Shown here in pieces: positions 1-37,448 of a stretch of DNA of 37,448 nucleotides. Position 1 is the stretch's first letter; the number at the start of each line of letters is the position of its first letter. The notes below the pieces were generated by a model, which saw only the letters and a program-made list of their open reading frames with translations, did no database searches and was not told where the DNA came from. Made by a program: the position numbers and the translations under genes. Source of the stretch: Desulfobulbaceae bacterium (GTDB taxonomy: Bacteria; Desulfobacterota; Desulfobulbia; Desulfobulbales; Desulfocapsaceae); NCBI GenBank assembly GCA_020049575.1, contig JAIFKM010000031.1:1-37448 (forward strand), in the 5' to 3' direction.

Positions 1-759
1 GTCGGACGTGACGATGTGCAGGGTGTAGTCGGCGCCGATTTCGCCCTGGGCCTTGGCCTGAAGAGTGTCTTTGTCATTCATGACAAAACCGCATACGGCC
101 AGGGAATCGCCGAGTTCTTTAGAAAACGCGCTGAAGAGAAAGGACTGAAGGTTCTTGGATTTGAAGGTACCGAAGAAAAAGCCAATTTCGACTCTCTCCT
201 GTCCCCTATCCTCGCTGGCAATCCAGACCTCGTTTATTTCGGTGGCATGTACACCCAGGCAGCCGTCCTGTTCAAGCAGGCGCGTGAGCGTGGATTTGCC
301 GGGACCTTCCTGAGCGATGACGGTTTTGATTCCTCGGATGCATCCAAGATCGCCGGCCAGACCCTGATTGATGGCGGCGGCACCTACTATTCGACCGTAT
401 CAGGTCCTGCCTCAGTGTACGCCGGCACCGCAAAATTCATCACCGACTTCAAGGCCAAATTCAATTCCGACCCGCAGCCCTTTGCCGCACAGGGCTATGA
501 CTCGATGGGCATCAGCTTGAAAGCCATCGAAAATGCCGCCAAGGCTGCCGGAAACGCTACCCCCAGCCGCGAGGCTGTTGCCAAGGCTATCCGTGAATTG
601 AAAGATTATGCTGGTATCACCGGCACTTTCACCTTCAACAATATCGGCGATCCGACTGTCGCCAAGTACTTTGTCATCAAAGTAAACTCCGCAGATCCCG
701 CCAAGTGGAGCGAAAATGCTGTTGTCGAAACTCTCGACATCGCTCCTCCTCAGCAATAG
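1..759 (+). CDS. livK: Branched-chain amino-acid ABC transporter substrate-binding protein (LivK/LivJ family), 5' truncated by window edge
   Basis: Frame is open to base 1 (VGRDDVQGVVGADFALGLGLKSVFVIHDKTAYGQG...), a typical Leu/Ile/Val-binding protein segment; followed by livHMGF. Confidence 0.93.
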   Translation, partial: VGRDDVQGVVGADFALGLGLKSVFVIHDKTAYGQGIAEFFRKRAEEKGLKVLGFEGTEEKANFDSLLSPILAGNPDLVYFGGMYTQAAVLFKQARERGFAGTFLSDDGFDSSDASKIAGQTLIDGGGTYYSTVSGPASVYAGTAKFITDFKAKFNSDPQPFAAQGYDSMGISLKAIENAAKAAGNATPSREAVAKAIRELKDYAGITGTFTFNNIGDPTVAKYFVIKVNSADPAKWSENAVVETLDIAPPQQ

Positions 760-776
760 GCTTCCTAAGTTCTTTC

Positions 777-815
777 CTTCCGGCCCTTTGTTTCAAAGGG
801 CCGGAAGTTTTTCTC
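777..815 (+). terminator. Intrinsic terminator/attenuator between livK and livH
   Basis: Perfect 14-bp inverted repeat CTTCCGGCCCTTTG-TTT-CAAAGGGCCGGAAG followed by TTTTTCTC. Confidence 0.88.
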
Positions 816-829
816 ATTAGGGAGTTCCT

Positions 830-2005
830 ATGAATCGATTCTTTCTCTCCATCAACGTCCGAGAACTTGTGCGACCTTTAGGTCAGTTGACACTTTTTTC
901 ACTTGGGAGTGCGGCTGCTCTATCAATCATTGTTCTCATTATGGCCCTTGTCCTTGACCAGACCATCATCGGCGAAACACTCACTGAAAAGCTGAATGTC
1001 TCTCTGTACACATACACTCTGATCAATCTGCCGCAGGTTGTTCTCGACGGTCTGACCATCGGTTTTGTCTATGCCGCTATCGCCCTCGGCTACACCATGG
1101 TGTATGGCGTTCTGGAATTCATCAACTTTGCTCACAGTGAAATCTTCGCAGTCGGGGCCTTCGTCGGCGTAGAGATTCTCATAGCTCTCGATCAAACCGG
1201 AATGCTGAGAAACGCGTCACTGGGGATGGCCTATGTATTTCTGATCTTCGCCATCCTCGCAGGTATGGCCGCGGCCGGCGCACTGGCCGTTACAGTGGAA
1301 AGGGTGGCCTACCGACCCCTGCGCGGCGCTCCCCGGCTCGTTCCTTTGATCTCGGCCATAGGTGTTTCCTTCCTGCTGCAGGATGTCATCCGTCTCGTAG
1401 AGGGCTTGACCACCGGCGATTTCAACCGGATCTTCCCGACTTTTGGCAACTTCGATCAGCGGATCATCTTCGGCAAGTTGGCACTGGGTTCAACGAACCT
1501 GACGCTGGGTGTGTCCATCAAATCACTCATTGTCATCATCAGTGCAGTACTCATGCTGGTCGGCCTCAACTACCTGGTCAACGCCACCCGTATCGGCAAA
1601 GCCATCCGGGCTGTAGCCCAGGACCGACCAACTGCCAGCCTGATGGGCATCAACGTCAACCGAATCATCTCAATAACTTTTCTGGTCGGCGGATTGCTCG
1701 GTGGTGCAGCGGGTGTTCTGTATGCCCTGAAATTTACCCGGATTGACCCCTTTGTCGGTTTCTTCCCGGGTCTGAAGGCCTTTGCTGCTGCCGTACTCGG
1801 CGGTATAGGCAACCTGACGGGTGCCCTTCTCGGCGGCATCGTCCTCGGTATGCTCGAAACCTTTGCCGGTTCCTATATGGGTGTTTTCACCATGGGTGCA
1901 GCGGGTTCGGAATACAAAGACATCTTTGCCTTTTCTATTCTCATTTTTGTCCTTATCTTCCGGCCGCAGGGATTGATGGGAGAAAATGTAGGCCAGAAAG
2001 CATAG
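830..2005 (+). CDS. livH: Branched-chain amino-acid ABC transporter permease LivH
   Basis: Motifs such as GLTIGFVYAAIALGYTMVYGVLEFINFAHSE and AVLGGIGNLTGALLGG; operon context. Confidence 0.95.
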   Translation: MNRFFLSINVRELVRPLGQLTLFSLGSAAALSIIVLIMALVLDQTIIGETLTEKLNVSLYTYTLINLPQVVLDGLTIGFVYAAIALGYTMVYGVLEFINFAHSEIFAVGAFVGVEILIALDQTGMLRNASLGMAYVFLIFAILAGMAAAGALAVTVERVAYRPLRGAPRLVPLISAIGVSFLLQDVIRLVEGLTTGDFNRIFPTFGNFDQRIIFGKLALGSTNLTLGVSIKSLIVIISAVLMLVGLNYLVNATRIGKAIRAVAQDRPTASLMGINVNRIISITFLVGGLLGGAAGVLYALKFTRIDPFVGFFPGLKAFAAAVLGGIGNLTGALLGGIVLGMLETFAGSYMGVFTMGAAGSEYKDIFAFSILIFVLIFRPQGLMGENVGQKA

Positions 2006-2014
2006 GAGACTGCC

Positions 2015-3364
2015 ATGGCGCCGCTATTCTTCAAAGCACTATTGGAAAAACTAAACAGAGGGTTCTGGCCCTATATCATTATTCTCAGCCACACCATACT
2101 CGGTACCAGCCTGGTCTATTCCACTCCTCGTTCGAATGTGGCTTTTCTGGTACTGATTACTTCTCTGTTTTCTTTGTACTATTTCAAAACGGACAGCCGT
2201 TTCAAGATCATAGCCGGGGCAATATTGGCCCTGGTTGTTATTCCAATTGTGGGAGTACGCAATATATTTTATCTGGAGGTTATTTTTCAGATCAGCGTTT
2301 TTGCTGCCCTCGCTCTCGGCCTCAACATTGTTGTCGGCTTTGCCGGACTGCTTGATCTGGGTTATGTCGCCTTTTATGCCGTCGGGGCATATCTCTGGGC
2401 TTTTTTTGGTTCGCAGCAGTACTATGTACTGAGTTTTGCACCTGGAACCCAGCCCTCGAATCTGCCCTTTCTGCTACCTGGCGATGCCTTCTATCTCTTT
2501 ATATTTTTTGCCATTATCGTCGCCGCACTGACTGGAATTCTTCTGGGCATGCCGGTTCTGCGCCTGCGTGGAGATTATCTGGCCATCGTCACCCTCGGTT
2601 TTGGAGAGGTTATCCGGGTCCTTGCCAACAACCTCGACAAACCACTGAATTTCACTAACGGCCCTCAGGGCATCACACCTATCCAGAGACCTTCCATGCC
2701 ACAGGCCGTGGCAGATTGGTTCAATGACCTTTTCGGGGGTATCATCGGCCATACGGCCAGTATCGCCGATCTCTACAATGTCATGTTCTACCTCTTTGCC
2801 CTGTTGGTGATAATAGTCATCATCTTTGTCACCCGGCGACTCGATGATTCAAAAATCGGCCGTGCCTGGACTGCTGTGCGTGAGGATGAGACAGCAGCTA
2901 TCGCCATGGGTGTGCCGCTCGTCAAGATGAAACTCGCTGCATTTGCCGTCGGGGCCTCGTTTGCCGGTGCCATGGGCGTTCTCCTGGCAGCCAGTCGAAC
3001 GTTCATCAGCCCCGAATCTTTTTCCTTCATGCAGTCAATCGGCGTATTGTCGATGGTCATCCTCGGTGGTTCCGGCAGTATTCCCGGTGTTATTCTGGGA
3101 GCAGCCACTGTTACCATCCTCAACCTTCAAATATTGCAGGGTTTTTCCCTTTACTTGAGTGAACTTCGGCAGAGTGATGCCATTATTCCGATCATCAACT
3201 TCGCCTGGCGGGATCTTTCAACCCAGCTTGACCCGGCTAAGTATCAGCGTCTCCTTTTCGGCCTGATTCTCATCCTGATGATGATCTTCCGTCCAGCTGG
3301 CCTGATCCCGGCTAAACGTCGTAAACGAAAACTCGCCTCAGATACTGCAACTGCAGAAAAATAG
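2015..3364 (+). CDS. livM: Branched-chain amino-acid ABC transporter permease LivM
   Basis: ALGLNIVVGFAGLLDLGYVAFYAVGAY and GRAWTAVREDETAAIAMGV motifs; operon context. Confidence 0.95.
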   Translation: MAPLFFKALLEKLNRGFWPYIIILSHTILGTSLVYSTPRSNVAFLVLITSLFSLYYFKTDSRFKIIAGAILALVVIPIVGVRNIFYLEVIFQISVFAALALGLNIVVGFAGLLDLGYVAFYAVGAYLWAFFGSQQYYVLSFAPGTQPSNLPFLLPGDAFYLFIFFAIIVAALTGILLGMPVLRLRGDYLAIVTLGFGEVIRVLANNLDKPLNFTNGPQGITPIQRPSMPQAVADWFNDLFGGIIGHTASIADLYNVMFYLFALLVIIVIIFVTRRLDDSKIGRAWTAVREDETAAIAMGVPLVKMKLAAFAVGASFAGAMGVLLAASRTFISPESFSFMQSIGVLSMVILGGSGSIPGVILGAATVTILNLQILQGFSLYLSELRQSDAIIPIINFAWRDLSTQLDPAKYQRLLFGLILILMMIFRPAGLIPAKRRKRKLASDTATAEK

Positions 3365-3374
3365 GAATATCAAG

Positions 3375-4169
3375 ATGGCGCTTCTTGAAACAATAGATGT
3401 CGTGAAAACCTTTGGCGGCCTTACAGCCGTCAATAAGGTCAACATAAAGCTGGAGCAGGGAAGGATCATAAGCATCATAGGTCCGAACGGAGCCGGCAAA
3501 ACCACTTTTTTCAACACTCTTACCGGTATCTACAGCCCAGATGGCGGAGAGGTGAACTTTAACGGACGCTCCCTATTGAAGCTGCGCCCCGATCAAATCG
3601 CCGCCCGAGGGCTCTCAAGAACCTTTCAAAACATCCGGCTCTTTGGCGACATGTCGGTTATTGAAAACATCCTCGTCGGTATGCATGTCCATCTCAAGCA
3701 GTCACCGATTTCAACCCTTCTCCGCTTGAAGAGTTTTAAACAGGAAGAGCGCTCAGCCGAGAAAAAAGCCGAGGAACTGATGAATTACGTTGGCCTCAAA
3801 GGTGTTGGCAACGAAATGGCCAAAAATTTGCCCTACGGCGCCCAGCGTCGTCTGGAAATAGCCAGAGCTCTCGCCGCCGACCCTCTCCTTCTTCTTCTTG
3901 ACGAACCAGCAGCCGGCATGAATCCTCAGGAAACCGAAGATGTGACCCGGCTCTTCCGCAGCATCCGAGACGATAAAGGGATTACCATTCTACTCATCGA
4001 ACATGATATGCGTGTTGTCATGAATATCTCTGAATATATCTTTGTCATGGACTACGGGGAAAAGATAGCCGAGGGAGTCCCTGCGGAAATCCGCTCGAAC
4101 AGTCGAGTCATCGAGGCCTACCTGGGGCGCGGAGCCGTCGCCGGACAGCATGAGGAGAAACTGCAATGA
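3375..4169 (+). CDS. livG: Branched-chain amino-acid ABC transporter ATP-binding protein LivG
   Basis: Walker A GPNGAGKTT, Walker B LLLLLDEPAAGMNP, typical LivG length. Confidence 0.95.
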   Translation: MALLETIDVVKTFGGLTAVNKVNIKLEQGRIISIIGPNGAGKTTFFNTLTGIYSPDGGEVNFNGRSLLKLRPDQIAARGLSRTFQNIRLFGDMSVIENILVGMHVHLKQSPISTLLRLKSFKQEERSAEKKAEELMNYVGLKGVGNEMAKNLPYGAQRRLEIARALAADPLLLLLDEPAAGMNPQETEDVTRLFRSIRDDKGITILLIEHDMRVVMNISEYIFVMDYGEKIAEGVPAEIRSNSRVIEAYLGRGAVAGQHEEKLQ

Positions 4170-4882
4170 GCCTCCTTCTCTCACTGAACAATATTCATAG
4201 CTACTATGGCCACATTCATGCCCTCAAGGGAATCTCTGTAGATGTACATAAAGGTGAAATCGTTACCTTGATCGGCTCGAATGGTGCAGGCAAGAGCACG
4301 ACTCTGCGCACCATCTCAGGTATGATGCATCCCAAAGAAGGTTCTATCATTCTTAACGGCAAAGATATCTCAAAAATGGAGCCGCATGATATCGTCCTTG
4401 CCGGTCTTGGCCATGTACCGGAAGGCAGGGGAATATTCCCCAAGCTGACGGTCAAGGAAAACCTGGAGATGGGAGCTTTCACGGTCAACGATCAGAAGGT
4501 GATTGAAGAACGCATGGAGTATGGTTTCTCACTTTTCCCCCGCCTGAAGGAACGCGTTGGCCAGTATGGCGGAACTCTCTCCGGGGGTGAGCAGCAGATG
4601 CTGGCGATTGCCCGCGGTCTAATGCTCAATCCCGACATCCTGATGCTCGACGAGCCTTCAATGGGACTTGCCCCGGTACTGGTCGAGCTGATATTTGACA
4701 TAATCGAGACCCTCAACAAAAAAGGGACAACCATCCTGCTGGTGGAGCAGAATGCCCTCATGGCACTCTCCATAGCCCATCGGGGATATGTCCTGCAGAC
4801 AGGCGAAATCGTGGTCAGCGACAGCGCAGCCAATCTCAAGCAGAATACCATGGTCCAGAAGGCCTATCTCGGCATGGACTGA
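4166..4882 (+). CDS. livF: Branched-chain amino-acid ABC transporter ATP-binding protein LivF
   Basis: Walker A GSNGAGKST, LSGGEQQMLAIARGLM, LDEPSMGLAP; overlaps livG stop by 4 nt. Confidence 0.95.
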   Translation: MSLLLSLNNIHSYYGHIHALKGISVDVHKGEIVTLIGSNGAGKSTTLRTISGMMHPKEGSIILNGKDISKMEPHDIVLAGLGHVPEGRGIFPKLTVKENLEMGAFTVNDQKVIEERMEYGFSLFPRLKERVGQYGGTLSGGEQQMLAIARGLMLNPDILMLDEPSMGLAPVLVELIFDIIETLNKKGTTILLVEQNALMALSIAHRGYVLQTGEIVVSDSAANLKQNTMVQKAYLGMD

Positions 4883-4936
4883 GATCTCTTTCTGTATTGC
4901 AGACTGCGCCTCAATTTCCTTCATTCTATCATTGGG

Positions 4937-6682
4937 TTACCGGAAGATCTGCAGATTTTCCGGTGTATCTGCCGGTCCCCGTCGAAATCGCAGATAACCG
5001 CTGCGGCCAAAGGAAGCGACACCATTTACATAGACAACACCTGCTTCCTCCTCAGGGTTATGGATTTCATAACCCAGCACCTCGGCAATCTTTTTTCCCA
5101 TCTCGTAGTGGGTATAGAGAGGCTTCTGCCTGAGCCCGCCGATAAACCGCGCATCGACTCCGACTCCGTAGAAGATGAGCGGCACAGACGGTGAGTCGAG
5201 ATTGAGCTGGTCATGGCCCCAATGACCGTTTTCCCCTAACTCCTCACCATGATCTGAGGTAATGAAAAAATAGACGGGACCTTTGCTCTTTTTTTGTATT
5301 TCACTGATCACCTGCCTATAGAGAAAATCAACATAGCCGACGGCATTATCGTAAGCATTGACATTGGCAGTGGCAAAATCAATATCATCACCTATCGGAT
5401 ATTTCTGAAACTGCGGGCGATGTTCCGTATTGGTTTTGTAGGGAAGATGGATATTGCGTTGATGAACCACAATAAATCTCCTCTCGGCCGGTTGAATTTC
5501 CTGCAGCAGTTCAAGAAGTCCTTCATCCTTCTGCCTTTCAAAAAGTTCGGAACGTGATTCCGAAGTAACCATCCGATCAATCGAACTGAGGTTTACCCCA
5601 TTGAGGCAATTGCTGTTCTGGGCAGAGAGATAATAGGTCGTAAACCCATGATTTTTAGCAAGCAGAAAGAGGTTGGCATCCTGTTTCTGCAGGCCGTTTT
5701 CATCCAGAGGATGGTACTGCACCGTATAGAACATTGGCAGTGAAGAACGGGTGGCATTGGCGGCCGAGAAGCCCTTTCCAAAGACAAAAGACGGATTCTC
5801 TGCCAGTGAATCGAGAAATGGGGTTGTTGGCCGATCATATCCGAAAAGTGACATATGGCTTGGCGTCAGGCTTTCTCCCATAATCACGACGACTGTCATC
5901 GCAGAGGGTTCTACAGGCAACCCACGAAAAGTATAGGATGCAAACTTCCTGGTCTCCCTGGTACCTAGAATTCTTTCCGGCATCAGCACTCCGAACCAGA
6001 GGGAATAGGCGTTGAGCGTGTTGACAAGGCTCGGATTATTCGCTGTTGGAAAAAAGTTGACGATATCTGCCCGATCTGTATGCGTTTTGATCCGCACTAA
6101 TGGAAAAAGAAGAAACACGATGATCAGAACGATACACCATCTGCTCTTGAACTGCCGGTTCCAGGTCAGGCCCAGGGCCAGTGAACAGAAGGCATAGGGA
6201 ACTATAACGACAAGAGGGACAAAGAAGAAATGCATGCTGTGGGCCGCTGCCGTTTCCAAGACCTCCAAAATTTCGACAAACATCAGACCAATTGCAAACG
6301 GAGTAATATACTCACCAGAAAAAGCCAGGCTGCCAAATTGAGTCACCTCAAGAAGTGCCAGAAGCCCAAGGGCACCAGCAACCGGCCAGACCCGGGGACA
6401 ACCTGCCAGAGCAAGACCAAAGGCCCAAAACATCCATAAGTATTTTTCACGAAACCAGGTGAGTGGAGTCCCGGTAAACCACGGTAAAATAAACGCTGGA
6501 GCCATCAAGGCAGCAGCGACAACCAGGCCGACTATGATATTCACCGCAATTCCGATGCACATCTTTTTCACAGCAACACTGCCAGGTCTCAGCATGCATT
6601 CACCACTCGCGGACAAGCTCTGCCAAGGATATTGCCATGCCCGCTCTCTAATATTTCTTTCCCACCAGACATAATTCTTCAC
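4937..6682 (-). CDS. Inner-membrane sulfatase-fold protein, phosphoethanolamine-transferase-like (EptA/OpgE-type superfamily)
   Basis: N-terminal TM helices, then MGESLTPSHMSLFGYDRPTTPFLDSL, ATRSSLPMF, TSDHGEELGENGHWGH. Confidence 0.85.
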   Translation of the reverse strand: MKNYVWWERNIRERAWQYPWQSLSASGECMLRPGSVAVKKMCIGIAVNIIVGLVVAAALMAPAFILPWFTGTPLTWFREKYLWMFWAFGLALAGCPRVWPVAGALGLLALLEVTQFGSLAFSGEYITPFAIGLMFVEILEVLETAAAHSMHFFFVPLVVIVPYAFCSLALGLTWNRQFKSRWCIVLIIVFLLFPLVRIKTHTDRADIVNFFPTANNPSLVNTLNAYSLWFGVLMPERILGTRETRKFASYTFRGLPVEPSAMTVVVIMGESLTPSHMSLFGYDRPTTPFLDSLAENPSFVFGKGFSAANATRSSLPMFYTVQYHPLDENGLQKQDANLFLLAKNHGFTTYYLSAQNSNCLNGVNLSSIDRMVTSESRSELFERQKDEGLLELLQEIQPAERRFIVVHQRNIHLPYKTNTEHRPQFQKYPIGDDIDFATANVNAYDNAVGYVDFLYRQVISEIQKKSKGPVYFFITSDHGEELGENGHWGHDQLNLDSPSVPLIFYGVGVDARFIGGLRQKPLYTHYEMGKKIAEVLGYEIHNPEEEAGVVYVNGVASFGRSGYLRFRRGPADTPENLQIFR

Positions 6683-6867
6683 TCTTTAAGGGTTTTTCTT
6701 GTAGACTGGACTGTAGAGACCTGCTTTTTGCCTGCTCCTGCCGAATCATCTTTTCGGCAAGCCGGCACAGGTTGCCGGGCCGGATGTGCATTTCTTCTAT
6801 ACAGTATCTTCCCGCGCTCTGTCATGTAGATCTTTCCTTTCTTTCCGTCCATCGATGAGGTTCTTCA

Positions 6868-9558
6868 ATGTCCAGCAAAAAACAACTGCACGAACTGCAT
6901 ATCAAAGGCAAGCAATATTGTTATCATGCCCTGCGGAACACGTCGGAGACAGGCTCTGGTGAGATTGAACGACTGCCGTACTCCATCCGCATACTTGTTG
7001 AAAATCTCCTGCGCAAACACGATGACCTGATTGTCCGGGATAAAGATCTCTCAGCCATCATCAACTGGCAGAAATCCTATACATCACCTGTTGAAATCCC
7101 CTATCACCCGGCAAGAGTTCTGATGCAGGATTTTACCGGTGTTCCAGCCGTTGTTGATCTGGCCGCCATGCGCGACGCGGTCCGTGACCTGGGAGGCGAC
7201 CCCGGTTGCATCAACCCGCTGGTACCGGTTGAACTGGTTATTGATCACAGTGTTCAGGTTGATTACTTCGGCACCACTGAAAGTTTGAACCAGAATGTCG
7301 CAAAAGAATACGAGCGCAATGGCGAACGCTATACCCTTCTCAAATGGGGTCAGGAAAATTTTGCCAATTTCAAGGTGGTGCCACCCAATTCAGGGATATG
7401 CCACCAGGTCAACCTTGAACATCTCGGTCGGGTAGTCATCGCTGAAGAGCAAGACGGATATACCCTGCTCTACCCCGACACAGTGGTCGGTCTCGACTCC
7501 CACACGCCAATGATCAATGGCATAGGGGTTATGGCCTGGGGTGTCGGCGGTATCGAGGCGGAGGCTGTTTTGCTGGGGCAGCCCTATTTCATGTCGATTC
7601 CCGAAGTCATAGGGGTGAAATTGTTCGGTCGGCTCGCAACTGGGATAACCGCAACCGATCTGGTACTCACCCTCACCGAGATCCTACGCCGCCATCAGGT
7701 GGTAGAAAAATTTGTTGAGTTTTTCGGCCCTGGACTCGGGAACCTCTCCGTTCCCGATCGTGCCACTATTGCCAATATGACTCCGGAGTTTGGGGCTACC
7801 CTTGGTTTTTTCCCGATCGATAAAAAGACGATTGAATATCTGCAGACAACCGGCAGAATAGAGCAGGCCATGATCACCGAGACCTACTCCCGCGAAGTCG
7901 GTCTTTTCTATGAAGGTAATGACGATGGTCGTGAGTATACAGAAATCCTCGAATTTGATCTCTCGCAGGTGACTTCATGTCTGGCCGGTCCGGCCCGCCC
8001 CCAGGATCGGATCCCTCTTTCCCTGATAAAAAAGACCTTCACCGGCGTCAGTCTCGACTCTAAAGATCCCCAGAATCCGGCCGGAAAAGCATCCGACCGG
8101 AAGGAAATTCGCTGCTGCCTCAACGGCAACGAGGTGCAGATCGGTGACGGCAGCGTCGTCATCGCGGCCATAACCTCCTGTACCAACACTTCTAATCCGC
8201 ACGTCATGATAGGGGCAGCCCTCATGGCCAGGAACGCGGTTCACAGGGGTTTGAAAGTTCCTGCTCATGTGAAGACCTCTCTGGCTCCCGGCTCAAAAGT
8301 TGTCAGCAACTATCTCACAGCCTCCGGCTTGATGCCCTATCTCGAAGCCCTTGGTTTTCATCTCACGGCCTTTGGCTGTACCACCTGCATCGGTAACAGC
8401 GGTCCGCTCAATCCGGTTATTGAAGAAGCCATCAAAGAGCATGGCCTCAATGTCGCCGCCGTACTGTCAGGAAATCGAAATTTTGAGGCTCGGATTCATC
8501 AGCGGGTAAAAAGCAATTTCCTCGCCTCCCCCCTGCTTGTCCTGGCGTTTGCCCTGGCCGGGCGGATCGATATAGACCTGACTACTGAGGCCATTGCCTC
8601 AGATCCCAACGGACAACCGGTCTCACTCGCGGAGCTTTGGCCTGATCCGAGGGAAATTGATGAAACCATCTCCCGATATGTAACACGACAGGCGTACGAG
8701 AATGAGTACCAGCATATCTTCAAGGGTGACCGGTTCTGGGAGAGTCTGCCCGTGACCAAAAACACCACATATATATGGGATCCTGATTCCACCTATATCA
8801 AGAAACCACCCTATTTCGATCGATTCGACCTGCAGACATCAGAACCCGAGGATTTTGCCTCTGCCAGAGCGCTGCTCCTGCTTGGCGATTCAGTCACCAC
8901 CGACCATATTTCACCGGCCGGCGCTATCCCATTGCAGTATCCGGCCGGACAATATCTGCAGAAACAGGGTGTACCGCCGGCTGAATTCAACTCCTATGGC
9001 TCACGCAGAGGCAATCATGAGATAATGATGCGTGGTACGTTTGGCAATATCCGTTTAAAAAATTTACTTATACACCCGCAGGAAGGCGGGTTGACCCTTA
9101 AATTTCCAGAAGAGCAGGTCATGTACAACTATGAAGCCGCAAGAGTATATCAAAAGGAAGGCATTCCGCTGATAGTTCTGGCTGGAAAGGAATACGGGAC
9201 GGGTTCTTCACGGGACTGGGCGGCGAAAGGAACGATGCTGCTCGGTATACGGGCAGTGATTGCCGAATCTTTTGAACGGATACATCGCAATAATCTGGTG
9301 GGAATGGGAGTGCTCCCTCTTGTCTTCGAAGAGGGACAAAACTGTCGGAGCCTAGGCCTTGATGGCACAGAAGTCTTTTCTTTCTCGGGTATTTCAGCAA
9401 TGACACCCCGAAAAGCTGTCGCAATCACAGCCTCCAGAAAGGACGGAACGATACTACATTTCAAGGCAATCTGTAGACTGGATACCGAAGTGGATGTACT
9501 CTATTTCCAGCATGGCGGCATCCTTCCATACGTTCTTCGTCGTCTTCTCACCCACTGA
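6868..9558 (+). CDS. acnA: Aconitate hydratase A
   Basis: 896 aa; SCTNTSNPHVM, CTTCIGNSGPL, GDSVTTDHISPAGAI, GSSRDWAAKG motifs. Confidence 0.96.
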   Translation: MSSKKQLHELHIKGKQYCYHALRNTSETGSGEIERLPYSIRILVENLLRKHDDLIVRDKDLSAIINWQKSYTSPVEIPYHPARVLMQDFTGVPAVVDLAAMRDAVRDLGGDPGCINPLVPVELVIDHSVQVDYFGTTESLNQNVAKEYERNGERYTLLKWGQENFANFKVVPPNSGICHQVNLEHLGRVVIAEEQDGYTLLYPDTVVGLDSHTPMINGIGVMAWGVGGIEAEAVLLGQPYFMSIPEVIGVKLFGRLATGITATDLVLTLTEILRRHQVVEKFVEFFGPGLGNLSVPDRATIANMTPEFGATLGFFPIDKKTIEYLQTTGRIEQAMITETYSREVGLFYEGNDDGREYTEILEFDLSQVTSCLAGPARPQDRIPLSLIKKTFTGVSLDSKDPQNPAGKASDRKEIRCCLNGNEVQIGDGSVVIAAITSCTNTSNPHVMIGAALMARNAVHRGLKVPAHVKTSLAPGSKVVSNYLTASGLMPYLEALGFHLTAFGCTTCIGNSGPLNPVIEEAIKEHGLNVAAVLSGNRNFEARIHQRVKSNFLASPLLVLAFALAGRIDIDLTTEAIASDPNGQPVSLAELWPDPREIDETISRYVTRQAYENEYQHIFKGDRFWESLPVTKNTTYIWDPDSTYIKKPPYFDRFDLQTSEPEDFASARALLLLGDSVTTDHISPAGAIPLQYPAGQYLQKQGVPPAEFNSYGSRRGNHEIMMRGTFGNIRLKNLLIHPQEGGLTLKFPEEQVMYNYEAARVYQKEGIPLIVLAGKEYGTGSSRDWAAKGTMLLGIRAVIAESFERIHRNNLVGMGVLPLVFEEGQNCRSLGLDGTEVFSFSGISAMTPRKAVAITASRKDGTILHFKAICRLDTEVDVLYFQHGGILPYVLRRLLTH

Positions 9559-9647
9559 AGCGGCAAGGCCAGGCAATGCGCATACCAAGACCCCGGAGAA
9601 TGGAAGAAAAGGTCTTCGAGGTCTTGGTAGTGGAAAACCGCAGCCAA

Positions 9648-9893
9648 TCAACCCTTCAGGGCCTTGAGTCCCTCCGCGGTGATTCCGTGCTTGCAGCGAG
9701 CCGGGCTATCGGCCAATCCCTGTTTTTTCAGGTCCGCAATCCTGGATGTGAGGGCTTTTGCATCGAGACCGGTCGCCGTGGCAATTTCCTTGGTACCGCA
9801 AGGCCCACCGCATTGCTCCATGGCAGCGAGAATCTTTTTCTGTTCATCCGTTAACGCATTTGTACTACAGGCACATCCGCATCCACATTTCAT
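9648..9893 (-). CDS. Small Cys-rich winged-helix-like protein
   Basis: 81 aa MKCGCGCACSTNALTDEQKKILAAMEQCGGPCGTKEIATATGLDAKALTSRIADLKKQGL...; 4-nt overlap with the upstream Fur-family gene. Confidence 0.75.
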   Translation of the reverse strand: MKCGCGCACSTNALTDEQKKILAAMEQCGGPCGTKEIATATGLDAKALTSRIADLKKQGLADSPARCKHGITAEGLKALKG

Positions 9894-10294
9894 TCCTTGT
9901 TCTCCTTCTTATGTTTTTTCTTACATTCAGGGCAGATTCCAGCAAATTCCAGACGATAACCGGTAATTGAATACCCTCGCGCGACATGATGTGACATTGC
10001 CGGAATGTGTTTTTTCTGCATGTCGATATTATCAACTCGGTGACACTTAAGACAGAAAATATGATCGTGCTGGCTGACATCGTAATCAAAGCGTTTCTGT
10101 CGACCGCTGATCTCCAACTTACCTACAACGCCTAACTCCGCAAGTATCTCCAGATTGCGATACACGGTGGCCAGGCTGATGCGCGGGATGGTCTTCCTGA
10201 CCCTCTCGTAGAGTTCATCGGCACTCAGATGCTGGCCACTTGTTTTCAGTTCTTCGAGAAGTATCTCTCGCTGATGGGTCATGCGAAACGACAT
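9890..10294 (-). CDS. Fur/PerR-family transcriptional regulator
   Basis: MTHQREILLEEL..., RISLATVYRNLEILAELGVV, HDHIFCLKCHRV, CPECKKKHKK. Confidence 0.92.
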   Translation of the reverse strand: MSFRMTHQREILLEELKTSGQHLSADELYERVRKTIPRISLATVYRNLEILAELGVVGKLEISGRQKRFDYDVSQHDHIFCLKCHRVDNIDMQKKHIPAMSHHVARGYSITGYRLEFAGICPECKKKHKKENKE

Positions 10295-10306
10295 AACTCT
10301 CCTTTA

Positions 10307-10338
10307 TGATAATAATTACCAATTTAATTTAATTATCA
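10307..10338. promoter_or_regulatory. AT-rich dyad upstream of the Fur-family gene, candidate Fur/PerR operator
   Basis: TGATAAT...ATTATCA half-sites at 10307-10313 and 10332-10338, just upstream of the start codon. Confidence 0.5.
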
Positions 10339-10537
10339 ATCATATGTCAAGAGTTGTTCTTGGTTATTGCCCGTTCAACATCAATATTTTTCCTCCTTGA
10401 GTTCTCCGAATTTCTGATTACAGTGACGTGTGCACGAGTTTCTCCAATTCAGCTATTGTCCTCCTGTGTTGAAACTCCGAGTAGTCGAGTAATCAATTCC
10501 CTCTACTTTTATCTCTTATTTCATAAGTGTATAGCTC

Positions 10538-11422
10538 ATGTCGGCAATTCTCGAAGTGATCCGCCTCCGTAAACACTTTTCAACAATTGAAGCTGTGCGA
10601 GAGGTCTCTTTTCAAGTCAAGGCGGGCACATGCTTCGGGTTACTCGGTCCTAACGGGGCCGGCAAGACTACCACCATGGAGATTGTTGAAGACATTATTA
10701 CTCCTACGAGCGGCCAGATCCTTTACAAAGGCCAGCCTCGAAGCAGCGCCTTCAGAGAAGAAATCGGCATCCAGTTTCAGCACACTTCCTTGCTCAACTT
10801 CCTTACTGTCGAGGAAACCCTGAAAACATTTTCCAGGCTCTACAAGGAACCGGAAGATCTTGAAGAAATTATCAATCGCTGCGATCTGTCGGCTCTGAGA
10901 AAACAACGGAACAACCGACTTTCCGGTGGCCAGACCCAGCGTCTTATGCTTGCCTTGGCCTTGATAAACCGACCACAGCTGATATTCCTCGATGAGCCTT
11001 CAACCGGCCTCGACCCCCAATCCCGCAGAAATCTCTGGAATATCATTACCGGACTCAAAAACGAGGGCAAAACTCTCATTCTCACTACCCATTCCATGGA
11101 AGAGGCGGAATATCTCTGTGATGAAATCGCCATCATGGATCAGGGTACTATCATTGCCATGGGTTCCCCGGAACATTTGATCCAGGCTCATTGCGGCCTG
11201 ATTTCCATAATTCTTCCTCGGTCAGCCTGGACAATCACTGCTCACAATCTGCCCTTCACCATTCAGGAGCAGGATAATGAGGTCATCGTCCTGACTCCCG
11301 AAATACACGTAGGTCTGCAGACCCTTATGGACCTCGGCATTAACCTCAAGCACGTCTCGATCCATTCCCCGAATCTCGAGGATGTCTTTCTCCATCTGAC
11401 CGGCAAGAAGCTCAGGGAATAA
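10538..11422 (+). CDS. ABC transporter ATP-binding protein (ABC-2 type exporter)
   Basis: GPNGAGKTTTMEIVEDI, LSGGQTQRLMLALALI, LDEPSTGLDPQSRRNLW. Confidence 0.93.
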   Translation: MSAILEVIRLRKHFSTIEAVREVSFQVKAGTCFGLLGPNGAGKTTTMEIVEDIITPTSGQILYKGQPRSSAFREEIGIQFQHTSLLNFLTVEETLKTFSRLYKEPEDLEEIINRCDLSALRKQRNNRLSGGQTQRLMLALALINRPQLIFLDEPSTGLDPQSRRNLWNIITGLKNEGKTLILTTHSMEEAEYLCDEIAIMDQGTIIAMGSPEHLIQAHCGLISIILPRSAWTITAHNLPFTIQEQDNEVIVLTPEIHVGLQTLMDLGINLKHVSIHSPNLEDVFLHLTGKKLRE

Positions 11423-11462
11423 CAATCCAGGTAAATTATATGCATATGACACTATCCGAGCC

Positions 11463-12506
11463 ATGAATCTCAATCGTATCTGGGCCGTGTTCCAGGCCAG
11501 AAATGCCGAATTTTTCAGGGACAGGGCAGCCTTCGGTTGGAACTTCGCATTCCCGTTCCTGATCATCGTCGGCTTCGGCCTCATCTTCAGCGGCAGAGAA
11601 TATACCCAGTTTAAGGTCGGCGTCTTCCCTTCCACCGGTGATGTTGTCGAACTGAGCAGATCGACTATCCCTCCTGCTTTGCACAAGGATCGGCACGTTG
11701 TCTTTCTGCCGATTCCCGACAGGACCGAGGGTGAAAAATTGCTCAATCATCACAAGATCGATCTTCTCCTTGATGCCAATTCCCCTGTGCACGCTTATTG
11801 GATTAACGACACCTCACCGAACGGCTCCATTGCCGAGAGAATTTTCCTTGCCTCATTCATGGCTAATCAGCATATTCCTGAGAAGGGTATCACTCATGGT
11901 GTACAGGTCCGCTACATAGACTGGCTACTGCCAGGAATTCTCGCCATGAACATGATGTTCTCGGCCCTCTGGGGCGTTGGTTATGTAATCGTCAGGTACC
12001 GCAAAAACGGCGCGCTCAAACGTCTCAAGGCGACACCTCTCACTGCCTTGGAATATCTCAGCGCGCAGATGTTCTCCCGCATTTTCCTGCTGATGTTCAC
12101 CCTCTGTATCGTCTGGTTCGGCACCGATCTCATTTTCGACATTCACGTACAAGGTTCATATTTCCTTATTTCGCTGATATTTTTACTCGGCGGTTTGAAT
12201 CTTTGCTCCATCGGGCTGATACTTGCCGCCCGTGGAACAAGTGAAGAGTTCACCAGCGGCATTCTCAACTTCATCTCCTGGCCAATGATGTTCCTCTCGG
12301 AGGTCTGGTTTTCCCTCGAAGGATCTCCTCCCTGGGTACATACCCTCTCCCGCTTTTTCCCGCTCACCCACCTCCTTACCGCAGCCCGTCGGGTCATGAG
12401 TGATGGCGCCTCCTTTGCCGATGTGCGGTGGGAATGCGGGATTCTTCTTTTTTCAACCCTGATCTGCCTCTCTGTAGCAGCCCTGCTCTTTTCCTGGAAT
12501 GAATGA
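11463..12506 (+). CDS. ABC-2 type transporter permease
   Basis: N-terminal TM, extracytoplasmic region, multiple C-terminal TMs (GILAMNMMFSALWGVGYVIVRYRKNGALKRLKATPL); adjacent to ABC ATPase. Confidence 0.9.
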   Translation: MNLNRIWAVFQARNAEFFRDRAAFGWNFAFPFLIIVGFGLIFSGREYTQFKVGVFPSTGDVVELSRSTIPPALHKDRHVVFLPIPDRTEGEKLLNHHKIDLLLDANSPVHAYWINDTSPNGSIAERIFLASFMANQHIPEKGITHGVQVRYIDWLLPGILAMNMMFSALWGVGYVIVRYRKNGALKRLKATPLTALEYLSAQMFSRIFLLMFTLCIVWFGTDLIFDIHVQGSYFLISLIFLLGGLNLCSIGLILAARGTSEEFTSGILNFISWPMMFLSEVWFSLEGSPPWVHTLSRFFPLTHLLTAARRVMSDGASFADVRWECGILLFSTLICLSVAALLFSWNE

Positions 12507-13314
12507 GATGCCGGATATTGTCTTCCTCGACAGCCACCTGCACCTTCAGGACCCTCGATTCAATGACAGGCGCGCGGCAGTAATTGAAAGAGCAGTGGGG
12601 GCAGGGGTAGCCAGAATGTTCTGCAATGCCACTCGCCAGAGTGACTGGCATCATGTACTCGCTCTCGCCAAGGGCTCGCACGCCATTGTTCCGTTTATCG
12701 GTATTCATCCCTGGTATTGCGACACCGCGACCCGCGACTGGCAACAGGAGTTGACTGAAATTCTCGAGACCACGCGTTGCGGCATAGGTGAAGCCGGGCT
12801 CGACAGGCACTGCTCCTGCGACATGAGACTCCAGGAAAAACTGTTTATCGCGCAGTTGCAACTGGCGATTGATTGCCAACGCCCACTGGTCATCCATTGC
12901 CTCGGCTCGTGGGGAAAACTTTTTGACATTCTTGATTCCCAGACAAAACAGGCACCAATGCCTCCGATAATGATCCACTCATTCAGTGGATCTCAGGAGG
13001 TCATGCAGCGCCTCGTCAAACTCGGGTGTATGATCTCTTTCTCGGCTAAGATTGCAGCACCCGGTCAGGAACGTCTGCGTCAAGTTTTTCTGCGGACTCC
13101 GCTCTTCCGCGTTTTACTGGAAACCGACGCACCGGACCAGTTGCACGTCGATATTTCCTGGTACAATAAAAACCCGGAGATAAATGAACCGTCTTTTATC
13201 GCAGCCCTCTACGCCTTTGCCGCCAACCTCCACCACATGGATCTGCAGGATTTCTGCGGACAGATCTGGCAGAATGGAACAATTTTTACGGATACAGCGT
13301 TTTCTCGGAGATGA
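12499..13314 (+). CDS. TatD-family metal-dependent hydrolase
   Basis: FLDSHLHLQDPRF, IGIHPWY, GEAGLDRH, PLVIHC, HSFSGS, LLETDAP. Confidence 0.9.
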   Translation: MNEMPDIVFLDSHLHLQDPRFNDRRAAVIERAVGAGVARMFCNATRQSDWHHVLALAKGSHAIVPFIGIHPWYCDTATRDWQQELTEILETTRCGIGEAGLDRHCSCDMRLQEKLFIAQLQLAIDCQRPLVIHCLGSWGKLFDILDSQTKQAPMPPIMIHSFSGSQEVMQRLVKLGCMISFSAKIAAPGQERLRQVFLRTPLFRVLLETDAPDQLHVDISWYNKNPEINEPSFIAALYAFAANLHHMDLQDFCGQIWQNGTIFTDTAFSRR

Positions 13315-14038
13315 GCGATTTCAGCGTCTGCAATCGCGTACGGTCGTGATCGTTGGCCTCGGTGCCGTCGGCGGCCACGTGGTCGAAGGTCTTGCCAGGG
13401 CAGGCATTCAGAACTTTCGCCTGGTCGACTTCGATACCATTCAGCCGACAAATATCAACAGACAGATCCTCGCGTTGACAAACACCATTGGCCGACCCAA
13501 GGTCGAAGTAGGACGCGAGAGGATTCTCGCTATTAATCCCGCCTGCCAGGTCGAAGCACTGCAACTCTTTGCCGACGACGACAGCATGGAACAGATCCTT
13601 TCTCCACGTCCAGATCTCCTGATCGATGCCATCGATTCACTCAACCCCAAGGTGCAGTTGCTCACAGAAGCTTATAGACGGAAAATTCCAACTATCTCTT
13701 CAATGGGTGCGGCGCTGCGGACCGATCCCACCCAGATACACTGTGCAGATATCTTTGACAGCAAAAAATGCCCCCTGGCGCGCAGACTTCGAACCCGTCT
13801 CCGACGAAACAATGTCGAGCGAGGAATACTCTGTATTTTCTCAACGGAAGATGTGGATTTCACCTACAATGAACCCGAACGTGAAGTTCAATTCGGCGAA
13901 GTACCCTGCGAAAACCGCGGTCGAAGCAGACGGATCCTTGGTAGTCTGCCGACCCTGACCGGAATTTTCGGCCTGATCATCGCCAATCAGGCAATACTTC
14001 GACTCGCAGAGGTGGAATTCTCTCAGGATGCGAAATGA
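13274..14038 (+). CDS. ThiF/E1-like protein, probable tRNA threonylcarbamoyladenosine dehydratase (TcdA-like)
   Basis: MEQFLRIQRFLGDERFQRLQSRTVVIVGLGAVGGHVVEGLARAGI...; INRQ, IDAIDSLNPKVQL. The supplied ORF starts at 13184, but homology begins at M31 (13274). Confidence 0.88.
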   Translation: MEQFLRIQRFLGDERFQRLQSRTVVIVGLGAVGGHVVEGLARAGIQNFRLVDFDTIQPTNINRQILALTNTIGRPKVEVGRERILAINPACQVEALQLFADDDSMEQILSPRPDLLIDAIDSLNPKVQLLTEAYRRKIPTISSMGAALRTDPTQIHCADIFDSKKCPLARRLRTRLRRNNVERGILCIFSTEDVDFTYNEPEREVQFGEVPCENRGRSRRILGSLPTLTGIFGLIIANQAILRLAEVEFSQDAK

Positions 14039-14615
14039 CATTCAACGACTCTTTATTGCTCTCGATCTGCCGACCGCCGTTCAAACAAACCTGTACCACA
14101 TAGCCTGCGAAATCAAGGGAGCGCGGCCTGTCCCGCGGGAGCAGATGCATCTCACTCTCAAGTTCATTGGCGATGTGGAAAAGCAGGCAGTCATTTCGCT
14201 CAAAGAGGCATTGACGACTATACGAATTCCTGTATTTACTCTCAACCTCCTCGGCGTCGGTCATTTCCCGCCACGCGGTAATCCTCGTATTGTCTGGGCA
14301 GGAATCAGCCCGAAGAGCGAATTGCTCATGCTTCACTCCGCTATCGAACAGACCTTGGGAAAACTTGGTTATGCCAAAGAAAAACGCCCTTTCTCTCCCC
14401 ATATCACCCTTGCCCGTCTGAAAACATTCCACAACGATTCAGTCACTTCATTTCTTGCCCGCTATAAGGATTTCAACGCGGAATCCTCCCTGATTGAAAG
14501 TTTCAAACTCTACAGCAGCAGACTGACAGAGGCCGGGGCAATCCATAGCCTGGAGTCGGCATTCCCTCTCGAAAAATGCTCCAGAGAAAGACAAACAGAG
14601 AATAAAGAGAAATAG
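14028..14615 (+). CDS. thpR: RNA 2',3'-cyclic phosphodiesterase (ThpR/LigT)
   Basis: RLFIALDLP, two HxT/S motifs: HLTLKFIGDV and HITLARLK. Confidence 0.92.
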   Translation: MRNDIQRLFIALDLPTAVQTNLYHIACEIKGARPVPREQMHLTLKFIGDVEKQAVISLKEALTTIRIPVFTLNLLGVGHFPPRGNPRIVWAGISPKSELLMLHSAIEQTLGKLGYAKEKRPFSPHITLARLKTFHNDSVTSFLARYKDFNAESSLIESFKLYSSRLTEAGAIHSLESAFPLEKCSRERQTENKEK

Positions 14616-14624
14616 GATTGGGAC

Positions 14625-15524
14625 TTAGGCGTCGTACTGCAGCACCAGCATCGCCACAAGGACAATGGCAATACCTGGTAAGACCATGGGCTCCGGCAGA
14701 CCATGGCCAAGAAGCAGATCAATAATCAGGACTAGCCCAGGGTAAAGGTAGGAGTATGCCATGACCCTGGTCGGCCCCAGATAAGCGATGGCGTACTGCG
14801 TGAGAAAGAAGGTGATCACTGTGGTGAAGAGACTCAGGTAGGCAATACCCATCCAAACGGACAGCGGGACCTCGTTCCAGGCGATCTCCGGCAAGCGGGT
14901 TCCTGCCGCCAGAACAAGCCAGAGACTGCCTGTGACCAGAATCCAGAAGGTCATAACTATCATCGATTCGCCGCGGTGCAGCAAGCGTACAAGCGGAGTA
15001 TAGAGCCCCATGGCCAGACAGCCCGCAAAAAAAATCAAATCCCCGCGATTCCACGCCATGGCCAGGAAAAGGGAGATGTCCCCTCGAAAGATAACCCAGA
15101 CTGCTCCTACCATACCACAGGCCAAGGCTATAAGCTGTTTGCGGGCGAGTCTTTCCCTGATAAGAAAGACAGCATAAACCCCGGCAATCGAGGGAACCAG
15201 TGTAAAGATAACGCTGGTATTGAGGGCTGTGGTGAAGCGTAGGGCGAGAAACATGCACCAGAAAAAGGTTACCAGGCAGGCACTGATCACGGCTGAACGC
15301 CAGAAAAGTGACCAGGAAAAATGCAGGCCGAACTTTCTCCAAACATAGGGGCCGAGCAGAAAAGCCGCGAATATAAACCGAATCAGCGTCAGAACTGCTG
15401 GATCAAGTCCGGCCGTAATGGCTGCCCCCACTGTGAATGAGGTCGAGACAAGGGCTGCACATACAACCATGAGCAGGTGGATGAGGATGAGCGGTTGCCT
15501 GGCCGCTCTCTTATCAGATTGCAC
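14625..15524 (-). CDS. EamA/DMT-superfamily transporter
   Basis: About 10 TM helices; typical repeats such as LTLIRFIFAAFLLGPYVW and AYLGPTRVMAYSYLYPG. Confidence 0.9.
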   Translation of the reverse strand: MQSDKRAARQPLILIHLLMVVCAALVSTSFTVGAAITAGLDPAVLTLIRFIFAAFLLGPYVWRKFGLHFSWSLFWRSAVISACLVTFFWCMFLALRFTTALNTSVIFTLVPSIAGVYAVFLIRERLARKQLIALACGMVGAVWVIFRGDISLFLAMAWNRGDLIFFAGCLAMGLYTPLVRLLHRGESMIVMTFWILVTGSLWLVLAAGTRLPEIAWNEVPLSVWMGIAYLSLFTTVITFFLTQYAIAYLGPTRVMAYSYLYPGLVLIIDLLLGHGLPEPMVLPGIAIVLVAMLVLQYDA

Positions 15525-15754
15525 AAATTACCTGTTTCACATCATCGCCTGCTGTCCCATATACCAGGATCACCGTGTCCCTGCTGCTGGATTCAGTGAT
15601 CCTGCAACTTCAGGTCTTTCGCGGATACGTTATACTGCAGTCACGGCAGAATAAAGTTTTGGAAATGGAGGAATTTTTCCGAAGAGAGAATGAGAAGAGG
15701 AGATAAGATGCCAGAGACAAGTCCCCTCTTCTCAATTCAAAAGATGGCCAGCGG

Positions 15755-17155
15755 TCAACTTTTTCCGGCCTTAACACCAAAAAGATAGCGATAAACCACC
15801 CCAACCAGGATGACCGACATCGGAACAGTCCAAATCAGGCCGATCCCAAGGGGAATCGATGAAACAATATACAGAAGGCCCATGATGAAAAAGAGACCAA
15901 AGACCTTCCACCAGACTTTGTGAATCGCCTTGCGCGACATCTCCATGGCCTGCCATGGATCCAGCTGCTGATCAAGCATGAGCGGCAGAGTCATAGTATA
16001 CCCGACTGCCAGGTAAATGCCAGGCAGGATGAGCAGGACAAAACCACTTGCAATCAGGAGTGTCATCAGGATTGAGGCAATGATCAGCTTGAACGCCATT
16101 GAAAAGCCGTCAAAAACCATCTTCCAAGTCAAGGATCGCTCTGCCGCCCGGCAGACGCCCATATACATCAAACCAGCTGTAAAAAGCGTAGAAAGAGCAC
16201 TCACAAGAGATTGGACACCAATTTCAGCCCAGATCCCGGCGGCGCTATCGGCATCAAGACCAACGGTGGCCTGCAAAAACCCCAGACCAAGCCCGAGAAT
16301 GAGCATTATCAAATACATCACCCCAACCGCCGCCCATATCGAGCCTTTCGCCCCTTTGGTGTATTGCCAGGCCTCGTTTAGAGCCTCACCCAGGCTGAAC
16401 TCCGTTCGAGGTTGCACTCCTTGAAGAAATTTCCCCGGCCGAATATCTTGTGTTGGCATCTCCGGTGGCTGTTCTGTGGTTTCAGACCGTTCGACACCAG
16501 CAACATCTTCATGGGTAGCCTCTGGCATGATCGCCGAGGTGGATGTGTCGCTCTCAGGCTGTAGCGGTTGTTCTTTTCCCTGAGTCTTCTCCACTGCAGA
16601 TTCCTCAGTTTCAGATGGAGACTGATATTCGCTTACTTCAACTTCAGGAGGAACAGCATGCCCGACAGTTTCCTCTTCAATCTCTTCAATCGGCGCGATG
16701 TCCACTTCTCGCTCGACAAGATCCTGAGTGTCTTCAGCCCCTCTTTCTTCACCCTTTTCGTCTTCCGCTTGCCTCAATTCTTCAGGCTCTGCCTTGGGAT
16801 CTTCTTCTGCAAAATCAATATCTTCAGGCTCTTCGAGGTGGACCAGGGTCTCGGTAATGACAGTTTCGAGTTGAGCTGCCTCTTCTTGCTCAACAGGGGC
16901 GAGCAGATCTTCGGCCCCCTGCGCTGCCTCATCAAAGGATTCTTCAAGATCTGGTTCGGCAACAGGAGATGGAACGAGCGGTTCCTCGGCAGATGCCGGG
17001 ACAGGCTCCTCAATTCCAGGAATACCAATCAAATCTGAATCTGTCTGACACCTGAACGTTTCTTTACATTTCGGACACCTGATCATTCTGCCCAGATATG
17101 AATCATCAGCCGAGCCCTTCACCCCACAATGGGGACAAAACATTTTCATCGACAA
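15755..17155 (-). CDS. MJ0042-type zinc-ribbon protein with long acidic linker and C-terminal membrane domain
   Basis: N-term MFCPHCGVKGSADDSYLGRMIRCPKCKETF, about 200 aa Glu/Pro-rich, then several hydrophobic segments. Confidence 0.82.
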   Translation of the reverse strand: MSMKMFCPHCGVKGSADDSYLGRMIRCPKCKETFRCQTDSDLIGIPGIEEPVPASAEEPLVPSPVAEPDLEESFDEAAQGAEDLLAPVEQEEAAQLETVITETLVHLEEPEDIDFAEEDPKAEPEELRQAEDEKGEERGAEDTQDLVEREVDIAPIEEIEEETVGHAVPPEVEVSEYQSPSETEESAVEKTQGKEQPLQPESDTSTSAIMPEATHEDVAGVERSETTEQPPEMPTQDIRPGKFLQGVQPRTEFSLGEALNEAWQYTKGAKGSIWAAVGVMYLIMLILGLGLGFLQATVGLDADSAAGIWAEIGVQSLVSALSTLFTAGLMYMGVCRAAERSLTWKMVFDGFSMAFKLIIASILMTLLIASGFVLLILPGIYLAVGYTMTLPLMLDQQLDPWQAMEMSRKAIHKVWWKVFGLFFIMGLLYIVSSIPLGIGLIWTVPMSVILVGVVYRYLFGVKAGKS

Positions 17156-17246
17156 ACCTCCCGTCAGGACCTGCGCCCCGGCTACGATTTTCGTATCAAC
17201 AATTGACCCAGGTTATCGACAGAACATGCAGCGCCGAACCTCGCGA

Positions 17247-17588
17247 TCAGGCTGGCAGACATATCCGACAGCAGAGCTTTCCATCCCTCTCTTCAAGATA
17301 ATCATAACTCAATGAAAAACCGCAGGCGGAGCAGGTCCCTGTTTTCGACACAGGCACATCTCCCGGTTGCTGGACTACCTGTGATGCTGGAATTTCAATG
17401 TCTACGCCACCAGCCCCTTCGGGCGTTTCGTTCAAAGTGGACATCCAGGATTCCGACTCAACAGTGACGATATTTGTTTCACTCAATCTGAATATTTTCT
17501 GACATTGCGGACACCGGACTTTTTTATCCTGCAATGCCTCATCTGCAGTCCCTTTTAACCCGCAATGAGGACAAATCAATTTCATCAA
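17247..17588 (-). CDS. MJ0042-type zinc-ribbon protein with second C-terminal CxxC pair
   Basis: MMKLICPHCGLKGTADEALQDKKVRCPQCQKIFRL ... CSACGFSLSYDYLEERDGKLCCRIC. Confidence 0.78.
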   Translation of the reverse strand: MMKLICPHCGLKGTADEALQDKKVRCPQCQKIFRLSETNIVTVESESWMSTLNETPEGAGGVDIEIPASQVVQQPGDVPVSKTGTCSACGFSLSYDYLEERDGKLCCRICLPA

Positions 17589-17722
17589 CCACCCTCCACA
17601 AAAATCGACAGTTCACTGTTTTTCATTATTACACTTCAAAAAATGTATATATGTCGTATTATTAAATAGAAGAGCTGGCAAATACAATACATTTTTTCAT
17701 ACTTACCTTTTCTCTTAAACAA

Positions 17723-18196
17723 ATGGATATTGTACTGATCGCCGCGATGGCCGCCAACAGAGTTATCGGCAAAGATGGCCGAACGCCTTGGCATATTCCG
17801 GAAGAATTGGCTTTTTTCAAGACCACAACCATGGGTCATCCCCTGATTATGGGGCGTAATACATTTGAATCATTATCATTCCCCTTGCCCGGGAGGCGTA
17901 ATATCGTCCTCAGTCGCGAACCTTCTTATCACGCCGAGGGTGCTGAAATAGTATCGACATTGGAAAAGGCTCTTGAACTTTGCAATGGCGCAGATATTGT
18001 CTTTGTGATCGGTGGCGCGCAGATTTTCACCTTGGCAATGCCACTGGCCACAGGCATACTCCTCTCTGTACTCGACCGTGCTGTCGACGGTGATACTACA
18101 TTCCCGGTAATCAGCCCGTTGGAATTCAGAGAAATCTCAAGGACACACTATACAGGCACCGAAAATTACAACGTCGTCACCTACCGTCGTCTTTAA
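17723..18196 (+). CDS. folA: Dihydrofolate reductase
   Basis: MDIVLIAAMAANRVIGKDGRTPWHIPEELAFFKTTTMGHPLIMGRNTFESL; FVIGGAQIF. Confidence 0.95.
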   Translation: MDIVLIAAMAANRVIGKDGRTPWHIPEELAFFKTTTMGHPLIMGRNTFESLSFPLPGRRNIVLSREPSYHAEGAEIVSTLEKALELCNGADIVFVIGGAQIFTLAMPLATGILLSVLDRAVDGDTTFPVISPLEFREISRTHYTGTENYNVVTYRRL

Positions 18197-18273
18197 AGCC
18201 AAAATTTTCCAATACGGTGGCTCATTGAAGAGTGCTCAGGTCTGACTTGCATTCGCCCATGAGTATAAATTTC

Positions 18274-18642
18274 TCAAACCAAGCCAGGATGTTCTTTAAT
18301 CTCTTCCTCGATCCGGTCTGGATCAACGGCATTGTAGCGGATAATGTTCTGAAGATGGAACAGGCTTTCGGGGTCGATTCTGCTGAATTGCACACTGACC
18401 GTTCCCTCACTGCAGCGGAGTATTTCGCCGAAAACCTCAACCCCCAGGTCGGGATCTGCAGGTTCGAGTGGAAGCCATAATCGACATGGAGCTCCCACTT
18501 CCAAGACTTCGCTCGTCTCAAAACGGCAACCGCCGACACTGAGATTGTCCACCTGCGAAAAAAAATAGACCCGTTCATCCACCTCCAATTCCGCAGGCAT
18601 ACTAAAACTGATACGACTGAATCTCCTTTTTTCCTCCGACAT
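18274..18642 (-). CDS. PilZ-domain protein (putative c-di-GMP binding)
   Basis: RRFSR (RxxxR) and NLSVGGCRF (D/NxSxxG) motifs. Confidence 0.87.
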   Translation of the reverse strand: MSEEKRRFSRISFSMPAELEVDERVYFFSQVDNLSVGGCRFETSEVLEVGAPCRLWLPLEPADPDLGVEVFGEILRCSEGTVSVQFSRIDPESLFHLQNIIRYNAVDPDRIEEEIKEHPGLV

Positions 18643-18898
18643 TGCTGGATTTCCTCTCTGTCCGTTGAATGATACCGAGAAACCGCCTGGTAGAAAACTC
18701 TATCCTCAAAAACTTTAAAAAGCACAATGCTCACATTCTTTTTGTCATATACGCCAAGACTTTCCGAGCACCCTCACCAGCACACCGCGGATAGACAAAA
18801 CTCCAGCCGTTTTTCCCAGCGATGAAAAAAATATTCAATTCATCTCGAAAAAGGGCTAGAAAGAAATAAGAGGATGTTCAAGCCTCTCACTTCTGCAG

Positions 18899-19438
18899 GT
18901 GATGAAAAAAACTTTTACTTTCCAAACAGGATATCTTCTTATGTGTACACTTATCAAACAATGTCGAAATATTCTCTTCCTCAGCCTGATTATCACCATT
19001 GCCTTCACTGCGGACAGAACAAAAGCCGAAGACAAATACCCCCTGTCAAAAGGCCAGGCAGTGTATGTACCAGCCTACTCCCACATCTATATCGGCGATC
19101 GCGAGCATCCTTTCTACCTCACCGTAACCCTCAGTATCAGAAATATCGACCAGAAAAGTCCCCTCACCCTGATATCGGCCGATTACTATGATTCAACAGG
19201 CAGATTTCTGCGAAAATATGTCGAAAAACCCGTCATATTGGGCCCCTTCTCTTCTATTCGATACCTCGTCAACGAATCCGACAAGGAGGGAGGCTCGGGG
19301 GCAAGTTTTCTGGTGAAATGGACTGCAACACAGCCAATAAATCAGCCTATCATCGAATCCGTTATGATCGGCACCAAAAGTCAGCAGGGTATTTCCTTTA
19401 CTTCGCGGGGCCAGATCCTTGTCGAGGGCCCTGAGTAA
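18899..19438 (+). CDS. Secreted DUF3124-like protein
   Basis: Signal peptide-like N-term, VYVPAYSHIYIGDREHPFYLTVTLSIRNID; start codon uncertain. Confidence 0.7.
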   Translation: MMKKTFTFQTGYLLMCTLIKQCRNILFLSLIITIAFTADRTKAEDKYPLSKGQAVYVPAYSHIYIGDREHPFYLTVTLSIRNIDQKSPLTLISADYYDSTGRFLRKYVEKPVILGPFSSIRYLVNESDKEGGSGASFLVKWTATQPINQPIIESVMIGTKSQQGISFTSRGQILVEGPE

Positions 19439-19712
19439 GAGAAGACGCCAGCATTCGCCTCGTAACTGTCTTTCCGATGAACTCTTGAAAGACTCTCCTG
19501 TTATCCTGGGAATATCCCCCGTTGATTTTCATCCTTCAGGTTCTTATTCTTGACCCATGAGAGGGTAAAACCAGACAGGCTTTGTGTGCTCTCCCCTTTC
19601 TAAAAAGAAATTTCTCACGGCATAACCCCTTGGCTGTACAGCATGAACAATCCCGACAACGCGCATCGGGCCACGGGGCTTATCATTTCATTATCATTTC
19701 AGGAGGTACGCC

Positions 19713-20453
19713 ATGCGACTACTCATAGCCCTCATTCTAATCCTCTGCACATCCCCTTTGACTTTTGCCGCAACCGGAAAAACAATAACCTATAGCGTTG
19801 GTGGAGCCAGTTACGAAGGCTACCTTACCAGCCCGGCCCCGCAGGCCCCTCTCGTCATACTCATTCATGACTGGGACGGCCTCAATGACTATGAGATGCA
19901 ACGAGCAGATATGCTGTTCAAACTGGGCTATAACGTCTTTGCTGCCGATCTTTTTGGTGCTGGGATCAGGCCAACTTCAATCGATGAGAGAAAAAAGCTG
20001 ACCGGAGAACTGTATCAAAACCGGGAAAAAATGCGATCTCTACTGCTGGCCGCCGTCAACACCGCTCGTGACAATGGAGTGAAAAGCACCAAGGCTGTAG
20101 CTGCGGGGTATTGTTTCGGTGGTGCGGCTGTCCTGGAAATGGCCCGTTCAGGAGCTGATCTACAGGGTTTTGTCTCCTTTCATGGAGGGCTCACAACACC
20201 AGCCGGACAGGACTACAGCAAAGTTAATGGAAAAATTCTTGTTCTGCATGGCACTGCCGATGAAAGTGTCAGCATGAACGATTTTTCCACATTGGCTCAG
20301 GAAATGGAAAAATCACACGTCCCTCATGAAATGATTACCTACAGCGGGGCACCCCATGCCTTTACAGTTTTCGGATCAGAGCGCTATCGCGAAGATGCCG
20401 ACAAAAAATCCTGGCGACGTTTTACCGAATTCCTCGAAGAAACCGTACGCTGA
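19713..20453 (+). CDS. Exported dienelactone hydrolase family protein
   Basis: Signal peptide, LVILIHDWDGLNDY, AAGYCFGGAAVLEMA, HGTADESV, GAPHAF. Confidence 0.93.
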   Translation: MRLLIALILILCTSPLTFAATGKTITYSVGGASYEGYLTSPAPQAPLVILIHDWDGLNDYEMQRADMLFKLGYNVFAADLFGAGIRPTSIDERKKLTGELYQNREKMRSLLLAAVNTARDNGVKSTKAVAAGYCFGGAAVLEMARSGADLQGFVSFHGGLTTPAGQDYSKVNGKILVLHGTADESVSMNDFSTLAQEMEKSHVPHEMITYSGAPHAFTVFGSERYREDADKKSWRRFTEFLEETVR

Positions 20454-20491
20454 AGGGCTGGTATACACGATCTGTTCCAGCGTCTAGAAAG

Positions 20492-20530
20492 TTCGGCCAG
20501 CGGTAAAATGGATCATTGCCGCTGGCCGAA
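20492..20530 (+). terminator. Probable terminator after dienelactone hydrolase
   Basis: Perfect 12-bp inverted repeat TTCGGCCAGCGG...CCGCTGGCCGAA, followed by TTCTTGTAATTCT (weak T-rich). Confidence 0.6.
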
Positions 20531-20614
20531 TTCTTGTAATTCTGGTGCAATTTTTCCAGCGATACAATCACCTCTTACAAATATTTCCGCTCTGACCAGT
20601 TAGCCTATTCCCCC

Positions 20615-22045
20615 ATGCAGATAAGCAATCTCAGACACCCGAACTTACACATTTCCGTCTTTACCACTGCACCTGGGGAAACATGGTGTCTCTTTGGCGC
20701 CAACGATTCTGGCATAGACGAATTTTTCACTCTCCTTGCAGGTGAACTCGGCGCTTTCGATGCGGATGTGCTACTCCTGCCGGAACACCCGGCATTTCTT
20801 ACCTTCAAAACGCAACAGGAAATATACGAAGAGGAGTTGCGTATTGACGACAGCGATTATCTTGACTGTCCCGACCCTGGCACCCCCGCCCGGGCATTTC
20901 TTCCCCCAGGAAGCGATCAATCGTCCCTTATCCATGACTTTGCCATGACTGAGTCCCTCGACAAGGGATATCGGCAACTGAGTTCGGGGCAGAGCCGCAA
21001 ACTCATCCTGATGCGAGAAATTCTCCTCGGTGCAACCGAGATATTGATCCAAAATCCCTACGATGGACTTGACGAGAATTCCTGCCGTGAGCTTGACAAG
21101 GCGCTCGCAAATCTTCAAGGTCATAACGTGCAGATACTTGTCGCCGTCAACAACCGCAGCGATATCCCCCTCTGGTGCAGCCACCTGGCCGTACTGTCGC
21201 AAGGGACTATACTGCTCCAGGGAAGGCGTGAGGACGTGCTGAAAAATTTCGAAGATGCACACTGCAAAGAAAAGGGACTCTTCCATCCAAATATCATCGA
21301 AAGCTCGACAAGAGCTGCAACATGCATCAACCATGGCGAGATTGTGAACCTCAAGCATGGTTTTGCCAGTTTTGGCGGAAACCTTCTTTTTCAACATCTC
21401 GATCTCCTGATCAACGAGGGCGACCATACCCTGATCACCGGCCCAAACGGTTGCGGCAAGTCTACGCTCCTCCACATAATTACCGGTGACAACCCCAAAT
21501 GTTATGCCAATGATCTATGTATCTTCGGAATAAAACGAGGCAGCGGTGAATCGATCTGGGATCTGAAACGACACATGGGAATCGTCTCCCCGGAGATCCA
21601 CCGCAGTCACCATATTCCCGGCACTGCCTTACAGGTTGTCCTTTCAGGCCTTTTTGATTCGATTGGCCTGTACAGTCGCACCACCACCGAGCAGCAGAAA
21701 ACAGCCAGACAATGGCTTGATTGGATAGGCCTGGCAGAAAAGGCATCTCAACCCTTTCGCCGCTTCAGCTTTGCCCAACAGCGCCTGATCCTTATTGCCA
21801 GAGCCCTTATCAAACTTCCACGATTGCTCATCCTTGACGAACCGACACAGGGCCTTGACGATGCCAACCGCGAAGGACTACTTAATGCATTGAATTCTCT
21901 GGCTGAATTCCGGATATGCACCATTCTCTACGTCAGCCACCGAAAAGACGAATACCGTCCGCTGTTCCGTCAGCAAATCAGGTTGGAAAAATATAGACCT
22001 TCAACCAATTGCGCCCCTGGTTCCGGCTTTGCCTGCTTGCCGTGA
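20615..22045 (+). CDS. ModF-like twin-ABC ATPase with degenerate first half
   Basis: C-half TGPNGCGKSTLLHIITGD..., RGSGESIWDLKRHMGIVSPEIH..., LILDEPTQGLDD resemble ModF; N-half has GANDSGID and ILIQNPYDGLD. Confidence 0.85.
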   Translation: MQISNLRHPNLHISVFTTAPGETWCLFGANDSGIDEFFTLLAGELGAFDADVLLLPEHPAFLTFKTQQEIYEEELRIDDSDYLDCPDPGTPARAFLPPGSDQSSLIHDFAMTESLDKGYRQLSSGQSRKLILMREILLGATEILIQNPYDGLDENSCRELDKALANLQGHNVQILVAVNNRSDIPLWCSHLAVLSQGTILLQGRREDVLKNFEDAHCKEKGLFHPNIIESSTRAATCINHGEIVNLKHGFASFGGNLLFQHLDLLINEGDHTLITGPNGCGKSTLLHIITGDNPKCYANDLCIFGIKRGSGESIWDLKRHMGIVSPEIHRSHHIPGTALQVVLSGLFDSIGLYSRTTTEQQKTARQWLDWIGLAEKASQPFRRFSFAQQRLILIARALIKLPRLLILDEPTQGLDDANREGLLNALNSLAEFRICTILYVSHRKDEYRPLFRQQIRLEKYRPSTNCAPGSGFACLP

Positions 22046-22133
22046 TCCACTTCTGCGTGGTAAGGTTGCAATGCCTTTTGCCAGAAACACCTGCCGATCA
22101 AAATCCATCCAACATACACCACGAGGCTTCTTC

Positions 22134-22367
22134 ATGAATATCCCCTCCAGTCTCCTCATTGCCTGTATTATCAGCTTCTCTTCTCTTATCTCCGCCTGCT
22201 CCAGCGAGCAGGAGAACAAGGAAAAGGGTGTGATTGAACAGGGAACCGAAAGAGTGGCCCATGAGGCCGTTCAGGCGATTAAAACTCCTCTCGATCTGGC
22301 TAAATCGGCTGCCGAGCAACAGGAAGCCCACAACAAACAAATGGCCGAACAGGCACCAAAACCCTGA
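22134..22367 (+). CDS. Small putative lipoprotein
   Basis: MNIPSSLLIACIISFSSLISACSSEQ... with lipobox ISAC; start at 22134 is better than the supplied ORF start 22029. Confidence 0.6.
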   Translation: MNIPSSLLIACIISFSSLISACSSEQENKEKGVIEQGTERVAHEAVQAIKTPLDLAKSAAEQQEAHNKQMAEQAPKP

Positions 22368-22602
22368 AAACCACCAAAGTTCTTTCTCGCCACTGACCTG
22401 TTGGCCCCAGCGCAACCGGTCGGACTCCGTCCATTGTTCCTGCACGCGCCATCTGTGCCCCTTTTCTTTTCTGCAATCTGTATCTGTTATTCTTTCAGCC
22501 TGAGAAGTAATTTTACCTTATTGAAACCTTCTGTTCTATTTCCATTGCCAAACTGAATGGCATTTGCCCCAATTTCGATGAAGACATCAACTGGATTTTA
22601 AG

Positions 22603-23556
22603 ATGAAAAATTTTCTCTTCTACACAGCCACGGTACTGATCTGGGGATCCACCTGGATAGCCATCAAATTTCAACTCGGGGTCGTCGATCCGATGCTTTC
22701 TGTCGGTTATCGTTTCTCTCTTGCGGCCGTTCTCCTCCTCCTCTGGTGCGGGATAGCCCGGTTACCTATGCGTTTTACCCTGCAGGAACACAGCTACATG
22801 GCGCTTCAGGGTGTTTTTCTCTTCTCCCTCAACTACCTGCTCTTCTATCTTGCCGAACTTGAGATCGCCAGTGGTCTGGCAGCTGTCATCTTCTCGACAA
22901 TTCTGTTGATGAATATGCTCAATGGTGCAGTGTTTCTCAGGATGCCGCTCGATGCAAAAGTTTTCTCCGGCGCATTTCTCGGACTCTTCGGTATCTTTCT
23001 GGTCTTCAGACCGGAGATCACCTCCTTTTCATTCGAACAGCAAGGGCTGAGAGGTATCCTTCTTTGCCTGCTTGCCACGTTCTTCGCCTCGCTCGGCAAC
23101 ATACTCTCAGCTCGAAATCAGAAGAATCGCTTGCCCATCATCCAGACCAATGCTTTCGGTATGGGCTATGGAGCTGTTTTGATGCTGGCGATCGCTTGGG
23201 TTAACGATTCGCCCCTTACCATTGAAACGACCTCGCTCTACCTTGGCTCCCTCGCCTATCTGGCAATTTTCGGCTCGATCGTCGCTTTCGGCTGTTACCT
23301 TTCTCTCATAGGTCGGATCGGAGCGGACCGGGCTGCCTATGCGACCCTTCTCTTTCCCCTTGTTGCCCTGGCAATTTCTACAATCTGGGAGGGCTATCAC
23401 TGGACTCCATCGGCCATGACCGGCATTGTGCTGATTCTCGCCGGTAATTTTCTTATGCTCCAGCAGAGAAGGCGAATGGCCATTTCTCAAAGAAAAAGTT
23501 CCAACTGGTTGCGGGTTCTTATGCCTTCAAAGGTCGAGAGACATCAGAATCTATAA
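22603..23556 (+). CDS. EamA/DMT-superfamily transporter
   Basis: MKNFLFYTATVLIWGSTWIAIKFQLGVVDPMLSVGYRF; about 10 TMs. Confidence 0.92.
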   Translation: MKNFLFYTATVLIWGSTWIAIKFQLGVVDPMLSVGYRFSLAAVLLLLWCGIARLPMRFTLQEHSYMALQGVFLFSLNYLLFYLAELEIASGLAAVIFSTILLMNMLNGAVFLRMPLDAKVFSGAFLGLFGIFLVFRPEITSFSFEQQGLRGILLCLLATFFASLGNILSARNQKNRLPIIQTNAFGMGYGAVLMLAIAWVNDSPLTIETTSLYLGSLAYLAIFGSIVAFGCYLSLIGRIGADRAAYATLLFPLVALAISTIWEGYHWTPSAMTGIVLILAGNFLMLQQRRRMAISQRKSSNWLRVLMPSKVERHQNL

Positions 23557-23577
23557 ATGAGTATCAGGAGCAGGTAA

Positions 23578-23802
23578 AGGATATGGAATTTCAAAAAAGC
23601 GACAGGAGACACTCCACTCGAATGTCTGCAGCAGCAGCGGATTGAGGCAGCCAGAACACTTTTTGAAAGCACGGCGGAAACTGTCGATGGGATTACATTG
23701 AAAACTGGCTATGGGGATACAAGCTCATTCAGAAAGCTCTTTAAAAAGTGCACCGGCCTCTCGCCGTCGCAGTATCGCAAAAAGTTTTCACACCTTTTTT
23801 GA
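23578..23802 (+). pseudogene. Truncated AraC-family (GlxA-like) regulator C-terminal remnant
   Basis: Hand translation in frame of 23581: FKKATGDTPLECLQQQRIEAARTLFESTAETVDGITLKTGYGDTSSFRKLFKKCTGLSPSQYRKKFSHLF*; in-frame stop TAA at 23575-23577 and no upstream start. Confidence 0.8.
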
Positions 23803-23859
23803 CGACTGTCCGTCCTGTGGCAGTGCAGAAAGCACTAACTCAAGATGGATATGAAGAAA

Positions 23860-24735
23860 TCATCCTGCCATCTTCAGACCTGTCTCAATCTTGCGAGCGA
23901 TGGCCTTGCGGCCCTGATAGTGTTGGAAGATATTACGTGGGCATTTAGCGACACACGCCTCCTCACAACTCGGCCCATAGGCAATGCAGGCCTTATGATC
24001 GATCTTAATGAGGCTGTTCTCATAGGCCACGGCCCCAGCTGGGCAGGCTTTGACACAGAGCTTACAGCCAATGCAGCCCACCTCACAGACAGCCTTGACC
24101 TTGTTGCCCATATCCTTTGAGGAGCAGGGAACATACACTCTGGCCTTCAGCGTCTGGATTTCAATAATTTTTTTCGGACAGGTGCGCACGCACACACCGC
24201 AGCTTACGCACTTATCAGGGTTGACGATGGGGAAATTCTCGACCATGGTGATGGCATCAAACGGACATGCCTCCGCACATTCACCAAGACCGATGCAGGC
24301 ATACTGGCAGTTCGAAGGGCCGCCGAATCCAAGATTTGCCGCAGTACAGGAGGCAAAGCCAATGTATTCATGTTTGTGGCTGACCCTCCCTTCCACGCGG
24401 GAACAGCGAACTAAGGCGATCTGATCCTCAACGGCAGTCATTTTCTTACCGGTCAGTTCCGCAACGATCGCCGCCACCCTCTCTTTTCCGGGAAAGCAAA
24501 GATTGGGAGGCACATCCGGATCGTTGACAACTGCAATGGCATATCCTTCACAGCCAGGATATCCGCAACCGCCGCACTGGGCCAGAGGCAGGGATTCAAG
24601 AACCTCTTCAATCAACGGATTGGTTTCAACCGCAAATTTATGAGCCGCAATAGCCAGGCCGATGCCAAAAAACAGGCCGATACATCCCAGCAGAACCACC
24701 CCGCCAATTGCAATTTTAATTAATGCCGGATCCAT
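23860..24735 (-). CDS. rnfB: Rnf electron-transport complex subunit RnfB
   Basis: LPLAQCGGCGYPGCEGYA, several 4Fe-4S CxxCxxCxxxC motifs. Confidence 0.95.
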   Translation of the reverse strand: MDPALIKIAIGGVVLLGCIGLFFGIGLAIAAHKFAVETNPLIEEVLESLPLAQCGGCGYPGCEGYAIAVVNDPDVPPNLCFPGKERVAAIVAELTGKKMTAVEDQIALVRCSRVEGRVSHKHEYIGFASCTAANLGFGGPSNCQYACIGLGECAEACPFDAITMVENFPIVNPDKCVSCGVCVRTCPKKIIEIQTLKARVYVPCSSKDMGNKVKAVCEVGCIGCKLCVKACPAGAVAYENSLIKIDHKACIAYGPSCEEACVAKCPRNIFQHYQGRKAIARKIETGLKMAG

Positions 24736-24783
24736 ATTTTCCTACTCTCAATTACATCCGTTTGTATGTTCAGGGATCTTCGA

Positions 24784-25725
24784 TCAAAAAAGCTGGAGAC
24801 CGGAGAAACCCAGGAAGGCCATGGCAAACTGACCTGCGACAATGAAGGCTATCGGCAGTCCCTTGAAAGTCGGCGGGATATTGGCAAGGTCAAGCCGCTC
24901 GCGCACCGAACTCATGAGATAGAGCGCCAGCAGAAAACCGCCGCCCGCCCCGAGGGCAAGCATGAATGTTTCAATTATATTGTAGTTGTTGCTGGCCATG
25001 ATCAGCGGTACAGCAATAATGACACAATTGGCGATCACTAGTACCAGATACACGCCAAAGGAGTTGAAAAGGACAGGGTTGACCTTTCGCAGGACGGTAT
25101 CTACCGCCTGGACTGTGAGGGAAACCAGCCCGATAAAGACCACGATCTGGAGGAAATTGAGGTTATAGGGGATGAGAATGAACTGGTAAAAAAACCAGCT
25201 CATGATAGCTGACGCCACCATGACGATGGTGAAAACTACTCCCATACCTTTGGCTGTTGTTTTTCTTTTCGAGGTGCCGAAAAAAACGCAGAGCCCGAGG
25301 TACTTGGTGAAAACAAAGTTGTTGACCAGGAGAGCCGAAATCAAGATGGACAAAAGGTAGCCAATATACGGTTTCTTCACCAGCAGACTGGCCAGTTCTT
25401 TGCCATCCTCACCACGCAGGGACACGACATGGGACTTGGCCATATTCAAAGGTTCGGTAAACAACAGCGATACCTGCAGGCCATTTTGAGAGACAACAGC
25501 CTCCTTGACCTCCAGAAGGATATCCGGGTCAGATTCCTCAAAAACCTTGTAGCTGGCCCTATTTTTAGCGGTGTTTTTATCTATCGCCGCAGCGAAGGTG
25601 AGGACAATTTCATTTTCCGCACCGAAACTTTGCTTGCTGACCAGTTCTGCTGCCTGCAAACACAATGGCAAAAGAGAAAAAAGCAGCGCGAGAGTCCAGT
25701 ACTTCAGTTGTTTGTGCATCATCAT
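24784..25725 (-). CDS. rnfA: RnfA with N-terminal signal peptide and Ig-like extension
   Basis: C-terminal ~195 aa IGYLLSILISALLVNNFVFTKYLGLCVFFGTSKRKTTAKGMG... is RnfA; ~115 aa N-terminal extension. Confidence 0.94.
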   Translation of the reverse strand: MMMHKQLKYWTLALLFSLLPLCLQAAELVSKQSFGAENEIVLTFAAAIDKNTAKNRASYKVFEESDPDILLEVKEAVVSQNGLQVSLLFTEPLNMAKSHVVSLRGEDGKELASLLVKKPYIGYLLSILISALLVNNFVFTKYLGLCVFFGTSKRKTTAKGMGVVFTIVMVASAIMSWFFYQFILIPYNLNFLQIVVFIGLVSLTVQAVDTVLRKVNPVLFNSFGVYLVLVIANCVIIAVPLIMASNNYNIIETFMLALGAGGGFLLALYLMSSVRERLDLANIPPTFKGLPIAFIVAGQFAMAFLGFSGLQLF

Positions 25726-26339
25726 TTCAGCCCTTTTGCGCGTTTATAGGCAATCTCAATCCAGTTGAAGAAGGCCATCATCAGCCCGACGACAAAGAAT
25801 CCGGCACTTGGCAGGATGAAAAATAGCAGCGGTTTGAAGCCAAGAATGTCATACCCAAGAATCGTCCCGGAACCCAGAAGTTCACGAACCAGACCGATCA
25901 CCATCATACCGACAAGAAAACCCAACCCCATGCCGAGACCGTCCCAGAATGAATCTTTGACAGATTCCTTACAGGCGAACATCTCAAGCCTCATGGTGAT
26001 AATAGCAAAGGCCACGATGAGTTTGACGAAGATTCCCATCTTGGCATAGGCCTCCGGCATATAGGCGGCAAGGGCCAGATCAATGACGGTCACCCAGGTG
26101 GCAATGGTCAGCGTATAGGATGGAATACGGATGCGAGGGTGGATCTTGTTTTTGAAGAGCGAGATGGTCACACTGGAAAAAACCTGGACGAACAGGACGG
26201 CGATCCCCAGCATGAACCCGTTCATTACCGTGGTGGAAATACCCACCGCCGGACACATCGACAGGGCCAGCTTGAAAATCGGATTCTCGCTCAAGATGCC
26301 GCGAGAAATGAGCTGCATGCTTGTTTTATCGTTTGCCAC
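25722..26339 (-). CDS. rnfE: Rnf complex subunit RnfE
   Basis: NPIFKLALSMCPAVGISTTVMNGFMLGIAV; cluster position. Confidence 0.94.
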   Translation of the reverse strand: MANDKTSMQLISRGILSENPIFKLALSMCPAVGISTTVMNGFMLGIAVLFVQVFSSVTISLFKNKIHPRIRIPSYTLTIATWVTVIDLALAAYMPEAYAKMGIFVKLIVAFAIITMRLEMFACKESVKDSFWDGLGMGLGFLVGMMVIGLVRELLGSGTILGYDILGFKPLLFFILPSAGFFVVGLMMAFFNWIEIAYKRAKGLK

Positions 26340-26359
26340 GTGTATTCCCCCTCAAGTGA

Positions 26360-27241
26360 TTAGAACGCAACCGCTATCTTCTGTTCGGCCAGTACGGCAT
26401 CCAGGATATTGAGGCGGTAAGCAAATTTTTTCACAATGCCCTTCACCCCGTTATTCACTGAACGACTGGAGATAGTGGCGCCCGTCAGGGCATAGATATC
26501 ATGCTCAAGGTACTGTTTCAGGATAGCTGCGGCATCAGCCTCGGCTATGTTTCCTTCCAGGGCCTGAAAATACTTGTCGGGAAGCGGTTCCTTGACAACA
26601 TCCATGCCTTTCAGTGTATCAAACGTCTTACCTTTGAACTGGTTCTTGAAGAAATCCTGTTCGATCTCGGCACCAAGACCGGGATCTTCTTCATGCTCCA
26701 GGATCTCAAGACCGAGGAGGCTGAATTGAGGGTCAAGGGCAAGCATCACGCCAATAAAGGTCTTGAAGCCGGTAAATTTACCATCAAGCAGATAGGCCAC
26801 CCGTTGACCGTTATCAGTTACGACTATGGTCTGGTCGGCAAAAACCACATCCTTCCCTCCGGCAATTCCCCGTACAATCTTATCACGCTCTTCCCTCTCG
26901 GCAAGACTGCTCTCTTCAACCTTTACCACCTTGGTATCGACAATCTTTCCTTCAAGATCAAGCGTCACAAAAATGAACCCTTCCTTTCCTGGCAGGAGAT
27001 AGCCGATGGTCTGATTGCCGGCATCCGAGACGACATAGCGATATATTGAGTGCAGGGCCATGCTGCCGGGGATCGGTTTCTGGTCCGAATATCCGAGCAG
27101 GGCATACCTGACCTTCTGCTCGTTGACATGCTCATTGTGTTTTTTAGCCTTGATAGTGGTGAGATAGGCCACCCCCATCACCGTGGCGGCGAGCATACAG
27201 GAGAGCGTCAAACGCATGATGATGGTCAATATATCTTTCAT
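26360..27241 (-). CDS. rnfG: Rnf complex FMN-binding subunit RnfG
   Basis: FMN-binding domain, TGATISSRSVNNGV motif; cluster position. Confidence 0.93.
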   Translation of the reverse strand: MKDILTIIMRLTLSCMLAATVMGVAYLTTIKAKKHNEHVNEQKVRYALLGYSDQKPIPGSMALHSIYRYVVSDAGNQTIGYLLPGKEGFIFVTLDLEGKIVDTKVVKVEESSLAEREERDKIVRGIAGGKDVVFADQTIVVTDNGQRVAYLLDGKFTGFKTFIGVMLALDPQFSLLGLEILEHEEDPGLGAEIEQDFFKNQFKGKTFDTLKGMDVVKEPLPDKYFQALEGNIAEADAAAILKQYLEHDIYALTGATISSRSVNNGVKGIVKKFAYRLNILDAVLAEQKIAVAF

Positions 27242-28290
27242 TGGCCACCTCCCAGCGGCGGCGCAAACCGCCGCGGTTTAAACCAACCGTCAAGAACAGG
27301 ACTCAAAGGATTCATGAGCAGGATGGCATAACATATTCCTTCCGGATATCCACCCTTGAGTCGAATCATGACGGTCAGAACCCCGATTCCGACACCATAG
27401 ACAATCTGCGATACTTTGTTGGTCGGACAGGTCACGTAATCGTTCGCCATATAAAAGGCACCGAGCAGGGCTCCGCCGGTAAGTATCGCCAGCAGAGGAT
27501 CGCCGCTGAAATAAGTCTCCCCGCCGAAGACCCAGGAGAGCAAGGCGATGGTGCCGAGAACCGAGACCGGGATATGCCAGGTTATATAGCCCCGGTAGAT
27601 AAGGTAAAGGCCACCAAGAACCAGCAGGAAGCCCGATGTCTCACCGATACAGCCGGGCCGCCAGCCCATGAAGAACGAGGCATAGAGACTGGTGCCTGAA
27701 CCGAAGAGTTCGGTAAATGCGGCCATGCCCTGTTCCTTCATAATCGCCAGAGGTGTGGCCGTGGTTACTGCGTTGACAGAATCTCCGAGATACGAAAAGA
27801 TGGCCATATCCTTCAATGGCGGCAACCAGGCTGATGTCATGGCCACCGGAAAGGACGCCAGCAGAAACGATCGGCCGAGCAGGGCGGGATTAAAGATATT
27901 ATAACCAATGCCACCCAGGATGTGCTTGCCGATGTAGATTGCCATGACGGCTCCAAGAAGCGGCAGAAGGGGAGAAACTCCCGGCGGGATGACAAAAGCC
28001 AACAGCATGCCGGTGATAACAGCACTGCCGTCCTTCACCGTGACTTTCCGGCCCAGCAGTTTCTGACTGGCTGCCTCGACTGCCACACAGCTGATTACCG
28101 ACACTGCAGTGATGAACAGGACCTGAATACCGAAAACGAAAACAGACAAGAGCAGTGGCGGTATCAGGCAGGCCACCACAGTCCACATGATCTTTTCAAC
28201 CGACTCATGACTCTTCACATGCGGAGAGATGGAAACTTTCCATCCTCTTATTGTGGGAGATGACTGGTTTTCTGGTGCTTGCGGTTCGAT
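27238..28290 (-). CDS. rnfD: Rnf complex subunit RnfD (start proposed at ATC 28290; the ORF track gives GTG 28218)
   Basis: Membrane subunit with VTTATPLAIMK and FNPALLGR; upstream in-frame sequence VSISPHVKSHESVEKIMW matches the expected RnfD N-terminus. Confidence 0.88.
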   Translation of the reverse strand: MEPQAPENQSSPTIRGWKVSISPHVKSHESVEKIMWTVVACLIPPLLLSVFVFGIQVLFITAVSVISCVAVEAASQKLLGRKVTVKDGSAVITGMLLAFVIPPGVSPLLPLLGAVMAIYIGKHILGGIGYNIFNPALLGRSFLLASFPVAMTSAWLPPLKDMAIFSYLGDSVNAVTTATPLAIMKEQGMAAFTELFGSGTSLYASFFMGWRPGCIGETSGFLLVLGGLYLIYRGYITWHIPVSVLGTIALLSWVFGGETYFSGDPLLAILTGGALLGAFYMANDYVTCPTNKVSQIVYGVGIGVLTVMIRLKGGYPEGICYAILLMNPLSPVLDGWFKPRRFAPPLGGGQ

Positions 28291-28372
28291 GGCGAATCTC
28301 CTTCAGGATCGTTGTTTATACAAAAGTCCCCGTCTGCTTGAAACGCAGAGGACACCTCATGACCATACAGTT

Positions 28373-29692
28373 CTACCTCTTGGCCTTCATCTTGGCTAAA
28401 CGGACAAACTGGACGAGCGGCCTCTTCGCCGGACAGACATACGCGCAGCTGCCGCATTCAAAACACTCAAAAACACCGAACTGAGCCGTATCTTCAGGCC
28501 GGTTGGCCTCGACATATATGGCGATTTCCTTCGGCTCAAGCCCCATGGGGCAAGCCTCAAGACACCAGCCGCAGCGGATACACTGCGAATGCGGTTCGGT
28601 GTCTGTCTCGGCTTCTGTCAGAAATAATACGGCTGAGGTTGTCTTCGTTACCGGGATATCCAGACTGGAAACGGCAAACCCCATCATCGGGCCGCCCATG
28701 ACAATTTTAGCCAGATCCGGTTTAAGACCACCAAGATATTTGACAATGTCACCAATCTTCGTGCCGACCTTGACCATTAGATTGGCTGGTCTGGCGATGC
28801 CTTGTCCGGCAATGGTCACCACCTTCTCATAGAGGGGTTTACCAAACACCACGGCATCACGAATGGCGCTGGCCGTGGAGACATTGTGCACCACCACCCC
28901 TACCGCTGATGGCAGAGCCATGGCCGGCACCTTGCGGCCGGTGATGGCCTGGATGAGCTGTTTTTCTGAACCTTGGGGATATTTGACCTGCAGGGCCTTT
29001 ACCGTCAGGGAATAGTCGGCGGTCGAACCGGCCCGGGCAGCCTCGGTCATAGCCAGAATTGCATCCGGTTTGTTACTTTCTATGCCGATATGACAATTTT
29101 TAATACCCAGTATGCGCAGGATAATCTTGGCACCCTCAATGATATCCGCGGCATGTTCAAGCATCTGCCGGTGATCAGCAGTGATATAGGGCTCACATTC
29201 AGCGCCGTTGAGCAGAAGTGTATCGATTGGATTGTCAGGCGGAGGACTCAATTTGACATGAGTGGGAAAACCAGCGCCGCCGATGCCGATAATGCCGGCA
29301 GCGTGAACCCTGGCCAGCAGTTCTTTGGCATCGACGGTCTGCCAGTCCTGAGCCTGGTAGTGTCTCGGCTCGGCTTCGTGATTCACCGTGATGGTGATGG
29401 AAGGGGCAGAGACCCGCATCGGATGAGCCGACATACCAAGATCTTTTATTTTGCCGGCAACCGGGGCGTGCAGCGGTACCCCAAGCCCCTTTGTCACCTC
29501 GCCGATTATCTCCCCCTCTTGGACCTCCCCGCGTTTGGCAACCGTGGGAGTACAGGGAGCCCCGATATGCTGTCCGAGGATGATCTCAAGTTCATCAGGG
29601 ACAGGCATCACCTCTATCCTGAGTTCGGATGTCTGCGCCTTTGCATCTGGCGGATGCACACCGCCTTTGGGAAAAGTCAGTAAAGATATCAT
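28373..29692 (-). CDS. rnfC: Rnf complex subunit RnfC
   Basis: GGVHPP, GIGGAGFPTHVKL, NGAECEPYITADHRQM, two 4Fe-4S motifs CIRCGWCLEACP / CFECGSCAYVCP. Confidence 0.95.
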   Translation of the reverse strand: MISLLTFPKGGVHPPDAKAQTSELRIEVMPVPDELEIILGQHIGAPCTPTVAKRGEVQEGEIIGEVTKGLGVPLHAPVAGKIKDLGMSAHPMRVSAPSITITVNHEAEPRHYQAQDWQTVDAKELLARVHAAGIIGIGGAGFPTHVKLSPPPDNPIDTLLLNGAECEPYITADHRQMLEHAADIIEGAKIILRILGIKNCHIGIESNKPDAILAMTEAARAGSTADYSLTVKALQVKYPQGSEKQLIQAITGRKVPAMALPSAVGVVVHNVSTASAIRDAVVFGKPLYEKVVTIAGQGIARPANLMVKVGTKIGDIVKYLGGLKPDLAKIVMGGPMMGFAVSSLDIPVTKTTSAVLFLTEAETDTEPHSQCIRCGWCLEACPMGLEPKEIAIYVEANRPEDTAQFGVFECFECGSCAYVCPAKRPLVQFVRLAKMKAKR

Positions 29693-29918
29693 AGTGTGAA
29701 AAACGTCGACTGGCTAAGGTATGCGGTACACAGGACTTCACTGCTGACAAATATGCACCGGGTTATACAACCTCCTCGATCTGAAGAAGTATCTTCATGA
29801 CTGAACATTCGGACAAAGCACTGGGACTGGCTAACGCTTCCCCACTTCAATCCGTCATTGCCTTTATTGTTATCGCGCATGCTTTTTTCAGCATAAGGGC
29901 TAACTGAAGGAATACTGA

Positions 29919-30902
29919 TCAACTTATACCGCCATAGTATTTCATAAACTGGATCCGTTCATAGGCGGCTGGATTTTCTGCCATTTCATAACTCAATTTT
30001 CCTTTGAAATCGGCAATCTTGTTATAGCCTTTCTGCTCCATCCAGTTTTCCAGCTCTTGAAGCAGAACATTGATGTGCCCCGCCCCATTCTTGTAAAGAG
30101 TCGAAACTACCTGGACTGCCGCAGCTCCGACGAGGAGCTGTTTGATCAGGCCGGCGCCGTCATGAATGCCGGTGGAAGCAACCAGATCCTTATCTATTAC
30201 TCCGGAAAGCAGGGCAATCCAGCGCAGGGTGTCGGCACTTTCCGCTGGAGCGCTGAATATTTCGGCAGTTTTCACCACGAGCCGATCGATGTCAACATCA
30301 GGATTGCAGAAACGGTTAAACAGGACAAACCCGCCGACCTGGTTCTTCCAACTCAGCCGGGTGATGATATTTGCCAGAGAAGATGAATACTTGCTCATCT
30401 TTAAAGAAACGGGAATGGAAAGCGTTGAGGTAACTTTCTCAAGAATGCTGAAATAGAGATTTTCGTTTTCCAGGCTTGATACTCGAGGGTTACTGGGCAA
30501 CAGCGAAATATTGAGTTCGAGGGCGTCGGCTCCCGCCTTCTCGACTGATTTGGCAAAGGCTATCCACTCGTTCCCGGAAACACAGTTAATACTAGCTATA
30601 ATAGGGATATCTACCGCTTTCTTGGCTTCGGAGATAAGGCTGATATACTCCTGAACGGCACTACCCCGGGTATATTCCCGGACATAGTCCGAGGCCTCGG
30701 GATAGTCAGTATTGTAGGTCTCCATATTACTGGAGAGCTCGGCCTGGATCTGCTCTTCAAAAAGTGATTTCAGAACCACGGCGCCGGCATTGTTCTCTGC
30801 CAGTTCACTGATCTTGGCCACCGAATGTGTAAGCCCGCAGCTTCCCACTATTATGGGATTTTTCAAATTCAGCCCGAGATACTTTACCGAGAGATCTTTC
30901 AT
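29919..30902 (-). CDS. Dihydroorotate dehydrogenase-like flavoprotein
   Basis: MKDLSVKYLGLNLKNPIIVGSCGLTHS, GADALELNIS, IPVSLKMS, LVASTGIHDGAGLIKQLLVGAAAVQVVS. Confidence 0.88.
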   Translation of the reverse strand: MKDLSVKYLGLNLKNPIIVGSCGLTHSVAKISELAENNAGAVVLKSLFEEQIQAELSSNMETYNTDYPEASDYVREYTRGSAVQEYISLISEAKKAVDIPIIASINCVSGNEWIAFAKSVEKAGADALELNISLLPSNPRVSSLENENLYFSILEKVTSTLSIPVSLKMSKYSSSLANIITRLSWKNQVGGFVLFNRFCNPDVDIDRLVVKTAEIFSAPAESADTLRWIALLSGVIDKDLVASTGIHDGAGLIKQLLVGAAAVQVVSTLYKNGAGHINVLLQELENWMEQKGYNKIADFKGKLSYEMAENPAAYERIQFMKYYGGIS

Positions 30903-31216
30903 AGTGTTCCACTCGTTTCAGATATTCAGGAGTCAACTCCCGAGGAATACACCAGCAGCATCCCGGCTACAGGATTCAGCTCTGTCAACCAAGACCGCCA
31001 GACTTCAATGAACGACCATTAACTCAAATGTGCGTAACAAAAACCTTTTACAAAGGCAAGTAATTTTCAACGTAAACGAGAGACAAGGATACTTGCCCAA
31101 GCCGCAAAGAACACCCGGGCACTGTACCCAAAAATGCCCTGGTCTGCTATCGGCACAGGCGTCGGCAGACCGAGAAAGATGATGCTTTTCCAGCGTGATT
31201 TTACTACGATGACGCC

Positions 31217-32161
31217 ATGACAACCGCTGAGTCAAAATTCACTATTCTGGTATTGCAGTATATCCCAAAAATGCTCACAAGAGTTTCAAAAAGCAAAGCT
31301 ATCCTGCACGTGCTGACAGGCGCCTTCCTCATCAGTTTTTCAGGAGTCTGGGTCAAGGTAGCCGCAGTACCGCCAACCACCTCGGCTTTTTACCGGGTTT
31401 TCTTCGGCTGTATCTTCCTTCTAGCAGCAGCTCTCTGGAAAGGCGATTACATGAAGGTTACTGCGGCCCGCTTACTGTTCATCATCGTCTGCGGGCTGCT
31501 CTTCGCCCTCGATCTCTTCTGCTGGCATGCCAGCATCCATTTCATAGGACCCGGCCTTGCTACCGTCATGGGCAATTTCCAAGTTTTTGTCCTTGCCGCC
31601 ACCGGTATCCTCTTTTTCGGAGAGCCCCTGCGCCTTCGCTTTATCCTCGCCATCCCCCTCGCTCTCTTCGGTCTCTTCCTTGTCGTCGGTGCCAGGTGGG
31701 GGACACTGACCGACAATTACCAGACCGGTCTTCTTCTCGGCCTGCTGACGGCGATCTTTTACAGCGGTTTTCTCCTTACGCTGAGAAAAATCCAGAGCGA
31801 CGGAAAGCATTATTCATTCTTTTTTACCCTCATGCTGATCTCACTGGCCTGTGCTTTTTTTCTCGGCATAAGGATGGTGATTGCCGGCGATTCCTTCGCC
31901 ATCCCCGACACCGCCAGCTGGATCTCCCTGATGAACCTTGGCCTGTTCAGCCAGTGCCTGGGCTGGGCCCTGATCGCCAACGCCATGCCGAAGATCCGCG
32001 CCTCATTTACTGGTCTGATCCTCCTGCTCCAGCCGGCCCTGGCCTTTGTCTGGGATGTACTGTTTTTCGCGCGACCAACCGATCTCACCAACTGGGCAGG
32101 CATCCTCCTCACCCTGACGGCCATTTATCTCGGACTTACCGCCAGTGCGAAAAAAGAATAA
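31217..32161 (+). CDS. EamA/DMT-superfamily transporter
   Basis: ISFSGVWVKVAAVPPTTSAFYRVFFGCIFLL; about 10 TMs; start may be 31271. Confidence 0.9.
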   Translation: MTTAESKFTILVLQYIPKMLTRVSKSKAILHVLTGAFLISFSGVWVKVAAVPPTTSAFYRVFFGCIFLLAAALWKGDYMKVTAARLLFIIVCGLLFALDLFCWHASIHFIGPGLATVMGNFQVFVLAATGILFFGEPLRLRFILAIPLALFGLFLVVGARWGTLTDNYQTGLLLGLLTAIFYSGFLLTLRKIQSDGKHYSFFFTLMLISLACAFFLGIRMVIAGDSFAIPDTASWISLMNLGLFSQCLGWALIANAMPKIRASFTGLILLLQPALAFVWDVLFFARPTDLTNWAGILLTLTAIYLGLTASAKKE

Positions 32162-32256
32162 ACCCGCCCATTGCATTCGTCATCGGGAGAGCTATATTGG
32201 AAGTGCACCATCAATGAATAACTGAGGCTGTACACAGCACAACATCGAGTAATAGA

Positions 32257-32616
32257 GTGATGAACATGAAGGTACTGGACTATAAGGAAGCCCCCTCACA
32301 CCAGTTTGACAGTGACAGTGTGCGGGGGGTGACAGGAAGAATAGTCATCGGCAAGGACGATCATGCCGATAATTTCTGCATGCGGGTTTTCACCCTTGCA
32401 CCGGGCGGTTTTACGCCACGACATGCCCATGACTGGGAGCATGAAATCTTTATCCACTCAGGCAAGGGCCAGGTCTACCGGGATGGCGAATGGCAGACGG
32501 TAACAAGCGGCACTGTGGTCTTTATCCCCGGTGGAGAAGAACATCAGTTCATGAACGCTGGCGCGGAAGATTTCGTCTTTATCTGCCTGATCCCTTCCGG
32601 CGTCAATGAAATCTGA
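32257..32616 (+). CDS. Cupin-domain protein
   Basis: PGGFTPRHAHDWEHEIFIHSGKGQVYRDGEW...VFIPGGEEHQFMN. Confidence 0.9.
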   Translation: MMNMKVLDYKEAPSHQFDSDSVRGVTGRIVIGKDDHADNFCMRVFTLAPGGFTPRHAHDWEHEIFIHSGKGQVYRDGEWQTVTSGTVVFIPGGEEHQFMNAGAEDFVFICLIPSGVNEI

Positions 32617-32642
32617 CAGTATCACCCACAGCATGTCATAAC

Positions 32643-32693
32643 AACACTGACAGCCCCCTGTCTTCGTGACGAAGACAAGGGGCTGTCAGTGTT
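32643..32693. other. Long near-perfect hairpin (24-bp stem, one mismatch, 3-nt loop)
   Basis: AACACTGACAGCCCC-C-TGTCTTCG-TGA-CGAAGACA-A-GGGGCTGTCAGTGTT. Confidence 0.9.
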
Positions 32694-32719
32694 CATTGCC
32701 TTGTATATTTCAAGAAGCT

Positions 32720-32749
32720 GACTGAAGAGCGGCTATCCGTTCTTCAGTC
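32720..32749 (+). other. Second hairpin in the kinase leader
   Basis: GACTGAAGAGCGG-CTAT-CCGTTCTTCAGTC: 13-bp stem with one G.U in RNA, 4-nt loop. Confidence 0.75.
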
Positions 32750-32898
32750 GGTGGATGGCTCCTGAAAAAACCACATGTCAATCCCGAGCAGGACAAATAT
32801 TGCCCGGTTTGTCGACAGATACACGCCTATCCGCATCATTTCTTTCCTCCCAGCAAGGCCATCTCCCTGATTGGTCTATATATTGCATTACATTGCCC

Positions 32899-35550
32899 AT
32901 GAAGACACCAGACAACATCCGCTCACTGTCCATCATCGTGTTTGCCCTCCTGCTTATCCTGCTTGCGCCGCAGACGAGCGTCGCCGAGCGAATCAAGAAA
33001 AGCATTCTCTACCTGAATTCCTATCATCACGGCTATCAGTGGTCGGACTCGATCCATGACGGAATCCGCGAGACACTCGACGGCAGCCCCTACAAGATCG
33101 ACCTGCAGGTCGAGTACCTCGACGCCAAACGCTACAATACCGACCCGGTCATCCAGAGTCTGCTGGGGGTCTTTCAGAAAAAATATGCCGGCGAGCACTT
33201 CGATGCGGTTATCGTCTCCGACGACGATGCCTTCAACTTCGCCCTCCAGGCCCGCCCCCAGCTCTTTCCCGGGGTACCGATCGTGTTCTGCGGAATCAAT
33301 GACTTAGATGAGGAAGAACTGGCCAAAGGCAACCTCACCGGTGTTGTTGAGAGTTTCGATCTGCTCGGAACCGTTGATGTGGCCGTCAAACTGCATCCGG
33401 AAAAGCAACGGATGATTGTGGTTGGAGACGATTCGACCGCCGGTCGGGCCATCAAAAATCAGATTGAGGGCCTCGTTCCCCGCTACAAGGGTCGCCTGCA
33501 GGTTGATTACTGGGTGCAGATCGATCTCGCCGAGGCGCAGCGAAGGGTAGAAAATCTGCCGGAGGACACCTTTCTCTTCTTTATCCCGTATTACCAGATC
33601 ATCGACAACCGCACCTATACAGCCGAAGAAGTGATGAGCACCCTCTCCGCCCATTCAAACGTCCCCCTGTACACCTCCTGGGAATTCCTTCTCGGCCATG
33701 GCGCCGTTGGCGGCAGCATGCTTTCCGGCTTCAAACATGGCCAGACCGCAGCCGAAATGGCCCTGAAAATCCTGGCCGGCACCCCCGCCGACTCCATTCC
33801 GGTGATCCGGGAACCGGCTGGAGCATATCTCTTCGACTACGAGGCGATGCGTCACCTCAATATCTCCGAAGAGCTACTGCCCGCGGGCAGCACCCTGATC
33901 AATGCCCCCAAAGCCTTCTATGAACTGCCCAAGGAACTGTTCTGGACCATCATCGTCAGCCTGCTCCTGCTCCTGGTGACCCTCATTTTTCTGGTCCTGA
34001 CCATGCTCGGCCGCAAGCGCGTCGAGCGGACCATCAAGGATCAACTCTCCTTCCAGGAAACCCTGATGGACACCAATCCGCAGTTAGTTTCCTGGAAGGA
34101 TCTCAATTTCAGGTATCTCGGCGCTAACCGGACCTTTGCTACCTTTTTCGGCCTGAACGATCCCAGCGAACTCATCTCGAAATCAACCAAGGATGTCATT
34201 CACGACCAGGACTATGTCCAGTGGTCGCAGAGCGCCGATGTTGCGGTAGTCAACAACCGGGAGGCCTTCCGCAAGGTCAGGAAAAGACTCACCGACCACA
34301 AAGGCAACGTGGCCTGGATCGAGGTCAACAAAGTGCCGCTGCGGGATCAATCCGGCAAGATTGTCGGCATCCTCAGTACCGCTGAGAATATCACCAGGGA
34401 ACTCGATCTGGAAAAACAGCTGCTGCAATCCCAGAAGATGGAAGCCATCGGCACCCTTGCCGGAGGTATAGCCCATGATTTCAATAACATCCTCACCTCG
34501 ATCATCAATTCGACCGAACTTGCCATCGGTGATATCGATCCCGAATCGCAAACCGCGAGAGACCTGGAGAGGGTGCTCAAGGCCGCCCGCCGCGGTGGCC
34601 GGGTGGTCAAACAGATTCTGGCCTTCAGCAAGCCTTCCCAGGAGGGCTTCCGCCCGACCAACTTGACCGCCGTCATCACCGAGGTCGTGGGCCTGATGGA
34701 AATCTCCCTGCCGGGCAATATTGAGATGCGCTCCCATATTTCACCCAATATCGGCTGCATTCTGGCCGATCCGACCCAGATCTATCAAGCAGTGATGAAT
34801 CTCTGCACCAATGCCTTCCAGGCCCTGCGGGAACATGGCGGGACTCTGCATATCCGTCTCGAGGACGTGAGCCTTGCACGCGAAGAGGCCAAGCCCCTCA
34901 ACCTCGAGACCGGTGACTACATCCAGCTGACCGTGGCCGATAACGGGCCTGGCATCGCCCCCTCCATTCTCGACAAGATCTTTGATCCCTTTTTCTCAAC
35001 CAAGGACAAAACGGAGGGCACTGGTCTCGGCCTGACCGTGGTACACGGTATCGTCAAGGCCCACCAGGGAGGGCTTCGAGTCGAAAGTGACGAGGGTATG
35101 GGGACCTCCTTCAAGCTGTATTTTCCGAGAGTCTCCTGGACAGACGAAATCCCGGAACAGAAGAAAATCTTCTTCGGCAGCAGGGGTGGCAGAATACTTT
35201 TTGTCGAAGATGACGAAGACCAGCTCAACACTACCCCGCGCATCCTGGAAAATGTCGGCTACTCCGTCACCGCTCTGGGCCTGCCGCAAGAGGCCCTCGA
35301 TCTGGTCATGGCCGACCCGGACCGTTTCGAGTTACTGATCACCGATTATGACATGCCGGCAATCAATGGCGTGGAGCTGATTCAGCGCATCCATGCCGTC
35401 AACCCCCGATTGCCGTCGATCCTCATTTCCGGCAGGGAAGATGCGATCAAGGCCGCCCATGCCATCCCTTCGATCCGACGGGTATTCATCAAACCCTACG
35501 ACACGATCGATCTGACATTCACCATCAACACCATCCTGGAAGAGGGCTAG
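32899..35550 (+). CDS. Hybrid sensor histidine kinase: periplasmic ABC-substrate-binding-like sensor, TM, PAS, HisKA/HATPase, receiver
   Basis: N-term KSILYLNSYHHGYQWSDSIHDGIRE, H-box GGIAHDFNNILTSI, DNGPGIAPSILDKIFDPFFSTK, REC LLITDYDMP. Start at M49 of the ORF (32899) is followed by a signal peptide. Confidence 0.92.
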   Translation: MKTPDNIRSLSIIVFALLLILLAPQTSVAERIKKSILYLNSYHHGYQWSDSIHDGIRETLDGSPYKIDLQVEYLDAKRYNTDPVIQSLLGVFQKKYAGEHFDAVIVSDDDAFNFALQARPQLFPGVPIVFCGINDLDEEELAKGNLTGVVESFDLLGTVDVAVKLHPEKQRMIVVGDDSTAGRAIKNQIEGLVPRYKGRLQVDYWVQIDLAEAQRRVENLPEDTFLFFIPYYQIIDNRTYTAEEVMSTLSAHSNVPLYTSWEFLLGHGAVGGSMLSGFKHGQTAAEMALKILAGTPADSIPVIREPAGAYLFDYEAMRHLNISEELLPAGSTLINAPKAFYELPKELFWTIIVSLLLLLVTLIFLVLTMLGRKRVERTIKDQLSFQETLMDTNPQLVSWKDLNFRYLGANRTFATFFGLNDPSELISKSTKDVIHDQDYVQWSQSADVAVVNNREAFRKVRKRLTDHKGNVAWIEVNKVPLRDQSGKIVGILSTAENITRELDLEKQLLQSQKMEAIGTLAGGIAHDFNNILTSIINSTELAIGDIDPESQTARDLERVLKAARRGGRVVKQILAFSKPSQEGFRPTNLTAVITEVVGLMEISLPGNIEMRSHISPNIGCILADPTQIYQAVMNLCTNAFQALREHGGTLHIRLEDVSLAREEAKPLNLETGDYIQLTVADNGPGIAPSILDKIFDPFFSTKDKTEGTGLGLTVVHGIVKAHQGGLRVESDEGMGTSFKLYFPRVSWTDEIPEQKKIFFGSRGGRILFVEDDEDQLNTTPRILENVGYSVTALGLPQEALDLVMADPDRFELLITDYDMPAINGVELIQRIHAVNPRLPSILISGREDAIKAAHAIPSIRRVFIKPYDTIDLTFTINTILEEG

Positions 35551-35554
35551 CGCC

Positions 35555-37018
35555 ATGGCGACCATTCTGATTATTGACGACGACCAGGAGATCTGTGAGA
35601 CCCTGACCAGTCTTGGCACACGGCTTTCACATCACTGCCGCTCGGCCCATTCGCTCAGCGCCGGCCGGGAAACCATCCGCCGAAGTCCGTTTGACATCCT
35701 CTTTCTCGATGTGCGCCTGCCGGACGGCAATGGCCTTGATCTGCTGCCTGAGTTGATGGAAATGGCTGATCCGCCTGAGATCATCATCCTCACCGGCAAA
35801 GGAGACCCGGACGGTGCCGAACTCGCCATCCAGGGCGGGGCCTGGGATTATATCCTCAAGCCCTCGAGCGTCAGGGAAATTTCTCTGACACTCGGCCGTG
35901 CCCTGAAATACCGGGAGGAAAAAAAGACCAGGGGGGAAGGAGAGACCCTCAACGTCAGCAAGGTTGTAGGGACCAGCCCGAGGATGAAGGCCTGTTTCAA
36001 ACTGATGGCCCAGGCCGCCCGTTCCGACTCGAGTCTTTTGATCACCGGCGAAACCGGCACCGGCAAAGAACTCTTTGCCCGCACCATCCACGAGAACAGC
36101 AGCCGGGCCGGCGGTAAGTTTGTCTTCGTCGACTGCGCCTCACTGACCGAATCCCTTGTCGAATCGACCCTTTTCGGTCATCGCAAAGGGGCCTTCACCG
36201 GGGCCCAGGACAGTCGCATCGGTCTCGTCAAGTTGGCAGACAATGGCACTCTTTTCCTTGACGAGATCGGCGAGATGCCCCTGTCGATCCAGAAGGCCTT
36301 CCTGCGTGTCCTGCAGGAGCGGACCTTCCGAGCCGTGGGCGACACCGTAGAGCAGACCAGTAACTTCCGCCTGATCTCGGCCACCAACCGCAATCTCGAT
36401 GAAATGGTAGAGAATCTGGAATTCCGCAGCGACTTGCTGTTCCGCATCACCACCATGCGCCTGCCACTGCCGCCTCTCAGGCAGCGGCCGGAGGATATCC
36501 GCGCCCTGGCCGACTTCAAAACGGCACAGCTCTGCCTGCAGTATGGCATGCCTGAAAAAACCATGGACGAAAATTTCTGGGAGACTCTTGAAAATTACGA
36601 CTGGCCGGGCAATGTCAGGGAGCTTTTCAATATCATCGAGCGTTCGATAATCGCCGCCGGAACCGAAAAAAACCTCTTTGCCATGCATCTGCCCCGCCAA
36701 CTGCGTATCCAGGTGGCCAAGGAACAGATTCGCCAGATGACCGGTTCCGAAGTCCTCTCCGACAGCAGCGGCGCCGAACCGGACGAGGATGTGCGCAAGA
36801 TCGGCCAGGAGATCTTCCAGGACATCTTTGACCGCCCCCTACCCTCGCTCAAGACATTCAAAGGGGCCTCGGAAAAGATCTACCTCAGCGAACTCATCCG
36901 CCAGTGCGGCGGCGAGACCTCCCGCATCCTGGCAATTTCGGGCCTGTCACGTTCGCATTTTTATTCTCTGTTAAAAAAATACGGCCTCTCTATTCAGGCC
37001 GATGAAACACGATCCTGA
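35555..37018 (+). CDS. Sigma54-dependent response regulator (NtrC family)
   Basis: REC ILIIDDDQEICETL/LFLDVRLPDGNG, GETGTGKELFARTIH, GAFTGA, C-terminal HTH (ILAISGLSRSHFYSLLKKYGL). Confidence 0.95.
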   Translation: MATILIIDDDQEICETLTSLGTRLSHHCRSAHSLSAGRETIRRSPFDILFLDVRLPDGNGLDLLPELMEMADPPEIIILTGKGDPDGAELAIQGGAWDYILKPSSVREISLTLGRALKYREEKKTRGEGETLNVSKVVGTSPRMKACFKLMAQAARSDSSLLITGETGTGKELFARTIHENSSRAGGKFVFVDCASLTESLVESTLFGHRKGAFTGAQDSRIGLVKLADNGTLFLDEIGEMPLSIQKAFLRVLQERTFRAVGDTVEQTSNFRLISATNRNLDEMVENLEFRSDLLFRITTMRLPLPPLRQRPEDIRALADFKTAQLCLQYGMPEKTMDENFWETLENYDWPGNVRELFNIIERSIIAAGTEKNLFAMHLPRQLRIQVAKEQIRQMTGSEVLSDSSGAEPDEDVRKIGQEIFQDIFDRPLPSLKTFKGASEKIYLSELIRQCGGETSRILAISGLSRSHFYSLLKKYGLSIQADETRS

Positions 37019-37032
37019 AGATGAGAGGCCGT
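36970..37032 (-). terminator. Intrinsic terminator for the minus-strand thiolase gene, overlapping the 3' end of the response-regulator CDS
   Basis: Minus strand: ACGGCCTCTC...GAGAGGCCGT (10 bp) with inner TTCAGG/CCTGAA, then ATTTTTTTAAC; stem 36981-37032, T-run at 36973-36980. Confidence 0.8.
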
Positions 37033-37064
37033 CGGATACAGCGTACCTCTGAGGCAAAAATGTT

Positions 37065-37448
37065 TCAGCTATCCGCCCGCTCGAGGACCATCGCCATTCC
37101 CTGTCCGCCGCCGATGCAGAGTGAGGCCAGGCCCAGATCCTGACCCTCGCGCTGCATGGTGTGCATGAGCGTGACGAGAATCCGGGCCCCGGTGCAACCG
37201 ATAGGATGGCCAAGCGAGATGCCGCTGCCGAGGACATTGGTCTTTTCAATATCGCAGTTCAGCTCACGGATGCAGGCGATGGCCTGGGCGGCGAAGGCCT
37301 CGTTCAGTTCAATACCGGCAAAATCAGCGATGGACAGACCGGTTTTCTGCAGCAGCTTTCTGACCGCCGGAATCGGCCCAAGCCCCATATAGGCCGGATC
37401 GAGACCGGCCGAGGCATGGGCTTTGATCCGCGCCAGCGGCCTGAGACC
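37065..37448 (-). CDS. Thiolase (acetyl-CoA acetyltransferase family), 5' part outside the window
   Basis: Frame open to window end: LRPLARIKAHASAGLDPAYMGLGPIPAVRKLL...NEAFAAQAIA...GHPIGCTGARILVTL...CIGGGQGMAMVLER. Confidence 0.95.
   Translation of the reverse strand, partial: GLRPLARIKAHASAGLDPAYMGLGPIPAVRKLLQKTGLSIADFAGIELNEAFAAQAIACIRELNCDIEKTNVLGSGISLGHPIGCTGARILVTLMHTMQREGQDLGLASLCIGGGQGMAMVLERADS

Follow-up and report, generated by a model that had tools for sequence, protein, structure and literature searches.

Anaerobes conserve energy with the Rnf complex, one of their basic pumps. The RnfA chains in its solved structures (C. tetanomorphum, 7zc6; Acetobacterium, 9eri; A. vinelandii, 8ahx) are 190 to 191 aa long, and the annotated length of E. 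coli RsxA is 193 aa, in each case without a signal peptide or an added domain. In the C. tetanomorphum complex, RnfA is described as coming close to RnfG with its N-terminal helix and the loop next to it (PMC9588780); RnfG must swing between RnfA/E and RnfD (PMC9588780 and PMC11889175). NqrE of the Na+-NQR, which is homologous to the RnfA core, is likewise without an N-terminal domain and is part of a separate nqr gene set.

We compared these systems with a locus of a Desulfobulbaceae bacterium (GCA_020049575.1), contained in the window, that is, the whole stretch of 37,448 nucleotides analyzed here (contig JAIFKM010000031.1). Near relatives of the source genome belong to Desulfoprunum (order Desulfobulbales), with 82% protein identity to D. 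benzoelyticum. A complete rnfCDGEAB operon, a gene set also seen in 18 related regions, runs from 29692 down to 23860 on the minus strand. It comprises rnfC (28373..29692; 439 aa; recovered by Pfam and NCBIfam models, full length with the NADH/FMN-binding domain), rnfD (27238..28218; 326 aa; PF03116, 9e-103, above the NCBIfam cutoff), an enlarged rnfG (26360..27241; 293 aa against the usual ~190 to 215 aa; FMN-binding domain from residue 158), rnfE (25722..26339; 205 aa; PF02508, 2.9e-51, with NCBIfam RsxE above the cutoff), rnfA (24784..25725; 313 aa; ATG at 25725), and an rnfB for a small ferredoxin-type RnfB (23860..24735; 291 aa; Pfam and NCBIfam). The preliminary description of this DNA, which named no strand, had presented RnfA as an oversized protein whose start overlaps the rnfE stop, and both statements hold: the chain exceeds the usual length by ~120 aa, and the genes meet in an ATGA (25722..25725; AAA TGA / ATG), with an AAGGG ~6 to 8 nt 5' of the rnfA start. 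Upstream of rnfC lies a dihydroorotate-dehydrogenase-like gene (29919-30902, minus strand), a relative of which occurs in 7 of the 19 regions with an extended RnfA.

The C-terminal part of the protein is a canonical RnfA core of six helices (residues 119 to 313; 24787..25371, minus strand), delineated by alignment, an AF2 model of the full-length chain of moderate confidence (pLDDT 68), and the charge bias of the loops. The Pfam Rnf-Nqr model (PF02508) matches residues 125 to 310 only (2.2e-44), and C146 and C234, corresponding to the two cysteines of the intramembrane [2Fe-2S] cluster, are invariant in our alignment A2. Lysine and arginine are concentrated in the inner loops (3.7/2.3/3.1, versus 0.8/0.04/0.1 in the outer loops), which predicts an outward-facing RnfA N terminus and agrees with a review of the inverted topology of RnfA and RnfE (PMC12174285). 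The locus thus shares the Rnf-Nqr core, the cluster cysteines, the predicted N-out topology, and the complete rnf operon with the solved systems and E. coli RsxA. The NCBIfam rnfA model (TIGR01943) gives 194.6 bits, below its cutoff of 229.3; nevertheless, we treat the protein as a divergent RnfA, because this is still its best NCBIfam model, the cutoff is a naming threshold, and in the tree the protein groups with Rnf and not with NqrE. An NqrE/NqrD-like pair is present elsewhere in the source genome (G000:C137:923-2130; L002 and L003), which therefore probably has an Na+-NQR; the identity of the RnfA core to this NqrE copy is ~34%.

The N-terminal extension is in frame and free of stops in 115 distinct loci, and the start methionine is aligned in 97% of the sequences. 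Across residues 26 to 118, dN/dS is mostly 0.05 to 0.27 in close pairs with unsaturated synonymous change (some pairs are saturated, and one nearly identical pair gives 0.51), compared with 0.01 to 0.08 for the RnfA core; the extension is under purifying selection. Together with the conserved fold described below, this bears out the earlier proposal that the upstream ATG is the true translation start. We surveyed Desulfobacterota in samples of the order, the class, and the phylum. A full-length extended RnfA was found in 52 of the 146 sampled genomes of the order Desulfobulbales, none of them with an internal stop, in 77 of 243 in the class sample, and in 8 of 297 in the phylum sample, where 114 of the 297 have some RnfA/NqrE-type match.

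Beyond its signal peptide, the extension consists of a single Ig-like domain (residues 26 to 118; 25372..25650, minus strand). The preliminary description had supposed a beta-rich region of about 85 aa resembling Big_5/SbsA-type domains; the class was correctly guessed, as Pfam, the PDB profile, AF2, and Foldseek agree, and the length is revised to ~93 aa. Scanned singly, 28 of 41 homologs match Pfam Big_5 with E values of 1 or less, the lowest being 3.1e-7, with the window copy alone reaching 13 bits against a cutoff of 23.6. An AF2 model of the domain built with 86 relatives (pLDDT 95.2; pTM 0.86) is all beta except for one short helix, Foldseek searches recovered the Ig domains of SbsC and Sap (E values of 6e-6 to 2e-4), and a profile search against the PDB recovered the S-layer protein Sap (E = 0.0013). 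The domain is thus like the Big_5/SbsA-type, SbsC, and Sap Ig domains in its predicted fold, with weak but real sequence similarity. It differs from them in being present as a single copy fused to a subunit of a redox pump and in a clade-specific motif, E63-x3-P67-D68-I69 (EESDPDI; 25519..25539, minus strand), whose four named residues are invariant in all 86 rows of alignment A3 and in the 115 aligned sequences.

The domain is preceded by an N-terminal signal peptide, as had been proposed (MMMHKQLKYWTLALLFSLLPLCLQA; residues 1 to 25; 25651..25725, minus strand; helix at residues 2 to 26 in AF2). Classified across the 115 homologs by simple rules rather than a trained predictor, the signal ends in most cases in a signal-peptidase-I-type site. 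In the Desulfobacterales branch, 13 sequences have a lipobox instead (LTGC, LAGC, or LGGC; LxGC), with a 14th match (L070) being ambiguous. The occurrence of two signal types on one domain argues strongly that the domain is exported, and together with the N-out charge bias it favors the periplasmic location that had been suggested. Since the lipobox replaces the signal peptidase I signal, the RnfAs of the Desulfobacterales branch look, from their sequences, like six-helix lipoproteins; such a signal on a membrane protein of six helices would be unusual.

In a tree of RnfA cores, all of the extended forms constitute one clade (support, 100/96). The count of three changes on this tree stems from two mislabeled entries, L067, which is listed twice in the underlying table, and L073, which is cut by a contig end. 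The plain RnfA of genome G348 is its sister (100/100), and a long branch leads to the canonical RnfAs. The G348 operon (L153:1-4012), the nearest relative of the extended clade, encodes a plain RnfA of 195 aa and an RnfG of 214 aa; as the one known domain-less sister, it is weak ground for the order of gain. The preliminary description had also considered that relatives might lack the extension or carry it in a disrupted frame: the former applies to this sister, which lies outside the extended clade, and the latter to no full-length member of the clade. Several genomes (G273, G231, and G103) have a canonical RnfA beside the extended one, and the extended form is hence a separate Rnf type. Passages of PMC5109826 describe an Rnf1 with a small RnfB and an Rnf2 with an RnfB of ~700 aa in Desulfobacteraceae and report that D. 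multivorans, in which all six Rnf1 subunits were found by proteomics, also has a large-RnfB Rnf2. Genome G273 likewise pairs an extended-RnfA operon with one encoding a 685-aa RnfB and a 191-aa RnfA. On account of this pairing, Rnf1 may be an example of the extended type; the same passages contain no mention of an added domain on RnfA1.

Three further features were observed among the Rnf loci of these genomes. (i) A second Rnf type of the same order and phylum (L155, L159, L160, and L172) combines an RnfB of 685 to 711 aa (Tol2-type; PMC5109826) with an RnfA of ordinary size. (ii) The RnfAs of G208 and G252 (L193:4657-5469, plus strand; L194 is similar) carry extra residues in the loop that joins helix 2 to helix 3 and end in a tail of ~45 aa, a different elaboration that is unrelated to the Ig-like extension. 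(iii) The rnfB adjoining a lipobox-type rnfA in L192 has an in-frame TGA (9553-9555, plus strand) precisely where the first cysteine of the cluster is expected (LAGAQ*GGCGFxGC), beyond which the frame runs on to a full RnfB. The same codon is found in L075, L077, L079-L084, L086 (=L154/L188), L087, and L089, and TGC occupies this position in L076/L088. These genes encode a putative selenocysteine-containing RnfB. SelB was recovered above the cutoff in G273, G231, and G293, and the local fold at the rnfB TGA was not significant. The top 20 families of a 2016 selenoproteome survey include RnfC but not RnfB.

The extended RnfA is accompanied by a change in RnfG. RnfG is 293 to 304 aa long in each of the 74 extended loci where its start is measurable, and the three extended operons at the greatest distance encode versions of 298 to 307 aa, as opposed to 193 to 218 aa in most canonical operons inspected (the few longer canonical values being NqrC or an over-called start). 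The enlargement amounts to ~80 to 100 aa, contributed by an N-terminal stretch and by a segment between the two FMN-binding parts, and the other Rnf subunits are of ordinary size. The window RnfG scores 68.7 bits against an NCBIfam cutoff of 102. The idea that its extension is a duplicated FMN domain was unsupported by hhalign (probability, 4.5). Enzymes of the ApbE family load RnfG and RnfD with flavin, and an ApbE gene adjoins 12 of the 19 extended operons, with the window operon not being one of these.

Based on these observations, we assign the protein to a divergent clade of Rnf, the ferredoxin:NAD+ ion pump, that occurs in Desulfobulbales and Desulfobacterales, and we propose that its periplasmic Ig-like domain and the enlarged RnfG most likely form an interface that steadies or guides RnfG. 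The signal peptide would send the ~93-residue domain across the membrane and would then be removed by signal peptidase I or, in the Desulfobacterales branch, handled by the lipoprotein pathway, after which the chain would enter the membrane at the normal first RnfA helix. As the N terminus of RnfA already faces outward, the domain would come to lie on the periplasmic face, beside the groove between RnfA and RnfE at which RnfG docks with its mobile FMN domain to collect the electron. With the residues added to RnfG, it could provide a larger periplasmic interface along which RnfG is steadied between RnfA/E and RnfD. The preliminary description had envisaged docking to RnfG or to a cytochrome; the first is made plausible by the proximity of the two subunits in the solved structure and by the size of RnfG. 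Co-divergence was unspecific, with partial correlations of the Ig-like domain of 0.33 with the N-terminal half of RnfG and 0.34 with RnfD. Since it did not single out RnfG, a contact between the two proteins is something we infer, and the domain and the enlargement could share one history without touching.

The best surviving alternative, which we regard as unlikely though worth weighing, is that the domain serves assembly or stability, by aiding N-out insertion or by holding the complex together or to the cell wall or other proteins of the envelope, with no role in electron transfer. Big_5/S-layer Ig domains are typically structural modules, and this one, at a mean identity of ~52%, is less conserved than the RnfA core. 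Moreover, most RnfAs insert N-out without a signal peptide, so that assembly or tethering may be what the domain was gained for. Against this, the invariance of E-x3-PDI in 115 sequences goes beyond what a spacer needs, and the large RnfG accompanies the domain in every case measured. We give a rather low probability to a functionally distinct Rnf in which the domain and the enlarged RnfG would re-route or gate the periplasmic electron step (e.g., through a clamp on RnfG or the acceptance of a partner in the periplasm), with the Desulfobacterales members having a lipidated RnfA of six helices and a selenocysteine-containing RnfB.

These bacteria are sulfate reducers, which commonly have periplasmic cytochromes, and this speaks for a docking site for a cytochrome c or another periplasmic electron carrier that would open the U-shaped electron path to the periplasm. 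The same can be said of the route of the electron, which in every Rnf model passes via the FMN of RnfG on the periplasmic side (PMC11889175 and PMC12174285). We nevertheless consider such a site improbable, and the cytochrome part of the earlier proposal is set aside: no heme gene recurs near the 19 extended operons, a multiheme gene being found near only 1 of them (~13 to 19 kb examined), the full-length RnfC with its NADH/FMN-binding domain is consistent with ordinary NAD+ chemistry, and in D. multivorans a cytochrome belongs to the other rnf cluster, rnf2 (PMC5109826). Still less probable is a CopC-like domain that would bind metal through E63, D66/D68, and H99. CopC is among the Foldseek matches (TM, 0.62), its profile gives weak matches, and E63, D68, and H99 are conserved; however, these matches are weaker than those to S-layer Ig domains, the CopC profile scored 13.9 bits on the window RnfA, below its cutoff of 23.3, and in distant members H99 is replaced by tyrosine (L090 and L091) and D66 by serine (L091 and L092). 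Finally, although canonical RnfAs begin at the position of the core, an annotation artifact, with translation starting there and an accidentally open frame upstream, is ruled out for practical purposes by the conserved start, purifying selection, fold, and two signal types, and by the lack of stops in full-length members.

The extended RnfA is real and conserved, and as a variant of a known machine it is apparently undescribed: our search of the open literature did not find a description of an RnfA extension, and the sole match to RnfA with an Ig-like domain concerns a toxin. Rnf of this type is easily missed because its RnfA and RnfG score below the curated NCBIfam cutoffs. The S9 legend of a BLASTP survey (PMC10553843) gives Rnf as absent from Desulfobulbales; we disagree with this legend, as complete rnf operons are common in the order. 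The way in which RnfG is steered as it shuttles in the periplasm between RnfA/E and RnfD is still debated, and a clade in which both RnfA and RnfG have gained periplasmic mass is a natural handle on this step.
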